From: a virus
Direction: 5' to 3' (one strand)
IMG/VR virus record: IMGVR_UViG_3300030117_005059
Span: 1-63,714 of that record
Length of the DNA stretch: 63,714 nt
This document shows positions 1 through 63,714 of this stretch, one piece after another. Below the pieces are notes generated by a model. The model saw only the letters and a list, made by a program, of their open reading frames with translations. It ran no database searches and was not told where the DNA came from. The stretch's first letter is position 1; each line of letters begins with the position of its first letter. Made by a program: the position numbers and the translations under genes.

Positions 1-1932
1 CCCCCCCTGGTGGGCAAAACCACCTTGTTCAAGAAGCATTCTTGGTCCAAAGTATCCCAACAAACCACCAGCAGCAGCACCAACGGCACCACCAACTAAA
101 GTTCCAATACCAGGGAATATTGACCCGATTGCTGCACCAAATTGAGCGCCCTTAAGCATACCACCGCCGACCAAAGCTGCTGTACCGGCACCGCTGGTTA
201 AAGCACCTTTGATAACACCTAATAGGGCTTTTCCAATGGCTGTCAAAGCAGGCACAGCAGCGGATTGAAATTTATCCATAGCGCCCTCAAAATCCCCTTC
301 AAGGATCATACCAAACGTATCTTTTATACCCCGTATAAAACCCTGCACAGGTTCAGAATTAAATATCGATATCAGTGTAGGGAACAAATCATTAGCTAGG
401 TAGTCAATACCTGCGATTAAATTGTCAGCGATGAAGTTTGATATCCCCACTAATGTCTCGCCGAACTGCCCAGCACTGCCGCCGGTCATGTCCATCAGTG
501 GCAAAACTCTCTCAGACAAAACATCACCAATATGTGTAATAACATTTGCAAGTGGTGCAAAGACTCTTTTTGATAGATCAAAATAAACTTTTGACATATT
601 GTCTGACCTTTGTAATAGTGGTGTTAATACTCTTGTACCCAAATCAATAAGACTAGTCACCAACGGGCTAACATCAAGAACCATCTTTTGGAAGAAACCT
701 TTGATCTTGTCCATAAGAGAAAGATAATCTTTACCTCTCTTTTCTGCCTCTTCCCTTTCCATCCTTTCTGTCTCAAAAGCCTCTCGACTTACACTAAGTC
801 TCTTAAGGTCGGCTACTTCAAGTCCAGTAATACCAGCCAAGTTTCTCTTCTGAAACTTACTTAATTGATCAAACTGCACTCCCTGTGCCTTAAGATTGTT
901 CATAACAGCTAAAGCACGATCTGTTTCACTCATCTTCATAAGTTCTATCGTGTTAAGTTGTGTCCCGAACGTGGCATTCAATTTAGACACCACGTCCGAC
1001 GCTGAGTCGTAGTCCTCAAATTTATCAGAGAAAGCTAATAAAGCTTCGGCGTTAACGCCAAATTGTCTTCCCATCTTTTGAAACTCCAAAGCGGTTCCCA
1101 TTGCCCTTGGTCCTAGCTCTGCCAAAGATTTTGACATCCCTAGTGTCGCTCTCCCCAACGCTCCTGGGTCCATCCCCATGTTCTTAGCGGTGCCAAGAAT
1201 TGTCATAGAAAAATCTTCTACTTCCTTCATTCCTCCACCAAAAGTCCCAACAATCTGGTCTATCGCCTCAGTCGTTGTTGTGGCATCAATACCAAGCTGA
1301 CTTACGTCCGCAGCAAGATCAATGGCTGACTTACGAAATCCTGCTGATTCTCTCTGGAAGAAAGCAAAGTTATCATTCATTGTTCCAACTAGTTGCGCTG
1401 CTTGCTCCGTGGTGCCACCAAATAAAGCTAACTCTCTCTTAGCAAAGGTAAGCTCCTCAGTGAAAGCCATCGCACCACCAGTAGCTTTTCTAAATTCCTG
1501 TGATTGTTTTTCTACTTCTAAAGTCGCTGTAATTATGCTACCAACAAAACTAGAGACTACAGCCTTAACACCCTCGTAAGCTCCCTGTAGTGCTCGGATG
1601 CGTCTGATGGCTGCTGCGTGGTTTTTCTTGGCTTTCTTTTCTTCAGCATCTTGAAATTCAGCAACCTCATTGTTGTAGGCTCTTTGCTCTTCTTCAGACT
1701 GTCTCCTGAGAGCAGCAATCTCCGCCTCAATTTCTGCGGTCGCCTCGCCTCTCGCTCTGGCTTCCTCAAGGGCTTCTTTTTCAGCTTCAATGCGAGCATT
1801 AAGACCTTGGAGTTCAATTTGCAGTTGTTGTTCTCTCTCTGCGAATTGTTCTCTGGTTCTATCAGCAATCTCATCGAGAGCCTCTTGAAGTAATCGTCTT
1901 CGTTCTTCTACTGCTTCTTCAAAAGTAGCCAA
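1..1932 (-). CDS. Tail tape-measure protein, partial (C-terminus off window)
   Basis: One reading frame stays open from a TTG start to the window edge, giving 644 codons with no stop. The TTG is chosen because AGGAG lies ten bases upstream and an in-frame TAA closes the frame just before it. Residues 1-130 are charged and strongly coiled-coil. They are followed by a long helical region and then hydrophobic Gly/Ala stretches, including a glycine-zipper run near the left edge (GTLVGGAVGAAAGG). Tape-measure proteins set tail length and sit in the tube lumen. Size, helical make-up and position after tube and chaperone-like genes fit that role. I see no specific catalytic motif, and the family call rests mostly on architecture and order. 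Confidence 0.72.
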   Translation of the reverse strand, partial: MATFEEAVEERRRLLQEALDEIADRTREQFAEREQQLQIELQGLNARIEAEKEALEEARARGEATAEIEAEIAALRRQSEEEQRAYNNEVAEFQDAEEKKAKKNHAAAIRRIRALQGAYEGVKAVVSSFVGSIITATLEVEKQSQEFRKATGGAMAFTEELTFAKRELALFGGTTEQAAQLVGTMNDNFAFFQRESAGFRKSAIDLAADVSQLGIDATTTTEAIDQIVGTFGGGMKEVEDFSMTILGTAKNMGMDPGALGRATLGMSKSLAELGPRAMGTALEFQKMGRQFGVNAEALLAFSDKFEDYDSASDVVSKLNATFGTQLNTIELMKMSETDRALAVMNNLKAQGVQFDQLSKFQKRNLAGITGLEVADLKRLSVSREAFETERMEREEAEKRGKDYLSLMDKIKGFFQKMVLDVSPLVTSLIDLGTRVLTPLLQRSDNMSKVYFDLSKRVFAPLANVITHIGDVLSERVLPLMDMTGGSAGQFGETLVGISNFIADNLIAGIDYLANDLFPTLISIFNSEPVQGFIRGIKDTFGMILEGDFEGAMDKFQSAAVPALTAIGKALLGVIKGALTSGAGTAALVGGGMLKGAQFGAAIGSIFPGIGTLVGGAVGAAAGGLLGYFGPRMLLEQGGFAHQGG

Positions 1933-1951
1933 CTTATATTAACTCCTACTC

Positions 1952-2284
1952 TTATTTAAGAGGCCACGAAATGCCCGTTTCCTTTTCAAACATTTGGATC
2001 GAGCGGTTTAGTTTAGCTCTTTGTTTATAAGTCATTGGGCTATCTAAACCGTGCCTCTTAATAGAGTCCATATACTTTTTCTCGCCAATCAAGGCGGAGG
2101 TAAATCGATCAACTTGAATCCTGTTACCAACAACTCTTACTGGCACTCTTGTGCCCTTAAACATCTTCTCCAACAAGTATTGAATCCAGGCACCAAAGAC
2201 CTTTAACATGTTCTCGTCAAGCTGGTCTTTATTACCGCTGTCCAGATCAAAAACAAATTTATTAAAGTCAATCATATCTTTCAC
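1952..2284 (-). CDS. Small protein upstream of tape measure, unknown
   Basis: A 110-residue protein with a GTG start, chosen because GGAGG lies seven bases upstream; the next in-frame ATG (codon 4) is too far from it. The protein is soluble and mixed-charge, with no signal peptide, membrane segment or recognisable motif. It is the first gene after a late-type promoter (2314-2322) and a terminator (2342-2367), and is probably co-transcribed with the tape-measure gene. A role in tail assembly is inferred only from position. Confidence 0.7.
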   Translation of the reverse strand: MKDMIDFNKFVFDLDSGNKDQLDENMLKVFGAWIQYLLEKMFKGTRVPVRVVGNRIQVDRFTSALIGEKKYMDSIKRHGLDSPMTYKQRAKLNRSIQMFEKETGISWPLK

Positions 2285-2313
2285 GGTCTGCCCTCCAAGT
2301 ATACAACTCTTAT

Positions 2314-2322
2314 TAAATAGTT
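2314..2322 (-). promoter_or_regulatory. Late-type promoter motif AACTATTTA
   Basis: The minus strand reads AACTATTTA followed by ATAAG, 30 bases before the GTG start of the 110-residue gene. The same nine-mer recurs upstream of six other units. It follows directly on a terminator hairpin, so it would start the tape-measure transcript. Confidence 0.6.
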
Positions 2323-2341
2323 GGCATAGTCAAATAAATAC

Positions 2342-2367
2342 AAAGGGGAACCCTGTGGCTCCCCTTT
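2342..2367 (-). terminator. Hairpin terminator after the tail tube/chaperone unit
   Basis: An eight-base perfect stem (2342-2349 with 2360-2367, AAAGGGGA/TCCCCTTT) encloses a ten-base loop. It overlaps the stop codon of the frameshifted ORF at 2366. On the minus strand it is followed by a T-rich stretch (GTATTTATTTG); the plus-strand side is also T-rich, so it could work in both directions. It separates the sheath/tube unit from the tape-measure unit. Confidence 0.6.
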
Positions 2368-2593
2368 ATTTTTTGTTTGCGGCTCGCTTTCTCGCTTTGG
2401 CAGTGTCCTCAATTTCTTTTTGTAATCTTTTTAGGAACCACCTTCTCAGTTTAATTGGGAGATTATAAGATTCAAAGAAGCTCCATCCACCATAGTGTTT
2501 CAACAAGAAAAGCTCTTCATACACTGATTCTATATATGCGTTATTCAGGCCAAAAAAACTCCGCACTAAGCGGGATCTCCATCTCCTCATCAT
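2366..2593 (-). CDS. gp51-like frame, probable frameshifted C-terminal extension of the gp26-like protein
   Basis: A second frame overlaps the end of the gp26-like gene and stays open to 2366. The informative part starts at about 2551: 61 residues beginning GLNNAYIESVYEELF, with a basic PIKLRRWFLKRLQKE segment and a Lys-rich end. Small T4-like gp51/tail-chaperone proteins share this kind of short aromatic and basic sequence. The only ATGs in the frame (2593, 2590) have no ribosome binding site and lie in sequence coding for the partner's zinc ribbon. A run of seven T at 2552-2558 would let ribosomes leave the gp26-like frame and enter this one. I therefore read it as an extension rather than an independent gene. 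Confidence 0.6.
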   Translation of the reverse strand: MMRRWRSRLVRSFFGLNNAYIESVYEELFLLKHYGGWSFFESYNLPIKLRRWFLKRLQKEIEDTAKARKRAANKK

Positions 2594-3392
2594 GTCCACA
2601 ACTATTACACACGAAGTAATCACTGAGGACAATATCAGGATTCACTTGCTTATATACTTTTCTCATATGCCTAGCGTCCAATGCTGGCATTAGCTCAACT
2701 GCTCTAGCTAGATCAACGGGTTGAGTTGAACCATTGACACTAACTAGGATTGACCTTAGCAGGTCGGTTGATTGAGTTTCACCTAGTTTATGTTTTTTCT
2801 TTTGCTCTCTTTGTTTTGTGGCTTTCACCTCATCCCCAGCAGTAAGAAGTCTAAACTCAACAGGGTAACCGCTTTTAGGGAGAGTGGTCAGATACAATCC
2901 ATTTGCTGAACCTTTGGAAACACCTAGGCTATCTAAGTCTTGCTCTTTAAATTGCGTGATTCTCTCAATGCTATACGAAACCTCTTCCGCTGCTCCACAA
3001 GATGGGCAAACCATTCTTACTTCATAGTCATCACCATAACCAGTGACTCTCGCTGCCACCAAGATAGCATTTCTATCACCGATCAAGAGGTCATTTGCCC
3101 TGATTCTTTTATCAAGAACAAGACTGTCAACCAATCTATTCAAAGCCATGCCACTTTTCAATAGCGATCTAGACGTTAGAATATCTTCCTCTTTTGCTGT
3201 CATAAAACGAATCTCTACTTCGCCAACGCCAGCTAAAGGATGGGGATCTTGATAACTTTGACCTTTCGATGGCAATTTGACCATTTCCGTAGGAACTGAC
3301 CAATCCATCTGTGCGGCAGGTGCTTGAGTTGGAGCAGGGCTATTACCCTCGTGTAGATCTGGTACGCCCATACGCTCTTCGTTTCTGCTCAT
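2541..3392 (-). CDS. T4 gp26-like baseplate/tail-assembly protein with zinc ribbon
   Basis: A 283-residue protein. Residues 30-75 carry the pattern of the T4 base-plate family (PF12322): VKLPSKG, then EVEIRFMTAKEEDIL. A zinc ribbon follows, built from CPSCG near residue 130 and CNSCG near residue 262. The start has AAAGG upstream. In T4, gp26 belongs to the baseplate hub. Here the gene sits between the tail tube and the tape measure, the usual place of G/GT-type tail chaperones. It ends in FFWPE nine bases after a T7 run that could redirect ribosomes into the overlapping frame. Hub subunit and chaperone are both possible. Confidence 0.7.
   Translation of the reverse strand: MSRNEERMGVPDLHEGNSPAPTQAPAAQMDWSVPTEMVKLPSKGQSYQDPHPLAGVGEVEIRFMTAKEEDILTSRSLLKSGMALNRLVDSLVLDKRIRANDLLIGDRNAILVAARVTGYGDDYEVRMVCPSCGAAEEVSYSIERITQFKEQDLDSLGVSKGSANGLYLTTLPKSGYPVEFRLLTAGDEVKATKQREQKKKHKLGETQSTDLLRSILVSVNGSTQPVDLARAVELMPALDARHMRKVYKQVNPDIVLSDYFVCNSCGHDEEMEIPLSAEFFWPE
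2552..2558 (-). promoter_or_regulatory. Candidate ribosomal frameshift site (T7)
   Basis: In the zero frame the mRNA reads GAG TTT TTT TGG CCT GAA TAA. Phe-tRNA in the P site can re-pair perfectly after a +1 or a -2 slip. Either shift enters the frame beginning GGC CTG AAT AAC, which stays open for 61 codons. A -1 slip reaches TGA almost at once. The product would be about 341-342 residues instead of 283. Confidence 0.5.
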
Positions 3393-3453
3393 AAATAAAA
3401 CCTTTCCTAGATGTAGTATCTAGTTTACTCTAATAATATTGTGGTGTTAAATT

Positions 3454-4014
3454 TTAGACAGTGCCCGCATAGCCAGCCACTGCGTTACCACTCCTTGTAA
3501 GTTCTGCCCAGTCGAATGAGATATCAACGCTAAGCTCTTGCAAGCCGTCATCACCGTAGTCAAGTCCCTGACCAAAGGACACCTTCTCAATCCAAGCGTT
3601 CTTAAGTTCCCACACTTCAATTTCACTTCCGTTATTATCAAGCTGCACAATACGAACAGCGCCTCCGATAGCTTCAATCGCTTTACCTTTACTGGTAGTG
3701 CGAATCGCACCGGGACCAGTTGGGTAATCATACCCTGATTTTCTAATGATATTAATAAGAGTTCTAGCAAGATCTGGATTAACAGGATCGCCCATGGTGA
3801 CACTAATAGGAGAGTTCCAAGTAACTCGCCCAGGATACTTAAACGTATGGTTCAAATATTGGTGCTCCTGCGATGCAATGGTTGCCTCCGGCTTAGCCGA
3901 AACACTCTTAACTACCCAAACAGGAACCCCACCTAGATAAAAGAAGAACCTATATTTTCTTTTCGGATCTGCCTGAGCGTCTCCCCAGAAAATTCCTTCA
4001 CCTGCATTTGCCAT
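3454..4014 (-). CDS. 19: Tail tube protein (T4 gp19-like)
   Basis: A 186-residue protein, close to the usual size for T4 gp19-type tube subunits. The N-terminus (FFWGDAQADPKRKYRFFFYL) and the C-terminal half (ELKNAWIEKVSFGQGLDYGDD, then LQELSVDISFDWAEL) match the beta-sandwich tube fold. The subunit stacks into hexameric rings that form the channel for DNA. It lies directly downstream of the sheath gene, as in T4, with GGGAG ten bases before ATG. Confidence 0.88.
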   Translation of the reverse strand: MANAGEGIFWGDAQADPKRKYRFFFYLGGVPVWVVKSVSAKPEATIASQEHQYLNHTFKYPGRVTWNSPISVTMGDPVNPDLARTLINIIRKSGYDYPTGPGAIRTTSKGKAIEAIGGAVRIVQLDNNGSEIEVWELKNAWIEKVSFGQGLDYGDDGLQELSVDISFDWAELTRSGNAVAGYAGTV

Positions 4015-4056
4015 TCTTATTTTACTCCCTTGTTAAAGTATATAGTCCTTTGTCGA

Positions 4057-7000
4057 TTAATCCGCAAACGATGCTCCAGTATTTGTAATCACAAAATCGA
4101 TTGCAAAGAACTCGGCAGTCCGGGTTGGTTTCAACAAAATCTTAGCGTAAATAATATTTCTATCAACTAAGTCTGGAGTCGTTGTTGATTCATCCAAAAT
4201 CAAGCGGAACTCTTCGAGACCAAATCTCGACTGAACGCTCCGAAGAACTGGCTCTGCTTGTCCAATAAATCTGTTCCATGTTGACTGAGTGTTTTGATCA
4301 AACAACATCCGACTTGCAATGAAACTAATCTCTTTCTTGAGGAACACCATCAAGCGGCGAACGTTAATACGGTCAAGTGCTGATCGAGTTACCTGTAGAG
4401 TCTTCTGTCCGAAGATCACAATACCCTCTGCTGGGAACTGTGCGATTGGGTTAATGTTAGCAGCGTACAACTCGTCTCTTTCGTCAGACGTCAGTCGTCT
4501 TGAAACATCAAGCACTGGTACACCACCCGCACCCTCAGACAATCCACCTCGTGCAAAGCCGGCTGGTGCATACCAAGGAGCCCGGACACGATCAGTGAAC
4601 GAGAACGCACCCAGGGCTGCAACCGAAGGCGGTGCCCAAAGAGCCTGACCGCTAACCGTATCTTGGATACGAACCCAGGGATAGTAAGCTGCACCGTAAC
4701 TATTGTTGAGCCCTCTTTCACGAAGCGAATCAACTGCCTGCTTGATAGAGAACGAGTTACGATCTTTGTAGCTCTTAGTATTTTCGCTTTGTGCGTCATA
4801 GACCTTTTCGAGATCAATGATAGCGATAGCGTCACCACGATCCTCAGTTACGTCTAAGAGATAATCAGTCACACCAACGGCAGTAACACCAGGGACGGTA
4901 ATGACATTAAATTCAACTACCTCTGGATCTCTTACAACATTAATCGCTCGGCGCAAGCTATGGAGTTCATAACTTGTTTTTTCTGATGTGCCGATATTTC
5001 TATTTGCAAAAGGTTCACGCTCAGTGATGTCCAAGCCATCAAAACCGCCGTGGAGGCAAGTGGTGAACTGGTTGTAGTTGTTTTCCAACACTCGCTTGTA
5101 TGAGGCGGACGCAGCCGAGGCGGAAACGATGTTTTGTCCGTTTTCAGTTGGAACTTTTGCACCAGCCGTGAAACTAAAGTCCGCAGCACGCTTACCACGT
5201 CGGTACACAGCCGCATCCGTCGATCCACTAACAGGTCCAACATCGTCCAATGAGAAGCACCACATGTGCTGCAATGGACTTGATCCTGCGTTTGTATCTT
5301 GACCAATGAAGCCACCATTACGCCCTTGGGCACCTGGCTCTGCGCCAATGTCAAGATTAGTAGTAGGTGAGTTCGAGTCATTTAGCCCCTGAGCCCTAGA
5401 CCTTAGAAGGTCAATAACCTCTGTGCTAAATCTATTGTCCGAAAAGGCTTTGCCAGTGTAAGCACCAAAGTAAATATTCTTTGGACTATTCGGGCTACCA
5501 TCAGACGAACTAATACGAAGTGGCAAGCTTGGCATGACAACTGATAGCTGCTGTGCGGCTTCCGTTCCTGAGATTACAGTTGCTGCACCGCCAAGGTGTC
5601 CACCGACAACACCGAACGCTGACTGTTCGCCACCGTCAACCATAACGTGACGACTGACAGCAGCAGGATTACTCAAGGTACCAAAGCTGGCAGCGCCACT
5701 AACGATTGCAAAGTCTCTGTATTTGATAGGACCAAACACACCGAAGGGTAGATACTCAGGGTTTGTTACCGCACGATCAACATCCTCATCCATTACCACA
5801 CGAATGTAGCGAGACTTGTTCGGATAGTTGCCGTAAGTTCGGTTTGCACCCTCTGAAGTTTGATATTCTACAAACTGATCACCGATTTCTCTAGCGATAT
5901 ATCTTCTAGCCGCAGGATTCAAACTTAAGTTATCAAATCTCTCTAGCACAACTGGTCTATTATCATTATCCGACAGACGACGAACAACAACAGAGAACGT
6001 ACCATAAGGATCAAAGTCATTAGTAGGTGCAGTGATGTTAGTGATAGAAATTTTAATTTCTCTTTGCGTGCTTTCCCCAGCGGAGATAGCTTCAAATCTA
6101 AACAGCTTCTGCATATTCTCTGGCTTGAAGCCAGAAGTATTAGAGCCTAGATCCTGTGAGATGTACCAGCCAGTTGTAGCCTTAGAGGCTGCTTGGCGGT
6201 GATCTGCTTGCTCTTGCTCGGTATTCTGATCATTGCGGAGCGGCATGACAGCGCCAATAAGGGTACCGGCAGTCTGCACAGTACCAGTAATCGCCAACTC
6301 AGCAAAATCAGTCTGGTTAACGTGTCTCTCGAAGGTTTCCCCCAAGAAATAGTTAATGTTTGTAGTAGTCCCAGGGAACTTAGCCGTTGAGATACCACTG
6401 TTTGTTAGCGTTGGGTCAGTGTTAAACACCTTACGGATAAATCTTTCACTGTTGGGATTAAAGTTGAACCTAATCTTATCAACTTCGCTGCCACCAGCAG
6501 TGATACTAGCAACAAACTCACCATTGGAATCACTCTTAATCAGAGTACAGCCACGGCTCTGGGTTTGTCTATTGTTACCAGTCGTTCCTGACAGGAGGAC
6601 ACGCCCACCAGCAGTATCATCGTCTACACAGTAGAAAATAGCTGCCAGGGTACCCGTTGCTTGGAGAACTTGAGCACCAGTTGCTGGTCCTGAAGCGGAT
6701 GGCCAAACAAATAGCCCCCAAGCACCACCCTCAGTATCAGTGGCACTGATTGACCCAAACTTCCAGCCGGCTTTGCCGCCATTAGCTTCTGTTGCATTGG
6801 GGTCCTCTTCGCCTAACAGGCGAACAACGTTTAGAGTAGGATTGTTTCTTAACCAGGCTTGTGCAGCATAAGCAGCGTAGGTTGGGGAAGTCATGTTTCC
6901 TTCACGCCAAACATCTCCACTACGACCGCCGGGAACTGGTGCCCCGAATACATCAACAAATTCTGCGAAAGACTCAACTCTGACTGGAGTCATAGCCGGT

Positions 7001-7122
7001 CCTTTTTGCATACGACCAATAACTAGGGGTCCAATATCACCGGGTTCTCTTGGGATCTCCGAGTTGTCGATCTCATTAACGAAAACGCCGGGAGACACAA
7101 ACTTAAACTTTCTTTCAGCCAT
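4057..7122 (-). CDS. 18: Contractile tail sheath protein (T4 gp18-like), enlarged
   Basis: At 1021 residues this is much larger than T4 gp18 (659). The N-terminus (SPGVFVNEIDNSEIP, then GPLVIGRMQKGPAMTPVRV) and the last third (AAYYPWVRIQDTVSG, ALWAPPSVAALGAF, GIVIFGQKTLQ, then INVRRLMVFLKKEIS) are the conserved sheath core that polymerises around the tube and contracts. The extra length lies between about residues 100 and 690 and probably forms surface-exposed domains. AGAGGAG precedes the ATG. The unit starts at a late-type promoter at 7183-7191. Confidence 0.93.
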   Translation of the reverse strand: MAERKFKFVSPGVFVNEIDNSEIPREPGDIGPLVIGRMQKGPAMTPVRVESFAEFVDVFGAPVPGGRSGDVWREGNMTSPTYAAYAAQAWLRNNPTLNVVRLLGEEDPNATEANGGKAGWKFGSISATDTEGGAWGLFVWPSASGPATGAQVLQATGTLAAIFYCVDDDTAGGRVLLSGTTGNNRQTQSRGCTLIKSDSNGEFVASITAGGSEVDKIRFNFNPNSERFIRKVFNTDPTLTNSGISTAKFPGTTTNINYFLGETFERHVNQTDFAELAITGTVQTAGTLIGAVMPLRNDQNTEQEQADHRQAASKATTGWYISQDLGSNTSGFKPENMQKLFRFEAISAGESTQREIKISITNITAPTNDFDPYGTFSVVVRRLSDNDNRPVVLERFDNLSLNPAARRYIAREIGDQFVEYQTSEGANRTYGNYPNKSRYIRVVMDEDVDRAVTNPEYLPFGVFGPIKYRDFAIVSGAASFGTLSNPAAVSRHVMVDGGEQSAFGVVGGHLGGAATVISGTEAAQQLSVVMPSLPLRISSSDGSPNSPKNIYFGAYTGKAFSDNRFSTEVIDLLRSRAQGLNDSNSPTTNLDIGAEPGAQGRNGGFIGQDTNAGSSPLQHMWCFSLDDVGPVSGSTDAAVYRRGKRAADFSFTAGAKVPTENGQNIVSASAASASYKRVLENNYNQFTTCLHGGFDGLDITEREPFANRNIGTSEKTSYELHSLRRAINVVRDPEVVEFNVITVPGVTAVGVTDYLLDVTEDRGDAIAIIDLEKVYDAQSENTKSYKDRNSFSIKQAVDSLRERGLNNSYGAAYYPWVRIQDTVSGQALWAPPSVAALGAFSFTDRVRAPWYAPAGFARGGLSEGAGGVPVLDVSRRLTSDERDELYAANINPIAQFPAEGIVIFGQKTLQVTRSALDRINVRRLMVFLKKEISFIASRMLFDQNTQSTWNRFIGQAEPVLRSVQSRFGLEEFRLILDESTTTPDLVDRNIIYAKILLKPTRTAEFFAIDFVITNTGASFAD

Positions 7123-7149
7123 TAAACTTTTCTCCTCTAAGACGAGTTA

Positions 7150-7171
7150 CACTTTGGCGCAATCGCCAGTG
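7150..7171 (-). other. Stem-loop in the tail-sheath leader
   Basis: Between the late-type promoter and the sheath ribosome binding site, the minus strand can fold as CAC, TGGCG, loop ATTG, CGCCA, AA, GTG. It lacks a T-tract, so it is more likely an mRNA leader structure than a terminator. Confidence 0.4.
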
Positions 7172-7182
7172 CCGTTCCTTAG

Positions 7183-7191
7183 TAAATAGTT
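7183..7191 (-). promoter_or_regulatory. Late-type promoter motif AACTATTTA
   Basis: The minus strand reads AACTATTTA then CTAAGG, 61 bases before the sheath start, in a 96-base intergenic gap. It shares the extended pattern AACTATTTA-N-T-W-W with the other copies. Confidence 0.65.
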
Positions 7192-7218
7192 ACTTGATAT
7201 TGCAAACTCCCCGCAGTG

Positions 7219-8166
7219 TTATGGTTTTCCGAATGGTTTAATTTTGCGGGGAATTATCTTTTTACTTGCACGCACCTGATCAGCTAATCTGAACACTCCA
7301 CTTTCAAGCTCAACCTTCTGAACAAACTCTACTTCTTCCTCAACTAAAGCTCTTTCATTTTGGAATACAATTTCTGCTGCTGATTCTCTGATGACAACGT
7401 TTGGCTTGTCTTGATTCTTATCTCCACCAATAATATACCCGAGCACATTGATTGTCACATCGGTTTTAAATAATCTCTCGTCCTCACCAAGAGATGCAGC
7501 ATTGTTTGCCAACGAAAAGCTAGCGTCTACAAACGCCTCGTATCTATTGCCCTCATGAGTAATAAAGAAACTATTGATTGCACCCTTGTCAGTTATGATC
7601 GGTGCTAAAATTTGATTCATCTGTTGGACATATTCAGTTGTTATTGATACCGTATAAGAAACATCAATGTAGACCGGCTGAGGTATGGAGATCACCTCGT
7701 ATACAATTTTGCTGTTTTCCCTAGGAAACGTTTTGCGGAACTTGTCCGCACCAGACAAGCTTCTTCTAATCGAATCGGCGTTAGCTCTAACCGAAGTTTT
7801 GCTTTGTTTTATCCTTCTAGCAATAGTAATAGAGCCACCCTTCTCATCATTGACCCCTGGGAAATTACCGTGGTATATGCCACGGTTACCTGGGTCTTTT
7901 GACACAGATGTTCTCTCCAGAGAAATCAAAGGATAAATTAACGTTGTGTTATTGTCTCTAAGGTTCACATTATTCTTTATCATGTGCGCCCGCTCTTGTG
8001 TGGAAAAGAGCACGGGGACTTTTTTAAACCCCTTGTTTGTATCGCAATGAATATCTAAAGTTTCATTGATATATTTGAACATAGCAAAGTCAATATCCTC
8101 AATTCTTGAGGGGTTGATCGGCAATTGGGTTTCTGTTAACTCATTTGTCTTGGTTCTACGAGGCAT
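7219..8166 (-). CDS. 15: Tail completion/sheath-stabiliser protein (T4 gp15-like)
   Basis: A 315-residue protein. Residues 25-110 follow the gp15 pattern: a helix starting FAMFKYINETLDIH, a strand with VPVLFSTQERAHMI, then LIYPLISLERTSVSKD. A middle segment (SIPQPVYIDVSYTVSITTEYV) matches the second half of the family. gp15 caps the sheath/tube and joins tail to head in T4. The gene overlaps the gp14-like gene by 11 bases, and GGGAGGG precedes its ATG. Gene order gp13-gp14-gp15-gp18-gp19 is conserved in T4-like phages, which supports the call. Confidence 0.62.
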   Translation of the reverse strand: MPRRTKTNELTETQLPINPSRIEDIDFAMFKYINETLDIHCDTNKGFKKVPVLFSTQERAHMIKNNVNLRDNNTTLIYPLISLERTSVSKDPGNRGIYHGNFPGVNDEKGGSITIARRIKQSKTSVRANADSIRRSLSGADKFRKTFPRENSKIVYEVISIPQPVYIDVSYTVSITTEYVQQMNQILAPIITDKGAINSFFITHEGNRYEAFVDASFSLANNAASLGEDERLFKTDVTINVLGYIIGGDKNQDKPNVVIRESAAEIVFQNERALVEEEVEFVQKVELESGVFRLADQVRASKKIIPRKIKPFGKP

Positions 8167-8665
8167 CGAACAGTCCCTCCCTTGCCTTTCTACAAGTAGC
8201 TACAACCTCAACCTGTTTGTTATCTTGCCCAAAGAGTCTTCTAGGTTGGGATAATTTAACAATTTCATAATGTTGTTTTTCATACTGCACATAATCACCA
8301 ATACGGGCAAACAGGTCTTGATCCTCAGTTAATCTACGCTGGTGCATATGAACTGTTATGTTTGCAACTCTATCAATACCATATTTTTCACTGGTTTGAT
8401 TTGAACCCTCCCACACAACCAGGGCATATATGCGAATTGGAGGCAGGAAGGTTTTCTTGATCGCTTCTCCATATAAGGAGTGAAAGTTGGAAGCTTCCAT
8501 GTCAATCGGAAAATACAGAATCTGCTGTCCAACAACGTTTTCAATAATTTCATCATTGATTTGTTTGACAAGATCACGCTCTTTCTCACCAACAAACATT
8601 GGTGGTGGAGGTGCAGTGGGTTGTGTCCAGAGATTGTCGGGTTTTGATTTAGTGGAGTCAGACAT
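8156..8665 (-). CDS. 14: Neck/head-completion protein (T4 gp14-like)
   Basis: A 169-residue protein. A Pro-rich start (PTAPPPPMF) is followed by QQILYFPIDMEASNFHSLYGEA, PIRIYALVVW and then a C-terminal beta region (ARIGDYVQYEKQHYEIV, followed by QVEVVATCRKA) as in gp14-like head-closure proteins. The 'define how it is connected, then state it depends on Y/F' pattern of short strands is typical of head-tail joining proteins. It sits between gp13-like and gp15-like genes. Assignment depends on both motif resemblance and order. Confidence 0.58.
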   Translation of the reverse strand: MSDSTKSKPDNLWTQPTAPPPPMFVGEKERDLVKQINDEIIENVVGQQILYFPIDMEASNFHSLYGEAIKKTFLPPIRIYALVVWEGSNQTSEKYGIDRVANITVHMHQRRLTEDQDLFARIGDYVQYEKQHYEIVKLSQPRRLFGQDNKQVEVVATCRKAREGLFDAS

Positions 8666-8670
8666 TTAAA

Positions 8671-9930
8671 CTACCCCACATAAATACCGTGAGGAACAAC
8701 CTTAAGTGTTTCGCCAAGAGAGTTCTGGAAGGCTGCATCACTTTCAGCAAGCTTGGAGTACGTCATTTCATCAAGCACTGTCTTAAGCTCTTCTCTTAAA
8801 GCGTTTTGTTCTTCTTTTCCTTCACTTATCAACGCAGATCCATTTAGCGTTACATCGTTGCCTGGGATGGGGATGCTGCCTAGTTTTGACCTAACCTGCC
8901 CCAGGGTTTCCTTACACAAAGCCAATGCAAACCTTCTAATCCACTGCTTGCCAATAGAGTTAATTCTGTTATAAGGCACATTAGGAAACGGTAACGTGTT
9001 CATGTTGTTGATACCATCAGCACCGTATCTACGATCACCCTCTTCATCATAATTCTCCTCTGGTAATCTAAACTTAACCCAGAACTTTTCTGGTGCAATA
9101 CCATCTTTAGGAGCAGGAAAGATTCTTAATTTATTATTTCTAAGTTCATATGAGTAATGAGAGCCACGGACTTTAATATTATCCTCATAGGCGTTTGCCT
9201 GTAGTTTGTTTTGCCAAACTGGGACTAATTGAAATGTGCTGTCATCTGAATACATACCATAAGTTGACAGGTTACCAACAATACCATAAGTGCCACCACC
9301 AAAGAATCTCCAAGCTGCGGCAGGGGTTTTATAATATACTTGCTCAATAATAACCTTGTTCTCCCCAACTTGGTTGAAAAATCTAGATGAACTATCAATT
9401 GAAGCCGAATATATCACTTGCTGTAAATCATAGTCCTGCTGATCATCGACTGTATCAAAAGATGCCGAATAGGCGGACTGGTGTCCACCAACTCCAGCAA
9501 GAACACCGACAGCTTCTGCCATATGCCTTGGAGCTTCAAGAGTAAATCGTGGAAACTTTAAGTTGGGTTTAATGTTTGTATCTGATCTATAAGAGGTAAA
9601 CTCTCCATCCTCATCAAAGGAACCAGTGGCTCCACCAAGCATATCTGATAAAACGTTTTTAGCTTGGTGCGTGTTAAGAATGTAAGAATACTCAAGACAC
9701 GACTCTTCATACGCTTGATAAACATTTCTTTCTTGCAGTTCGATATCTAATATGTTACCGCCCAACTTATTGAATACATATGCTACCTGATCAACCGCAC
9801 CACTAACAAACTCAGCAGATCCGCTATAAACACCGATAGCTAAAGAACTAGCCACGTTTTGATGTGTTCCAGTTATCGGTAAAACTTTTGCACTAGTTGT
9901 ACTGATTGGGCTTATGTTTCTTGCTACCAT
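8671..9930 (-). CDS. 13: Neck protein (T4 gp13-like)
   Basis: A protein of 419 residues from the ATG at 9930; a TTG 18 bases upstream overlaps the GGAGG ribosome binding site and is rejected. The segment VAYVFNKLGGNILDIELQERNVYQAYEESCLEYSY resembles the conserved helix of gp13-like neck and connector proteins, which mediate head-tail joining. The middle is rich in Ser and Asp with few motifs. It opens the neck/tail unit, 41 bases after a late-type promoter at 9971-9979. Confidence 0.6.
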   Translation of the reverse strand: MVARNISPISTTSAKVLPITGTHQNVASSLAIGVYSGSAEFVSGAVDQVAYVFNKLGGNILDIELQERNVYQAYEESCLEYSYILNTHQAKNVLSDMLGGATGSFDEDGEFTSYRSDTNIKPNLKFPRFTLEAPRHMAEAVGVLAGVGGHQSAYSASFDTVDDQQDYDLQQVIYSASIDSSSRFFNQVGENKVIIEQVYYKTPAAAWRFFGGGTYGIVGNLSTYGMYSDDSTFQLVPVWQNKLQANAYEDNIKVRGSHYSYELRNNKLRIFPAPKDGIAPEKFWVKFRLPEENYDEEGDRRYGADGINNMNTLPFPNVPYNRINSIGKQWIRRFALALCKETLGQVRSKLGSIPIPGNDVTLNGSALISEGKEEQNALREELKTVLDEMTYSKLAESDAAFQNSLGETLKVVPHGIYVG

Positions 9931-9970
9931 AATATGAATAGCCTCCAAGTAATGTAGGAGTAACCTTTAC

Positions 9971-9979
9971 TAAATAGTT
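9971..9979 (-). promoter_or_regulatory. Late-type promoter motif AACTATTTA
   Basis: The minus strand reads AACTATTTA then GTAAAGG, 41 bases before the gp13-like ATG and directly after the capsid terminator. Its placement between a terminator and a start codon is what a promoter needs. Confidence 0.7.
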
Positions 9980-10011
9980 TGCCTTTATGTTAACTTGTCC
10001 TATAAAAACAG

Positions 10012-10036
10012 AAAACCCCGCCACAAGGGCGGGGTT
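10012..10036 (-). terminator. Intrinsic terminator after major capsid gene
   Basis: A perfect nine-base stem (AACCCCGCC at 10014-10022 with GGCGGGGTT at 10028-10036) has a five-base loop. On the minus strand it is followed by TTCTGTTTTTATA. It lies 29 bases after the capsid stop codon and is the clearest intrinsic terminator in the window. Confidence 0.9.
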
Positions 10037-10064
10037 CCTGAGTCATCATCTGACTAGCCTACTA

Positions 10065-11828
10065 TTAGTTGACTAGATCACGGCAGATAACAAGACCGTA
10101 CATGTCCGAGCGTACCATCTGCTTAGCATACCGAGTCATCACAGCCTTGGTAGGTGCGAATGTATCGGGATTAAAGATGGTAGGCGTGACTTGCAGTGGC
10201 ACATAAGGTGCGTACACATAGCCGCTTTCAAGGAAGCTGTTACCCTTACGACCGACCAAAATCAACCCACGAGGGAAGTAAGGATCGACATAAACGTCCA
10301 TCTTCTTGCTTAGCGAACCAACGTTTTGAGCGCCCCAAGATCCACCTTCGTCGTCAACAGCGACCGAAGCACGGAATCCAGCGGTAAACTCAAGAATGCT
10401 GGCGACCTCGGGAGAACAAACAATAAAGTTTGCGCCACCACGGAGGGTCTTACGATGAATACGAGCACTGACATCATTGATGGTTTCCATCAAAGTCTCG
10501 TACCACTCGCTCACGGTACCCGTAAAGTCGGGAGGAGCGGTAGCCGAAGTAATGTCTGCACCACTTTCACGGTCGAGGAAACGACCAGGGCGACGACTCC
10601 AATAAAGGGTGCCACCAGTTGCGCCTTGAACAAGATCGTTAAGAATTTCTTGATCGATCTCAAGAGCAATTTGCTCCGAAAGAACGCTAGTAAGCTCAAC
10701 CTCAGCGTCAAGGTTGTGATAAGCATTGAGGTCCTGAGCAAGCTCCGGGGTCCACTTAGCTTTCAACTTACGGGTCATGGCGGTAACAGCAATGCTGTCA
10801 ACCTTGATATCGATCTCTGGAATGGTATCATTGACACCAAGATCGCCACCAAGTTCCAAGCCCCAACCTTCGGCACCGACGACGGAGCCAACAGATCCAC
10901 CAGCGGAGAACTTATCTTTTCTTCCGAAGAAGAGAGTACCTGAAACGCCAGCAATGTTACCAACGTTCAACGCACTATTACCATGGACAACCATAGTAAG
11001 GTAGTGACTACCATCGGACGAAGCAGAGTGCTGCGTCAAACGGCGAACAACTCGGGTTGCAGTCGTTGCAAGGTCACTGTTGTCAAGGTCAACGGTCGTA
11101 AGGTTATCAAAGTTAAGATCATCCTTAATAGTCGTGACTTCAACACGAATAACACCAATCTTGTCGGTGTCAGTTTGACCCAAGAGGTCTGCATCATACT
11201 CGATGCGCTTGAACAAATCAGCGTTAGCCGAAGCGGTCAGAGCACGAATCTCGGTTTCAGCGGTAAGCTCAGTGAGGAGCCCAGCAGCAACTGCCAAAGT
11301 ACCCGTCGGGGTGCTATAGCCGTTAGCCAAGTCGTAAGCGCCTGCACGGTACGAACCATCGTTGTCAACCAAACCTGCATCGGGAATCGAAAGATCGACA
11401 CCACCAGTGATCTGCGAACCAACTCGACGACCACCGTAGATTGATTTTCCTTTTTGGTTATAAGGAATGTCTGAACCACCAGCACGGTTAGTACCGAGCG
11501 TGAAGTCCAAGAAGAACACGAGCCCACTGGGGAGACTCATCGGTTGCACTGACACGAGGTCCTGTGCAAGTAACCCGCCGAATACACGACGTACAATTGG
11601 GAATGCGACTGAAGCAAAGCCTTCAACGTCACCCGCAGCCATGGAGCTAGCTTCCTTGAGAAGTTGAGCAGCCTGGTTTTCAAGAAGACGACTCATCGCC
11701 GATCGCTTAGTATCGTCGCCGAGTCCTTCCAAAAGACCAGTTCTTTCCCACTTCTCCAGAAGAGCCTCACCCTCACGAGCCAAGGAACGTTCACGAATGC
11801 CTTCAGTCAATTTTTCTAAATAAGACAT
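10065..11828 (-). CDS. 23: Major capsid protein (T4 gp23-like)
   Basis: A 587-residue protein. The N-terminus carries the gp23 hallmarks: EALLEKWERTGLLEGL, SRLLENQAAQLLKE and PIVRRVFGGLLAQDLVSVQP, then MSLPSGLVFFLDF. These are known across T4-like HK97-fold capsids. An LKE tripeptide at residues 57-59 fits the T4 prohead protease consensus, so cleavage after E59 is likely. Very strong AGGAGG seven bases upstream predicts high expression. It is transcribed with the scaffold gene and ends at a strong terminator. No gp24-like vertex paralogue is seen. Confidence 0.95.
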   Translation of the reverse strand: MSYLEKLTEGIRERSLAREGEALLEKWERTGLLEGLGDDTKRSAMSRLLENQAAQLLKEASSMAAGDVEGFASVAFPIVRRVFGGLLAQDLVSVQPMSLPSGLVFFLDFTLGTNRAGGSDIPYNQKGKSIYGGRRVGSQITGGVDLSIPDAGLVDNDGSYRAGAYDLANGYSTPTGTLAVAAGLLTELTAETEIRALTASANADLFKRIEYDADLLGQTDTDKIGVIRVEVTTIKDDLNFDNLTTVDLDNSDLATTATRVVRRLTQHSASSDGSHYLTMVVHGNSALNVGNIAGVSGTLFFGRKDKFSAGGSVGSVVGAEGWGLELGGDLGVNDTIPEIDIKVDSIAVTAMTRKLKAKWTPELAQDLNAYHNLDAEVELTSVLSEQIALEIDQEILNDLVQGATGGTLYWSRRPGRFLDRESGADITSATAPPDFTGTVSEWYETLMETINDVSARIHRKTLRGGANFIVCSPEVASILEFTAGFRASVAVDDEGGSWGAQNVGSLSKKMDVYVDPYFPRGLILVGRKGNSFLESGYVYAPYVPLQVTPTIFNPDTFAPTKAVMTRYAKQMVRSDMYGLVICRDLVN

Positions 11829-11843
11829 TTTTTTCCTCCTAGA

Positions 11844-12929
11844 TTAGTTGTCTTTTAATCCTGCGAGTTTCGCCCATCGATTCTTCACAGGATTATTATC
11901 AGTTGATGGAACTTCCTTTCTGGAACTTATAATAGTTGAAGATTTTCTAGTGATAGCCTCTGACAACGTATTAGCTTTTTTAGCCGGACGGCTGCTATTA
12001 GTTCTCTTAAGGGTCTCATAAATCGTCTTCGCCTCATCAACCGTTTGTGCATTCGTGATGTGTTCGGCAATCTGATTTCTCTGCCGCTCATTCAGGGAGC
12101 CATCCTTCAGTACACGATTTGTATAAAGCAGTCTTGCATTTGAAAGGTTGATTTCTTCCAACCGATCTTTAGCTTGTACAAGCAGTGCTTTAAGTCCGTT
12201 ATTTTCTTCCAACAAAGTGTTATAATTTAATTCTAATTGTAGTTTCTCTTCGATAAAGCTTTCCATTGCCTCATCTTTTTCTTGCCCGTCACGAGCATTG
12301 CTGACTGGAACCTCTTCTAGTTCTTCTGTATAGCCGTGCTCATCTTCGTGAGCCATGGCGTCTAGTTCCATTTCAGCCTCTTCGGGGAGATCTAAGTTTA
12401 GCATTTCTTTAAATACTTCTACTAGTTCTTCCTCGTCAATCTCAATATCTTCATCTCTATTTCCAGGCGCAGCCTCTAACTCTTCATCAGAAAACTCTGG
12501 TGCGAGTGCTTGCTCTTCATCAGCCAACTCAGGAATACCAACTTCATCCGCTAGTTCTTCACGATTAGCCTTTTCATCTTCTGCACCTTCAGCTTTAGCC
12601 GCAGACATAATAGCACCTAAATCAATCTCGACCACATCCGTCCCGGCAGCCTGCCCCATTGGGAGGCTATCCATAACTGCAACTTGTGCGGGGTCTTCTT
12701 CTCCGGCTGGGTCAGCGGCTGGGTCAGCCATTGGATCAGCGGCAGGATCGTCCATACCCAGGTCCATTTCCCCTGCGTCTTCTTCTCCGGGTTCTTGTTC
12801 TAGAAGTTTTTCTACTCTTTCTCTAACTTCGTCTGAATATTTCTCAACCACCGCAGATTCTGCGTTTCTTAGCGCAGCCTCACGCAGTTGTTGTGCATCT
12901 AAAATAGCCTGATCTAGCATACTTGACAT
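11844..12929 (-). CDS. 22: Prohead scaffold/core protein (T4 gp22-like)
   Basis: A 361-residue, highly acidic protein. The N-terminal helix (LDQAILDAQQLREAALRNAE) is followed by DPAADPMADPAADPAGEEDP repeats near residues 55-80, long Glu/Asp tracts, a coiled-coil region at about 230-270 and a basic C-terminus ending WAKLAGLKDN. Strong net negative charge, coiled coil, basic tail and position just upstream of the capsid gene match gp22-type scaffolds, which fill the prohead and are degraded by gp21. GAGG lies seven bases before ATG, and a late-type promoter is 35 bases upstream. Confidence 0.82.
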   Translation of the reverse strand: MSSMLDQAILDAQQLREAALRNAESAVVEKYSDEVRERVEKLLEQEPGEEDAGEMDLGMDDPAADPMADPAADPAGEEDPAQVAVMDSLPMGQAAGTDVVEIDLGAIMSAAKAEGAEDEKANREELADEVGIPELADEEQALAPEFSDEELEAAPGNRDEDIEIDEEELVEVFKEMLNLDLPEEAEMELDAMAHEDEHGYTEELEEVPVSNARDGQEKDEAMESFIEEKLQLELNYNTLLEENNGLKALLVQAKDRLEEINLSNARLLYTNRVLKDGSLNERQRNQIAEHITNAQTVDEAKTIYETLKRTNSSRPAKKANTLSEAITRKSSTIISSRKEVPSTDNNPVKNRWAKLAGLKDN

Positions 12930-12944
12930 TTGTTTTCCTCTCTG

Positions 12945-12960
12945 TGATGAGATTTCATCA
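12945..12960 (-). other. Stem-loop in the scaffold-capsid leader
   Basis: TGATGA and TCATCA form a six-base stem with a GATT loop between the late-type promoter (12964-12972) and the scaffold ribosome binding site. No T-tract follows on the minus strand, so it would be part of the mRNA leader. Confidence 0.4.
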
Positions 12961-12963
12961 AAG

Positions 12964-12972
12964 TAAATAGTT
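12964..12972 (-). promoter_or_regulatory. Late-type promoter motif AACTATTTA
   Basis: The minus strand reads AACTATTTA then CTTTG, 35 bases before the scaffold ATG. It would drive the scaffold-capsid pair, which ends at the terminator at 10012-10036. Confidence 0.7.
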
Positions 12973-12995
12973 GCAACACTGTCAAAACTCCTTTA

Positions 12996-13463
12996 TTAGA
13001 CGCCAGGCAAATAATAGACATAGACATGAAATTTGCCACCGGTTAAAGCAGCAGTGCCAATTACAATCCCTACTGGTAGTGATCCTTGCAGTTTAACTCC
13101 GCCGTTTGGTGCTGCAATGTTAGTCAAAAGAAGACCAGAGGCGTTTGCAGTAAACCCAGTAAAAGCTGCGGCATCTCTAAACGCATCATAATCGCCCTGG
13201 AGACCAATACCAACAGTCGCTGATCCCGCAGATGCAAGGTCTGTCTCTATATCAATGTGTCCGCCAATAAGAACAGCATTGTCTGGAATCGAAGTGCTTA
13301 GGTTTATGTTACCAGTATCACCGCCGTCAACTGAAAAATCATAAGTTGCCTTAAGGATTCTAGGCACAGCCACCCAAGTTCCCTCAACGGGGACGTTGGA
13401 TTGACCGCTGGCACCAAGATCAATATCTTGAACTTTTGTGCGACCCGGTGTGAATTTACCCAT
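12996..13463 (-). CDS. Capsid-associated beta-sandwich protein, probable decoration
   Basis: A 155-residue protein. Residues 35-110 (ATYDFSVDGGDTGNINLS, then IPDNAVLIGGHIDIETDL and SAGSATVGIGLQGDYDAF) follow a pattern common in small phage virion proteins encoded beside capsid genes: alternating beta strands rich in Gly, Ser, Ala and Thr. It ends the 20481-12996 head cluster just upstream of the scaffold promoter. A capsid-surface role is inferred from composition and neighbours. Confidence 0.6.
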   Translation of the reverse strand: MGKFTPGRTKVQDIDLGASGQSNVPVEGTWVAVPRILKATYDFSVDGGDTGNINLSTSIPDNAVLIGGHIDIETDLASAGSATVGIGLQGDYDAFRDAAAFTGFTANASGLLLTNIAAPNGGVKLQGSLPVGIVIGTAALTGGKFHVYVYYLPGV

Positions 13464-13477
13464 GTGCTAGTGCCCCC

Positions 13478-13924
13478 TTAACTGTCAATACCATCGCCCG
13501 AAAGCGAGAACATTTGGTCTGGATCGATGCCTGTAAGCTCTGCAAAGATTTCAACATGTCCGTTCGCAGCTTTGGAGGTAACGTAAACTCTCTCAGCTTT
13601 TACGTCCATTGCGAGACTATCTCCAAAGTTATCTAGAGTAATATAATGGTTGTTAACATCCCAGTTACTAGTTTCGGAGAAGTGTACTTTTAGCCCAACG
13701 TTAGTTGTGCTTTTATTAACCACCGTAATGTGCCTTGACACCGAAGGGAATGAGTATCCCATTGTGCTTCCACTTGCGATCGTAGCACCTGACCCAGTTA
13801 CATAGGGGATACCTGCAACTTGATAAGAGCCTACGTTACCAATCCCCGCTCTATAAGCTGAATGATAACTTGTGTTGTCTTTGGATTCTGCTCGACCTGT
13901 GTGTGCGCCTTTCCTAAAACTCAT
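13478..13924 (-). CDS. Virion structural protein, probable capsid surface
   Basis: A 148-residue protein with a basic, Ser-rich N-terminus (RKGAHTGRAESKDNTSYHSA), a Gly/Ser-rich middle (SYQVAGIPYVTGSGATIASG) and beta-strand-rich remainder. No enzyme motif, signal peptide or membrane segment is present. The start has AGGAG nine bases upstream and overlaps the bS21 stop by four bases (ATGA), implying coupled translation. Position beside capsid genes suggests a head protein. Confidence 0.55.
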   Translation of the reverse strand: MSFRKGAHTGRAESKDNTSYHSAYRAGIGNVGSYQVAGIPYVTGSGATIASGSTMGYSFPSVSRHITVVNKSTTNVGLKVHFSETSNWDVNNHYITLDNFGDSLAMDVKAERVYVTSKAANGHVEIFAELTGIDPDQMFSLSGDGIDS

Positions 13925-14214
13925 GAGTTCTTTCTCCTATTGTACCTTTTCTTGCTAAGGTTGCTATAGTTATATAGTTCCTTTTCTTTTTGATTCAACT
14001 TGTTAAGTAGTTTTTGCCTTCTTCTTTTTTGTTCGTTCTTAACAATAGACGGCTTTTTGTAATATTTTCGGTCTCTAACCTCATCCAAAATGCCAGACTT
14101 GCGAACCTTCTTGATAAACTTCCTGACCATAATTTCTGAGTTGTCTCGACACTCATCGGACCTAACCTCAATAAAGGTTGAGGTTTTTCGCATCTTAGTT
14201 TTTTGTCTTCTCAT
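13921..14214 (-). CDS. rpsU: Ribosomal protein bS21 homologue
   Basis: A 97-residue, very basic protein. Residues 14-65 line up with bacterial bS21: IEVRSDECRDNSEIMVRKF matches the IKVRENEPFDVALRRF segment, and KKVRKSGILDEVRDRKYYKK matches the CEKAGxLxEVRRREFYEKP segment. It then runs into a Lys/Arg-rich tail as in cellular bS21, about 25 residues longer than usual. bS21 is a late-joining 30S protein near the mRNA platform and anti-Shine-Dalgarno region, and phage-encoded copies are known. Its place within head genes, coupled to a virion gene, is unusual. Replacing host bS21 to favour phage mRNA is inference. Confidence 0.9.
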   Translation of the reverse strand: MRRQKTKMRKTSTFIEVRSDECRDNSEIMVRKFIKKVRKSGILDEVRDRKYYKKPSIVKNEQKRRRQKLLNKLNQKEKELYNYSNLSKKRYNRRKNS

Positions 14215-14222
14215 TTATAAAC

Positions 14223-14621
14223 TCACTTTCTTTTGTTCATTTTGTCTAAGATATTACCCCAGTTAGACATTCCTGGGATGCTCTCGATTCCAACTCCCGC
14301 ACTTGATGGGTCAACACCAATTGGACTGTTACCGCCAGGCAGTGGCTTTGTCCCTTCAAATAAAGCGGGGTTATCAAATTTTCTTTTTGCATCTTCGTAG
14401 CCGCTTTTCCCGATTGAGCCGAGAACTTTTTTACGACTATCCTTCATTTGTTTTCTAAAGCCTTGCTCATGGCTAGGAACAGGGGCTTGTCGGCTTTCAA
14501 CAACCAGACCCGCATTCAAACCTTCAGCAACCTCTGTTACAATTGTCTTTAGAAGACCCTCTTCAAGAATAATCTCTCTCACACACTCTTTGACTAGAGC
14601 CTTAAGTTGTGAACGTTTCAT
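14223..14621 (-). CDS. Capsid-targeting-like N-terminus protein next to protease
   Basis: A protein of 132 residues from the ATG at 14621, which shares its first base with the protease stop (TGATG); GGAGG is four bases upstream. The N-terminus KRSQLKALVKECVREIILEE resembles those of five other proteins here and contains L-E-E, a gp21-type cleavage site, at residues 19-21. The rest is basic and Gly/Pro-rich (GTKPLPGGNSPIGVDPSSAG) with no enzyme motif. It is probably a small prohead core component. Confidence 0.6.
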   Translation of the reverse strand: MKRSQLKALVKECVREIILEEGLLKTIVTEVAEGLNAGLVVESRQAPVPSHEQGFRKQMKDSRKKVLGSIGKSGYEDAKRKFDNPALFEGTKPLPGGNSPIGVDPSSAGVGIESIPGMSNWGNILDKMNKRK

Positions 14622-15214
14622 CAATCCTCCAAGATTTCGTTTAACGCACGATTAATACGGTCAGCCTTTGTTAAGTTAGACTTAACTTGACTCTCCGCAA
14701 CCAAATATGCACCGGTAGTGCTTGGCTCTGAAACTAAATCAAAGCACAAGAGTTGAAAATCATCTTCAACCATAGTTGTTTTACCTTGTTGTCGGGTAGA
14801 GCCGAGCCCTCTGGAAGATATTCCCAACTGGACACCGCCTTTTACAAGTTGTTTAGCAACTTTTCCTGCCGGTGTGTCAAGAATCTTCAATTTGCCCATA
14901 ACATCATCACCATTCCACCAAACTTCGGTTACAAGGTGACTAGCATTCTTCAATTCCACAACTGAACTGTCTGGGTGATCGAGTTCTCCAATAGCTCGAC
15001 CTTCACGAACGAGCTTTTCGTAGTTTTTCATCTCTCGCTCAAGGATTGGCTTAGGATAAATTCTACCATTGCCGTTTTTCTTGCCTGCGGCTTGGATTTT
15101 GCCTGCTAGAACCAGATGGATACCGCTTTTATTACCCTCTCGCTCTTCTTCAGTCAACAATGAATCGCTATAATCCAAATTCATAAACTCTTGAAGCACA
15201 TATTTCTTTGTCAT
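14621..15214 (-). CDS. 21: Prohead core protease (T4 gp21-like)
   Basis: A 197-residue serine protease of the herpesvirus-assemblin/gp21 type. GELDHP places the catalytic His at residue 80, and GISSRGLG places the catalytic Ser at 133 or 134. NGNGRIYPKPILEREM near 48-62 is the family's N-terminal motif. In T4 it matures the head by cutting scaffold, capsid and internal proteins after (L/I)xE. AAGGAG lies six bases before ATG, just behind a GC-rich stem-loop. Confidence 0.92.
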   Translation of the reverse strand: MTKKYVLQEFMNLDYSDSLLTEEEREGNKSGIHLVLAGKIQAAGKKNGNGRIYPKPILEREMKNYEKLVREGRAIGELDHPDSSVVELKNASHLVTEVWWNGDDVMGKLKILDTPAGKVAKQLVKGGVQLGISSRGLGSTRQQGKTTMVEDDFQLLCFDLVSEPSTTGAYLVAESQVKSNLTKADRINRALNEILED

Positions 15215-15229
15215 TTTTGTCTCCTTAAA

Positions 15230-15248
15230 GTGCGGGCGCTACCCGCAC
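15230..15248 (-). other. GC-rich stem-loop before the prohead protease
   Basis: A perfect seven-base stem (GTGCGGG/CCCGCAC) with a five-base loop starts right after the membrane-protein gene. On the minus strand the stem is followed by only TTT and then the AAGGAG ribosome binding site of the protease. The weak T-tract makes full termination unlikely; attenuation, processing or control of translation is more plausible. Confidence 0.5.
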
Positions 15249-15255
15249 GATACTA

Positions 15256-15609
15256 CTACCCCTGCAACACCTGGCGACTGGTCTCAGTCTCCACTTCTGG
15301 GTCCACATCCCCTTTAGCTCGATATTCATGTTGAAATCCCCCATCTGATATCAGCATACACAACGCATAAGATGTGCCAGACGATAACCAACCCAATAGG
15401 AGGGCGTTAACGACTGTTACATCAAATGTAAATAGTTCTGTAAATGGGTTTAGGAGCACAAGAAGTACACCAACCCAAAAGCCAACACACATTGGGCAAT
15501 GAAAAAAGTGATGTGAGGGTCGATATGGCTTAAATAAGCTAGAGAAAACTAATATTTGAGTTAAACCATAAGCACAAAGAACAAAAACCAGAACGCTTAT
15601 TGCGGACAT
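15256..15609 (-). CDS. Small membrane protein, DUF1360-like
   Basis: A 117-residue protein with three hydrophobic segments at about residues 4-26, 38-54 and 64-87. FHCPMCVGFWVGVLL fits the CPxCxGFW signature of DUF1360-like membrane proteins found in bacteria and phages. The C-terminal 30 residues are hydrophilic and acidic. GGGAG precedes ATG. Its function is unknown; a host inner-membrane location is predicted. Confidence 0.6.
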   Translation of the reverse strand: MSAISVLVFVLCAYGLTQILVFSSLFKPYRPSHHFFHCPMCVGFWVGVLLVLLNPFTELFTFDVTVVNALLLGWLSSGTSYALCMLISDGGFQHEYRAKGDVDPEVETETSRQVLQG

Positions 15610-15621
15610 ATATCTCCCATT

Positions 15622-16188
15622 CTAGAACATGTAGCCATAGCCGGCATATGTGTAATAAGGTAGATCACTTTGCCCGTGCTTACGTCTATTTTGTTCTGGC
15701 TCTATCTCACCATACTCAGTGGACTCGTCTGGGTCTGGGTTAACAAACCTGTCCTCAATCTCAGTTTCGTAGTCCTTCCCAAATTGCTCTTCAATCGCAT
15801 ACTGTTTCATAAATTTTTCAATCTCAAACAGTGCCACTTGCAATGGGCTAACATCCTCTTCTAATGATTGAGTCAACGTTCCCTCTAAGACTCCTCTTAG
15901 AATACCGCCCTGAATAGTGTTCAATCCTAGTACACCTGTTCTCGCTAGCGAATCCAAAAGAAACTTTTGATAATAATAAACTTCATCCCCTAGACCAAAT
16001 TTAGGCATCGTCATAATCTTACTCTCCGCCGGGATCACAACAATGTCCATCATATCATGATCTTTAATGAGGATATTTCCATCAAGCGTCTTGTGAGCCT
16101 TAAGACGAACAGTAGCCTGAACCTCTTCGACCTCTTCGACATCAGCACCACCAGCAGCGGCTTTGTTTATAGTAATTTTAATCGCCAT
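15622..16188 (-). CDS. Conserved head-region protein, unknown
   Basis: A protein of 188 residues from the ATG at 16188, which overlaps the previous stop by 11 bases; an upstream TTG is possible but weaker. It starts MAIKITINKAAAGG. Later segments include LGDEVYYYQKFLLDSLARTG, and it ends in an acidic region and an aromatic tail (PYYTYAGYGYMF). I recognise no family. It sits where T4 carries the small prohead-core genes 67 and 68, between portal and protease, but I see no sequence match to them. Confidence 0.6.
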   Translation of the reverse strand: MAIKITINKAAAGGADVEEVEEVQATVRLKAHKTLDGNILIKDHDMMDIVVIPAESKIMTMPKFGLGDEVYYYQKFLLDSLARTGVLGLNTIQGGILRGVLEGTLTQSLEEDVSPLQVALFEIEKFMKQYAIEEQFGKDYETEIEDRFVNPDPDESTEYGEIEPEQNRRKHGQSDLPYYTYAGYGYMF

Positions 16189-17008
16189 CTTTCTTGTACT
16201 CATTAGCAAGTTTTTGTATTTTTAAAACTGTCTTTAGATCATCTTGAGAAAACTCTGACATGCTAAAGTTCTCAATAATTCTTAGAACACTCTTTGTGTT
16301 TTTAACCATCTGGTCGTCACTTTTTACATCTTCCATCACCAGTGAATTCTTTACCTCACTATGCAACCGGGCTAGTTCAGAATTTAAATAAACTCTAAAA
16401 TCAACACCACCATCCCTGATTGATAGAATGTGTCGATTCAATAATCCTTTTTGCTCAGGCAGTAAGTCTGAGTATTGAGAATTGTATTTTTTGGTGAAGC
16501 TCTTTATAACCAAATCATCAATTGGCTTAAGTTCAGACTCTTCTCTATCCTCATCCTTTTGAGTCAAATTTTCTAACACTGTTCTTTCCATCAACACCTT
16601 CTTCTTCACTGGTGTTTGGTCACTAAAAATTTGAGATATTGTAGCTAATGCTCTATAGTTTGGAACAAACGCAGAAAACACATCGTTACCGATTTCGTGG
16701 TTGATACGCCTAATCATTGCGCTTTGCTCTACAAAGAGTTGCTTTTGATTTATATTCCCATGTTCCACCTTGGTCTGGTAAACTAACTTCTCAGCAGTAT
16801 ACCCATCAAGGTTATCAGCCTCACACAAAGCCTTATAGCAATCAAGCTCTTTTCTTAGAGCCTTTGTCTTTGCAAACGATTCTTTTAGAATTGATCTAAT
16901 AGACGAAGCTCTTTTATAGTCTTTTGCCAGCACAGACTTAGTTAACTCACGAACCAGAGCTTCAAAAATAAAACCAGTGTTTCTTTTCTTATTGTGCTTG
17001 GTCTTCAT
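16178..17008 (-). CDS. Conserved protein between portal and protease, unknown
   Basis: A 276-residue, helix-rich, charged protein. The N-terminus (MKTKHNKKRNTGFIFEALV) has a basic start followed by an amphipathic helix, and the rest is coiled-coil-like with no catalytic motif. GGAGG lies six bases before ATG. The gene overlaps the portal gene by 20 bases and is therefore almost certainly co-translated with it. A prohead-core or assembly role is suggested only by position. Confidence 0.62.
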   Translation of the reverse strand: MKTKHNKKRNTGFIFEALVRELTKSVLAKDYKRASSIRSILKESFAKTKALRKELDCYKALCEADNLDGYTAEKLVYQTKVEHGNINQKQLFVEQSAMIRRINHEIGNDVFSAFVPNYRALATISQIFSDQTPVKKKVLMERTVLENLTQKDEDREESELKPIDDLVIKSFTKKYNSQYSDLLPEQKGLLNRHILSIRDGGVDFRVYLNSELARLHSEVKNSLVMEDVKSDDQMVKNTKSVLRIIENFSMSEFSQDDLKTVLKIQKLANEYKKDGD

Positions 17009-18917
17009 TCTTAGCCTCCAACTGACTGATCAAATTCTTAATTTGATTCTTGGTCTCGAATAAAAGAGTTTCATCCTTTTCGTACATCTCAGTCACCCCA
17101 ACTGCTAACTTATTTATATCCTGTGCCCCTTTAAATAGGTTCCTAGTTGCGCTTGAGGCAGTTTGTTGTCCAGCTTGTGCAGCATAACTTCTACGCCTAG
17201 GTCCCATACCCTTTCTGCTGTCCATTGTCTCGGGAGTATAAAACTTCCCTTTAGCCCCTGGTGTGAGGTATGCCTGATCTCTCATACCGGGCGCTGCCAA
17301 TAGTGGACTTTCATCTCCTGCCGGCTCCTCGGCGGCGGCTTCCTCACCACCTCCTTCTTCACCTCCTAAACCTAAGTCCTCACCACCTAAGTCCTCTCCG
17401 CCAGCTTCTTCTCCACCAGCAGGTGCAGCAGCGGCGGCTGCTGCGGTAGCTGCCTCACCTGCCGCTGTGGCAGCGGATTCAATCACAGCGTCAAGCTTAG
17501 AGTCGTGATATCTTTCTTCAATGATTCTATCAATCTCTTGCTCATCAAGTTTGAAGATGTTTTTATATACCCATCGCTTTGAGAAGAACCCTTCTGTTGC
17601 GGCACCAGCGATGTCAAATCTAGTTCTCATGTGCTCCAACTCTTGAAGTTCAGCAATCTTAGATGGATTGTTTAGTGACAATTTGAAAGACAAAAGATCA
17701 TCACCTCTATACCCTAGTGTGTATAGGTGAACAACCGCCATCTTATGAAGCTCTGCGATAATAACTCTTTGCAGTCTTTGAATGGTTCTAGCAAATCGAA
17801 TATCTTTTTGCGCCAAAGTTGCTTTGTCTTCCATAGCATCTGACTGTGCCAAATAAGCCTTTGGAATCTTAAGTGCTGAAAACAACTTGTCCCTAAGATA
17901 CTGGACGTCTTCAATAGCACTGGTAAATTGTCCACCAGCTAAAGTTTCAACCCTTGATGAGTTGCCGGCTCTAACAGGAATATAATAATCCTCATCAATG
18001 CTCATCGCATTGTAACGAAGATCCACCCTACCAGTATCAGCATCAACGATTTGGTTTCGCTTCATTTGAGTTCGCACTTGCTCAATGTATTGCTCGACTT
18101 CTTGCGGCGGGATGTTGCCCACGTCAATGTAAAAAACACGACGCTCTGGGGAACGCACCACCCGGTAAGCCATCATGGCATCTTCAATTAGAGTAAGCTG
18201 TCTCCAGATTCTTCTTGCTGGCTCTAATACTGACGTTCCATACGGGGTATATAATTCATTTCCCAGGACCCTAAAGTGTGCAATCTGCCAGTTCTCGAAG
18301 GTAACTCCCGAAGGCGAGTTTTGTCCCCCGCTCCAAAAGTATTGAATGTAATTTGGGTTGGTCGGGTCTGTGCCCTCGACTCTTTCGCACTCTCTTAGCG
18401 GCAGCGGCACCACGTTTGTAATACCAAGTTCTTCATCAATGTCAAGATATAAAAAATAATCTCCGTATTTACAAGTTGACCGAGCCCAGCCAAATAAGTT
18501 AAAGTCAATGTTCAGCACACTATACAACAAAACGTTTATGATGTGCTTAATCTCTTGGTTTTGACAATCAACCCTAACGATTGGGGAGATCTCTGAAGAA
18601 GTTGTAATCTCATCGGCGTACACATCTAACGATGACGCAATCTCTGGCATATATTCCATTTGATCAAAGTCAGCATATCGATACTCACGATTCTGCTCAG
18701 ACAGTTGTTTGCTTTGCAGAGGTTCAAATATATTATAATATTCTTTTTTCTTGAACTCTTTGCCCGTGCTAGTAGTAAAGGTGTAGTTCTTGATACTAGT
18801 TGATTTTAGGCGCTTAACCTGTTGCTTATTGTAGTTGACAATAGGACCACTGAATAGTCTTGTCAGCCTCTTAAACAGGGTAGCTTGTTTGTTTCTTGGG
18901 TTACTGTTGTCTGCCAT
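16989..18917 (-). CDS. 20: Portal protein (T4 gp20-like)
   Basis: A 642-residue protein. Residues 60-470 carry the gp20-like portal core: EYRYADFDQMEYMPEIASSLD, then GDYFLYLDID, then APSPERRVFYIDVGN-like sequence (VRSPERRVFYIDVGNIPPQE) and LFSALKIPKAYLAQ. The portal forms the dodecameric vertex that nucleates the prohead and docks the terminase. Residues of about 480-536 form an Ala/Gly/Glu low-complexity insertion, and the C-terminus is coiled-coil. It lies three bases after the terminase stop and overlaps the next gene. Confidence 0.95.
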   Translation of the reverse strand: MADNSNPRNKQATLFKRLTRLFSGPIVNYNKQQVKRLKSTSIKNYTFTTSTGKEFKKKEYYNIFEPLQSKQLSEQNREYRYADFDQMEYMPEIASSLDVYADEITTSSEISPIVRVDCQNQEIKHIINVLLYSVLNIDFNLFGWARSTCKYGDYFLYLDIDEELGITNVVPLPLRECERVEGTDPTNPNYIQYFWSGGQNSPSGVTFENWQIAHFRVLGNELYTPYGTSVLEPARRIWRQLTLIEDAMMAYRVVRSPERRVFYIDVGNIPPQEVEQYIEQVRTQMKRNQIVDADTGRVDLRYNAMSIDEDYYIPVRAGNSSRVETLAGGQFTSAIEDVQYLRDKLFSALKIPKAYLAQSDAMEDKATLAQKDIRFARTIQRLQRVIIAELHKMAVVHLYTLGYRGDDLLSFKLSLNNPSKIAELQELEHMRTRFDIAGAATEGFFSKRWVYKNIFKLDEQEIDRIIEERYHDSKLDAVIESAATAAGEAATAAAAAAAPAGGEEAGGEDLGGEDLGLGGEEGGGEEAAAEEPAGDESPLLAAPGMRDQAYLTPGAKGKFYTPETMDSRKGMGPRRRSYAAQAGQQTASSATRNLFKGAQDINKLAVGVTEMYEKDETLLFETKNQIKNLISQLEAKNEDQAQ

Positions 18918-18920
18918 TTC

Positions 18921-20480
18921 CTATCCCTTATAAATCCAAGGTAAGTAATTACCTCTAGGGCTGGGCTGTTTTCTCTTATCCGAATATCCTGCCATACCCT
19001 TAATTCTAGTATCTAGTTTGCTACTGTCAGATCTCCACGCTGTAAACATGGCTTTTCTTTGCTCTACGTCTCTTTGATTAACTGTCAATGCCGTATCCCT
19101 AATCCAACAAGCTATTGCCAAAGCAATAACCAAATCATCATTATAACCTCTCATACCTTGCGGTCGCCCATTGTGCCAAATGAAAGTCTTAATTTCATTA
19201 ACCGTTCGTAAAGAGTTCAATGTAAGTAGTTTATTTCTGACGAACTCTTCAAGTTTTGATATAACAAGAGGTCGAGTTTTCATAGACATTGTAAAACCTG
19301 CTACCCCACCTCTTGCTTCAGCCGTAGATCGATCAACAAATTCGTGCGTCGCTTTAAGACTGTAGTAGATGTTATCATAACCTATCTCTTCTATTTTGTT
19401 TAACACACCATAGTCGTGATTATTTTCAATAACCAGCAGTGCATTGTTGTACTCACTAGCCATGCTAACTAAAAGAGGAGCAAACATATCAGAGGTCACT
19501 TTACCTTGATATTCTGCAACTTGTTCTAAGGTGTCCAGTCTAATAATTTGTGCAACACTAAAGTCACTACCGTCACCTCGTGCAACGTCAGCACATAAAA
19601 GATATTCTGCCCCTTCCTCAACAGGTTTCCAGATCCAATAGTTTCTATCAAAACCGGTTCTGTGTTGTGGCTCAGAACAATTATCTAACAATCTTTTTAT
19701 ATCATCGCCCGATACAACTGTATCACCGGATGCGTTAAAGTTGCATTCTAACTCTTGAGCTATTTCTCGGGCGGACATGTTTCTTGTCTCTTTTTGAAAC
19801 CATTTTTCGTCTCTATCTGGATGCACTGACCAAGGTAACTTAATAGTAAAGAAATCGTTTTTACTCTCAATAGCCTCGTTGTAAGTTTTATGAAACCAGT
19901 TGCCAACCCCATTAGGTGTAGACAGTGCGATACACCGACCACCTGTTGACAGAGTGGGGTAAAGACCAGCCCACAATTCATCCATACCTTCAACAAAAGC
20001 TGCCTCATCCACAACCAAAAGAGACAGCGCCTCCGAACGACCAGCATCACCAGAGGTCGAGGAAGCCTTGACTTGCGACCCATTACTTAACTCAAACGAG
20101 GTTCTATTATTAATGCTGATGTCTGCAATCTTCAGCCAAGGCGGCAAGTGCTTATGAATTGATTTGATCTTCTTAACTAAGTTTGTAGCTGTGCTTAGTT
20201 TTGTTGCAACGACTAAAACGTTCTTTTCTCGCTGAAACAACATTAGCCAACAAACATAAGCGGCAACCGTTGTTGAGATACCTAGCTGCCTAGCTTTTAA
20301 GATGACACTAAATCTATGTTTTGTAAAATCATTTAGTGCCTGTTTCTGAAAATCATATAGATCAAAAGGTATCAAGCCCCTCATGGGCTCAGAAATTCTT
20401 GCGTAGGTATTAGTAAAGTAAACAGGGTCTCGTCCACAGCGGACGATCTCTTGCATTATCTCCTTTTTTGTAAGAGACAT
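18921..20480 (-). CDS. 17: Terminase large subunit (T4 gp17-like)
   Basis: A 519-residue DNA-packaging motor. The ATPase domain has a Walker A-like KARQLGIST at 62-70 and a Walker B LLVVDEAA with D158 and E159. The RNase H-like nuclease domain has ADVARGDGSDF with D298, IENN near 351 and YNDD near 446-449 as likely metal ligands. ATP hydrolysis drives DNA into the prohead through the portal, and the nuclease cuts concatemers. It starts as TAAATG on the stop of the preceding gene. Confidence 0.95.
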   Translation of the reverse strand: MSLTKKEIMQEIVRCGRDPVYFTNTYARISEPMRGLIPFDLYDFQKQALNDFTKHRFSVILKARQLGISTTVAAYVCWLMLFQREKNVLVVATKLSTATNLVKKIKSIHKHLPPWLKIADISINNRTSFELSNGSQVKASSTSGDAGRSEALSLLVVDEAAFVEGMDELWAGLYPTLSTGGRCIALSTPNGVGNWFHKTYNEAIESKNDFFTIKLPWSVHPDRDEKWFQKETRNMSAREIAQELECNFNASGDTVVSGDDIKRLLDNCSEPQHRTGFDRNYWIWKPVEEGAEYLLCADVARGDGSDFSVAQIIRLDTLEQVAEYQGKVTSDMFAPLLVSMASEYNNALLVIENNHDYGVLNKIEEIGYDNIYYSLKATHEFVDRSTAEARGGVAGFTMSMKTRPLVISKLEEFVRNKLLTLNSLRTVNEIKTFIWHNGRPQGMRGYNDDLVIALAIACWIRDTALTVNQRDVEQRKAMFTAWRSDSSKLDTRIKGMAGYSDKRKQPSPRGNYLPWIYKG

Positions 20481-21035
20481 TTACGCTTCTGGCGTATCAG
20501 GATTCTTCTTCGATGTGTCGTTTGATGGTCTCTTATCAGATGAAAGCTCCAAGAACTTCTTGAAATTGTCATCAAGCCTGTCTTTATCTGATCTTTGACC
20601 GATAGGATCGACTCCCTCTACGCCTCCAATCTTGTATGCTTTCTGTGCCTGAATCCAAGTTCTAACACGGGAAATACTTTGTGCATCAACTCTAGCCTCA
20701 TCGATAGGCGACAAAGTTACAGATCCGTTACCAAGTCGTCTATATTCTTTTTTAAGATACTTTAGAATATCTGCAAAGCGTGCTTCAACTTCATTAACAA
20801 GTTTGTTGGGTGGGTGCATATCTTTCATACTCATCTCTGAGTGATAAGAAACAACCATTTGATCTGCGGCAAATCTAATTTTGAATCCATCAAGTGCTGC
20901 CTTATCATAGATCCCTCTGCCACTTTCTCGCTTTAGACCTAGTTCCAACGGATCACCGTTCTCATCTAGAGCACCATCATATGCGTTTGCTGCTGCTTGA
21001 GCCAGACCTTTTACAACATCATTAATATTAGCCAT
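20481..21035 (-). CDS. Conserved protein upstream of terminase, unknown
   Basis: A 184-residue protein with core segment FKIRFAADQMVVSYHSEMSM and a helical stretch VNEVEARFADILKYLKKEYR; the C-terminus is disordered and basic (KRPSNDTSKKNPDTPEA). It overlaps the 140-residue gene by eight bases. Placement just before the large terminase makes it, with that neighbour, a candidate for a small terminase role, but I see no clear DNA-binding motif. Confidence 0.6.
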   Translation of the reverse strand: MANINDVVKGLAQAAANAYDGALDENGDPLELGLKRESGRGIYDKAALDGFKIRFAADQMVVSYHSEMSMKDMHPPNKLVNEVEARFADILKYLKKEYRRLGNGSVTLSPIDEARVDAQSISRVRTWIQAQKAYKIGGVEGVDPIGQRSDKDRLDDNFKKFLELSSDKRPSNDTSKKNPDTPEA

Positions 21036-21450
21036 GCTGTTTCTTTCTCCTCTTCAATGCGATTTGTACTCGCTCTTCGTTAGGTCGCCATCCCTCTTGC
21101 CATCTTTCTTCACGGTCGTGAACAAATTCATAATAGCAATCTTGACAACACTTAAACCTATTCATATATAGGTCGTCTTTCATAGAAAATGAATATGTTT
21201 TACATACAGGGCAAGTCCTATCGTATTTTCTTTTGCTAGCTTTTTTTGAAATGAGAATACCATCAACATCTACCTTGTCCTGATTGGACTCACTTTTAAT
21301 AAGAGTTGCGCTCTTTAGTTGCTCTAAGTATTCTTTTTCTTTTTGCTCATCCCACTCAGACCTAAAATCTTGTACTGTTTGTTTGCCGTACTTTTTAGCG
21401 ATCGCCTTTTCTACTGATGCGACATATTCCCAGTCAAGTTTTTTGCTCAC
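21028..21450 (-). CDS. Zinc-ribbon protein upstream of terminase
   Basis: A 140-residue protein with a GTG start that overlaps the preceding stop (GTGA). It has a helical, charged N-terminus, then a four-cysteine cluster (CPVC near residue 81, then CCQDC near 102-106), followed by aromatic and basic sequence (EERWQEGWRPNEERVQ). A zinc-binding role is well supported by the cysteine spacing. The function is unknown; packaging accessory and small terminase are both possible given the terminase two genes downstream. Confidence 0.6.
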   Translation of the reverse strand: MSKKLDWEYVASVEKAIAKKYGKQTVQDFRSEWDEQKEKEYLEQLKSATLIKSESNQDKVDVDGILISKKASKRKYDRTCPVCKTYSFSMKDDLYMNRFKCCQDCYYEFVHDREERWQEGWRPNEERVQIALKRRKKQHG

Positions 21451-21827
21451 TGTGGATACACCGCATGTACGATACCAATAGAGACACCAACCCCCACTGT
21501 TAATCCAGTAAGCAAACCAACAACACCTCTATTCCTGTCAAACCAAGAGTTGTTTTTTCTGAGTTGTTGCTCTAACTTAGTTATGGATAATTTGTAGGTC
21601 TCTTGCATCTGGGTGCATACTTTTTTATCCACTTGACACTCAGCCATCTTAGCGTTAGTATCAATCTTTTTCTGGAGCATAGTGCGAAAGTCTTCCTCGC
21701 TCATTAATATGCCAACATAACTACTACCATCTTGCTCAACAACCGCTGGGCGAGGCTTGAACTTTACAACCTCTGCCGCAGCGGCGTTGAACGAAAGTAG
21801 TAATGCGAGTGCAACCGTTATCTTCAT
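21447..21827 (-). CDS. Secreted protein with C-terminal membrane segment
   Basis: A 126-residue protein. Residues 1-18 form a Sec-type signal peptide ending AAAAEV, with no lipobox cysteine. A periplasmic region with a short coiled coil (about 65-92) precedes a C-terminal Gly-rich hydrophobic helix (about 103-120). The topology resembles spanin-like or envelope proteins of lysis cassettes, and a holin-like and spanin-like pair lies just upstream. No strong ribosome binding site is seen. The lysis role is tentative. Confidence 0.55.
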   Translation of the reverse strand: MKITVALALLLSFNAAAAEVVKFKPRPAVVEQDGSSYVGILMSEEDFRTMLQKKIDTNAKMAECQVDKKVCTQMQETYKLSITKLEQQLRKNNSWFDRNRGVVGLLTGLTVGVGVSIGIVHAVYPQ

Positions 21828-21828
21828 T

Positions 21829-22971
21829 TTACTTTAGAAACTTTTTCAAGCCCTCAATGCGTTTGCCGGGTCGCTTGAGACCGCTAACCAAAGTGTAAGT
21901 TACAAGCTTGTCTCGCTTGGCATCCTCATAAATACCACGATGCACGATAGCTCCACCGGTCAAAGCTGCCAAAGTATCAAATCCAAACTCGATGTTATCC
22001 ATTAGACCCACAGTCTCCTCAAAGATAACTTCGCCACCCACCACAATACAAGCGGCACCTGATGCAGTGGTTAGATCAAAACCCTCCGCAAGAAGAGTCT
22101 TCTCTAGGTTCTTTTTAAGAGCAGTCGAAACAGCAGTTTCATTCTCTGGTTCTTTAACTGTGGTAACACCCATAATCATACAGCCTGGTTGTTTCATAAT
22201 GCTATCGTAATCTGTAGCGTCGAAGGTCGTATACTCAGAGTCCTTGTTTGCCAAGACGTTGAAGACATGAAATAAACCAGCGACTGTGTTGTTAATGGTC
22301 TTCCAAAATTTCTTAACCGTAAGTTTAGGGTAAAGCTTTTTAATCTTTTCGTTGTCCACCATAATGAGTGGAGCAATCTGTCCCTTTTCTGCGAGCCCGC
22401 AAAGTTGAGTGATTCGATTGTGGGCATTTTTTGCAACGGTTGGTGATGCCGACTCGCCAGCCGTTGGTAGTGATGCGACTACACCAACTCGCTCATCTAC
22501 GTTCTCAACACCAATGTAAGTAAAGTACTTCTTTGCCACCTTGATGAGAGTGTTAACCGTTCCGCCACCAGAACCACCAGAAACACCAAGACAGATCAAG
22601 ATACGATCAACGTTGTTCCCGAAGATCTCACGGAACTTATTGAATACTTCTTGCTCCTTACGTTCGATAGCAGCTTCGGCTTTAGCTTGGTCTTTGCCAG
22701 CACCCTGCTCGCCATGCTCATCAACTAAGAACTTTTGGTTTTCTGGTAAGTCAAGCCCATTCAGGTCTGACTTCGCTGTGTTTACGGCAACAGTCTTGGT
22801 GTAACCCATATCATAAAATGCTTTTGCCATACGTCCGCCGCCTTGACCAGCGCCAACAATTGCGTATACCAAAGCACCACCTGATTTGTCCTCAACAGAC
22901 TCTTCCTCTTCATTTAGTTCGGGATCATAATCCTCGATATCTAATTCAGGAATATCTAAATCAATAGTCAT
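21829..22971 (-). CDS. FtsZ/tubulin-superfamily GTPase
   Basis: A 380-residue protein with the FtsZ/tubulin layout. IVGAGQGGGRMA (38-49) and AVNT (62-65) match the first nucleotide-binding loops; GVSGGSGGGT (129-138) is a variant of the tubulin signature GGGTGTG; VDNEKI (205-210) matches the FtsZ NDxL segment; and FDATDYDSIM (250-259) matches the T7 catalytic loop, keeping both aspartates (D251, D254) but with Thr where FtsZ has Asn. An acidic extension (1-30) and a basic tail (LKRPGKRIEGLKKFLK) are phage-specific. GGAG is seven bases before ATG. It could build a filament that positions phage parts, or interfere with host FtsZ. Confidence 0.87.
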   Translation of the reverse strand: MTIDLDIPELDIEDYDPELNEEEESVEDKSGGALVYAIVGAGQGGGRMAKAFYDMGYTKTVAVNTAKSDLNGLDLPENQKFLVDEHGEQGAGKDQAKAEAAIERKEQEVFNKFREIFGNNVDRILICLGVSGGSGGGTVNTLIKVAKKYFTYIGVENVDERVGVVASLPTAGESASPTVAKNAHNRITQLCGLAEKGQIAPLIMVDNEKIKKLYPKLTVKKFWKTINNTVAGLFHVFNVLANKDSEYTTFDATDYDSIMKQPGCMIMGVTTVKEPENETAVSTALKKNLEKTLLAEGFDLTTASGAACIVVGGEVIFEETVGLMDNIEFGFDTLAALTGGAIVHRGIYEDAKRDKLVTYTLVSGLKRPGKRIEGLKKFLK

Positions 22972-23198
22972 TTGGTTCTCCTTTTTTTTGGGGCTGCTTT
23001 CGCCCTTTTTGTTTTTGTTTTTTTTTGCGTAGGCTTAATTGCTTCGGCTTTTGCCACTGCTTCTTGCGCCCTCATTTGATTTTGTTTTATCAGTTCAATA
23101 GCTCTAGCTTTTTTGGCTTCTTCGATCTCAGCCGCTAATTGCTTTTGTTGCTCCAATGCAATCGCAACTCTTTGCTTTCTTCTTTTCGGTGCTGGCAT
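22968..23198 (-). CDS. Small basic protein coupled to the FtsZ-like gene
   Basis: A 76-residue protein, about half Lys, Arg and Ala, with a central helical segment (EQQKQLAAEIEEAKKARAIE) and very basic ends (TKTKRAKAAPKKRRTK). GGAG lies seven bases before ATG. Its stop overlaps the FtsZ-like start (ATGA), so the two are translationally coupled. A nucleic-acid or polymer-tail binding role is inferred from charge and coupling; no known fold is evident. Confidence 0.62.
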   Translation of the reverse strand: MPAPKRRKQRVAIALEQQKQLAAEIEEAKKARAIELIKQNQMRAQEAVAKAEAIKPTQKKTKTKRAKAAPKKRRTK

Positions 23199-23210
23199 AA
23201 CCTATCTCCA

Positions 23211-23525
23211 TCAAATATCTAACTCTTCGTGAAGTCTAATAAGTGCGTTTAGTCTGTCTTCTCGATTGTCTATCTTCTTTGTATCTTGCAGACGACTCTC
23301 GAATACTTTCTTAACCGCACCTATCTTATCCTTCTCTAAGTCAGCCCTTAACTTACTTTCTTTAGCATGGATCTTTACTTGTGTTAAGACATCATCAACA
23401 ACAGTTTCATTTTTTTCTGCTGGCTTAACCAAGCGATACATATAATAGGCAACTGCAACAAGCAGCAAAGCTGCCGCTACAGTTGACCAAAAATATTGCT
23501 TTACCTTAAGTTTAAGCCAGTTCAT
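23211..23525 (-). CDS. Spanin-like membrane-anchored coiled coil
   Basis: A 104-residue protein with a single N-terminal membrane segment (about 11-32, FWSTVAAALLLVAVAYYMYR). A long charged coiled-coil-like region follows, ending HEELDI. This is the topology of inner-membrane spanins (Rz type), which join the inner and outer membranes at the last step of lysis. It overlaps the holin-like gene by four bases. No cognate outer-membrane lipoprotein is clearly visible. Confidence 0.55.
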   Translation of the reverse strand: MNWLKLKVKQYFWSTVAAALLLVAVAYYMYRLVKPAEKNETVVDDVLTQVKIHAKESKLRADLEKDKIGAVKKVFESRLQDTKKIDNREDRLNALIRLHEELDI

Positions 23526-23707
23526 TTACCGTGCTTCCACTTGGATGCAATATCTGCTGCGCCTTGAAGCCCAATGTAAGCTAGCGAAACAGCAACCCAC
23601 TGATCACCAGTAAGCATACCAAGTGGTAAAAGCACAGTAGAGGTGCCCCACACAATTAACTTTCTTGACGCCCATTTGCCGAGCAGTTTGTCAATTTTAC
23701 CTGCCAT
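23522..23707 (-). CDS. Holin-like small membrane protein
   Basis: A 61-residue protein with two hydrophobic segments (about 17-32 and 37-55) around a short hydrophilic turn (GDQW), and charged ends (basic N-terminus, SKWKHGK at the C-terminus). Small two-helix proteins of this kind are typical phage holins that pierce the inner membrane. The gene starts in a TAATG overlap and is directly followed by the spanin-like gene. No endolysin gene is found in the window. Confidence 0.62.
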   Translation of the reverse strand: MAGKIDKLLGKWASRKLIVWGTSTVLLPLGMLTGDQWVAVSLAYIGLQGAADIASKWKHGK

Positions 23708-24606
23708 TATTTTTCCTCAAGTGCAAACGGTGCTTTGGGTTCATTCCAATCAATCTCGCCTTGGGCTAAAGCCTTGGCGGCAATCTTGTCTGCGTTAGGA
23801 ACTCTTTTTGGATCAATCACAGGCATATCGACTCTATCAGGAGCGCCGGCAGGCAACTCGAAAGATACTTGCCCAAGATTATCTACGAACTTCTTCACGG
23901 CGGCGTCAACTGCTGCGTCGCCGTCCTCACCCGTAAATTTCTTCAAAGCCGCCATCACATCAGCAGGCTTCATGAACTCGTTGCCCTCGCTAGCCAGTTT
24001 AGTTAATTCTTGTCTGATTGGAGCTTCCTTAAATTGGTCGAAACCACCAGTGCCCTCTTTACCTTGCATAATACCCAGCTTACCAACGGTGATTGAGTTA
24101 AGCAATCTAATTAAGTCAGTGCCTGGGAAATCCACTGCGTAGCCACCAACTTCCTTAGAGGGATCAACCATACTCGTTGCAACCCATCGATGGTGACCAT
24201 CCATAATATGATTATCACTACTAATAAACGCACCCAAGTTACCACCAGTCGGCATTTTTCCAGCGATCATAGAAATAGCCATACCCATAGCCTTTCCAAT
24301 ATTCATGCTTGACTGAGATGGTTTTAACTGAGACACTGGGAATGTAGCGTTTGGCTTGACATCAATAACGTCATCAGTCTCACTACCATCCTGCCTACCC
24401 TTGGTCACATTTTGTTTGGCATCGCTCGCATCAGCGGCAACGTCCGAAAGCTTAAGAGGGAACTCTTCTGGGTCCACCTTCTTCTCGTTGAGCAATACTT
24501 TTCTAACTGCCCTACTGACAGACTCTCTTAAAATTTGTTTTCTTTTGGATTTTAAAACTTGTTCTTTAATAATTCTAGCGAGTTTTTGCTTGTTAATCTT
24601 TTTCAT
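23707..24606 (-). CDS. ParB/sulfiredoxin-fold protein with capsid-targeting-like N-terminus
   Basis: A protein of 299 residues from the ATG at 24606 (GGGAG five to six bases upstream; an upstream TTG overlaps that site). The N-terminus (MKKINKQKLARIIKEQVL) is an amphipathic helix like those of five other proteins here, followed by an L-N-E site at 39-41. ISSDNHIMDGHHRWVATSM (about 128-146) is the ParB/Srx-like nucleotide-binding signature, with DGHHRW at its centre. It could enter the capsid and act on DNA or nucleotides early in infection; that is inference. Confidence 0.68.
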   Translation of the reverse strand: MKKINKQKLARIIKEQVLKSKRKQILRESVSRAVRKVLLNEKKVDPEEFPLKLSDVAADASDAKQNVTKGRQDGSETDDVIDVKPNATFPVSQLKPSQSSMNIGKAMGMAISMIAGKMPTGGNLGAFISSDNHIMDGHHRWVATSMVDPSKEVGGYAVDFPGTDLIRLLNSITVGKLGIMQGKEGTGGFDQFKEAPIRQELTKLASEGNEFMKPADVMAALKKFTGEDGDAAVDAAVKKFVDNLGQVSFELPAGAPDRVDMPVIDPKRVPNADKIAAKALAQGEIDWNEPKAPFALEEK

Positions 24607-24618
24607 TTTTTCTCCCAA

Positions 24619-25080
24619 TTAGGTTAGCTTCAGCATTGCATTCATAAATTTATCAACGGACTGGTCACCTATTTGCTTGCTCTTTAGACTAAGCAACATC
24701 TCTTCAACGCCATCAAAACCACGCTTTGAACCTTTTTCTTTCAAGGCGTTAAATTCAGTCATAGCTTTAGCAATAAGGTTTTCATCGTAAGGGGCTGTCC
24801 CACCTTTAGCAAAAGCCTTTGCCATGTTTGAAAATAATTGTGGAATGGCTTTTGCACCCATGCCTGACATTGCTCCACCAATTTCATTAAAAGCTTTCTG
24901 AAGCTGTCCGGTGTGTTTATCGGGATTATCTAAAGCAACAACATTGCCCTTCTTTTTCTTTTTTCCGAAGAGTCCACCTAAGAATTCGTCAACACGACCT
25001 TCTTTGATAACTTTCCTACCTACCTCTTGGTAAATCGCTTCTCTAATAACTTTGTGTAAATCAGACTTTTTAAATTTCAT
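24619..25080 (-). CDS. Capsid-targeting-like N-terminus protein, unknown
   Basis: A protein of 153 residues from the ATG at 25080, nine bases after GGAGG; a longer frame upstream crosses the promoter and is rejected. MKFKKSDLHKVIREAIYQEV resembles the other N-terminal helices, with an I-K-E site at 25-27. The rest is helical and Lys/Gly-rich (LFGKKKKKGN) without enzyme motifs. It is the first gene behind a late-type promoter 26 bases upstream, so it is probably a virion or prohead component. Confidence 0.62.
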   Translation of the reverse strand: MKFKKSDLHKVIREAIYQEVGRKVIKEGRVDEFLGGLFGKKKKKGNVVALDNPDKHTGQLQKAFNEIGGAMSGMGAKAIPQLFSNMAKAFAKGGTAPYDENLIAKAMTEFNALKEKGSKRGFDGVEEMLLSLKSKQIGDQSVDKFMNAMLKLT

Positions 25081-25105
25081 TATCAATAACCTCCCCAGGC
25101 TAAAA

Positions 25106-25114
25106 TAAATAGTA
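25106..25114 (-). promoter_or_regulatory. Late-type promoter motif TACTATTTA
   Basis: The minus strand reads TACTATTTA then TTTTAG, 26 bases before the ATG at 25080, with GGGGAGG in between. It is one mismatch from the nine-mer elsewhere. It marks the boundary between replication genes and late genes. Confidence 0.6.
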
Positions 25115-25117
25115 TGT

Positions 25118-25324
25118 TTATATCGTTTTCGCCCGCCTATGAATTTGAACGTCGCCTGCTCTAATTCTGTATTCCTGCCCATCGCAAATAATAGTTGCTA
25201 TTTTTTCCCAAGTATGGTATTGTTTAAGTAAACCAACACGCCACTTGGAATAGACAGTTGGGCGATGTAACCCAGCGCCGTGATCTAATATTTCTCTGAA
25301 TCTAACGAGGTCGCCGGCTTTCAT
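25118..25324 (-). CDS. Small protein at the end of the replication cluster
   Basis: A 68-residue protein that starts MKAGDLVRFREILDHGAG and has a strand-rich core (WRVGLLKQYHTW, then CDGQEYRIRAGDVQIH) suggestive of a small SH3-like barrel. It overlaps the DUF523-like gene by 23 bases and is the last gene before the late-type promoter. Its function is unknown. Confidence 0.6.
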   Translation of the reverse strand: MKAGDLVRFREILDHGAGLHRPTVYSKWRVGLLKQYHTWEKIATIICDGQEYRIRAGDVQIHRRAKTI

Positions 25325-25769
25325 ATTTCCGTACCCTTTCTAGGAAAATCTGACGATTACCTTCTGTGTTCATAGAACTAATCTCAGTTGTAGGACAATC
25401 AAGTGACTGGTGCATTGGTGCTTTTATTGTTCTACCTAAATCTTTTACGCCCACAGACAAACCACAAGTGGGTGATCTAGCTATGCCAATAAAACCAACA
25501 ACTTCATCGTAACGCTGCTCTATTTCTTCGCACTTGTCTTTAAGTTGCCTGTAAACCTCTCGCTTACCAGCAAAGGCTTTTATGTCACCATCAACTGAAC
25601 GTAATCTTATAGTTGAACGTGGAGTGCCAAACAATTCGTGCTCTGGACACACAGGCACAAGCTCAAAGCCGTTAGCTTCTGCCCACTCATATATTTCTTC
25701 GTTCCGGCGATTGCTGCCGTTCCACCTGACGTTTTCGCCATACACACAAGCACTAATAAGTATTTTCAA
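25302..25769 (-). CDS. DUF523/TudS-like protein (possible thiouracil desulfidase)
   Basis: A 155-residue protein with the DUF523 signature: ISACVYGENVRWNGS with C8, VPVCPEHELFGTPRSTIRL with C41, and IARSPTCG with C102. In TudS, the characterised DUF523 member, three cysteines hold a [4Fe-4S] cluster that removes sulfur from thiouracil. All three positions are kept. The TTG start overlaps the preceding stop by 17 bases with only a weak AAGAAAA upstream. A role in modified-nucleotide salvage or removal of thiolated bases is inference. Confidence 0.72.
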   Translation of the reverse strand: MKILISACVYGENVRWNGSNRRNEEIYEWAEANGFELVPVCPEHELFGTPRSTIRLRSVDGDIKAFAGKREVYRQLKDKCEEIEQRYDEVVGFIGIARSPTCGLSVGVKDLGRTIKAPMHQSLDCPTTEISSMNTEGNRQIFLERVRKYESRRPR

Positions 25770-26220
25770 TTTTCTTATGCTCTGCTTTCATAGCTAGGTA
25801 ATCCTCGTTCTCTCGTGCCTCTTTCCAGCAACTATAAAAAACCCTAGCACTATCAGCTTTCTCGCAAGTCAGAGCGTCTGGCTCTTGTGGTAAAACACTG
25901 CCATCAGTAGCGTATTTCTTTCCATCTCTATGGTTAGCATATCTACGAGCACGAGTGAAACCCATGTGTAGAAACTTCTTAGCCATATCTGCACCAACAA
26001 AATCCCCTTGCTCCACGAAGTCGTAAAACATCTTTAAGATTATCTGACTAGAAACTTCTGCCTCTGGAACAGTCTTGAATCGCCAGTGAGCACAGATCTC
26101 TGACTTATAGGGCTCGCAGATTAGGACACCCTGTTGTCCTCTACCAATATGGTACAGGTGCGGATTCTGACGATAGTCAACTTCAGGGTTCCACTTCTTA
26201 AAATAATCTTTACTAATCAT
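25753..26220 (-). CDS. DUF4385 family protein
   Basis: A 155-residue protein that follows the DUF4385 pattern throughout: YRQNPHLYHIGRGQQGVLI, then CEPYKSEICAHWRFKT, then EQGDFVGADMAKKFLHMGFT and RARRYANHRDGKKY. The family occurs in bacteria and phages and has no settled function. It starts in a four-base ATGA overlap with the endonuclease VII stop, in an operon of recombination genes. No catalytic site is evident to me. Confidence 0.75.
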   Translation of the reverse strand: MISKDYFKKWNPEVDYRQNPHLYHIGRGQQGVLICEPYKSEICAHWRFKTVPEAEVSSQIILKMFYDFVEQGDFVGADMAKKFLHMGFTRARRYANHRDGKKYATDGSVLPQEPDALTCEKADSARVFYSCWKEARENEDYLAMKAEHKKIENTY

Positions 26221-26594
26221 TCTATCTCTTTCAAATATTTCTGCGCTCTTGCTAAAGCCCTAATACTATCCTTGAATAACCCAAGTCCACGATTACATTG
26301 ATGACACAAAAATCCTCTGAACTTATTAGTGACGTGGCAATGGTCTAATACCCAAACACCAGCCCAACCTCCTGTGCCTTCTAACTCCTTTTCATCTCTC
26401 TGGCATATAGGGCAAATGTGATCTGGCGGGGCTGTGCCATGTTTTTCTTTTAGCAACCTACGCTGGCGAGACAGTTCATTGTTACACTTTTTGCACTCTG
26501 GTCGGTATATGTTCTTTCCGCCGTGGGCACGACTAAAACAAGAAAGATCTAAAGATTGTCCACATTTACTACACTTCTTCTTATTGGTTGACAT
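26217..26594 (-). CDS. 49: Recombination endonuclease VII (T4 gp49-like)
   Basis: A protein of 125 residues from the ATG at 26594, seven bases after GGGG, overlapping the upstream gene by 14 bases. An N-terminal zinc ribbon (CSKCGQSLDLSCF, then RPECKKCN) precedes the His-Me motif WVLDHCHVTNKFRGFLCHQC, with the catalytic His in LDHCH and zinc ligands in CPIC and CHQC. Endonuclease VII cuts Holliday junctions and branches before packaging. The family identity is clear. Confidence 0.88.
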   Translation of the reverse strand: MSTNKKKCSKCGQSLDLSCFSRAHGGKNIYRPECKKCNNELSRQRRLLKEKHGTAPPDHICPICQRDEKELEGTGGWAGVWVLDHCHVTNKFRGFLCHQCNRGLGLFKDSIRALARAQKYLKEIE

Positions 26595-29500
26595 AAGCAT
26601 ACCCCGATTGACGCTCAATGTCAATAGTCATATCGGCAATATCTTTGAGACTATCCAAGTGAGTAATCAAAAGCACAGTCTTGTAGTAGCCCTTAATCAT
26701 TTCCATCACTCGCATAAAGCCTTCAAGGTTTTCGGCGTCCAACGCTGTGCCTGGCTCATCCATAATCATGATGTCTGATTTTGGTAGGGTTGACACATTG
26801 GTTAGGGCGATACGGATGGCAATTGCTGCTAGCGTTTTCTCTGCTCCAGAAGCCATCTCTAAAGGTCGTGCTTCGTACTTTGGATGCTTGATGAAGATGT
26901 CTAGCTTATTCTTTTCTGCCTCAAAGAAAATATCAAAATCGGTGACGTTGGCAAGCACCGTACTGACCTCTTCATTGATAAGAGGTAGCATCCGCTTCAC
27001 AACATCATAACTGATACCATTAGGATGAGTACACCGCATAAACAAATCATAGGCAGCGTACTCTGTCCGCAGGTCTTCCAATTCTTGCTGCTTCTCTTTG
27101 ATGTTCGCAATTTGAGTTTCAATACCACCGTGTGATTTTACTAGGTCAAGCACCTTGGTTTCACAGATGGCAATATCGCTTTCCATCTTGATGGCTTTTT
27201 CCTTGAGGTCATCCTGTTCTTTGATAAGACCTTCTCGATTCTCAATTGCCTCCTTGTTCGTTTCATACAAATCAATCTTGGTTCTGATGTTTGTCATTTC
27301 GCTGGTGAGAAGATGGATTTTATTTTTTATCTTTGCAAAAGATAGGTCAAGGTTGGTTGCTTCAGTACAAAGATCAGCATGTTCTTTGTCTCTGCTGATG
27401 TACAGTTTCCGCTCTGCTTCCAGAGTTTTTACGTCCATATCTTCCAGCTTAGCTGTCAATTGATTGTGGCGGCGCTTTAAATTAGTAAGCGTCTTCTTTA
27501 CCTCTTGAAGAAGCTCCTTAGCTTCATAAGCATCTTTGATATATTTGCGGAGACCGCAGTCAGGACCGCAAGGTACTTCGTCAAGAGCATCGAGCTTCTT
27601 TTTGTAAACTGCTTGATTATTTTCTTCAAGCTTAATCTGGTTCTCAATGTCTCTAAGGTCTTTTTGTAAAACCTCACATCGATTAATTTGACTTGCAAGT
27701 GTATCAACGTCTGTGGCATCTAAAAGCTTTTTTAGGACTTTGGCTTGCGCCAAAACATCTTTCTTTTGCTTTTTGGCTTGCGTTGATTTGGTATTGAGGT
27801 CTGCTGATTCTTGCTCTGCTGTCGCAAGTCTTGCTGTCTCTTTTCTAATATTAATAAGTTCAACAGGGGCAGATGCGAAAAGTCCATCAATCTCTCTCAC
27901 TCGTTCGGAAATGGTTTCTAACTGTGTAGTTAGTTTAGCACATTTCCTTTCTTGTGTTTCCCTTGCTTTTTCATTATCGGTCAGTTGTCCGAGGAGTTGC
28001 GTAATATCTTCATCAAAATTATTATCTTCCAACTTTTTCAGGAGGGCACGGGTCTCAATACTATCGTTCTTGGATAGTTTGAACTTCTTCTCAAACTGGT
28101 CAAGGTCCAAAAACTTGGCAAGGATTTCCTTGCGCTTGGTTGAGCCCTCGTTGATGAAAGTCATTGCACCCATCTGGCTGGACATGCTGGTCAACAGGAA
28201 GTCGTCAATGCTACCAAAGATTTTACGGATAGCTTTGTCGGTGCCGTTACGGTCCAGCGAGTTGAGGCTGGTTTCCTCATCAGTGGCTGGATCAATCACA
28301 ACAAATTCCACATCAGTCTTAGCTTCCTCTGTTTCCTCCCCATGGAGTTTTCGAGTATATTTCTCTGACTTCCTCTCAATAATATAGTTCTTGCCAGCGA
28401 TGTCAATTTCAACTCGACCATATCCAGACGGTTTGTTCTGATTAATAATATTAAGATTCTTACGACTGTTCTTGCTGATTGAGTTATACACTGTGTAGAG
28501 CATACTGTCAACGACAGAACTCTTACCTGAATAGTTTTTACCGAAGATGCCAACGACGCCATTAAGTTTATCAAAGTTGACAGCATTACCCTCTCCATAG
28601 TTGAAGAGGTTGTCCCATTCCATCTTCTTCAGAGACCATTCTACGTTTCGCAGTCCTGCCTCGTCGCCATTAACATGTGCGTCATAACGTGAGTTAAGCT
28701 GAAATACTTTTTCTAGTGTCTTATCATCGGGTTCGTATTCTTTTAGATACTCTCGAATAAGGCGCTCTTGAACTGCTTGATCCCGCAGGTTCTCTGTGTT
28801 GCCAAGGTCGTCAACGTTTACGCTATCCCGTTTGAGACCAGCCTTGTTGACGAACGATAGGCTCTCGGGCTTGAAGCGGGTTTTGACAATATCCATCACA
28901 CGGCGGATTTTGTCTAGCGAGACTTTGTGGTGTGTCACCACACGCAGTCGGGCACCCTCTGGGATATCCAGCTTGCGTGGGATGTTCCCCTTCGCTGTCA
29001 TCTCAATTGTCATAAAGGGTTTAATATTTTCAACGAGACAATGCTTAACTTCATAGTCAGTCTTGCTCTTGATGTCCCAGATTAAAAAGCCCTTGTCGTT
29101 TGTCTCACCATGGTTTTGCTGGATAGTAGAACCACAATAACGAATGGTGCCACTCTCGTTGAGGACTTGGTTAGTCTTGTGGATATCACCCAACATAGCG
29201 TAGTCAAACTTATCAAACACTGAGATGTCATGATCGCCGTGGTCCATCACCCAACCGAGGTCTGTTTGACTATTATTAATTGCTCCGTGATAAAGAGCGA
29301 TATTGATTGCATTAGGATCAGACGGATCTTCCCAATTAGTCTCATCAAAGATTGACAAAACGTTTAGGGTCAAGTCGTCTTCCAACTGAACCTCACCTGA
29401 GTACTTGTGTAGGATTAGGCTTGGGTGATTGAGTGCTTCCACAATCGGAGTGATAGCATCTTGGCGAGCAGCGTTCCGTAGGTTGCCGTCATGGTTCCCA

Positions 29501-29730
29501 AGAATAATATGGGTCTCGGCGATGTCAGCCAAGTTCTTTAGGAAGTCTGTAGCTAACTCAAAGTACTCTGGCGAGAGTTGTGTTTTTGTGTGAGCCAAGT
29601 CGCCAGTATGGACGATGTAGTCTACATTTTCTTTTCTCAGGGTTTCATATATATGCTCAAATGCCTTACGGTACTCGTAATGGTATTTCAGATTTTTGAT
29701 ATGGGTGTCCCCAAAGTGTGCTATTCTCAT
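26581..29730 (-). CDS. Fused Mre11-Rad50 exonuclease (T4 gp47 + gp46 in one protein)
   Basis: A 1049-residue fusion. Residues 1-250 are an SbcD/Mre11 phosphoesterase: FGDTH, HTGDLA, LGNHDGN, LYHGAI and LGDIHKTN hold the metal ligands. Residues 370-1049 are an SbcC/Rad50 ATPase: GKNYSGKSS Walker A near 400, a coiled coil broken by a Cys hook (C721 and C725 in CGPDC), signature SGAEKT near 961 and Walker B IMIMDEP near 988. T4 makes these as two proteins forming the recombination/repair nuclease. The hook is CxxxC, not the usual CxxC. GAGG lies five bases before ATG. Confidence 0.93.
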   Translation of the reverse strand: MRIAHFGDTHIKNLKYHYEYRKAFEHIYETLRKENVDYIVHTGDLAHTKTQLSPEYFELATDFLKNLADIAETHIILGNHDGNLRNAARQDAITPIVEALNHPSLILHKYSGEVQLEDDLTLNVLSIFDETNWEDPSDPNAINIALYHGAINNSQTDLGWVMDHGDHDISVFDKFDYAMLGDIHKTNQVLNESGTIRYCGSTIQQNHGETNDKGFLIWDIKSKTDYEVKHCLVENIKPFMTIEMTAKGNIPRKLDIPEGARLRVVTHHKVSLDKIRRVMDIVKTRFKPESLSFVNKAGLKRDSVNVDDLGNTENLRDQAVQERLIREYLKEYEPDDKTLEKVFQLNSRYDAHVNGDEAGLRNVEWSLKKMEWDNLFNYGEGNAVNFDKLNGVVGIFGKNYSGKSSVVDSMLYTVYNSISKNSRKNLNIINQNKPSGYGRVEIDIAGKNYIIERKSEKYTRKLHGEETEEAKTDVEFVVIDPATDEETSLNSLDRNGTDKAIRKIFGSIDDFLLTSMSSQMGAMTFINEGSTKRKEILAKFLDLDQFEKKFKLSKNDSIETRALLKKLEDNNFDEDITQLLGQLTDNEKARETQERKCAKLTTQLETISERVREIDGLFASAPVELINIRKETARLATAEQESADLNTKSTQAKKQKKDVLAQAKVLKKLLDATDVDTLASQINRCEVLQKDLRDIENQIKLEENNQAVYKKKLDALDEVPCGPDCGLRKYIKDAYEAKELLQEVKKTLTNLKRRHNQLTAKLEDMDVKTLEAERKLYISRDKEHADLCTEATNLDLSFAKIKNKIHLLTSEMTNIRTKIDLYETNKEAIENREGLIKEQDDLKEKAIKMESDIAICETKVLDLVKSHGGIETQIANIKEKQQELEDLRTEYAAYDLFMRCTHPNGISYDVVKRMLPLINEEVSTVLANVTDFDIFFEAEKNKLDIFIKHPKYEARPLEMASGAEKTLAAIAIRIALTNVSTLPKSDIMIMDEPGTALDAENLEGFMRVMEMIKGYYKTVLLITHLDSLKDIADMTIDIERQSGYAYVNQ

Positions 29731-29743
29731 AGTGTCCTCTTGT

Positions 29744-30676
29744 TTAAATTGCTAAAGCGGCACGCAATAGAAATGTATCAGAATCAAACGGCTCCGCTGC
29801 CTTTTTTCTGGCTTGGTATTCTTGCTTTGTCATTTCACCTACATCATTATACGGAGCGATAGGTACTTTATATACCTCTAAGTCATATTGTAACAAAGCT
29901 TTGATCAATCGTAAAGCCTTCTTTTCAGCATCAGGATCAAGTGCAACATAAACTGGTGTGTCATTATAAGCTAGCTTTTGAAACAATTTACTTTCTTCCC
30001 TGAGTGTAGATCCAAGCAATGGAATAGAATTTGGTCCTGCCACGATCGCATCAAATACACCCTCAACTAGTGACACATCTGTAGTCCAATCGACATACAG
30101 ATCATTAAATATGATATCTTTATTGCCGGGTCCATTAAGGTAGGGTGGCCAGTTGTCCTTAGTCCATGACCTAGCCGTGAAGAAATTGCAATAACCCTCT
30201 ACACCAAAGCTAGGAATAATGATCCTGTTTTCATACTGACCGACCGCACAGTAACCAATCTTCCATCTGAGAATATCCTCTTTGGTAATTCTTCTTGATC
30301 TCAAATAGGACAGAGCCCTATTGTCAAGAACACTTGGGACACCTGTAAGTGTCTTAAACTCTGCGGGCAAATCAATTCTTTGCTCTTGTTCTGTCGCTAT
30401 CTCAAACAAGTTGTCAAGATCGCCTGTGTGTGCATCACCCTCTAGATCTCTCCAGGCGTCAAGGTGTTTTCGAGTACCCCATCGCCTTACAACCCTTTTA
30501 ATATTTTTGGTGCGCCAATCACACACCCAACACTTAGCTACGTTTTTCTCAAAGTTGATCGATAGCTTTTTCTTGTGGTGCCCGCAGCAAACCGAAGGAT
30601 ATAGATATTCTTGGTTTTGACGACTTGGGGTCCCAAGAATATCTGTCACGATTCTTTGTTTTTTAATTGTAATCAT
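29744..30676 (-). CDS. 61: DNA primase (DnaG/gp61-like, zinc ribbon + TOPRIM)
   Basis: A protein of 310 residues from the ATG at 30676; a TTG two codons upstream is an alternative. Residues 30-52 form a zinc ribbon (CCGHHKKKL with CWVC). LVEGVFDAIVAG (about 203-214) and ALDPDA (about 245-250) are the TOPRIM glutamate and DxD. It should make RNA primers for lagging-strand synthesis. T4 gp61 (342 residues) is similar in size. No helicase is in the window. It heads the replication cluster, directly under a sigma70-like promoter. Confidence 0.85.
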   Translation of the reverse strand: MITIKKQRIVTDILGTPSRQNQEYLYPSVCCGHHKKKLSINFEKNVAKCWVCDWRTKNIKRVVRRWGTRKHLDAWRDLEGDAHTGDLDNLFEIATEQEQRIDLPAEFKTLTGVPSVLDNRALSYLRSRRITKEDILRWKIGYCAVGQYENRIIIPSFGVEGYCNFFTARSWTKDNWPPYLNGPGNKDIIFNDLYVDWTTDVSLVEGVFDAIVAGPNSIPLLGSTLREESKLFQKLAYNDTPVYVALDPDAEKKALRLIKALLQYDLEVYKVPIAPYNDVGEMTKQEYQARKKAAEPFDSDTFLLRAALAI

Positions 30677-30681
30677 ACCCA

Positions 30682-30710
30682 ATGATATATGAGCACAGCT
30701 TTTATGTCAA
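30682..30710 (-). promoter_or_regulatory. Sigma70-like promoter before the primase
   Basis: The minus strand has TTGACA (30705-30710), a 17-base spacer and TATCAT (30682-30687), a perfect -35 and a five-of-six -10. Transcription would begin at or next to the primase ATG at 30676, so the transcript may be leaderless or nearly so. It lies in the 47-base gap between a structural-type gene and the replication cluster, and is the only strong host-type promoter I noticed. Confidence 0.6.
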
Positions 30711-30723
30711 ATTTTATTTTGTC

Positions 30724-31284
30724 TTAACTGGCAGGGGCTACTGCGTCAAGTGCCCTTTTACTAGCATCTGAGAATTTATCAAGCATTGATTGTCCTTTTT
30801 CCTCTGGTGCTTCACCAGCCGCAGGCTGATCCGTTGATAACGCCCTAAGATCTGTAAACAACTTATCCATAGTCTGTTCGTTTCTCGCCTCTTCGGGGAT
30901 AGTTTGATAAATTTGTTGCGCCAGTTGTTTAGTATCAACGCTAACAGTGACAGCGCCTCCAGCAGTTTCCATCTCATCTTGCTCCTGCAATGACTCGTAG
31001 TGCATTCCATGTTCAGCTTTGTACTCAAGATAATGTTTGACTGATCCAACGTAGTCTGCAATTTTTGTTAATTTACTTTGCACCCAAGCTGGCAACTCAG
31101 CATCGTCTGGGACATTATCGTAAATTTCCTGTGCATACTGCATAGTCTTATACATCTGTTGTCTAGCCATAGAACCCTCGTGATCGCCATGATCACGCTT
31201 CATCATAGAAGGTCCAACTCCACACATCTCATCGATCTGCTCTTTAATCATTTTGACTAAAACGTCTTTATTTAATTCTTTCAT
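30724..31284 (-). CDS. Capsid-targeting-like N-terminus protein, unknown
   Basis: A 186-residue protein. MKELNKDVLVKMIKEQIDEM is the shared N-terminal helix, with I-D-E at 17-19. The core has SMARQQMYKTMQYAQEIYDN and ELPAWVQSKLTKIADYVGSV, then KHYLEY, a pattern I associate with conserved phage head-region proteins of unknown function. The C-terminal third is acidic and Gln/Ala-rich. It overlaps the 254-residue gene by four bases (ATGA). Confidence 0.65.
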   Translation of the reverse strand: MKELNKDVLVKMIKEQIDEMCGVGPSMMKRDHGDHEGSMARQQMYKTMQYAQEIYDNVPDDAELPAWVQSKLTKIADYVGSVKHYLEYKAEHGMHYESLQEQDEMETAGGAVTVSVDTKQLAQQIYQTIPEEARNEQTMDKLFTDLRALSTDQPAAGEAPEEKGQSMLDKFSDASKRALDAVAPAS

Positions 31285-32045
31285 TTCTTTCTCCTGTTCT
31301 TAGGAGCCTCTTTCTTTTCTTCAGGCTTCTTTTCCTCTGGCTTTGTGTCGGCTGGTTTTTCTTCTGGTTTCTCTTCCGGTTTTTCTTCGGGCTTCTTTTC
31401 TTCTGGTTTTGCTGCTGGTTTCTTTTTTGGCTTATCTTCTCTGTCAAGAAAACCTGTGGTGCCCTTAATCTCGGGTCCCTTATCTACCTTAGCCTTAACC
31501 CTGGTGCCTTTCATTTTCATTATGGCATCTGCTTCTTCTTTGCCTTTTTTCCTTGCTTTGCCCATCTCATCAGTAAAAGCTTTTGTACTGGCACCAGCGC
31601 CAGCTAAGGCTCCAAGCGCCTGAGCCGCAACACCAGCACCAGCAGCGCCAACGTCCCCTGCTGCGCCTGCCACATCTTTACCAACCTCACCTGCTAAAGC
31701 TCCGGGTGCGGAATATTTGATCGCTCTCTTAGCACCTTGAGCTTTTCCAACCCCTCTGCGTATTGCACCTTTGGCAGCCGTTGCTCCTCGCTTAACCGCC
31801 TTAATACCTTTAGCTGCTGCCTTCACACCTGTCTGCACGGCTTTCTTTTTTGCTGCCTGATATTTTTTTCTGGCTTTGCCTGCTGCCTTAGCGGCTTTGA
31901 CTGCCTTGCCCACCATGCCTTGCTCGATTAGCACATAGGCTGTCTCTTCAGCAACAATAGCAAAGAGGTCTGACTCAGAAAGAATCTTTTCTCTCTCCTC
32001 ACGAATAACTTTCCTAACTTGACCTTCCGTCATTAGTTTTGTCAT
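31281..32045 (-). CDS. Histone H1-like Lys/Ala-rich internal protein
   Basis: A 254-residue protein in three parts. Residues 1-42 are the targeting-like helix (KLMTEGQVRKVIREEREKIL) with L-S-E at 22-24. Residues 45-115 are Lys/Ala/Arg repeats (AKAAGKARKKYQAAKKKAVQ) like H1/AlgP DNA-condensing tails. After an Ala/Gly segment, the end carries KPEEK repeats. It is likely to be packaged and to bind DNA in the head, as T4 internal proteins do. It overlaps both neighbours by four bases. Confidence 0.68.
   Translation of the reverse strand: MTKLMTEGQVRKVIREEREKILSESDLFAIVAEETAYVLIEQGMVGKAVKAAKAAGKARKKYQAAKKKAVQTGVKAAAKGIKAVKRGATAAKGAIRRGVGKAQGAKRAIKYSAPGALAGEVGKDVAGAAGDVGAAGAGVAAQALGALAGAGASTKAFTDEMGKARKKGKEEADAIMKMKGTRVKAKVDKGPEIKGTTGFLDREDKPKKKPAAKPEEKKPEEKPEEKPEEKPADTKPEEKKPEEKKEAPKNRRKK
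31310..31425 (-). repeat. Imperfect short tandem repeats encoding KPEEK
   Basis: The plus strand shows repeated TTCTTCTGGTTT/CTCTTCCGGTTT-like units that encode successive Lys-Pro-Glu-Glu motifs at the end of the H1-like protein. The repeats are in frame and vary at third positions. Confidence 0.6.
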
Positions 32046-33838
32046 TTTTTAGGTTCCTCTTTTGCTTCGGGCTTTTCTGCTGGTTTGGCAGCAGGGGCGG
32101 CTTTGGCTTGTCCTAAATCTTTGTATTTTGATGGATCAAAACCCTTCGGCAAGGAATACCATGATGGAACATCCCCGGCTGCAACTTGTGCGGCTAAAGG
32201 TGTTAGTTCCCCAGTCTTAGGATCGTACAAGCTTGCAAAATCTGTTTGATTACCGACTGTTCCTTGTGCTTTTTTCTCAGCAGCCATTTGTAGTTTAGAT
32301 TGTTCTTCCCAAGCTGACTGCATTTTGGGGGATTTAATCCAAGTTTCAAAGTTCTTATCGTCTATGTTCGCTATCTTATTAGCAAAGACACCTAGCTCTT
32401 TCTTTTCTTCTGGGTTTAACATCTCTCTACCATTGATCACCCCAGGTGCAATTAATCTTTCGGGACTTCTAGTATACATTGTATCTGCTACTTCTTTTCT
32501 AACTCTAACATTGCTATTTGCTTTCTTTAGTTTGAATGAAAGTAGCCTGTCTAGGTGAGGACCATACTTCTTCCAATAATACTCGTCAGGTGCGTCAAGT
32601 TTAGCTGTTGCTGTTTTGCCAAATGCTGATTTATCCCTTTGCATTAAAGCGTTGGCAACTCCATTAAGTTTATTTACTTGTCCTCTTGCCTTCAACACTT
32701 GCGACAAAGCCCTCTTCTTTGCGGGATCTTTTTCTTTTTGCAACGCCTTCTTAAGTTGAGCCTCTTTTTCTGGAGTCATTTGCATTGCCTCTTTTTCTGC
32801 TGGGCTGCCGCCGGTTGGTGCGGCAGCACCCCCACCAACGGTTCGTTGTGTTGCTTGGATTGCACCCTGTCTCTTCTCTTCATAAGCCTTAATTTCTTCT
32901 GGGCTCATGTCAGCTTTCTGTTCGTCTGTTAGTTCTGGCGGAACATCTGCGGCTGCGGCTGCACCACCAGTCGGCTGTTCTCCGCCCTCTTTAGCTTTCT
33001 TCTCACTAGCCTTCATAAGAAAGCCTAACTTTTCGTCAAACATCTTGTTAAGACCTTTTAACTCAGCGCCCACCTTCTTAAGATCAGCAGCATCAGAATC
33101 GAGCAAGAATTTAGATAGAGTTGACAACTGCGGGATAATCGTACCTGCTAAAGTTTCGGCGTTCTTTGTGACATCGGCAAAGTTGTTAAGTGCCATACCT
33201 GCTGCGCCACCAAGTAATTGTGCTGCCTCTACGCCATAACCGCCTGCTAGTGCTGCGCCTGCGGCAGCCCCAACACCTTCAAGTCCCTCTACATCTCCTG
33301 ATGCAATTTTTTCACCTGCATCAATAAGTGCATCCTGACCGGGTAATCCGCCTAGCAAATCTTCTACCTTGGCGTTCTGTCCAGCCTCCATCGCAGCGGT
33401 TAACTCTTTTGCTACTTCTGGGTTATCTTTAAGATATTGTTTTGTATCTTTGCCCAATTGGTTCATGGCTTTCTTTGGGTCTTTCATCATACCCGCCGCA
33501 AAGGCTTTTAGACCGCCGACGGAGGGTCCGCCAGCTTTCGGCTTTTCGCCCTCTGGTGCGGGAGCATCCCCGGCAGGAGCATCCCCTGCGGGAGCATCGG
33601 CTGCTGGTGCTTCTTCTCCCTGTGCTTGTTCGGCTTTAGCGGCTTTTGCTTTTTCTTTTTTAGCTTGGGCTCTTGCTTTCTTTCTCTGCGCTCTACCCCT
33701 TTTACTTTTCTCGTCAAGAATCTCTTGATCTGGGTTCGCAAGAATTTCTTCGATCGCAGCTTGAATCTGCCTCTTGCGCTTTGTCGCTTTGATATTTTCT
33801 AAAACTCTTTGTTTGAGCTTGTCTTTAGACATTTTCAT
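32042..33838 (-). CDS. Large capsid-targeting-like protein with disordered repeats
   Basis: A 598-residue protein. The N-terminal helix (MKMSKDKLKQRVLENIKATK) is followed by L-D-E at 41-43, a very basic stretch (KSKRGRAQRKKARAQAKKEK) and Ala/Pro/Gly/Asp repeats (APAADAPAGDAPAGDAPA). The rest is helical, with a Gly/Ala-rich hydrophobic patch near 190-235 (GVGAAAGAALAGGYG). No enzyme motif is clear. The size suggests a core or internal head protein processed by gp21. It starts 21 bases after a late-type promoter. Confidence 0.65.
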   Translation of the reverse strand: MKMSKDKLKQRVLENIKATKRKRQIQAAIEEILANPDQEILDEKSKRGRAQRKKARAQAKKEKAKAAKAEQAQGEEAPAADAPAGDAPAGDAPAPEGEKPKAGGPSVGGLKAFAAGMMKDPKKAMNQLGKDTKQYLKDNPEVAKELTAAMEAGQNAKVEDLLGGLPGQDALIDAGEKIASGDVEGLEGVGAAAGAALAGGYGVEAAQLLGGAAGMALNNFADVTKNAETLAGTIIPQLSTLSKFLLDSDAADLKKVGAELKGLNKMFDEKLGFLMKASEKKAKEGGEQPTGGAAAAADVPPELTDEQKADMSPEEIKAYEEKRQGAIQATQRTVGGGAAAPTGGSPAEKEAMQMTPEKEAQLKKALQKEKDPAKKRALSQVLKARGQVNKLNGVANALMQRDKSAFGKTATAKLDAPDEYYWKKYGPHLDRLLSFKLKKANSNVRVRKEVADTMYTRSPERLIAPGVINGREMLNPEEKKELGVFANKIANIDDKNFETWIKSPKMQSAWEEQSKLQMAAEKKAQGTVGNQTDFASLYDPKTGELTPLAAQVAAGDVPSWYSLPKGFDPSKYKDLGQAKAAPAAKPAEKPEAKEEPKK

Positions 33839-33858
33839 AAATTATGAGCCTCGCAAAA

Positions 33859-33867
33859 TAAATAGTT
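33859..33867 (-). promoter_or_regulatory. Late-type promoter motif AACTATTTA
   Basis: The minus strand reads AACTATTTA then TTTTG, 21 bases before the 598-residue protein's ATG, in a 31-base gap after the RuvC-like gene. GAGG follows before the start codon. Confidence 0.65.
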
Positions 33868-33869
33868 AC

Positions 33870-34448
33870 TTAATCAACTAAAACTATCTTCTCGGACAGA
33901 AATCCTTCATTGTCTTTATTCCGTAGAAGAAACTCACCCGCCCTTGCGATAACAATAGCATCGGCTCTATCGTCAGTACCCTTTTTATAGTTCTTGCCAC
34001 CACGAGCCATTTCGTACTTAAACGCTGTCTTTTCTTTTTCGATTACAGCTTCAACAACCATCTTCTTTCTTTTTGGTCCCTTGGTGCCTCGTGGAAATGA
34101 TAAGCCATACAAAGACCTAGCTGTATTAACATTCAAGTAGGTGGGTTGCAAACCAAACGTGTCATAACACATCCACGATACGATACCATTAAACTTTGCT
34201 AGCTTAACAATTGTATCGGCACGAGATCTTCCTGGGATAAACCTCATCAAAGCTGTTTCGACAAACAAGTTTTTAATATCATGGTTGTTTCCGATTTGCC
34301 ACAACTCTGAGCCTACAAGTTCCGCTTTTGAAAAAACACTGTCAATTTTTGTCAGGTCAATATGTTCGCTAACAATTAGATCTTTTGTCTCAGGATCTAC
34401 GATCGCTACACCAACCACGCTAGTGGATATATCTAAACCAAGTATCAT
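33870..34448 (-). CDS. RuvC-like Holliday-junction resolvase / RNase H-fold nuclease
   Basis: A 192-residue protein with the RNase H-fold acid residues of RuvC-type enzymes: D6 in LGLDISTS, E64 in LFVETAL, and D159/D160 and D163 in GTDDRADAIVIA. A basic stretch (GTKGPKRKKM) lies between the strands. Such enzymes resolve Holliday junctions. The window also encodes endonuclease VII, a different resolvase. It is placed between tail-fibre and head-internal genes, with no ribosome binding site in its short leader. A related RNase H-like role cannot be excluded. Confidence 0.75.
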   Translation of the reverse strand: MILGLDISTSVVGVAIVDPETKDLIVSEHIDLTKIDSVFSKAELVGSELWQIGNNHDIKNLFVETALMRFIPGRSRADTIVKLAKFNGIVSWMCYDTFGLQPTYLNVNTARSLYGLSFPRGTKGPKRKKMVVEAVIEKEKTAFKYEMARGGKNYKKGTDDRADAIVIARAGEFLLRNKDNEGFLSEKIVLVD

Positions 34449-34461
34449 AGTTTATATTCTA

Positions 34462-35598
34462 TTACAAGTCAAGCTTAAGTTTAAATGTATAAGAGTCTTC
34501 TTCTCTTTTTCTTATCGGCTGCGCTAACTTTGCAATAGCAATTAAGTTTCTATTTTCGTCATAGATGCCAACCTTAGAAATAAATGTCTGCTTCTCAAAA
34601 CTAGCAGTTGTATTAGTAAAAGGACTTTTGGCAGTGTTTTTGATTGGTATCTCGTCGTCCTCAACAAAACTGGCTGAGTTGTTACTGGTTAATCTAACAG
34701 ACCCACTTACGCTACTAGAGATAAAAGTTGGGTTTAAAGAATTGTTTAGTTCGCCCCGGCTAGCATGAGCCATCATCGTCACAACCGGCACCGTGTGTGT
34801 CCCTTTAAACTCTAGGGAAAAAACAGTTTCTCTAGGTTTATTTGTTCCTTGGTGGTGTGATCCAAAATAAATCCAACTGGCAGTTACACGAGCAGCAGTA
34901 CCCGTGTAAGTGTCATTGACTGCCGCTACCGTATCGCTTGAAGTTAAAGCCAGGAACCCCTCACCATACAGAGCTACACCAACAACTGAACCTGAGTTAC
35001 TGCCCGTGATACAGATCAGTTCTCCATTTCTTCTGATGTCTTTAGCTCTACCAACAAGAGTTCCACTGTGGAAAATCTTTAGATCAAGACTGCCAGGTTT
35101 AATCCTAGAACCAAACATAATACTAGGAATAGAAATCAGGTTTACGTCGCTACCTGAATAATATGTTTCGTAGTCATAGACCGGGGAGAGATATTTGTAA
35201 TAATCAAAGGTTGTTCTCATAGCGTGCAACCTTAATCTTTCGCTTGCACCTAATCCATCCGACGCATTAAAAAGCTGTCGTGCTATTGAACTGGTAAGCG
35301 GATACTCACCCTGAATTGTTGAACCGTATGTTGACCCCGAAAAAGAGGAGACCGGGGTTGAGTTCAATCTGATTAAACTGCCCGCCTTTTCAATGAAGGG
35401 AAAAATCCTGGCTTCGCCTGCCGCTCTGTTTACATTATACTCATACAGATTGACGGTACCCGTTTTAATATCGATACCCTCATGTTTTCTGTTGTTTAAG
35501 TATTCCGTACCGTTCCACATCACAAATTCATATTGTGGATGTGTTCGCAGTTCGTTTACATATATGTCGTTTGGACCAAATTTACGAAGGTACGACAT
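34462..35598 (-). CDS. Tail/baseplate structural protein (paralogue A)
   Basis: A 378-residue, beta-rich, Ser/Thr-rich protein without enzyme motifs. Its C-terminal 40 residues (FISKVGIYDENRNLIAIAKL) are similar to those of the next gene upstream (YITTVGLYGPNNELLAVGKL), so the two are paralogues. Both also carry an N-x-S-x-NPT-like segment (NNSLNPTF here) before the end. GGAGG lies six bases before ATG. It is probably a virion tail or fibre component. Confidence 0.65.
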   Translation of the reverse strand: MSYLRKFGPNDIYVNELRTHPQYEFVMWNGTEYLNNRKHEGIDIKTGTVNLYEYNVNRAAGEARIFPFIEKAGSLIRLNSTPVSSFSGSTYGSTIQGEYPLTSSIARQLFNASDGLGASERLRLHAMRTTFDYYKYLSPVYDYETYYSGSDVNLISIPSIMFGSRIKPGSLDLKIFHSGTLVGRAKDIRRNGELICITGSNSGSVVGVALYGEGFLALTSSDTVAAVNDTYTGTAARVTASWIYFGSHHQGTNKPRETVFSLEFKGTHTVPVVTMMAHASRGELNNSLNPTFISSSVSGSVRLTSNNSASFVEDDEIPIKNTAKSPFTNTTASFEKQTFISKVGIYDENRNLIAIAKLAQPIRKREEDSYTFKLKLDL

Positions 35599-35610
35599 TC
35601 TGCACCTCCG

Positions 35611-36786
35611 TTAATAATCCAGCCTCACTCGAACGGTCAACTCATTGCTTGGCGTCTTCTTGAGAGGCTCACTTAGTTTGCCTACTGCCAACAACTCATT
35701 GTTAGGTCCATACAACCCAACAGTTGTAATGTAGGATACTGGCTCTGCTCTTGAATCATCTGCCTTAACACGAATCTTACTATCTTTGAGGTAAGTTGGG
35801 TTACTGCTGTAGTTGAACTCGTTTGCATTTGCTCGACAGAAATAAATCGTTGAGTTTAGTTCTGTAGTATTATTAAACGAGAGATTTCCAATACGGTGAC
35901 GTAAAGCGTTACAAGCACCAGAAATAGAGGAGCTTGCAAACAACTTAAAGATTGAGTTCAGAGGACCTGGCTCTGAGAAGCCTGCCACAGATGCAGTATG
36001 TGTCATATCCATTTCTGGGAAATGGTTTTCATCAAGAATACCATGTCCAGCAATCGAAGTATCTCCCTTAACATTGTTGTGGAAAATAGAAGAACTCAAC
36101 ACAACAACACCAGCCTGGTAGAAGATAAGACCAACATTGTGACTTGCAGAAACAACCGCTCGGGCTTCATTACCAGTTGATGGTCCACCAGTTAAAGTAT
36201 TGGTCTTAAGAATGCCATATTCCCCTGCTGGTGAATTTGTCTTGTATGACGTTTCTGCATTCGTATCAGTAATACTAAGCGAGGCACTAAACGCTTTATC
36301 GTAGTTTGGCTCTAGCCCAAGATCAATCTGGAAGCTGCCCTTCTTAATCTCATCTTTGCCAAGAAGGCGAGAAATATTAATAAAGTAACAAGATCTAATC
36401 TTTGAGCCGCCCGTAAGATCACCATCAGCGTCAAACTCACGAATGTTACCATCGGCGTCATGACCCATAAGCACTTGTGCCATTTGGTTGTAAATGTTAA
36501 TCTTTGATTTCTGCTGTTTGTATCCAGCCACACTAGAGGCGCTAATGGGTGAGTTTGAACTATAACCCATCGTGAGATCAAAAATATGGTTGGCAGAAGA
36601 ACTTAAGAAAGGATAATCAAAAACAGATTGAAATAAGCCGTGGCTATAATCTTTAATGTTTCTTTCTTGACCTTGTGGTCCGTAAGTACCGGAGACGATT
36701 GTACCAGTGATCGGGATTGATTCATGTAATCTATTCCTAGTATCAATAACGTCGCCGGGTAAGAGTGTTTTAAAAGTTGTAGCCAT
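35611..36786 (-). CDS. Tail/baseplate structural protein (paralogue B)
   Basis: A 391-residue paralogue of the next gene downstream. Ser/Thr-rich beta sequence (GTIVSGTYGPQGQ near the N-terminus) leads to RANANEFNYSSNPTYLKDS and the shared C-terminus SYITTVGLYGPNNELLAVGK. The two differ mainly in the first 250 residues, which could give different partner or receptor contacts. It is flanked by large tail genes; the exact place in the tail is unknown. Confidence 0.65.
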   Translation of the reverse strand: MATTFKTLLPGDVIDTRNRLHESIPITGTIVSGTYGPQGQERNIKDYSHGLFQSVFDYPFLSSSANHIFDLTMGYSSNSPISASSVAGYKQQKSKINIYNQMAQVLMGHDADGNIREFDADGDLTGGSKIRSCYFINISRLLGKDEIKKGSFQIDLGLEPNYDKAFSASLSITDTNAETSYKTNSPAGEYGILKTNTLTGGPSTGNEARAVVSASHNVGLIFYQAGVVVLSSSIFHNNVKGDTSIAGHGILDENHFPEMDMTHTASVAGFSEPGPLNSIFKLFASSSISGACNALRHRIGNLSFNNTTELNSTIYFCRANANEFNYSSNPTYLKDSKIRVKADDSRAEPVSYITTVGLYGPNNELLAVGKLSEPLKKTPSNELTVRVRLDY

Positions 36787-36800
36787 TGTTGAATCCTAAT

Positions 36801-37802
36801 TTAAAATGCCTTTAGCAATCTTACAGGGACATCCACCCTGTAGCCTGTGGTAAACCCAGTGATTCGCACTGTGGTGTCAATGAATCTTAGACCAGTTGTT
36901 AAGCCGGTTGCGCCAAGGGTGTCTGTAGTTGTATTACCAAAAGTCGTAAATAAATAGTCGGTAGTCTCGGCATCTTGTGCTGCTTTGAGACCAAACCTAA
37001 ATCTATACCCTGGTCGTCCATTAACGGCGGTATCATCTTGTTTTTGACCATTGTTATCTGTTTCAATAGTTGCAAAATATTTGTTGTCGCCCAGGTTTTC
37101 TGCGCCACCCTGGAAAGAGATAAAGTAACTTGCGATATTATCATCATCAATAAAACTTGGCGACAAAACTGGTCTAGCATTGTTAACTCTACCAGGGGCA
37201 CACAAGTTAAGCAACCTATTATCAACCTCAATAATATACTGTGATTCTCTTAGTTCAGAACCAAGACCAAGTGGCTGAACTCCAGTAGCAACATTATCCA
37301 ACCCTTGATCAAAAGTTAACGGGTTGTTCTTGCTCGAATCAGCATAATTTACTCCGTCAGCGAGCAACAGCCCCTGTAGCTTATCGTTTCCTAACGGAGT
37401 GCTGAACTTAGTGCTGGTAGTAGAATCAACAGATAACAAGATGGCTCCGTTAGTATCTGAAAGGTGACTGTCGCCAGTTGTCTTCATAAGTTGTGGACCT
37501 GCAACCTGATTTAACTTTTTAACCGGAAGGTACAAAAGATTATTATTAGCAATCGTTAGGAGTTTTGACTTCATGGTTGACGTGTTGTTCGTGAACGCCT
37601 CAAACACCGGGGACTGTAGAATGTCCAAGTCTCTATTTGCGCCGGCTGCGCCCGTAGCGTAAAGCTCATAGTTGACCTCATCGTCACCAAACGCAAACTT
37701 CACAATCCTAAAACTACCGTCGCCTCTAGCTAGTTGGCGTCGCCCCGTATCGGTCAAAACTGCATCTAAGATGATATCACCACTATTGTCTAAGAATGAC
37801 AT
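36801..37802 (-). CDS. Tail/baseplate protein related to the 299-residue gene
   Basis: A 333-residue protein. The first 50 residues (MSFLDNSGDIILDAVLTDTG, then RRQLARGDGSF, FAFGDDEVNY) resemble the start of the 299-residue protein at 45480-46379 (MTFLNKKEDVVDIAVTPHGK, then YLISKGKF, AFFDDDVVYD). The rest is beta-rich. It opens a unit 31 bases after a late-type promoter, with GGGAG five bases before ATG. A baseplate or fibre-attachment role is inferred. Confidence 0.65.
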   Translation of the reverse strand: MSFLDNSGDIILDAVLTDTGRRQLARGDGSFRIVKFAFGDDEVNYELYATGAAGANRDLDILQSPVFEAFTNNTSTMKSKLLTIANNNLLYLPVKKLNQVAGPQLMKTTGDSHLSDTNGAILLSVDSTTSTKFSTPLGNDKLQGLLLADGVNYADSSKNNPLTFDQGLDNVATGVQPLGLGSELRESQYIIEVDNRLLNLCAPGRVNNARPVLSPSFIDDDNIASYFISFQGGAENLGDNKYFATIETDNNGQKQDDTAVNGRPGYRFRFGLKAAQDAETTDYLFTTFGNTTTDTLGATGLTTGLRFIDTTVRITGFTTGYRVDVPVRLLKAF

Positions 37803-37832
37803 AATAACTCCCTTTCATATAACGAATCAAAA

Positions 37833-37841
37833 TAAATAGTT
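37833..37841 (-). promoter_or_regulatory. Late-type promoter motif AACTATTTA
   Basis: The minus strand reads AACTATTTA then TTTTG, 31 bases before the 333-residue protein's ATG, in a 65-base gap after the 1061-residue gene. It shares its downstream pattern with the copy at 33859. Confidence 0.65.
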
Positions 37842-37867
37842 CCTGAAAATCATTTTGTTCTACTTTA

Positions 37868-40800
37868 TTATTCTGTGTCCCTGCCTTGGAATTGATCCAA
37901 GAACTCCTCGTAATTACCTTCTCCAAATAATTGTCTCAATCGATCCTCTAATTGAGCACCAACATCTTGAATAGATACGTTAACTGATTCTAATCTACTT
38001 CTAATTTCTTCAATCCTATCTTCAACTAACGCAGGGGTGCTCTCTTGCAAGTCGTACCTTAATCTGACAAGATCGTCAAGGGCGTCCTCTATCTTTATAA
38101 TAGTTGGAGGCTTAAAGTAAAGATTTAAATCTACTTTTCTACCGGTGTCTCTCGAAGTTACCCTTACCTTAAATCTTGATCCTAAAGTTTTTTCTGGCAA
38201 TTGACCAACTCTCTCCTCTGAGGCTGCTGCCTGAGTTTGTAAAACATACGGCTGTATCATGAGGAACTTTCTCATTTTCTTCGTATCTCTTTGATTCTTT
38301 GGTCTAACCGGTTTAAACGCCTGAATCGATGGCACCACCTGACCTTTATCCTCGCTTATATAAACCTTATAAATTTCTGTTGGATTAGAAATATTACCTT
38401 GCTTATCTACCGCACGGAATGTATAATAATAAGTTACGTTCGGTCTTATGTTATCAGTATAGGCTTGTCCAAAAATTCTAGTGACATCAGCAATTTTATT
38501 GCCAGCAAAAACACTATACGGTGAGCGGGGATCTGGCACAAACGTAGTGCGATACACCTCAAACCTCTCTAGATCTTCACCCTCACTGGCAAACTCCAAA
38601 TGACCTTCTGGTAGGTCAAAATTTTCAAGTAATTGAGCTTGTCGAATCTGCTCAAAAAGATCTCCATCTCCGGGCTCGATTGGTATATACGGAATAGAAT
38701 TGTCTTGATCGTTAACGTCGATATCTTTTGACGGAAAGATTTTATCTGTCTGTCCATTAAAGTTCATCATGATCTGGCGGCTATTGTTTTTAAACGGAAC
38801 AATGTCAACAAACGGTGGAACTGGTGGTCTATCAAGAACCGTAGCAGTTGGCAAAGAAACGCCAAGTTTGCCCCCAGTCTCATACACTATAGATGATATC
38901 GGCACTTTAGCTAGCACAAGCCTGCTACGAGAGTACACATTTACTGCCATGTTCATTTCCGTATAGGTGGCATCACCATCATCAATTAGGTCTGCTACAG
39001 CCCTTGAGCGCCCTTGTCCACTTAAGAAATTAGATAAGTTTCCTTTTGCAGTATTGTACGCCTGAACAAACGTATCATTTTCATTTCCCCTGGCTACATC
39101 TGATTGAAACGGGTCTTGCTCAGATGAAAATAATCCGATCTGTCCATCTAGCTCCATCTGGCGATTGTTGCGAACATTGGCATCTGGTTCAACTTTTGAA
39201 ATCTGATATTGAAGTGCAGGCGCTATCACATATGCGTAAACAACATATTTATACTTTCCACCAAACTCCACTCTTCGATCAACGTAGGTGTATTTTGTTT
39301 TTCCACCACGAACGTAGTATTTTACTCTTGGCTCTAAGTTCACCTCACCATCAATTACTTCGTGTTGGTCAATTCTATAAAATAGGACCTCTGGTTTTTT
39401 TGAGTTCAAGGTAACCTTATTTGGATCTGCGGTCCTTAATTCTTCAGCTATCGCACCCGAGTACCCATTTTGCTCTAATCTTTCTCTTTGGTTTTTTAAC
39501 TTAGTCTGTCGATCAACTTCATGAGTAAATCTCCACACATTTTCATATGTCAAGTCGTCTGTAAAGTCCTCTTGCAATGATCTTATTTCAGATCGTAAGG
39601 CGGTCATTTTTATTCTGTCTAAAAAACTAACACAAGCATCTTGTTGCGGAGGCGCATCATTACCAAATTCATCTTTTACCACCGGCTCTGCGCCAAAGTA
39701 ATTTGGAGGCAGCGGCTGCGGCTCATCTTGGCTTGTCATAGCTGCAAGGAATATATCTAATTCTGTTTCTAAATCAACGGCTTCAATAGTAATTTTTTCG
39801 TTCGCTGTCTTCACTTCGCCGTCGGGATTTAAAAATTGAAATGAACTATTTAAAACATATTGCCTAGCTCTTCCTGATTCCATCTTTTCAACCATTCTTG
39901 GTATGATTGTTGAAAAACCGTTAGCCTCCTCAATTTTTGTAGATAAAGATCCAAAAGACCTTCTATTAAATGTTACCTGAACATATCTTGGTAGTTGTCT
40001 TTTTCTTACTTCTGGTAACGAGTCAAAACTATCAAGCGTACGCTCGACGGTCTCCGAGTATTGATCTGGATCTGCATCATAATATCCAGCCGGCGCTGGG
40101 TAATTATACTCTGCATCCACTGTCGTGACTGCAACATTACCACCGTACCGATTTAAGAAATCATGTGTTACCTTTGAGTCTTTACACCAATCTGTTTGGA
40201 GAGCTAAAGGAATAAGCATACAGTGATACGGATTAACATACTGGTCGCCTGTTAACTCTCCAATGTTTGAAATCAATCCCTGTTGTACTTTTTCCGCACG
40301 ATCTAAAACAACGGTGCGGTTAAATAAACCTGCAAATTTTCTAATAGAGGCAAACTGCCTGTACAACCTTCGTTGATGAAGTAAATATTCATTTTCCCCA
40401 AGTCTAAGATCAGCAGCTTCTGGGGATACAAATTGTGGTTTTATAACTTGAGTAATAATGGTCTGTTTTGTAAAACCCTCTGATCCACCAAGCTTTGTTC
40501 GTGTGAAAAAAAGATTGTTCTCTTCTTGAGAATTATAACTGCTATCATCACCGTCCCTGTTAACAGGACCAAAAATTATATTTACCTGTCCCTGTAAATC
40601 TAACTGTGGGTTTCTGGTCCTTATGTTAAGACTCTTTGTTCTTAGCCATGTAAACTCTCCCGAAACACCAGTCTCTCGAATAAATCTAATATCGTCTTCA
40701 CCCGTAGCTCGTGTTGAACTTATGAGATCTTGTAGCCTCCTTTCTTCTGTTCTATTAAGAGTGCCATCATTCCTAGTTCTTTCTCCCGCTTCTTGTGCCC

Positions 40801-41053
40801 TTAATTCCTCAGCAAGCCGTTCTTGAAAATCAGCAAGAACACTTTCCATTGTTGCTCGGCGTGCTGCAACCTTAGTCTCTATTTCCTGCTCTGTTTCTTC
40901 TGAGGGTTCCGAAGGGAATGGACTAGACGTAGCCAACAACGGATCAACAGCAGCAACACTTGGCAATGGATTGGCGGAACCAGAGACCAGCCCATCGGTT
41001 AGCCTAGCAGGTGGTACAGAGGTATCAGTAAAAAAGAAAATTTTCTTTGACAT
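37868..41053 (-). CDS. Large tail structural protein with fibronectin III-like domain
   Basis: A 1061-residue protein. The first 110 residues are Ala/Glu-rich and coiled-coil. A fibronectin III-like region near 830-910 (VYRTTFVPDPRSPYS, then YTDNIRPNVTYYYTFRAVDK) has the strand pattern and Tyr/Pro residues of that fold. The C-terminus is helical and acidic. FN3 domains are common in phage tail proteins and bind surfaces. It is coupled to the preceding gene by a TAATG overlap. Baseplate arm or whisker roles are possible; I do not recognise a T4 counterpart. Confidence 0.62.
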   Translation of the reverse strand: MSKKIFFFTDTSVPPARLTDGLVSGSANPLPSVAAVDPLLATSSPFPSEPSEETEQEIETKVAARRATMESVLADFQERLAEELRAQEAGERTRNDGTLNRTEERRLQDLISSTRATGEDDIRFIRETGVSGEFTWLRTKSLNIRTRNPQLDLQGQVNIIFGPVNRDGDDSSYNSQEENNLFFTRTKLGGSEGFTKQTIITQVIKPQFVSPEAADLRLGENEYLLHQRRLYRQFASIRKFAGLFNRTVVLDRAEKVQQGLISNIGELTGDQYVNPYHCMLIPLALQTDWCKDSKVTHDFLNRYGGNVAVTTVDAEYNYPAPAGYYDADPDQYSETVERTLDSFDSLPEVRKRQLPRYVQVTFNRRSFGSLSTKIEEANGFSTIIPRMVEKMESGRARQYVLNSSFQFLNPDGEVKTANEKITIEAVDLETELDIFLAAMTSQDEPQPLPPNYFGAEPVVKDEFGNDAPPQQDACVSFLDRIKMTALRSEIRSLQEDFTDDLTYENVWRFTHEVDRQTKLKNQRERLEQNGYSGAIAEELRTADPNKVTLNSKKPEVLFYRIDQHEVIDGEVNLEPRVKYYVRGGKTKYTYVDRRVEFGGKYKYVVYAYVIAPALQYQISKVEPDANVRNNRQMELDGQIGLFSSEQDPFQSDVARGNENDTFVQAYNTAKGNLSNFLSGQGRSRAVADLIDDGDATYTEMNMAVNVYSRSRLVLAKVPISSIVYETGGKLGVSLPTATVLDRPPVPPFVDIVPFKNNSRQIMMNFNGQTDKIFPSKDIDVNDQDNSIPYIPIEPGDGDLFEQIRQAQLLENFDLPEGHLEFASEGEDLERFEVYRTTFVPDPRSPYSVFAGNKIADVTRIFGQAYTDNIRPNVTYYYTFRAVDKQGNISNPTEIYKVYISEDKGQVVPSIQAFKPVRPKNQRDTKKMRKFLMIQPYVLQTQAAASEERVGQLPEKTLGSRFKVRVTSRDTGRKVDLNLYFKPPTIIKIEDALDDLVRLRYDLQESTPALVEDRIEEIRSRLESVNVSIQDVGAQLEDRLRQLFGEGNYEEFLDQFQGRDTE

Positions 41054-44000
41054 TAGTAACCTCCTCCACCGCCAAAGCCTCCGCCGCCGCCGAAGCCTCC
41101 GCCGCCGATGCCGCCAGGAATGACAGGAGTAATGTTATCCACCACATCTTTAATGTCTCGTACGTTTTCTGGTGAGACTTGTCGTGGTGGTTGAACCTGC
41201 TGTGGCGGCGGGCTTGGTTGTGGTGCTGGTCTTGGCTGTCGTGCTGGTCTTATCCGTGGGGCTGGTCTTGGCAGTGGGGTTACTCTTATGTCACGCAGAT
41301 CAATTTTCCTTCTTATAGCAGGAGGTGGAGAACCAGCATTAGGACCAAGCCCCATCAAAAGATCTTGCGGACTAACATTTACAGGTATCATAATTTGTTT
41401 TGCAACGTCCCTAAGTTGTAACCCAACCCTAATCTGATTTTCCTCTTCGTTCACACCAATTCTATCTCTGCCTGGATCAACCGCAGGGACGGGTGGTGGC
41501 GGAGGAGGCTGAGGCTGGGTCAACTCAATTCTCTCTGGGTCTCTTGTTTCTACTAGTCCCTCAAACTGATCAATATAATTAAACCCATGGTGTAAAATAA
41601 AATATTGATCATAAATTGGCAAATCAAAGGTATCGATCTTTTGGACTCCAAGCCGTGGATTTGTGTATGGAACTAGCCTACAAATAAAATAGTCTTGCTC
41701 AGAAATGTTAACTCTCTCTTGTGCCACGTTACCTGCTATTGCTTCTTGTCTCTCCTCTGGAACACCTTGTAAACGATCTGCTGTTCGATTAAAGCTTCCT
41801 ACAAAAGCTCTGAGAGCCGCACGTCCCCCAAATAGCACCTCAAGAGGTAATGGGAGCCAGGCTTCATCTTTAATAGAATAATTTCTCTCCCCTCCATTAG
41901 TGCTATAAAATCCATCTAAGTATTCAACTCTTACAAGCTGCTTGTGATTTAACCAAAATGCTGGGAATTTGACTGGATCTTTCATTGGGTCAAATACCGA
42001 CAGGGGTTGATCTCTGTCTGGAATTGATACAAACAATGAATTGAAACGATCTTGATTTCTTAATCTATCAGCCTCATCTTTATCCACATTCAACAAAGGT
42101 AACCTTACATTGTTTGAGTCTATCCCCAAGCTCATCTCAATCATCGATCTCAAAGCCAGAGGGAGGCGGTTTGCGGCTATATTGAATTCAAGGTCACGAG
42201 GATCTTCAATACCAGCGCCCTCAGCAAATCGCTTAGAAACTTTTGCAATAGAGTCAATCCTAACATTCCTTAGAGCCTCGTTTTCACCCGTCATCACAAA
42301 CTGCTTAAACATGGAAAACAGTGTCCTGTCAGATATACTGGCAAACGACTCTTTAATATTTTCATCTTCTTTCTCAAGGGCTTTTTGACGAGCTTTGTTT
42401 ACTTCTCTTTCTTCATCGCCAATATCATTAAACTCATTTCTTACATTTCTAGCTCTTCTAAAATTATCGTCGCCCTCATCAAGTTGCTCTCTTACACCAA
42501 AAACATCATCTGCATTCCCTTGAACACCCTGCCCCTTTCGGATGTCTTCATTAAAGGCTTTTGGGAAAACAAAAGAGAACGAACCTCTCGACAGTGCGCT
42601 TATTAGCGATGCAGTTCTATTAGCATCTTGTTCAGCTTGTTCATCCTTATTAGTTTCTTTTGTATTTCTTAGGTAATAATAATCAGAGTCCTCGTTTCCA
42701 AATTGAAGTTCCAATAAATCAACTAGCAGTTTTTTATAAACTCCATAAAGATTCCTAGTGTTGATTCCCTGGAAGAACATTTCTCCCTGCCCGGCGAATC
42801 CTCCACCAAAAGCACGGATAGATAGGGGTGTTAGAAACGAACCAGCGAGACCGCTAACCGATTGCTGCAATAAACTGTCGTCATCTGTTGCACCATTGTA
42901 AAACTTAACTCTCTCAAATCCAGTTCTTTTTCCATATGTGACTGGGTTCATGGTTCTAAACTGTGTCCCATCGAAACCCGGAGATCTACGACCATCATAT
43001 ACTCGATTATAATTTTCAGACGTTGTATCACGGGGTACAATATACTCATAACCACACTTGTAATATTTTCCTATTCTTACAGTTTGTTCAAACTGTTTAC
43101 GAACTTTTATAGGTTTGATCTTTTGAGAACTACCTTCAGATAAGCCAGTGCTAAGACTACCAGGGTCGGAACTAAACGTAAAGTCTGGTGCTATTCTTTT
43201 TATTAGATTAACCAAAGAATTTTGTGTCACCTTATAGACATCGATCAGTGCATCAAGAGACTGAAGTGAACTTTGAATCGTACCTGAATAAGCCTCAGCC
43301 GCTAAATCTTGTAGCATCAGATAGTAGGCACTTGGTGCTTCTACTTCAATTTGCGCTATCTCCTGTTCGACAATCTGTGCGTTTCCAGCATCGGGTTGAA
43401 TTTCTTGTTGTTGATTTTGCTCTTTAGCTTTTTCCTGCTTCTTTCCTTTCTTACCTTTTTCAATTGGCTTAAGAAATGGTAGTTGTTGCTCACGAGGAAT
43501 TAAAGCGTCTAAGAAAACAGAAAGCACAGTTACGTTTTCAGATGTCTGTGTAAACAGCCTCCTTTTTACTGCTTCGTTTACACTGCCGTTAGCATCAAAT
43601 AATGGTCCACCATAATCTATTGAAACACGATGGGATTGTATTTCGAGCATGTCTTTAGCTATCTCTGCCAACATCGCCTTGAGCACTAGCGCAGAATTAT
43701 CAACAATAGCAACCTCAGCAGAGTATTGAAAATTTCCTGCTTTCTGGCTTGCTATTTCTTGAGACATATCATCTTTACAGTAAAAGAACTTCAACATTTT
43801 ATCAGCATGATTTGCGTTAGTTCGGGAGGGATTTATACTAGCCATCTTTGCACTGCCAATAAACTCCTCTACGTTATATTCTTCAACTGGGTCATCAGAA
43901 TACCCTGAACCTAAAGAGTTTGCTGCACCGGGTCGAAGTCTTACTTTTTTCCTTGACACTCGCACATCTTTTATGTCATACAGCGGGTAATCAATAGAAT

Positions 44001-45480
44001 TGACTATTTGCACAAAAGCGGGTCGTTTAAGTAAATTGTAGATTGGTGAGTTGTCCTCAATAAATTTAGTCAAATCAAAAGCAAACATTAGTTTAATATT
44101 CTCTTGATGATCTTTAGTTGTCCACAAATTAGTAAAGTAATTTTTTTCTGTGTTAAACAACTTGTTAACTTGCTTTTCTCCAAAGGATCGAATACCATCT
44201 GTTAACTCAGAAAAAAGTCGCTCTAGATTATTTTCTAACGTTGGTACTGGTTGTGGTCTTACTATATTAGCCAGCGTCCTTTTGTCTCTTAAAATTTGCC
44301 TGCCTGGACCAAAGACCTGCGGTGGTCTAATATTTTGATTTGCATTTCTAAGGACTCGACGGTTGTAAACCCGCATATTCCTACCTGGCATATATGATCT
44401 AACACCATCATCATTAACATGCACATGGATTTCGTTCCTAAGACCTAGATCCTCGGCTCTTTGTTCGGCTCTTGCTTGGGCATCAGCGTCGGCAGCACCT
44501 ACGCCACTAGTTCTTATCAGTTCTGGGTCTAAATAAAACACATCATCCGGTCTTGCATATATTCCCTCGAACCCCTCATCTCTCCCGAGAAAATCACCAT
44601 TTGGTGCGATTGGGGTTGAGCCTGGGTATTTTATATCGAATAATCTCTGGAGTCCTTCGTCAAAATAACTCTCATCATACGATCCTATAACATTTACAAA
44701 GTTAATGCCGCCAGTTGTAATTGGGTCAAGCTCTGTCATGTTTCTTGGCGCTAACCCTGCAAACAAGCGCAAGTCTAAATAACAGAAAGCAAAGATACTT
44801 AAATGCCCACTGTTACTATTAGCCCCGGTGTTGATTGACTTACCAACGCCAATTAAATTGTTGTCTGATGTCGGTATTTGATTTGTTGATTTGTAAAACC
44901 TAAAGTCAACCTCAAAAGAGAATTTTTTATTGATCTCCGTGCCATCTTGGTATTTTTCTATATCTGGGTTTTTATTATCAATTACATCGGTTGCTTTGAT
45001 ATCATAAAGCTGAACGTCACTCAAAGGCGCAGCAGCTAAAATAACTGGGGACAAAGACTCTGAAGCTGCCCTATGTCGGGGGTTTACATTGTTCCTAAAC
45101 ATCTCTCTGTATAGATTTCTTACTTCTAGTGGTTGTTGTAGGGTTAACAAATCTTTTAAACCGGTCTGGGTGCTGTTAGCCCTAGACATTTTAAACTTTC
45201 TTATACGCTCCGCCAGGTAAAGCATTCTCTTTGTCGCAACAGGACTGGTGGTTGCAATCACTCGAATGTTTGTTACGGCGAGAGATTCTTCTTGATCAAA
45301 CCAAAATTTCTGCGCCTGGTTTCTGACTGTCTGCCTAAAACTTAATCGTGCCTTAATGGTTTCCACGTCGCCACTTGACGCAACTTGATTTCTACCTTGG
45401 TCTGGTAGCCTCTCAATCTTATCGATATGAATCTCGGGAGCTAGATCGCCAAAAGATGAACACCCGTTAAAATCTGCCAT
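41053..45480 (-). CDS. Very large tail/baseplate structural protein with Pro- and Gly-rich C-terminus
   Basis: A 1475-residue protein with no known enzyme motif. A Lys/Gln-rich linker lies near residues 670-690 (EKGKKGKKQEKAKEQNQQQE). The end has Pro-rich stretches (TQPQPPPPPPVPAVDPG, then PRPAPRIRPARQPRPAPQP) and finishes in glycine repeats (GGGGFGGGGGFGGGGGY), which look flexible. TAATG overlaps join it to both neighbours. Its place in the baseplate block suggests a scaffold-like tail component. Confidence 0.6.
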   Translation of the reverse strand: MADFNGCSSFGDLAPEIHIDKIERLPDQGRNQVASSGDVETIKARLSFRQTVRNQAQKFWFDQEESLAVTNIRVIATTSPVATKRMLYLAERIRKFKMSRANSTQTGLKDLLTLQQPLEVRNLYREMFRNNVNPRHRAASESLSPVILAAAPLSDVQLYDIKATDVIDNKNPDIEKYQDGTEINKKFSFEVDFRFYKSTNQIPTSDNNLIGVGKSINTGANSNSGHLSIFAFCYLDLRLFAGLAPRNMTELDPITTGGINFVNVIGSYDESYFDEGLQRLFDIKYPGSTPIAPNGDFLGRDEGFEGIYARPDDVFYLDPELIRTSGVGAADADAQARAEQRAEDLGLRNEIHVHVNDDGVRSYMPGRNMRVYNRRVLRNANQNIRPPQVFGPGRQILRDKRTLANIVRPQPVPTLENNLERLFSELTDGIRSFGEKQVNKLFNTEKNYFTNLWTTKDHQENIKLMFAFDLTKFIEDNSPIYNLLKRPAFVQIVNSIDYPLYDIKDVRVSRKKVRLRPGAANSLGSGYSDDPVEEYNVEEFIGSAKMASINPSRTNANHADKMLKFFYCKDDMSQEIASQKAGNFQYSAEVAIVDNSALVLKAMLAEIAKDMLEIQSHRVSIDYGGPLFDANGSVNEAVKRRLFTQTSENVTVLSVFLDALIPREQQLPFLKPIEKGKKGKKQEKAKEQNQQQEIQPDAGNAQIVEQEIAQIEVEAPSAYYLMLQDLAAEAYSGTIQSSLQSLDALIDVYKVTQNSLVNLIKRIAPDFTFSSDPGSLSTGLSEGSSQKIKPIKVRKQFEQTVRIGKYYKCGYEYIVPRDTTSENYNRVYDGRRSPGFDGTQFRTMNPVTYGKRTGFERVKFYNGATDDDSLLQQSVSGLAGSFLTPLSIRAFGGGFAGQGEMFFQGINTRNLYGVYKKLLVDLLELQFGNEDSDYYYLRNTKETNKDEQAEQDANRTASLISALSRGSFSFVFPKAFNEDIRKGQGVQGNADDVFGVREQLDEGDDNFRRARNVRNEFNDIGDEEREVNKARQKALEKEDENIKESFASISDRTLFSMFKQFVMTGENEALRNVRIDSIAKVSKRFAEGAGIEDPRDLEFNIAANRLPLALRSMIEMSLGIDSNNVRLPLLNVDKDEADRLRNQDRFNSLFVSIPDRDQPLSVFDPMKDPVKFPAFWLNHKQLVRVEYLDGFYSTNGGERNYSIKDEAWLPLPLEVLFGGRAALRAFVGSFNRTADRLQGVPEERQEAIAGNVAQERVNISEQDYFICRLVPYTNPRLGVQKIDTFDLPIYDQYFILHHGFNYIDQFEGLVETRDPERIELTQPQPPPPPPVPAVDPGRDRIGVNEEENQIRVGLQLRDVAKQIMIPVNVSPQDLLMGLGPNAGSPPPAIRRKIDLRDIRVTPLPRPAPRIRPARQPRPAPQPSPPPQQVQPPRQVSPENVRDIKDVVDNITPVIPGGIGGGGFGGGGGFGGGGGY

Positions 45481-46379
45481 TAGTCACAAACCTCACCTGA
45501 ATCATCATCGCCAAACCTAGTAGAATATAAGCTTGCCGCTGCCGTAGATTCTAATATATTATCACCCAGGGTGTCAGTTAGTTCCCCATCTGATTTGATG
45601 CTTAAAAAATATTCAACGTAACTTGGATCTAATCTAGGATACCTGCCATTAATTTCAGCATCAGTGCTTGCCATTAGAACACCGGTCTGCTCGTCAAAAG
45701 CATCTTCTGTTATAAATTTTAGATCCTGCACATGTTTAAATACTCGACTAGTGTCAGAGTCAGTGGGACCTTCGCATAAGAAAACTTCAATATCATAATT
45801 TCCATCTACTTTATCAAAGACATTTTCCTCTTCAATAGATACAACGACCTTTTGATCTTGAATATTATAAGCGAGGTTATCAGGGTCCGTTCCTTGCGGT
45901 ACATATGGAACATAATATGCCCATTCAATATCAAAATGTATTTGTGGAATTTCTGCCATATCAGTTCTCTGACTAAAGGGTGAACTATATTCGACAGAAC
46001 CAGTAATTTGCACAGAGTCCGATATAGTTTGTATGTTCCAAGAAGGAAAGAAATCTGACCTTAGATCTGACGTTCCAAGTGGATTTGAAAGCATACTATT
46101 ACCTTTTCTGGTCACTGGGCTATCAGATGTAATTGGCATACCATCATCATTAAGTGAACCCGATGTTACCATAATCGGTCTAAGAGATAAAGACTCTCGG
46201 ATACGACCAATGATATCATTCTGATCTTCGGACAAATCAATATATTTGCCATCGTATACTACATCATCGTCAAAGAAGGCATAGAACATAGGCTTAAACT
46301 TACCCTTGGAAATAAGATATTTTCCGTGGGGTGTCACAGCGATATCAACAACATCTTCTTTTTTATTTAAGAACGTCAT
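45480..46379 (-). CDS. Tail/baseplate protein with conserved MTFLNKKEDV start
   Basis: A 299-residue acidic protein. Its first 45 residues (MTFLNKKEDVVDIAVTPHGK, then YLISKGKFKPMFYAFFDDDV) share a pattern with the 333-residue protein at 36801-37802, suggesting a common N-terminal module. Later sequence is beta-rich and Asp/Ser-rich. Its stop overlaps the start of the 1475-residue gene (TAATG), so the two are made together. A baseplate connector role is inferred. Confidence 0.62.
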   Translation of the reverse strand: MTFLNKKEDVVDIAVTPHGKYLISKGKFKPMFYAFFDDDVVYDGKYIDLSEDQNDIIGRIRESLSLRPIMVTSGSLNDDGMPITSDSPVTRKGNSMLSNPLGTSDLRSDFFPSWNIQTISDSVQITGSVEYSSPFSQRTDMAEIPQIHFDIEWAYYVPYVPQGTDPDNLAYNIQDQKVVVSIEEENVFDKVDGNYDIEVFLCEGPTDSDTSRVFKHVQDLKFITEDAFDEQTGVLMASTDAEINGRYPRLDPSYVEYFLSIKSDGELTDTLGDNILESTAAASLYSTRFGDDDSGEVCD

Positions 46380-46410
46380 GTATTAAGTATTTCCCCATCA
46401 AATATTATTA

Positions 46411-49400
46411 TCAATCTTCTTCTCTACCGCCGCCGCCGATTTCTGGTTGCTTGACCTTGAAGTCACCACCTACATCAATCTCGCTAACGTCAGGTCTGAA
46501 TTGCACACCAGTTGTAACCTTAGCCATCTCGATCATAGAAAAGAAATCATATGGCCAGTTAAAGTTTCGGTCTCTTTTTGCGTAAGCTTTTGGTCCCCTC
46601 AAAACTGGTGCCTCGCTTTCATCAATAGCGCCCGCATTAAGCAAGCTGTTTTGGATCATCTCCTCATAGCTTTGCACAGATCTTCTCTTAACCTTAAACA
46701 CCATCCATCTGACTCTATCGTCTAGACCTGGGGGTGCCCCTAGAATTTCTGGGTTCTGAATATCAATCAGGTCCCTAAGTCGTCGATCAATTCTACCGAT
46801 TGACTCCGCTGTAAAATCCGAACAGGGGATAGCGTGATCAACACTAAACACTGTTCCAGATGTTTCTTCCGCCAAAGTCTTCACAGAAGCACGAGGCATT
46901 ACGTTGTTCCAAATATCTGTAATGTCTTGTTGATTGAGTTCCATGTTAAATTCAAACAAGTAAATGGCAAAAGGTCTTTTCTCTGTATTCAAACGTGGCT
47001 GTGAGAAATCAAACCCATCTGGGATAATCGGAAATTCTTTGGGAATGAGCACTGACAGATTTCTTTCTAAAGCGGGAGGTAAATTATACAGTGCTAATTT
47101 CTCTCTAAGCTTTGCCACCTGGGGTCCTTCATTTTCTCCTTGTCTTGGAGGAGGTATTGTAATAAACTCAAATTCCTCTCCGTCTGTGTTAATGAACGGA
47201 ATAGCTACAATAGCCTCAGAGATAGTTTTACTCGTGGCAACTTTACCTATTTGAAATCTCTTACCAATGTCTTCTTGTTTAAATCCAGTTAGTGTCCATA
47301 GCGACCCTTTCAAATGTTTAATCCTAGACTTTTCGACAGGATTAATTTTATCAATAAGACGAACACTTTGGTTGTAAATGCTACCAGAGCCATCAACTCG
47401 GAACCTATCAATCGATAATAGATTAGCTATGCTGTGGTTATTAGAAACAATGCCACCAAACTTTGCAATTGATGTTCTGTTATTCTCATCCACACTAAAT
47501 CTATATTCAAAATGGTTTGAAGCTATAGAAAGAGAACCAGTTGACCTAGTATCATCAACACTATCTTTCACATTTCTTTCAAAACCATTAGAAATAATTC
47601 TTCTAATTAATTGCTGCTCGTCAGGATCAACGTTGTTCAGTTCCATAAATACGCCTTCACCCTCGAATGGAAGAATTCCATACTGGTGCCACATTCCATA
47701 TGTGTGTGGCGCTGCACTTAAATTTCTGTCTACCCTATTAAATTCTCCGTTTTTAATTGATGAGGAAAAATTGTAAGACCCTTGTGGTCGCTCCGCAAAC
47801 GGGTGCCCTACCTCATTACTACCTTCATCATCATGCCAAGAGGTATTTGGGAAATCAAGAACTGGGCTTTCCCACCTTGTGCCAATAGCCCAAGAATTTT
47901 GTGGTTCAATGCCAGCGTGTCTATTGTCTAGAACAAGTGTTGCATCAAGATTCATTCTGTTTGCCCAAGCTCGATTCCAACCATACGGTGGAATCACAAC
48001 CGTGCCAGAATGGTCGCAATCGTACTTCCAACTATCTTCGTTAAGAAAATCAATTTTGCACCCCTGAATAATTTGCTTAAGTGTTACACTTGTAGCCTCA
48101 TCTGCTCTTAGTGCGTTCCCTTCAGCATCGACACCTGGGGCGATGTATGTAAACCTAGCCACCGAGGGACCATAATAATATGGTGCGGTGTGAGGGGCAA
48201 ATTCACCATGGTGCTTTGGCCATTGGTCGTGACGTGTTACGCCGTCAGGACCTTTTAATGGGGTATGTGCATTGTGTTTACTAGCAACTGTTTTAACGAA
48301 GGTGTCAAGAGCATCCCACCCGATTGACCCAGTTGCTGTTGCTGGTCCATTAGCTTGAGGATTACTATAGATATTAAAGTTGGGTGTTTGTCGGAGCACA
48401 ACTTCGCCCACATACATAGCACCCGACAAAACAGTTATATTTTGAGGGTCCTCTGGTTTCCCAACCACCATAGTCACACCTTCATTTTCCAAGAAAAAGT
48501 CTGGCACAGAACCCAGGAAATTACCCATTGCACTACGGAAAGGAGTGTCATCTGGTGCTGAGGCATCATCAGAAATACTAGCTGTAACCTTTTGTGCAAA
48601 CGTAGGATTAATATGATAATCTACTAAAGGAGTTTTTGGAGTTATAAATTGTTTTGGGTTTAAAAGAGTCTCAAACGGCAACCTACGACCATAGAAAAAC
48701 GACCTGACTGCTGTAGAATGGTTTCTCTCGGTCGTCGTTGCGGCGGCGGGGTCATCAATAATTACCCTACCAGAAAATTCATCTCGTCCGGCTGGGAAGC
48801 ACCTTGTTCCCGCAGCGATCTGGTAAGGCACAGAACCTGATGGCAACAACAAGCCAACGGACTTAGCCAGCACTCCACCTAAAGGACGCTTATGAGAGCC
48901 TGTAGTCTCAAACCCGGATTGGAGTTGGTCAACTGTCCTAACTGGGTGATCGACTGCCACACCATATCTAATACTATTGTATAGAATCCCTGGGGCAAAC
49001 AGCGGGTCGATAAGTGTTTGATATGCTCTTGGGCGTTCTATTGATATGCCACTACCAACAATTGTAGCATCCTCTCCTGTTAGATCACCAACATAAGATT
49101 GGGAGAATAAAGTTGCAATCTGCAATGTTCTATTTACTGGATAAAAGCCATGGTAAGGTAAAAGCTTTTGCACCGTGTTTGTTTTGATCAAATAATCTGT
49201 TGGTCTACTAAGAGCATCAAGATCATCCAGTAAAAGTTTTTCCCCTTGCTGAAATAAATCAGACAACATAAACCTTGATATAAAGCCATCTTGACCAGAG
49301 GATGATACTGCGGCTCCTGTCAGATTAAACATATTCTCAGAGAAAACAAAATTATCACCCTGCTTTGACTTAACCCTATCAAGGACATGATCGCTGTTTT

Positions 49401-52400
49401 TATATTCCGCAAGAATAGTATAATCCTTGCCAGCATTTTCAACATCTTTCTTAAAGTCACTATAAGTGTTATAAAATGGACCCCTTGGAGACGGTAGTAA
49501 TTTTGGAATATATTTAATACTACTATCTGAATCCGGGGAGTTTAACCTATTGATAGCATCATATCTTCTTCTATAAGCCGTCCAAGAAGGTCTTGTTGTT
49601 GGACCGCCTGGAGAGTATCCAATCATCGCTAGTGGTCCAAAATTATCAGAAGCACCAGGGTTGTTACCAGATAGAAGAACGGAGTGGTTAGAGTCGGCGT
49701 GCTTTTGATGAGTAAATGATAAATGAGCGGAAGTAGCCACAGAGTAAACATACTTTGGCATAATATATCTATCAAAGTCAGAAATAGCCACAGAGGATGA
49801 GTCTGCAACTTTGGCAATAGCTCTGTGTTTGGAAGCGGTGTGATGTGTAAAGTGATGACCTGATCTTGCCAAATCTTTAAATGCAAGAACACTACCAGAG
49901 TATTCAATCGGGTCCCAAGGAACCATCATTAGCTCTCCCGCCGGGAAAGTATGAGCAATTGCCGTGCCTGTTATTCCAAGCCTTCCGAAAGACACAGACC
50001 CTGAACCCTCAGTATCAAGGCAGGCATCTGAAAATTGGAACGAGTCTAATGGCCAAGCCGAACCGCTTCTGCTCACAAAAGTAAGGAATGGACCAAAATT
50101 GCTGTAAATCGACTCATTTTCGGTCATAAATCCTCTGTCAGTCATAAACGGTGTAACTGGTGATTGTTTACGCCTAGTAAGCCCAAAACAATTTCTAGCA
50201 GTTGACATTTCATCTGAGGTGTTTTCACTTAGTTGATTCTTTGGTCTAACAGTGAAAGATGAGGACACAGGGTTTGGATGAAAGCTCCAAAGCTTGTATC
50301 TTGGAGTTTGACGTGTCATTTTTTGTCTAATAGAGTCTTGCCCATTAATCGCAGTCGAGCCACCAATAAGCTGCTGGAGGTGTTCATGAGACGATGACAT
50401 ACCATTAGTCGAGGTTGCCGTATTACCAAGAAACCCATTGAATGGCGTATCTAATATGTGTTCTGGGCTAATTTGGTCATCAGCCCAAGATGGGAATCTA
50501 TAATTTTCTCTTCGCCTTGTACCCGACAGTGCTGAGAACTTGTCCCTTGGGAAAACAACTTCTTCATGTTTATATCTTGTCACAGCATAAATACCATTTA
50601 GATACTGCTGAAACGGTGCGTCTTTTCTTAACCTTGTCATATAGGTGTAAGGCGTCTGGGTGTTTTTACCCCTTTGTAATTTTTTGTCAAGTAAAACATT
50701 AGAAAATCCTTGACGAATATTACCCTCAGAAAAAGTAATTGTTTGCTCAGAAAAAACATTTCTTTGCAAAGCTTGATTGATGTTTGTGTTTAAAGCTGTA
50801 TCTAGCGGATCATTGTTAGCCTCTGCAAAGTTAGCAACAACAATATCCATCTCATCAGGCTTTTGATTAATAGACACAGGCGATTCTGTAAATTCTTCTG
50901 CAACCTCAATCACAGGAGCTTGAGGATCATTGGCTTGGTTTTGCTTTGTAACTAATCGTATTGTGTTCATAAATTTAGATCCACGTCTTTTCCTTGAAAG
51001 TGGATGTAAATCGTATTGCCTCAATTGTGTAAATGGAACAAAAGCACGGATATCAGCAGCCCATTTCCAAATCATTTTATTTTGATCTTGACGTGAGATT
51101 TGGATTGAGGATGATCGATAACTATCTAATTCTGTCTGTGTTGGTGCTTTGCCGGTAGTCCCTGCACCAAGAACATGATTGACATATTTTTCTCGATCCA
51201 TTCGCCAATCACCCGCAGGGACACCTGGGTTTGGTGCATTAAGAGGAACTCCTGGCTTACCACCACCGAATACAAAGGGCAAGCCGCCATCAAACCTTTG
51301 ATCAAAAAGAGAGCCAAAATCAGCATCAGATGGAATTTCATCGCCAGGAGTATCTGTCGATAGTGTTTGAAATCTGCCAAAAACTCCACCCTGAAGGTGA
51401 TCTATTTCAAATACATTGTCATCCTTAGAGGCGTTCAAGCCACTACTAGCTGTATAATAAGTACCTGATATTAAGCTCGGACTTGGAATAGCAATGCCAC
51501 CAGTTGGATACAAACTGCTGTTTCTTACCCAGGTGTCGTACAAAGATTCGCCGGCTGCATATCCACTACCGCCCGCCATATGTGCTGCATCAGCACCGGA
51601 CATGTTCATAAACCAAGCAGTTCTATCCGCCCGTGGGATGGGGTGCGATACAAAAGCGTTATCGTATGATGCGCCCGTAACATAGACAACAGCTTTTGTG
51701 AAAGGATCGCCGTCAATCACTTCTGAGAAGTCTTCTATCTCAGGTGATGATGCAGCGTTAGGTGCGCCGTACTCAAATCGCAACAAACCGTTTCTTTGCA
51801 CTTTGTGTGCAGATGCAAGCAATTCATCAATTGAACCAGCCTGGCTGCCTGTTGTCAAATATTCTAAGTGATCAGGCAAAGATAGCTCGGCTGTTGATAC
51901 GCCACCCGGAAGATTCCTATAGCCCTTACCTTGAACTCTGGTACCTGAAACACTTAGTCCGCCCCAGATGCCTGGAATAAAACCACCAAAGGCTTGGTGT
52001 GTTCTAAGCTGTGAGTTTAAAATATTTCTAACAGAAATGTTTCTGAATGTCAAGGCATTGTTTGCAGAAAATTGTTGTGTTTCTCTATCGAGATATGCAG
52101 GCGTTTGAGTTTCAATACCACCCGGCGAAGAGAACCTTTCTACAAACACACCCTTTGTAACTGTTCTGTTTGGAATCAAAAAGTCAACAATACCAGCAAC
52201 ATATGGTGAGGACGATGCGTTGGAGGTATAGTTAGCTGTATTCTTACGATAATCTAAATTGTTAATTGATCTGTCGCTAGTTTGCACAACTTCATATGTG
52301 TTTTGGAAGTTTCCTACAATAACTGCTGACGCTGTAGTTTTAATGTTTGCAATATTTAAAACTGTCCTGTTACCAACCCCACGAAGGAAGTGACCCTTGG

Positions 52401-55400
52401 GCGTTGATCCGGTAATAACTCTATTGATCGATGCGGTACCATTACCCTTAAGATCTAAGGTAAAACCTTCTCGACGATTAGTAATGTCAACTGTGTGTTC
52501 GGACACCACAGAATCAGATCTAGTTGGTGGAAACATTAGATGATTAAGTTGATTCCTATATTGTCTGCCGCCGACATGTTGCCTGGTAAACGGTCCCTGC
52601 ATTCCGTCTTCAAATCCGTCCATACCATCAGAGTCTTCATGATAACCAGAGAAATCAACCTTTCTAATGCCCGCTGTTGATAAGCTGTGTTGATACCCAG
52701 TTTCCACACTAGAACTCTGAACGGTAAACGGTGTAAACAGTTCACCCTTAACAAGCGATCCGTTCTTCTTAGCTCTAAATGGAACTTTTCTTTTTAGCCC
52801 AACTGGGTGACCATATTCGTCTCTTTGGATTAGGTCGTCTTCGCTCTCGATCGTTTCAAATCGGTCAATTAAGATTTGTTCTGTTGGAGCGGTTCTATCT
52901 TTAGGTTGGAACTGGTTTGAACCTTGACGTATAAATCTGCTTAGTTGCAAACTCGTCTTAGCATAACCTTTATGATCTTCGGTTCTCTTAATAGTTGTAA
53001 AGATTCTAGATCTTGTATTAAGGGTGCCTGATAAATGATCTGAGTTGTTTGGTGTTCTCTCTACGTTCTTATCAATTATTGAAGAAGAAAGAATCCCGGT
53101 GCCACGCTCCGCACGCTTTGCCCACCATTGAGTATTTCTATCTTGGTGCCTACTACCAGCACCGTCGCCCGCCATCTCTGCTGGACCGTCGTTCCTTGAT
53201 CCGGTTCGAGGTGGTGCGTGTGCTAATCGCCAATTGTAAGAACGCTCTTCGATGCCTTGGATCGATGCGATTGGCTCTGGTTCGGTTCTCTTAAGGTGTG
53301 TGTAAGCATATTGATATTTGTTTCTTTCTAGAACATGACTTTCAATAATATTCCGAACTTCCTCTGGCACGCCAGCGGAGGCAGGGAATAGTTGTGTTAA
53401 CATACTACCAATCGCACTGTCAAGCCATTTATAGTAGTCAACATAGGCTTCAACATTTGGGGTGTTTTCAATTCTTCTAAAGAATATCTCTCTTAGTTTC
53501 GATAGATCTTTATAGTCTGCACGGTATTTATTTACGGGCTCACCAATCAAATTATTGAAATCATCGATAGACGCAAAGAAGCTTAACATTTCGTTTGAGA
53601 TCGCATCGTACATGCTCTTTTCGACATTAAAGAAATATCTTGTCGGCACATCGTCTCTTTGAAATTGTACATCATCCGTGGTAAGTACTTGGACAAAATC
53701 TTGCGGATGAAGCTCTTCCGGTAAAGCTAACTTACCAGAGTAAACAAATTCTTTTCTTACAGGTTTATCTTTTACCTTGAAGAAGTCACCACGAGCATTA
53801 TGCTTCTGCAAACTCTGACTTAATGCTGCTAAATATGTTTCTTGATATTCGTTACCCACAGAACCTGAACTAAAGTCAAGCACTCTGAATCTGCCTTCGC
53901 CATCACTACCGGTGACGTTTGCAAAGTCCCAATGTAGTGCTAGTGTTTCGATAGAGGGAACGTAAACACTCGGAGTGCTTTCAAAATTATATTCATTTCT
54001 AAATGGGTGTTTAGTCCCGTAAGAATCAGCATCAATAGCATGTGCATTAATAGTCTCGTTATCAAGGAATGAATTCCAAAAACGAACACTAGCAAATTTA
54101 CTTTCTGCTTTTGTTAGCACTGAGCCAGTAAAGTTTGTTCTGCTAGCCCCAGCATAAACAACCTTATTGGACATTAAAATACTAGAACCTGTGGCGTAGT
54201 TTAATGTTGTGGATGCCGAAAAGTGTGCTTGCTTCTCACCCAATAACATGTTTACGCCATAAAGGTCTAGTGTATACGAAGAGGAGAACTTAGTAGCAGT
54301 TGTACCACTAAGCTCTGTGCCACCAGCACCCTCAGCAAACGGTCTCTTAGCCGGAGCTAGTCGTACTGCAATATTCCATTTTTTATTATCAAATGCGTTC
54401 CGCATAACTGAGGATGACAATAGCACATCACCTGCTCTATTCTTGATAATAAAATAAGCGTCCCTAGAAGCTTGGATCGGAGAAACAACCTCGGAGTAAT
54501 CTGTTGTTGAATGCACCGAATATACCTGCAAACCAAAATCGTTATCTGCATCTGCCCATTTTCTTCCTGTACTCACAGGAGACGAGTCGTCCGGGGTGTG
54601 AAACCCAAACATAGACGCCGTAGCATTAGTCAAAGCTTTGTAGAGTTTTTCTCCTGGCTCTGGTCGGCGAGGTAAAATAAACTCACCCTGTAGTGTTATG
54701 GCTGTATCTTTTATATTTGACCCACTAAGAATACCTACTGATCCAAGAGACCCGGTATTATAGTTTTGGTATACAATGCCTTCCATGTCATCGTATCTTC
54801 TTAGACCAGAAACGTCCACATACTTTTTATCAGATACAGAGCTTAAGTATTGACTCTTAAGTTCGTATGTTTGGTCATTAGCATAAGTCTTAACTTTTAC
54901 AAGTTTTTCATCTACACCAAGAGATCGTATTAAGTTTCTAAAGCTTTTGTGAGTGCCCTTTGACTTGTACAAGTAGACAACATTATTATAGAGGTTTTTA
55001 TAAATTTCATTCTTAACGTCGTAAAGTTTGCTCTCAAAGACTCGCTTGTCATCCTTTTGTAAAACCTGTGCCAGAACACTAGCATTAGCAAACAATTCTG
55101 GAGCTTCAAATCCTAAAGATTCAAGTAGTCTTTCACCATATGGAAACGGCTTGTTGCTACCGCTGGTGTATCCAATATCTTTTACTTTTGACAGCGTGCT
55201 AATTTGTGCATATAAAGTATCAAAATAACTTGATATGATCTGAGTTAGTTGTTTAAGTTGACCACCTGTATTTTCGTCTTGTTCGATAATCCAAGTAGGC
55301 ATAGTAAAAAACAGATTTGATGTGTTGTTTTGATCATGGGCAATACCACCAGACAACAAACTATTCCTTGACCCGGTTAAGATTGGATTAGAAGTTCTGA

Positions 55401-56694
55401 TAATTGGATCGCCAAATTCAACAACAGAAGCAGAGGCTTCCATAATAGCGGAACTAGTTGATCTAGTGCCAACGGAATAACCACTGATGGTGCCGTTATT
55501 AATTCTACCGGAGTAATCAAGAACAACTTTATCAATTTGATTGCTGTCAGTTATTCCTTCATTAAATTTAAAGTATACACCAAGCTTTGACTTTCTGCCT
55601 TTTTGGTTTGAGCCGCCGTCAACATTAGAAAACCAGTTTCTTCCAATATCATCCGACTTCCTAAACTGCTTCCAGTATCTAAACTCATCCAAAGAGGCTG
55701 ATAGTTTACCCATGCCACTTACGATAGAAGTAGATGTGCCAGAGGGATTTGTTCTAAGGGCACCAATATGAGCTATCAACGTACCTGTCACTAAGCCAAT
55801 TCCTTGACCTGTAAGTATTTGTTTACCCTCTGGTTCGCCATTCTTATAGAAGTCAATCTGAGTTCCTGTACTAGAACTAAGAAAAGAGAAAGCATAGTGT
55901 GTAAACTGATTGTCAGCTAAAGATAAGCCACCGGTAAGTGGTACGCCTTGCCTAAACACACCCTTGGTTCCAGACTGATGAGTTACATAAAATCTATCGG
56001 CTGAGCGGCTTAGCTCAATCGTAAATCTACCATACGCTTCGCTGGCACTCGGTTCACCATTCCAGACATCTAATACTACCTCTCTTTGCGAGACAGACCC
56101 AGTAAAGTTCTTTTTCTTAAACCAAAACTCTACCGAAGATCCACTTGGTCCACCGAATGATAAGTTATTAGATTTTAAATCGGATGCTTTAAATACATTC
56201 GCTTTACCGTCTCTAATTTTAGGATTACCTGAACGGTCAAGATTGGGACTAGGGTGTGGACCACCCTTTACAATAATAAAGCTTCCGCCCGTAGCGGTCG
56301 AGTAGCCGCCAATAGCTGAACCAGTGGTGCCATATGAAATACCAAGATTAACAAACCCTGTAGATTTTGGGTACTTAACATCAAAGATATATTTCTCAAA
56401 AGGATTTAAACTATTTTCAAACTTTAATTTTTCTCTGTTACTGCCGTCATAAGGATAAAAGTTTACAACATGAGAAAAAGCATTTCTATAGTACTCCTCG
56501 GCTGATCCAAATTTTGCAAAGTTCTCTGGTCTCGAATAGTCCACCGGGGGGACAAACTCAAGTCTTTTCTTTTCAGCTTCTACAATTTGCTGTGGGTCTT
56601 CTACTTCTCTAGCCAAAGTATTTAAACTGTTGGCTTTCAGTAGCTTACCAGAATTTTTACGATTTTTGTCGTCAAATAACTTTTTGATACTCAT
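46411..56694 (-). CDS. Giant tail protein (3427 residues) with LamG-like and gpI-like segments
   Basis: The largest gene here. Residues 150-400 form a LamG/concanavalin-like jellyroll (SSVEFWFKKKNFTG, then LSLADNQFTHYAFSF and LSASLDEFRYWKQ), a common carbohydrate-binding module. Residues 470-610 carry PTWIIEQDENTGGQLKQLTQ, FGERLLESLGFEAPELF-like sequence and YNNVVYLYKSKGTHKSFRNL, which resembles the KGT segment of P2 gpI-like baseplate proteins. The rest is Ser/Thr/Gly-rich beta sequence. It starts four bases after the previous stop. I infer a baseplate-bound fibre or whisker. Confidence 0.68.
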   Translation of the reverse strand: MSIKKLFDDKNRKNSGKLLKANSLNTLAREVEDPQQIVEAEKKRLEFVPPVDYSRPENFAKFGSAEEYYRNAFSHVVNFYPYDGSNREKLKFENSLNPFEKYIFDVKYPKSTGFVNLGISYGTTGSAIGGYSTATGGSFIIVKGGPHPSPNLDRSGNPKIRDGKANVFKASDLKSNNLSFGGPSGSSVEFWFKKKNFTGSVSQREVVLDVWNGEPSASEAYGRFTIELSRSADRFYVTHQSGTKGVFRQGVPLTGGLSLADNQFTHYAFSFLSSSTGTQIDFYKNGEPEGKQILTGQGIGLVTGTLIAHIGALRTNPSGTSTSIVSGMGKLSASLDEFRYWKQFRKSDDIGRNWFSNVDGGSNQKGRKSKLGVYFKFNEGITDSNQIDKVVLDYSGRINNGTISGYSVGTRSTSSAIMEASASVVEFGDPIIRTSNPILTGSRNSLLSGGIAHDQNNTSNLFFTMPTWIIEQDENTGGQLKQLTQIISSYFDTLYAQISTLSKVKDIGYTSGSNKPFPYGERLLESLGFEAPELFANASVLAQVLQKDDKRVFESKLYDVKNEIYKNLYNNVVYLYKSKGTHKSFRNLIRSLGVDEKLVKVKTYANDQTYELKSQYLSSVSDKKYVDVSGLRRYDDMEGIVYQNYNTGSLGSVGILSGSNIKDTAITLQGEFILPRRPEPGEKLYKALTNATASMFGFHTPDDSSPVSTGRKWADADNDFGLQVYSVHSTTDYSEVVSPIQASRDAYFIIKNRAGDVLLSSSVMRNAFDNKKWNIAVRLAPAKRPFAEGAGGTELSGTTATKFSSSYTLDLYGVNMLLGEKQAHFSASTTLNYATGSSILMSNKVVYAGASRTNFTGSVLTKAESKFASVRFWNSFLDNETINAHAIDADSYGTKHPFRNEYNFESTPSVYVPSIETLALHWDFANVTGSDGEGRFRVLDFSSGSVGNEYQETYLAALSQSLQKHNARGDFFKVKDKPVRKEFVYSGKLALPEELHPQDFVQVLTTDDVQFQRDDVPTRYFFNVEKSMYDAISNEMLSFFASIDDFNNLIGEPVNKYRADYKDLSKLREIFFRRIENTPNVEAYVDYYKWLDSAIGSMLTQLFPASAGVPEEVRNIIESHVLERNKYQYAYTHLKRTEPEPIASIQGIEERSYNWRLAHAPPRTGSRNDGPAEMAGDGAGSRHQDRNTQWWAKRAERGTGILSSSIIDKNVERTPNNSDHLSGTLNTRSRIFTTIKRTEDHKGYAKTSLQLSRFIRQGSNQFQPKDRTAPTEQILIDRFETIESEDDLIQRDEYGHPVGLKRKVPFRAKKNGSLVKGELFTPFTVQSSSVETGYQHSLSTAGIRKVDFSGYHEDSDGMDGFEDGMQGPFTRQHVGGRQYRNQLNHLMFPPTRSDSVVSEHTVDITNRREGFTLDLKGNGTASINRVITGSTPKGHFLRGVGNRTVLNIANIKTTASAVIVGNFQNTYEVVQTSDRSINNLDYRKNTANYTSNASSSPYVAGIVDFLIPNRTVTKGVFVERFSSPGGIETQTPAYLDRETQQFSANNALTFRNISVRNILNSQLRTHQAFGGFIPGIWGGLSVSGTRVQGKGYRNLPGGVSTAELSLPDHLEYLTTGSQAGSIDELLASAHKVQRNGLLRFEYGAPNAASSPEIEDFSEVIDGDPFTKAVVYVTGASYDNAFVSHPIPRADRTAWFMNMSGADAAHMAGGSGYAAGESLYDTWVRNSSLYPTGGIAIPSPSLISGTYYTASSGLNASKDDNVFEIDHLQGGVFGRFQTLSTDTPGDEIPSDADFGSLFDQRFDGGLPFVFGGGKPGVPLNAPNPGVPAGDWRMDREKYVNHVLGAGTTGKAPTQTELDSYRSSSIQISRQDQNKMIWKWAADIRAFVPFTQLRQYDLHPLSRKRRGSKFMNTIRLVTKQNQANDPQAPVIEVAEEFTESPVSINQKPDEMDIVVANFAEANNDPLDTALNTNINQALQRNVFSEQTITFSEGNIRQGFSNVLLDKKLQRGKNTQTPYTYMTRLRKDAPFQQYLNGIYAVTRYKHEEVVFPRDKFSALSGTRRRENYRFPSWADDQISPEHILDTPFNGFLGNTATSTNGMSSSHEHLQQLIGGSTAINGQDSIRQKMTRQTPRYKLWSFHPNPVSSSFTVRPKNQLSENTSDEMSTARNCFGLTRRKQSPVTPFMTDRGFMTENESIYSNFGPFLTFVSRSGSAWPLDSFQFSDACLDTEGSGSVSFGRLGITGTAIAHTFPAGELMMVPWDPIEYSGSVLAFKDLARSGHHFTHHTASKHRAIAKVADSSSVAISDFDRYIMPKYVYSVATSAHLSFTHQKHADSNHSVLLSGNNPGASDNFGPLAMIGYSPGGPTTRPSWTAYRRRYDAINRLNSPDSDSSIKYIPKLLPSPRGPFYNTYSDFKKDVENAGKDYTILAEYKNSDHVLDRVKSKQGDNFVFSENMFNLTGAAVSSSGQDGFISRFMLSDLFQQGEKLLLDDLDALSRPTDYLIKTNTVQKLLPYHGFYPVNRTLQIATLFSQSYVGDLTGEDATIVGSGISIERPRAYQTLIDPLFAPGILYNSIRYGVAVDHPVRTVDQLQSGFETTGSHKRPLGGVLAKSVGLLLPSGSVPYQIAAGTRCFPAGRDEFSGRVIIDDPAAATTTERNHSTAVRSFFYGRRLPFETLLNPKQFITPKTPLVDYHINPTFAQKVTASISDDASAPDDTPFRSAMGNFLGSVPDFFLENEGVTMVVGKPEDPQNITVLSGAMYVGEVVLRQTPNFNIYSNPQANGPATATGSIGWDALDTFVKTVASKHNAHTPLKGPDGVTRHDQWPKHHGEFAPHTAPYYYGPSVARFTYIAPGVDAEGNALRADEATSVTLKQIIQGCKIDFLNEDSWKYDCDHSGTVVIPPYGWNRAWANRMNLDATLVLDNRHAGIEPQNSWAIGTRWESPVLDFPNTSWHDDEGSNEVGHPFAERPQGSYNFSSSIKNGEFNRVDRNLSAAPHTYGMWHQYGILPFEGEGVFMELNNVDPDEQQLIRRIISNGFERNVKDSVDDTRSTGSLSIASNHFEYRFSVDENNRTSIAKFGGIVSNNHSIANLLSIDRFRVDGSGSIYNQSVRLIDKINPVEKSRIKHLKGSLWTLTGFKQEDIGKRFQIGKVATSKTISEAIVAIPFINTDGEEFEFITIPPPRQGENEGPQVAKLREKLALYNLPPALERNLSVLIPKEFPIIPDGFDFSQPRLNTEKRPFAIYLFEFNMELNQQDITDIWNNVMPRASVKTLAEETSGTVFSVDHAIPCSDFTAESIGRIDRRLRDLIDIQNPEILGAPPGLDDRVRWMVFKVKRRSVQSYEEMIQNSLLNAGAIDESEAPVLRGPKAYAKRDRNFNWPYDFFSMIEMAKVTTGVQFRPDVSEIDVGGDFKVKQPEIGGGGREED

Positions 56695-56697
56695 TTG

Positions 56698-58182
56698 CTA
56701 CTCGTCTACCCTAAACTTAAACACCTCTGGTTGTTCTTGGTACTGTCCAAGTAAGTAGTATGTCAACCTAATTCCATACGAGTATCCGGGCTCTAATAAA
56801 GACATATCCAAATCAAAATAATTTCCACTCACGTCGTAGGAAGTTCTTGTTTGATTATCGCTACCTGTACCATAGCCAATAGCCTCGATGTCATCTGTAA
56901 TTCTGACAACTTTATAGTAAGCATCTTCAATAAGCGAGGTTTCAATTTTCTTACTTGCAACTGAATAAATCGTTGGACTCCAGTCTTTCGGTCTCGCATA
57001 AATCCTTAACCTAGGTTTATCTTTAGGGCGATAGCTTGATTTTAAATTTCTAATACTATTGAGATATGTCCTGCTTTCATCAAACTCTTGAGCTTGGGGG
57101 TTTTTAGGTCTAAAAGACCCTGTGTGAAAGGTCGTTGATCCAGTAAACCAGACATCATGCAAAATAGATGCGGTAAGGGTGGACGCAAAAGAGCAAGTGT
57201 AAATACCGGAAACATGTATGCCGTTTTCAAACAGCCTAGAGGCTTCAACCGCAGTTACTGACTCACCACTTGAACTAACCACAGTCTGAGCAGATTCTGA
57301 CACATTAGAAAAAATGCTGACTTTAAGTTTGTTACTGTTCAGCCCAGGAATATCTTTAAGTTGTCCCCGAAATCTGTTGTACAAATACAGGCGATTAATA
57401 TTGTCCTCTTTATCTAAAAGTGAACTGCTTATAAAAAACGACCCTCTATGATCTTTCCTTGAGTCGTCCCATCTTGCCTCAATGACAGGTCTTCGGTAGA
57501 AGAACTCTGTCGTTCTTGCAAAAAACTTTTTAGTGTAAAGTGTACCATTGTTGCCGCTTAGACTTGAAGCAATATGCTTAAGCAGAAAGCCATAGTTTTC
57601 TTTTGTCCCATCAATCCAGTTTTCAACTGCCGTGGTAACATCAATCTCAATGTCTTCAAAACCATGCTTAAAATTGACTGACGCAGAAAAATTATCTGTA
57701 TCTGTTAAGGAGTGAAAATCACCCCCTGGTTCGTTCCAGGCACTACCAGATGAAGCAGAGAGAAAACTGGAAAAGCCTGTGTCAGAATAAGTGTCCATAT
57801 CAAGACCACGACCTTCGCTCCAACTTTTTGATATAATCTTAACATCAAGATCAAAATCTTCTGGGGTTGACTCTGCGTGCGGCGCATTAAACATTCTTAG
57901 ATAAAAACTAACTTTGCCTTGCGCTGGGATTTTGTTGTCGTTCCTGTCCCTGTGGATTGTTTCAATTGCGGTATCCGTTCCAGAAATAGGAAACTGAATT
58001 ATAATTCTTGCTTCTTCTGCGCTCTCTGCACTGATGCTAGCTGATGTTTGCCCGTGGATAACAAACGTTTCTAAAACATCAGCGGCACCCATGTTTGCTT
58101 TAGTTGCCCTTGTAGAAAGGTTTGATTCAAAAGCGTTTGTGATTGTGTTATCTGCCTCGGCAACATATCTTTTTATAGCCAT
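56698..58182 (-). CDS. DNRLRE-like tail protein
   Basis: A 494-residue protein. Residues 1-240 fit the DNRLRE-type beta-sandwich: ADVLETFVIHG, RIIIQFPIS, IISKSWSEGRGLDMDTYSDT and IEIDVTTAVENWIDGTKENY, with the Trp/Gly pattern of that module found in surface and phage structural proteins. The remaining half is beta-rich (LEPGYSYGIRLTYYLLGQ). It is coupled to the gp6-like gene by TAATG. It probably contributes to the baseplate rim or fibre attachment. Confidence 0.6.
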   Translation of the reverse strand: MAIKRYVAEADNTITNAFESNLSTRATKANMGAADVLETFVIHGQTSASISAESAEEARIIIQFPISGTDTAIETIHRDRNDNKIPAQGKVSFYLRMFNAPHAESTPEDFDLDVKIISKSWSEGRGLDMDTYSDTGFSSFLSASSGSAWNEPGGDFHSLTDTDNFSASVNFKHGFEDIEIDVTTAVENWIDGTKENYGFLLKHIASSLSGNNGTLYTKKFFARTTEFFYRRPVIEARWDDSRKDHRGSFFISSSLLDKEDNINRLYLYNRFRGQLKDIPGLNSNKLKVSIFSNVSESAQTVVSSSGESVTAVEASRLFENGIHVSGIYTCSFASTLTASILHDVWFTGSTTFHTGSFRPKNPQAQEFDESRTYLNSIRNLKSSYRPKDKPRLRIYARPKDWSPTIYSVASKKIETSLIEDAYYKVVRITDDIEAIGYGTGSDNQTRTSYDVSGNYFDLDMSLLEPGYSYGIRLTYYLLGQYQEQPEVFKFRVDE

Positions 58183-59969
58183 TATTTAACTACCCCGACG
58201 ATATCATCATCCAAATCATAAAATTCAAACGCCACATTTTGTGGTGGAGTTAAAACCCTACCATCACGAGATAAATTATTCTTTGCGATAAATGGATACT
58301 GGCTATATCCAGACGTAGTTTTCTCTTTTACTTGGACTGATATTACGTCTATAACACCGGGTACTGAATTCAGGTGTTTTGTGATTTCTGTAATATAGAG
58401 CGGCTCGCCCAAACCAAATGGAACTTTTAGTTTGTCTTTCAACTTTGTTAGGCACGCACGCAAAACATCATATTTATTCAAGTCAAATGCACCAATAACC
58501 TCAAATTTAATTTCAAGATTCGCTACCTTTCCGTCTAAAATGTCGATAGTATCGTTTATCATTTTATATTCTGTTAACCATCTTTTTAAGTTATTTTTTA
58601 AATTTTGTGGCGCTTCTGTAAATCTACCATCCGAGTCCTCGGACAAAACATAAAGGTTGAGATTTCTCTTCAGTGAATCTGGGTCTCTGACAACGTTAAC
58701 TCTCTTTACAGCCCCAAATCTATTTGGCATCCTATACGATAAGGCTATGTAATCCTGTGTCGTAACTGCTCTATTCTGTGTGGCAAAATAGTCATAAGCC
58801 CTTAATCTTACTTCGTCTACAGTGGGTGTAGTAATATCGCCAAGAATAGGGTCCTGATTAGTGCATTCAATTGTATCAATCATGATGCGGATCTTGCCTT
58901 CCTCTAAAGATGGTCTATCTTTAAAAACCAACAAAGGTCTAATAACAGTTGTAACAGTGTCTGCGCCAGCGTTAACATTAGACGTGGTGTTTACCCTGTA
59001 CGAAACAGTGAGAACAGTATTAGCTGGAACAACACCAAATTTGTCGGTCTTAAGAAGCTTAGTTGGGTCAAACGATTCATCTGAAACATAGTTTTTACCA
59101 AACCGCTGTAATGTTACGTCCGCTGGGTCTGCTATCTCATCGTTTGTTAAGCTTTCCTCGGACCCGTATCCAAATTGAATTTTTGTTTCACCGCCTTCAA
59201 AATCAACAGTAAATCTTCTTGGGACTGGTCTAGATCTAAGAGTAAACGGGACACTAGTTTTGTCTGTACCATAGTTTGGAACTTGATCAAAAATCACGTC
59301 TTGTGATAAATATGGAACTTGAAAATACTCATTACCTTCTGAGTCTTTGATGGATATAATTTCTGATATATTATCATCTTCAAGAGTTACCTGTAGAAAT
59401 TTTGTATAAGCGCCAACATCGACCAACTCTTGCCTTAGCTCACCAGAAACAACGTTACCAAATGCCTTGACAGCAAAAAAAGTTGGGTTCCCAGTTTCAG
59501 AGTTTTGTCTTGCGATAACAAATTCGTTTTGGTCTGCCGAAAAATCAACATCCTCTGTTAAGATAAAACTTGTTCCATTATCAGAGATTACTTCAGTATT
59601 TTTTTTCAGAATAGGAAGGTAGTCTCGATCTGGCGATGAACCATTGGAAGATACTGGAACTAACATAAAGAATGTCATGACACCAGTTGAAGATCTGGTT
59701 CCAATATCCCTATACCCAAGCTGTTTTGACAATCTTTCGATATTAGATCTTTCGAGGGCTGTATCCAGAAACGATTCATTGGTTTGATAATCGAGATAAA
59801 AAGAAAGTTGATCACCAACATAAGCAACTGTATCTAAGAGCAAAGAACCAAAAGATGCGTCATTGAAATCTTTAAAGGTGTCAGGGTAGTATCTTTTTGC
59901 ATGATCTACCAGTGCATCCTTGATCGATTCAAAGTCTCTGCTTGTATAACTTATTGGTCTCTTTGCCAT
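58182..59969 (-). CDS. 6: Baseplate wedge protein (T4 gp6/Baseplate_J-like)
   Basis: A 595-residue protein. The N-terminus (SYTSRDFESIKDALVDHAKR, FNDASFGSLLLDTVAYVGDQ, LSFYLDYQTNESFLDTA) and the later EVRLRAYDYFATQNRAVTTQDY segment match the gp6/Baseplate_J family. gp6 forms the continuous inner ring of the T4 baseplate. It starts seven bases after GAGG, right behind the gp25-like gene; gp25-gp6 adjacency is characteristic of contractile-tail phages. Confidence 0.88.
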   Translation of the reverse strand: MAKRPISYTSRDFESIKDALVDHAKRYYPDTFKDFNDASFGSLLLDTVAYVGDQLSFYLDYQTNESFLDTALERSNIERLSKQLGYRDIGTRSSTGVMTFFMLVPVSSNGSSPDRDYLPILKKNTEVISDNGTSFILTEDVDFSADQNEFVIARQNSETGNPTFFAVKAFGNVVSGELRQELVDVGAYTKFLQVTLEDDNISEIISIKDSEGNEYFQVPYLSQDVIFDQVPNYGTDKTSVPFTLRSRPVPRRFTVDFEGGETKIQFGYGSEESLTNDEIADPADVTLQRFGKNYVSDESFDPTKLLKTDKFGVVPANTVLTVSYRVNTTSNVNAGADTVTTVIRPLLVFKDRPSLEEGKIRIMIDTIECTNQDPILGDITTPTVDEVRLRAYDYFATQNRAVTTQDYIALSYRMPNRFGAVKRVNVVRDPDSLKRNLNLYVLSEDSDGRFTEAPQNLKNNLKRWLTEYKMINDTIDILDGKVANLEIKFEVIGAFDLNKYDVLRACLTKLKDKLKVPFGLGEPLYITEITKHLNSVPGVIDVISVQVKEKTTSGYSQYPFIAKNNLSRDGRVLTPPQNVAFEFYDLDDDIVGVVK

Positions 59970-59989
59970 TTGCTTACCTCTTTAAATAT

Positions 59990-60391
59990 CTAGACTGTAG
60001 AGTTAGATATCGTTAGTGTGCTCCTTGTGTCCAGTGGTAAAATGTTGTACACTATTGTAATCTGTATTTCGTTTGGTCCAAAATCTTGCCTCTCACTCTG
60101 ATTGTTTACGAAGATATCTTCAATTGTAACGAAAGGCATAAATGTGCGTACCTGTCCAAAAATTCTAGATCGAACTTTGTCAAACAATGCTTCGGTTATT
60201 GGCTCAAAAAGCAACTGCCTAATACCGGCACCAAAGTTAGGCAACATAACTCTTTCGCCTGGGTTTGTCAACATTAAGTTTTTAAAATTTTGTTGAACAT
60301 TTTCCCCAAGGGTTTTTGTAAGACGATATGGTCCGTCCTCTGAGTCATAAGCTAACGGAAGCTTTAGACTAATTCCCTGTTTTGATGCCAT
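59990..60391 (-). CDS. 25: Baseplate wedge protein (T4 gp25-like)
   Basis: A 133-residue protein, the usual gp25 length. The core motif NPGERVMLPNFGAGIRQLLF near residues 42-62 and the C-terminal RSTLTIS segment are the family's signatures. gp25 joins the wedge to the sheath in contractile tails. GAGG lies nine bases before ATG, and the gene is followed directly by gp6. Confidence 0.9.
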   Translation of the reverse strand: MASKQGISLKLPLAYDSEDGPYRLTKTLGENVQQNFKNLMLTNPGERVMLPNFGAGIRQLLFEPITEALFDKVRSRIFGQVRTFMPFVTIEDIFVNNQSERQDFGPNEIQITIVYNILPLDTRSTLTISNSTV

Positions 60392-60428
60392 CTTATTTTA
60401 CCTCTTTCATAAGTATCTTTGTCTTTTA

Positions 60429-63400
60429 TTATTTTCCTTTTTCTGGTTCAGAAAGAGAGTTTCCAGCTATTAGCCTTTTAGAGTCATTAAATTGCTTTTT
60501 TGCGTTTGCCAAAAAATCATCAAACCTTAAACCTATTTCTCCTGGCAAGTCGTACTCACTTGCCCACATGATTTGCATAGCTACAATGCCCTGTAGCGGC
60601 ATAACAAAGTTATTAAGCTCTTTGTCTGTTGGGGTTAACAACTCCGCCTCTTCCCCTTGTCCAATAGTGTATCCATTGGGAAAATACTCCCTAGCATCTT
60701 CAGCAACATCATTGTTACTACCTGACGTTAAAAATAACTGTCCATCATCATCTCGATCAAAATAGGTTAAGCATTTGTATATAAATTGTTTAAGCTTATC
60801 CTCTTCAAAAAGAGCCGAGGAAAAAAACCGCTGGCGTCTTCTCGTCGGCGAGATATTAAGTGTGGCGACTATCTTTTCAACATCTTCAATTATTTCAAGT
60901 TTATTATTTTTCCTAACTCTTCTAGCGATATAGTCTACTATCAATTGTGTTAGGATTGTATCTTGGTCAGATAAAAAGTAAGTTTCATCCCTACTATCTC
61001 TAGCCCCCGTATAGTGAACAACAGCAAAGTAAAAACGCATCAACTCTGCATAAACTATCTGTGCAGCAGCGAGACATTTGTCTTTTCTTACAACTGCCAG
61101 TGGACCAGCACTCAAGTTTTTAGGCATTGATTCCATACATGCATCTGAGATTCCCTGCATAACTTTATCAATATTCATACGGTCAACAACCTGCTGCCTA
61201 TATGTTCGGATATAATTTTCTACCTCTGGGTCATCGTTCGGATAATATAATGCTAACTCGACTGCAAATTTATTCTGCGTTTGAGCGTTACGCTGAAACT
61301 GTGCTGAGTTAAGGATGGTCCCATTAATTTGGTCATTTTGAGCTAGGGTCGCTCGAAGTAAATTTCTGCCTGCCTCATTTTGAATGTCAGTATATGAAAA
61401 AGCTCCTGCTGTAGATACCTCAGCCAATACTTGCCTATCAAAGTTTTCTCCCTCTTTGGCAATAGAAAAGACTGCTGACTCTGGGGTTACCTCCCTAATT
61501 TGCAAAGTAAGATCCTCACCTTCTTTTAGATTCTTAACAAAAACATCATTATCAAGGTTATAAGCAACATTTGTCTCACTACCAATTCTAGTCCTAATTT
61601 CTTCCTGATTATCAAATGTTCCTACAACCCAGAACTTATTTATGGGTAAACCAGCATTATCAAAATCACCTGGCTTAAAAGCAGTGAATTTAAATTCCTC
61701 TGTCAAAGATGGTCCCTTGGTTTTAATACCAGACAGATATTGCTTGGCAGTTTCTGACCCTTTTACCAAGGACACACTAGCTTGTGTTGCTACAGCAGCG
61801 CCTTGGTTTATCACGTTCTTAACTTCGTCTGGTTGTTCTGTGTTATCAATAAGATCTTTAACTGCGCTGCCCACTGCCTTTTGTAACCCACCAGGCTTTA
61901 ACAAGTCAGCTAATCTATTTGACTCCTCGGCTGCCTCACATAATGCGTCTACAAATTGTTGAGCTAAGTCAGCAGGGTCAATACCCATGGCAGACGCATT
62001 TTCAAGAACCTGATTTGCTGCGTCATCTAATTCACCCTCATCACAAATAATCGGTCCATCCTGAAATGGGATATAAGCATCAAATCTTGCTGGGGGTATG
62101 ACGTCACGAAGTGAAATAAAGAAAGCTGCTAGTTGAGAGTCTGTTAATACGTCATCTCCAAAAACTTTATCCGCCACAGACCTAACCGTTCTAAAAATTT
62201 GTCCGCTTGTTGGAGTATCGTATATCATGGTTCTTAATTCTTCGCCCGTTATAGAACGAGAAATAGCATCATAAAAACTTTCAACATCATTTTGATTTGC
62301 GGCAAACCCTAAATTTGCAAACAAACCGGTTGTATCACCCCCTGGGATGGGCGGTATAATTCTAGCTAAGTTTAGACCGTCTTTTATATTGAACGCATCT
62401 AAATCTATATCTAGGTCCAAACCCTCGGCTGCTTTAGCTATCAAACTATCTAATAGCGAATCACCATTGCAACCCAACAACTCTTGAATTGCTTCTCTTA
62501 GAAGCGCACCCAATAGTTGGATTAATGCAACTTTTATTCCCTTGATTAACAACAGACGAATAAAACCATAAATGTCAAGATTTGGTACTAAAGGCAGGGG
62601 CTGCAAGTTTGGTAGCAAGAATTTTAGTGCATCCTCTAAACCATCAAAGGCAAGATTCTTAAGTGCGTTTGGGTCGTTAAGAGTATTAAGAACACTGGGT
62701 ACAAGATCATTTAAAAGATCAAGTGCTTCGCTAACTTCACCACCACATCTTATAAATTCAGAAGCCAACTCCTCTGGTAAAAGCCCTTGCTCATTTAATT
62801 TATTCAGAAGCGCCTGCTGTAACAAAACGTCAGACGCTAGCTTCTTAGCTAGTGCCCCAAGCATTGTAGCAAAATCTACTCTTCCCATCAACTTAAGGAT
62901 GTCTGCCAAACTTTTAATTTGTTTCACTAATCCAGAGTTACATGTAACCAGTGCATCTGTCACACTTAATTCAACCGTCTCTCTAAGTGCAGTCTTTTGT
63001 TGTTGTTTTATTTTTATTCGTGACGCTTCCACGGAAGGATCTGCTACAACCACGCTCGCTGGTTTTTGTGCCTGCTTGTCAACTTTAGGGTCTTCTAACG
63101 CATTTATAGGCGGCTCTTTGTTGTCCTGTGTAGAGCCACCGGCTCTTCTTCTTGATACCTCATCGGCTCTTTCAACCTGACCTTTTTTACAAAGCTGATC
63201 AATATCTTCTTGTGTAAGCGTAACGGCTGGTACAAAGATCTTGGGTAGAAATTCAGTCCATGGTGTAGCTCCGCCACTACCTAACTTTGATAACTCCTCA
63301 TTGATCAGTTTAAGATTCTTAAGAATTGACCAAGTTGTAGGAGTGTATCCTGGGAAAGCATTTTGACCATTATTCTCTGCCGCAAAACCAAACTCACCCT

Positions 63401-63714
63401 GGTCATCCTTTGTAATATCGGGTGAGACACCTAATCCACTAAAACGCCCTGGTCGAAACATCTCTAAACCATCAACATCGATGATCTTATCCAATTCTGT
63501 TTCAAATAAAATAGGCTTAATTTTGCTGTCGAGCGTGATCTTAATTTTGTCTGCGTTGGGCTGCGGAACTTGCTCGTAGATATGTATCTTTAAAAGATTT
63601 CTTGGGATACTTGCAACAAAGTTGGTGTTTGTAAAATTAAGTTCTTGTTGAATCAAGATATCGCTGCCACGGCGATTCCTAATTTGATTTTGGTCTAAAT
63701 ATTGGATAGTGAAT
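60429..63714 (-). CDS. Large virion protein, partial at its N-terminus
   Basis: The frame stays open to the right edge: it reads on through FTIQYLDQNQIRNRRGSDI before a TTG at 63656, and that TTG has no ribosome binding site. The gene therefore probably starts outside the window. At least 1094 residues are visible. A helical Leu-rich middle (about residues 330-410 from the TTG) includes IRLLLIKGIKVALIQLLGAL and could be amphipathic. The C-terminus is acidic and ends SLSEPEKGK. I recognise no domain. Its position upstream of gp25 and gp6 suggests a baseplate hub or wedge protein. Confidence 0.6.
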   Translation of the reverse strand, partial: FTIQYLDQNQIRNRRGSDILIQQELNFTNTNFVASIPRNLLKIHIYEQVPQPNADKIKITLDSKIKPILFETELDKIIDVDGLEMFRPGRFSGLGVSPDITKDDQGEFGFAAENNGQNAFPGYTPTTWSILKNLKLINEELSKLGSGGATPWTEFLPKIFVPAVTLTQEDIDQLCKKGQVERADEVSRRRAGGSTQDNKEPPINALEDPKVDKQAQKPASVVVADPSVEASRIKIKQQQKTALRETVELSVTDALVTCNSGLVKQIKSLADILKLMGRVDFATMLGALAKKLASDVLLQQALLNKLNEQGLLPEELASEFIRCGGEVSEALDLLNDLVPSVLNTLNDPNALKNLAFDGLEDALKFLLPNLQPLPLVPNLDIYGFIRLLLIKGIKVALIQLLGALLREAIQELLGCNGDSLLDSLIAKAAEGLDLDIDLDAFNIKDGLNLARIIPPIPGGDTTGLFANLGFAANQNDVESFYDAISRSITGEELRTMIYDTPTSGQIFRTVRSVADKVFGDDVLTDSQLAAFFISLRDVIPPARFDAYIPFQDGPIICDEGELDDAANQVLENASAMGIDPADLAQQFVDALCEAAEESNRLADLLKPGGLQKAVGSAVKDLIDNTEQPDEVKNVINQGAAVATQASVSLVKGSETAKQYLSGIKTKGPSLTEEFKFTAFKPGDFDNAGLPINKFWVVGTFDNQEEIRTRIGSETNVAYNLDNDVFVKNLKEGEDLTLQIREVTPESAVFSIAKEGENFDRQVLAEVSTAGAFSYTDIQNEAGRNLLRATLAQNDQINGTILNSAQFQRNAQTQNKFAVELALYYPNDDPEVENYIRTYRQQVVDRMNIDKVMQGISDACMESMPKNLSAGPLAVVRKDKCLAAAQIVYAELMRFYFAVVHYTGARDSRDETYFLSDQDTILTQLIVDYIARRVRKNNKLEIIEDVEKIVATLNISPTRRRQRFFSSALFEEDKLKQFIYKCLTYFDRDDDGQLFLTSGSNNDVAEDAREYFPNGYTIGQGEEAELLTPTDKELNNFVMPLQGIVAMQIMWASEYDLPGEIGLRFDDFLANAKKQFNDSKRLIAGNSLSEPEKGK

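Follow-up and report, generated by a model that had tools for sequence, protein, structure and literature searches.

A tail assembly chaperone gene of T4-related phages that very probably yields a short and a long protein by +1 frameshifting at UUU_UGG

We analysed a 63,714 nt IMG/VR virus fragment (hereafter the window), which carries a T4-like tail module on its minus strand, and find that one gene of this module very probably encodes the tail assembly chaperone (TAC) in two lengths, the longer one made through a +1 ribosomal frameshift on UUU_UGG. The overlap of two conserved reading frames, the conserved site at their junction, the many relatives that have no alternative start codon, the protein family and the position of the gene are all directly observed. 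From these features we infer that the shift takes place in cells with some efficiency, that UGG acts as a pause, and that the two forms have distinct roles in tail assembly.

The 0-frame ORF (2541-3392, minus strand) starts with ATG, encodes a 283-amino-acid gp26-like protein matching PF12322 and phrog_150, and ends in GCG GAG TTT TTT TGG CCT GAA TAA, with the stop codon at 2543-2541. The T7 run just ahead of this stop (A7 on the plus strand) lies at 2552-2558, and the initial annotation had both its coordinates and its counts right. In the putative shift region (2549-2557, minus strand) TTT TTT is read in the 0 frame (2558-2553), one T is skipped, and reading continues with GGC CTG AAT. The +1-frame extension that is entered in this way (2366-2551, minus strand; recognised by homology, codon-position bias and hhalign) comprises 61 codons plus a stop at 2368-2366, and the predicted fused long form, with TTTT read as one Phe, spans 2366-3392 on the minus strand and is 341 amino acids long. 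There is one gp26-like gene in the window; given that the record covers just part of the genome, another copy may lie outside it.

The gene is located where such a chaperone would be expected from the initial annotation, that is, between the tube and the tape measure genes. Immediately upstream is the gp19-like tail tube gene (3454-4014, minus strand; phrog_4542, 2.5e-17), and downstream is the tape measure gene (1-1932, minus strand; phrog_167, 5e-9), of which the N-terminal 644 amino acids are encoded before it runs off the window. A single 110-amino-acid ORF of unknown family (1952-2284, minus strand) separates the chaperone and tape measure genes; it has no Pfam match, and its PHROG matches are weak only. 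Further upstream, the tail sheath gene (4057-7122, minus strand; 1021 amino acids) matches known families mostly in its C-terminal third, and has a large N-terminal or inserted region. Just past the end of the extension there is a terminator-like hairpin (2340-2369, minus strand; 13 pairs, 6 of them GC), which might lower the level of tape measure mRNA relative to that of chaperone mRNA; the number of terminator-like sites in this region is not much above that in shuffled sequences. We found no tRNA genes in the window.

The 0-frame ORF matches PF12322 with an E-value of 4.4e-13 (49.9 bits, exceeding the curated cut-off of 24.5) and phrog_150 with 7e-17, which supports its assignment as the short, T4 gp26-like form of the chaperone. 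We modelled the 0-frame ORF and the extension separately. Among solved structures, the N-terminal part (AlphaFold2, pLDDT 87) most resembles 3fgx (Z 6.6), followed by 2ob9, the tail assembly chaperone of HK97 (Z 5.8 over 75 residues, rmsd 3.0); the latter match is modest and falls below the level at which a common arrangement could be excluded. The predicted likeness to the HK97 TAC fold is therefore supportive but not decisive; the chaperone role proposed earlier is supported by the match to the PF12322/phrog_150 family and by the position of the gene. The extension is predicted to form three helices (pLDDT 91), and its model has no match in the PDB.

The relation to the two T4 proteins is best seen in profile comparisons. 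T4 gp26 (208 amino acids) matches the whole PF12322 domain; T4 gp51 (249 amino acids) matches PF12322 as well and then continues through the C-terminal part of phrog_150. When aligned with a profile of the corresponding C-terminal (T) domains from cyanophages, KVP40, DLP6 and T4 gp51, the extension scores an hhalign probability of 91%, in the same order and place. As judged by these profiles, the extension is the equivalent of the C-terminal domain of T4 gp51. Alignments of our family against the single T4 gp51 and gp26 sequences are weak; the family link rests on PF12322/phrog_150. The second frame had initially been described as gp51-like: while it is homologous to gp51, the homology covers only the C-terminal domain, since gp51 is a full PF12322 paralogue with an extension of approximately 48 residues. 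It would thus be the whole fused product that corresponds to gp51, and the short product that corresponds to gp26.

To follow the site across relatives, a first scan of viral contigs yielded 329 relatives, of which 80 were kept, and three further scans followed. Among the 80 relatives kept, TTY TTT TGG NCT is the recurrent ending of the gp26-like ORF, and a homologous extension is found in the +1 frame in 77/77 loci tested in this first set. Over all scans, the extension lies in the +1 frame in 316 of the 317 loci where it is detectable, a count obtained with a profile built from +1 members but searched against all forward frames; this provides the conservation of frame in related genomes that the initial annotation had called for. 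The sole exception (LR756511, L087) has an ATG at the overlap. Among 242 unique loci the junction reads TTT TTT TGG in 190, TTT CTT TGG in 32, TTC TTT TGG in eight, TTT CTA TGG in four and CTT TTT TGG in three, with five others, and the A-site codon is UGG in all but a few. After a +1 slip, almost every locus allows re-pairing, be it at TTT_T, CTT_T or TTT_C. While L001 and L002 share the site at 100% protein identity, hundreds of diverged contigs carry it too. The same +1 offset is present in the isolates Mel-JY01 (a Microcystis phage), immuto (a Flavobacterium phage) and RM378, and the same +1 arrangement with a visible T-rich site was found in 12 of 13 contigs read from bacterial genome bins (mostly Flavobacteriales), a hint that some members of the group infect Bacteroidota, although binning errors are possible.

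The junction is constrained beyond what the 0-frame protein demands. In a set of 159 representatives, Phe codons in the P site are TTT in 140 of 140 cases, as compared to a TTT share of 75% over the remainder of the gene; the NCT codon ends in T in 159 of 159, while most other third positions are near random (about 0.05-0.5 bit). Replacement of CCT by ACT, TCT or GCT leaves a Gly codon (GGN) in the +1 frame. Downstream of the junction, conservation tracks the +1 codon phase: substitutions at +1 codon positions 1, 2 and 3 number 8676, 4736 and 15628, respectively, the third position being favoured. Because the relatives share ancestry, p-values computed from these counts would be underestimates, but the contrast between sites of the same sequences holds, and on this comparison the conservation of the site is beyond chance.

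How would the shift work? Most ribosomes would read UUU UUU UGG CCU GAA UAA and release the 283-amino-acid short form. Some, however, would pause with tRNA-Phe on the second UUU and UGG, which is decoded by a single Trp tRNA, waiting in the A site; given the near-universal UGG in this position, a slow Trp codon is the likely reason for the pause. The P-site tRNA would then move one base forward onto UUU and decoding would resume with GGC CUG AAU, yielding the 341-amino-acid long form with its helical C-terminal domain. Following the lambda G/GT model, short and long forms alike would cover the tape measure protein with their N-terminal part, the few long ones would attract tail tube subunits through their C-terminal domain, and both forms would then leave. 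We detected no additional stimulators at the site. Shine-Dalgarno-like tetramers are found near it in only 7 of the 159 representatives, the mean z for RNA structure (-0.5 to -1.1) gives no signal over that in control windows (-0.6 to -0.9), and Rfam returned no match.

A -1 shift on an X XXY YYZ heptamer was considered and rejected for the group of the window, as the -1 frame closes after two codons in most loci. Among the first 80 relatives (L001-L080) this closure typically reads TTG GCC TGA or TTG GCC TAA, so that translation slipping to -1 by accident would terminate immediately.

The initial annotation had left the direction as '+1 or -2'. A -2 shift would move the P-site tRNA-Phe back by two bases and add one extra Phe, giving a fusion of 342 amino acids; phage Mu employs a -2 shift in the same kind of gene (PMC5009743), and on an uninterrupted T7, as found in 195 of the 242 loci, a -2 slip re-pairs just as fully as a +1 slip. 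Nevertheless, we consider this reading unlikely. In the eight loci with TTC TTT TGG, a -2 slip would place tRNA-Phe on TCT, which mismatches at the middle base, while the +1 slip re-pairs on TTT; in the CTA loci the -2 match is poor, while a +1 slip is available one codon earlier, on TTT_C. The members of this group thus do not all allow -2 re-pairing, as a Mu-type mechanism would lead one to expect, and any single mechanism that serves all loci must be +1. Of the two directions first proposed, +1 is favoured.

Could the extension instead be a separate small protein translated from its own start, for instance by translational coupling at a TAATG-type overlap? The second frame had been said to lack a good start of its own. 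This is a fair description, and what starts there are prove unconserved across relatives, although the window does hold weak candidates in the shifted frame: a GTG at 2566-2564, from which, given a GGAG located 10 nt ahead of it, a separate short protein could be initiated, and ATG ATG at 2593-2588. An ATG is also present at the overlap in PBECO4 (L090) and LR756511, and RM378 is annotated as having two separate genes. Against this, in 70 of the 242 unique loci the stretch of the shifted frame from the preceding stop to the junction is free of ATG, GTG and TTG, and for 56 of those 70 this also holds for the first 12 codons past the junction. In five relatives (L018, L051-L053 and L055) the shifted frame has a stop a few codons before the site, which confines the entry point to a few codons. 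An independent start moreover leaves the fixation of TTT-TGG-NCT unexplained, and the T4 long form is one fused polypeptide. All in all, we regard a separate start as quite unlikely.

Slippage of RNA polymerase on the T7 run, producing mixed mRNAs some of which encode the fusion, is very unlikely: while a homopolymer of seven might slip at a low rate, the T run is four or shorter in 47 of the 242 loci with the frame arrangement unchanged, which argues against a transcriptional origin. Finally, although homopolymers are prone to error, the chance that the overlap is an assembly error in a single long gene is negligible and the idea is in practice refuted, given that the same +1 offset recurs in hundreds of independent contigs and in the three isolates, as well as in loci without a long homopolymer (TTT CTT TGG); a sequencing error in the T run, a concern raised with the initial annotation, is ruled out by the same recurrence. 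The frames of the gp26-like and gp51-like parts had been proposed to be joined by a shift, and the conserved +1 extension and junction site support programmed +1 frameshifting as the way in which this is achieved.

Other members of the gp26/gp51 family are organised differently. Of 71 unique loci of the cyanophage type, 69 carry T TTT TTC in the -1 register; 66 have an SD-like element ahead of the site, and in 67 the -1 frame is open through the extension. Cyanophages thus appear to slip backward to make the long form; as each of the 69 -1 loci has a start codon within 15 codons, translational coupling is possible for them as well. Cyanophage and pelagiphage gp26 genes (L102-L105, L383-L462) end in an in-frame T TTT TTC (TTT TTT in HTVC008M); an SD-like element lies ahead of it and the gp51 ORF is in the -1 frame, even though gp51 is entered as a gene with an ATG of its own (P-SSM2, 7217-7390). 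The jumbo phages PA5oct (L091) and CBB (L110) have T TTT TTC and a -1-frame extension with no nearby start, and in PA5oct the extension is unannotated. PBECO4 has a TAATG overlap. In Listeria phage LIS04, Bacillus phage SP-15 and Streptococcus phage GXN1 (L085, L086 and L088) the extension is in the +1 frame and the gp26-like ORF ends with NCC CGA TTY before the stop (CCC CGA in GXN1); from this pattern, NCC CGA is a possible second, independent +1 site. In Rhodothermus phage RM378 (L089, 3123-3299), Rm378p030 is annotated as a separate gene, and its frame is continuous with the TTT TTT TGG site that ends the gp26-like Rm378p029; Rm378p030 is probably a frameshift extension.

The family thus has four ways to two forms: a -1 shift, a +1 shift, a TAATG restart and gene duplication. 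We lean slightly towards a scenario in which the direction of the shift was switched in evolution between -1 on U UUU UUC and +1 on UUU UUU UGG or UUU CUU UGG, at the same codons and FF residues and with the domain unchanged; in which the +1 signal would be minimal, consisting of a U-rich P-site codon and a Trp codon, with no stop codon, SD or RNA structure; and in which T4 would have escaped by gene duplication. A large T4-related group keeps one gene and, unlike T4, appears to use a +1 shift. With UUU_UGG as its only visible parts, this would be a simple and widely conserved bacterial +1 signal well suited to reporter tests. There is also a consequence for annotation: the entries of the relatives examined, Mel-JY01, immuto and RM378, which list the parts as two genes or lack one of them, can be corrected.

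Several elements of this picture have precedents. As in lambda G/GT, the gene lies between tube and tape measure, a short form would be accompanied by a rarer long form, and the C-terminal domain of the long form is encoded in another frame near the stop. The direction, however, is very probably +1 in the group of the window as compared to -1 in lambda and -2 in Mu, and the N-terminal domain differs from that of lambda G/GT in belonging to the T4 gp26 family with its zinc-ribbon-like CxxC pairs. RF2 (prfB) offers the closest parallel for the slip itself, with CUU or UUU in the P site slipping to UUU next to a slow A site; but RF2 has a stop codon in the A site and an SD 3 nt upstream, whereas the window group has UGG, with a close SD in 7/159. 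TACs have been described for T4-like phages, as has -1 frameshifting in relatives: PMC12846349 notes poly-T sites of the -1 kind for TAC genes from both T4-like phages and Vandenendeviridae. The -1 version (Kyanoviridae, KVP40, DLP6, CBB and PA5oct) shares with the window the family, a poly-T site and an extension following the codons for FF, but uses T TTT TTC and the opposite direction. The +1 UUU_UGG version, operating without a close Shine-Dalgarno or RNA structure, looks undescribed so far, as we found no report of a +1 shift in the gp26/gp51 family in the literature searched, largely that available without subscription. T4 itself is listed as the exception to the conserved G/GT frameshift (PMC5009743), its chaperones being reported to form with no shift, and PMC10274946 credits the short-gene-plus-long-gene solution in T4-like phages to Vladimirov et al. 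(2022, Virology 566:9). T4 gp26 and gp51 belong to the same family as the window protein (PF12322/phrog_150), and gp51 carries the homologous C-terminal extension; but in T4 the two paralogues are encoded by genes of their own, located on opposite strands, with no shift, while the window has one gene and, very probably, a +1 shift.

What the first reader, a model, noticed from the sequence alone, without database searches (positions are those of the whole stretch)
21829..22971. FtsZ/tubulin-like GTPase encoded by a T4-like phage
Seen: nucleotide-binding loops (38-49, 62-65), a variant tubulin signature GVSGGSGGGT (129-138), the NDxL-like VDNEKI, and a T7-like loop that keeps both catalytic aspartates (D251, D254). 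Known: phage tubulins are described mainly as PhuZ in nucleus-forming jumbo phages and TubZ in some Bacillus and Clostridium elements. Here it lies in a T4-like myovirus between lysis-like and packaging genes. Inference: it may form a filament that positions capsids or DNA, or may interfere with host FtsZ.
Basis: partly seen in the sequence, partly recalled or inferred. Interest (0 to 1): 0.88.

Follow-up and report, generated by a model that had tools for sequence, protein, structure and literature searches.

The report
Third lineage of phage tubulin filament protein
A virus of bacteria related to phage T4 carries its own tubulin-like GTPase, of a kind found across many uncultured phage lineages but belonging to neither well-studied phage tubulin, suggesting that phages without a "phage nucleus" also build internal filaments.

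Summary
The gene is real: window 21829-22971, on the MINUS strand, 380 aa, with both catalytic T7-loop aspartates. Pfam Tubulin and TubZ-like_C pass their cut-offs, and an AlphaFold2 model (pLDDT 84) matches TubZ, CetZ and FtsZ in the PDB. It is far from chance: about 94 viral contigs carry near copies, with saturated synonymous sites but only about 5% nonsynonymous change. A DNA-pattern search shows a broad family (93% down to about 33% identity, contigs up to 230 kb) in about nine lineages. In trees this family is its own clade (95/91), apart from PhuZ, FtsZ and TubZ. It lacks the C-terminal tail of those proteins and has instead a disordered N-terminal tail with a conserved I/L-P motif. No chimallin in 30 records, no TubR-like neighbour, no neighbour shared by three lineages. 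In the window's clade it sits in a tight gene run with the terminase, behind a late-promoter-like motif. Best reading: a dynamic filament that positions DNA or capsids in phages without a nucleus. Fold near certain; function inferred. A new variant of a known kind, not a PhuZ or a tubZRC partition system.

The parts
21829..22971 (-). tubulin/FtsZ-fold GTPase (here called phage Z), 380 aa
22867..22971 (-). acidic, disordered N-terminal tail (residues 1-35; 14 D/E, 1 K/R) with conserved motif IPxLxIEDY
   Evidence: pLDDT <50 for residues 1-25; charge; motif in 37 of 40 family members versus 15% of shuffles
22825..22860 (-). first nucleotide-binding loop IVGAGQGGGRMA (residues 38-49), family signature GQGGGR
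22558..22587 (-). T4 (tubulin signature) loop GVSGGSGGGT (residues 129-138)
22192..22233 (-). T7 loop YTTFDATDYDSIMK (residues 247-260) with catalytic aspartates D251 and D254
22968..23198 (-). small basic protein (76 aa, 24 K/R); stop overlaps the Z start by 4 nt; present only in very close relatives, so not a conserved partner
23211..23525 (-). 104-aa predicted membrane protein (one N-terminal hydrophobic stretch), conserved upstream neighbour in the clade
23522..23707 (-). 61-aa small protein, conserved (65-98%) first gene of the run in the clade
21447..21827 (-). 126-aa protein with N- and C-terminal hydrophobic stretches, conserved downstream neighbour
21028..21450 (-). 140-aa protein with a CxxC...CxxC stretch, conserved neighbour, unknown function
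20481..21035 (-). 184-aa protein directly before TerL; probable small terminase by position only
   Evidence: position inference (T4 gp16-gp17 order)
18921..20480 (-). T4-type terminase large subunit
   Evidence: phrog_2 7.7e-51, PF03237 9.1e-13
16989..18917 (-). T4-type portal protein
   Evidence: phrog_213 1.7e-74
25106..25113 (-). ACTATTTA motif, late-promoter-like, upstream of the run of genes that contains Z
   Evidence: motif in front of 26 genes versus 1 control stretch among 394 genes; sense 25/42, antisense 0/42 upstream of Z in the clade

Best explanation
The gene encodes an active, GTP-hydrolysing, filament-forming tubulin homologue of a phage-specific lineage for which no description was found. 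Late in infection, together with terminase and portal, it would polymerise into dynamic (treadmilling or unstable) filaments that place replicated phage DNA, or prohead/packaging complexes, in the cell, so that a large T4-like phage packages efficiently without a phage nucleus. Cargo or membrane would be recruited by the disordered N-terminal tail rather than by the C-terminal tail used by TubZ, PhuZ and FtsZ. Shown: the fold, the complete GTPase site, strong purifying selection, a distinct lineage, no C-tail, no chimallin and no adjacent TubR. Inferred: polymerisation, late timing, cargo, role of the N-tail.
For: Fold and active site. Strong constraint on the whole core: 91% identity where TerL has 71-73% and the head protein 59-61%; pN 0.04-0.06 with saturated pS; on a par with RecA, DnaB, ribonucleotide reductase and polymerase III alpha, as expected for a lattice-forming core protein. 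Own clade. Invariant gene run with TerL in about 80 clade-A loci; TerL a few kb downstream in most clade-B loci; overlapping or abutting genes from Z to TerL; late-promoter-like motif upstream. The nearest characterised relatives, TubZ and PhuZ, are DNA- and capsid-moving filaments (PMC3678025, PMC4244570, PMC13282480).
Against: No biochemistry or localisation. Linkage to packaging genes fails in distant lineages: portal lies tens of kb from Z there, and no neighbour is shared by three of nine lineages. The missing C-tail, needed for normal TubZ and PhuZ filaments (PMC5322520, PMC3678025), could mean a different assembly or none. T4-like relatives by TerL (Flavobacterium phage immuto, Microcystis phage Mel-JY01) do without the gene. 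The late timing is inferred from a motif only.
Confidence: 0.5

Rival explanations
1. It is the motor of a type III (tubZRC-like) partition system that keeps a plasmid-like or pseudolysogenic phage genome in dividing cells.
For: TubZ is the best structural and profile match and the sister group in one tree (94/88); it carries the TubZ-like_C domain; the phage c-st TubZ does this (PMC7950403).
Against: No TubR-like gene next to it, whereas the plasmid TubZ-like genes and Bacillus phage G gp138 have a ~95-115 aa ORF directly upstream; no iteron array near it; no shared partner across lineages; no C-tail, which is the partner docking site of TubZ; in clade A it lies in a terminase run. No related locus found in GTDB genomes.
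Confidence: 0.13
2. It blocks or redirects host division by co-assembling with host FtsZ or by capturing FtsZ partners (FtsA, ZipA, MinC) through its N-tail.
For: The N-tail motif (VDIPTLDIEDY; family [ILV]P[D/E/T]L) resembles the FtsZ C-terminal peptide (E. coli YLDIPAFLRKQAD) and is conserved in a disordered segment. Other phages do target FtsZ with small proteins (PMC3961180, PMC4944311, PMC11897509).
Against: The rest of the motif has opposite charge; apparent late operon; a full catalytic GTPase is more than an inhibitor needs; about 20% identity to FtsZ leaves co-assembly doubtful.
Confidence: 0.12
3. It is a virion-assembly or packaging accessory (for example a scaffold or a switch on terminase) that uses GTP but does not form a cytoskeleton.
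For: Tight clustering with the TerS-position gene, TerL and portal in the window's clade and close to a gene that looks by eye like a portal in clade C (not confirmed by PHROGs).
Against: The T7 loop and H7 region, which in tubulins complete the active site of the neighbouring subunit, are among the most conserved parts, which implies head-to-tail polymers; clustering is not general.
Confidence: 0.1
4. On history rather than function: the A and B clades share this gene by horizontal transfer rather than slow vertical descent, so its conservation says less about its weight in the phage.
For: In the TerL tree clade A groups with phages that lack the gene, excluding B (100/98; AU p 0.005 against A+B).
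Against: Within clade A the gene already evolves about five times slower than TerL, and the A-B distances fit roughly the same ratio; synonymous sites are near saturation within clade A.
Confidence: 0.4

Closest known systems
TubZ of Bacillus plasmids (type III partition) and its phage forms (c-st; Bacillus phage G gp138)
   Same: Best PDB match (2xkb E 4.5e-22; 4ei7 TM 0.76; profile 4.3e-13), TubZ-like_C domain, intact catalytic T7 loop
   Different: Separate clade; no TubR neighbour, no iterons, no C-terminal tail; N-terminal adaptor-like tail; GQGGGR loop; T4-like phage context
PhuZ of nucleus-forming (chimallin) phages
   Same: Phage tubulin, tubulin fold, presumed DNA/capsid filament
   Different: No PhuZ C-domain (PF22334) match, phrog_4733 only E 0.056, distant in trees, no chimallin in 30 records, no C-tail, late-type motif (PhuZ is listed among early phiKZ transcripts in PMC13282480)
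CetZ / archaeal FtsZ-like proteins
   Same: GQxGG first loop and AVNTAKxDL stretch; Foldseek TM 0.70-0.72
   Different: Cellular, in archaea; no membership shown
UniProt A0A6J5RW92 'FtsZ Cell division GTPase' of an uncultured Caudovirales phage
   Same: Closest viral model: E 2.5e-32, TM 0.83, 27% identity
   Different: Automatic-looking annotation only; no study found

Membership tests
Tubulin/FtsZ superfamily | Tubulin GTPase fold with nucleotide loops T1-T6 | tested here: met
   PF00091 8.2e-9 above cut-off; the 50 best PDB fold matches are all tubulin/FtsZ family
Tubulin/FtsZ superfamily | Catalytic acidic residues in T7 loop | tested here: met
   D251, D254 aligned with FtsZ/TubZ pair; conserved in the clade
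Tubulin/FtsZ superfamily | GTP-dependent polymerisation | not testable with these tools
   needs purified protein
PhuZ | PhuZ sequence family / C-terminal domain PF22334 | tested here: not met
   phrog_4733 E 0.056; no PF22334 match; PhuZ 100/100 separate (though AU for Z+PhuZ is p 0.06)
PhuZ | Phage encodes chimallin (nuclear shell) | tested here: not met
   phrog_4795 absent in 30 records, many partial; control phiKZ 1.8e-232
PhuZ | Extended C-terminal helix and acidic tail | tested here: not met
   16 residues from residue 365 on versus 40-46 in PhuZ (PMC3678025)
TubZ (tubZRC partition) | TubZ-like C-terminal domain PF22453 | tested here: met
   above cut-off in clades A, B and lineage F; below it or absent in some others
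TubZ (tubZRC partition) | tubR directly upstream | tested here: not met
   upstream neighbour in the clade is a predicted membrane protein; no partner shared across lineages. A tubR elsewhere in the genome is not excluded
TubZ (tubZRC partition) | tubC centromere iterons | tested here: not met
   no iteron array within about 5 kb in three genomes
TubZ (tubZRC partition) | Flexible C-terminal tail binding partner proteins | tested here: not met
   tail missing (PMC5322520)
FtsZ | FtsZ_C domain and C-terminal peptide | tested here: not met
   no PF12327 match, no C-tail; FtsZ rows 99/100 or better apart
CetZ | Phylogenetic placement with CetZ | tested here: inconclusive
   only one CetZ fragment could be placed; unresolved

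The most novel reading that the evidence does not exclude
A third, widespread class of phage cytoskeleton: a tubulin lineage of phages that lack a nucleus (T4-type portal where one was found), working without TubR and without a C-tail, with a relocated N-terminal adaptor peptide that docks it to a phage or host partner (possibly imitating the FtsZ C-terminal peptide), to organise late replication and packaging.
Probability: 0.35. Interest if true: 0.85.

Novelty: new variant of a known kind. Interest (0 to 1): 0.72.

Why it matters
Phage tubulins have been described as two groups, TubZ and PhuZ, and explained mainly through the phage nucleus or plasmid partition (PMC7950403, PMC13282480). A conserved tubulin lineage in many phages that show neither would mean that intracellular filament organisation is broader among phages, and would let the question 'what does a phage cytoskeleton do without a nucleus?' be tested directly. 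It also offers a tubulin with its adaptor tail at the other end.

Tried and rejected
Chance ORF or non-tubulin Rossmann fold: rejected. PhuZ membership: rejected. A TubR partner: the basic 76-aa ORF upstream occurs only in near-identical phages. Bacillus phage G gp138 looked like a cultured relative but falls outside the clade, with a TubR-like gene and C-tail. Host identification by a phage GroEL scan of GTDB and by Z itself gave nothing. T4 late promoter TATAAATA is not enriched here; ACTATTTA is. A general link of the gene to terminase was dropped after contigs of other lineages showed it far away. Literature searches for a phage FtsZ of this kind found none; the 2025 BMC Genomics paper on chimallin/PhuZ phages (PMC12625630) is not held and could not be read. 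The second structure-prediction job was not used.

Full report
What is there. The ORF at 21829-22971 is on the minus strand (380 aa, ATG). Pfam gives Tubulin (PF00091, 8.2e-9) and TubZ-like_C (PF22453, 2.2e-6), both above curated cut-offs. By sequence the best PDB relatives are TubZ of Bacillus cereus (4ei7, 2.6e-11; 4.3e-13 with a family profile), then CetZ/archaeal FtsZ, TubZ of B. thuringiensis and bacterial FtsZ. The AlphaFold2 model (mean pLDDT 84.3, pTM 0.86) has the tubulin fold with a disordered first 25 residues; Foldseek finds TubZ first (E 4.5e-22, TM 0.73-0.76), then FtsZ and CetZ. The T7-loop aspartates D251 and D254 line up with the catalytic pair of FtsZ.

Not chance, and under strong selection. 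About 94 viral contigs carry near copies (85-99% identity among the 80 kept); 70 full-length ones keep the GTPase loops. Between the window phage and two relatives on contigs of 179 and 191 kb, synonymous differences are 0.60-0.74 per site and nonsynonymous 0.04-0.06, against 0.12-0.19 nonsynonymous for TerL and 0.26-0.29 for the head protein. At 91% identity it is the most conserved protein found in the window, on a par with RecA, DnaB, ribonucleotide reductase and DNA polymerase III alpha of these genomes.

The phage. The window holds T4-type terminase, portal, prohead protease, head and sheath genes. Replication is not T4's: a relative carries polymerase III alpha, RecA, DnaB, class II ribonucleotide reductase and a Cpn60-type chaperonin. 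The closest TerL among 50,697 phage records is only 41-44% identical (Flavobacterium phage immuto, Microcystis phage Mel-JY01, an uncultured 484-kb phage), and none of these three has a tubulin above cut-off. No phage record matched the Z protein itself by tblastn at E 0.01. The habitat looks marine from the IMG sample numbers as I remember them; this was not checked. The host is unknown.

A family wider than the finding. Profile-guided searches found a second clade (B) at 66-68% identity and a DNA pattern a third (C) at 34%. A pattern for GQGGGRIA in IMG/VR then gave 57 ORFs, 51 of which match the family profile, with further lineages at about 70%, 50-54% and 36-40% identity, on contigs of up to 230 kb; one of the 51 (L218) behaves more like TubZ. 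In the trees these proteins form one clade (94/94 with clades A-C only; 95/91; 95/99), apart from PhuZ and FtsZ, and sister to TubZ in one tree (94/88) but unresolved in another. In one intermediate tree the deep forks among the Z lineages, TubZ-like and FtsZ were left open. A clade of Z with PhuZ is not strictly rejected (AU p 0.06). Canonical TubZ and CetZ were represented only by fragments read from PDB alignments. Bacillus phage G gp138, the clearest relative in a cultured phage, is not in this clade: it has the C-tail and a TubR-like gene upstream.

Shared anatomy. The family has a first loop GQGGGR, an intact T7 loop (second acid D or E), and ends 8-33 residues after residue 365 of the window protein (34-47 in clade C), where PhuZ has 40-46, TubZ-like plasmid proteins 63-86 and FtsZ 51-128. 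In its place is an N-terminal extension of 28-190 residues with a conserved [I/L/V]-P-[D/E/T..]-[L/F/I..] motif in 37 of 40 members, against 15% in shuffled tails; the motif was chosen after looking at the tails, so the comparison is only indicative. In TubZ and PhuZ the C-tail shapes the filament and binds partners (PMC5322520, PMC3678025), so assembly and partner binding should differ here. The motif loosely resembles the FtsZ C-terminal peptide (YLDIPAFLRKQAD); that is only a lead.

Context and timing. In clade A the order 61-aa protein, 104-aa membrane protein, Z, 126-aa membrane protein, 140-aa protein, TerS-position protein, TerL, portal is invariant wherever the contig is long enough; the ORFs from Z to TerL overlap or abut. 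The octamer ACTATTTA occurs upstream of 26 of 394 genes and in 1 control stretch, in the window mostly before head and tail genes; within 2.5 kb upstream of Z it is on the sense strand in 25 of 42 clade-A loci and never antisense, often about 32 nt before the 61-aa gene. This suggests late co-expression with packaging genes, but it is a motif, not an expression result. In clade B TerL lies 2.5-7 kb downstream in most loci, but not in L101. In more distant lineages a T4-type portal gene is found in nine of 24 records, where both are seen mostly 30-120 kb from Z, and no neighbour is shared by three of nine lineages. The gene is a stand-alone unit; the packaging link is local.

What it is not. 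Chimallin was not found in 30 records (phiKZ as positive control), so this is not the PhuZ/nucleus system, though many records are partial. No TubR-like neighbour or iterons were found, so a tubZRC partition cassette is not supported.

Mechanism. Most likely a GTP-driven filament that positions phage DNA or capsids in late infection. Steps shown: fold, active site, selection, lineage, missing tail. Steps inferred: polymerisation, dynamics, cargo, timing. The TerL tree places clade A with phages lacking the gene, excluding clade B (100/98, AU p 0.005), so the gene has been transferred between lineages or lost in some; it is useful but not universal.

Novelty. A review names two phage tubulin groups, TubZ and PhuZ (PMC7950403); Iyer et al. 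2021 mention two FtsZ/tubulin versions in jumbo phages (PMC7824862), and Al-Shayeb et al. 2020 report PhuZ homologues in huge phages (PMC7162821). UniProt holds a protein named 'FtsZ Cell division GTPase' of an uncultured phage with the same predicted fold (A0A6J5RW92). I found no paper describing this lineage, within an open-access library only.

Noticed in passing
L261:6116-8734 (minus), also L202 and L265: In one lineage the tubulin gene carries a 345-aa insert between YN and TFD, immediately before the catalytic T7 loop, with intein-like ends (C1, TPDH block...TGN|T) and an LAGLIDADG-like stretch; relatives are continuous there. Pfam did not name it.
   Followed up: partly
window 1-63714 and relatives L105-L123: AACTATTTA is a candidate late-promoter motif of this phage group, in place of T4's TATAAATA.
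   Followed up: partly
L122:4108-4430 (minus): A tmRNA gene (tag ANDDFQLALAA) in the 178-kb relative, suggesting a bacterial host.
   Followed up: no
window 26581-29730 (minus): 1049-aa fusion of a calcineurin-like phosphoesterase and an SMC/RecN-type ATPase (SbcCD-like in one chain), 87% identical in relatives.
   Followed up: no
L108:7798-9384 and L109:15847-18349: The 190-kb relative encodes a Cpn60-type chaperonin, SpoVR and DUF444 proteins.
   Followed up: no
L093:6809-7769: A clade-B phage appears to carry ferredoxin-, IscA- and IscU-like genes (iron-sulfur assembly) near its tubulin gene; judged by eye from the translations.
   Followed up: no
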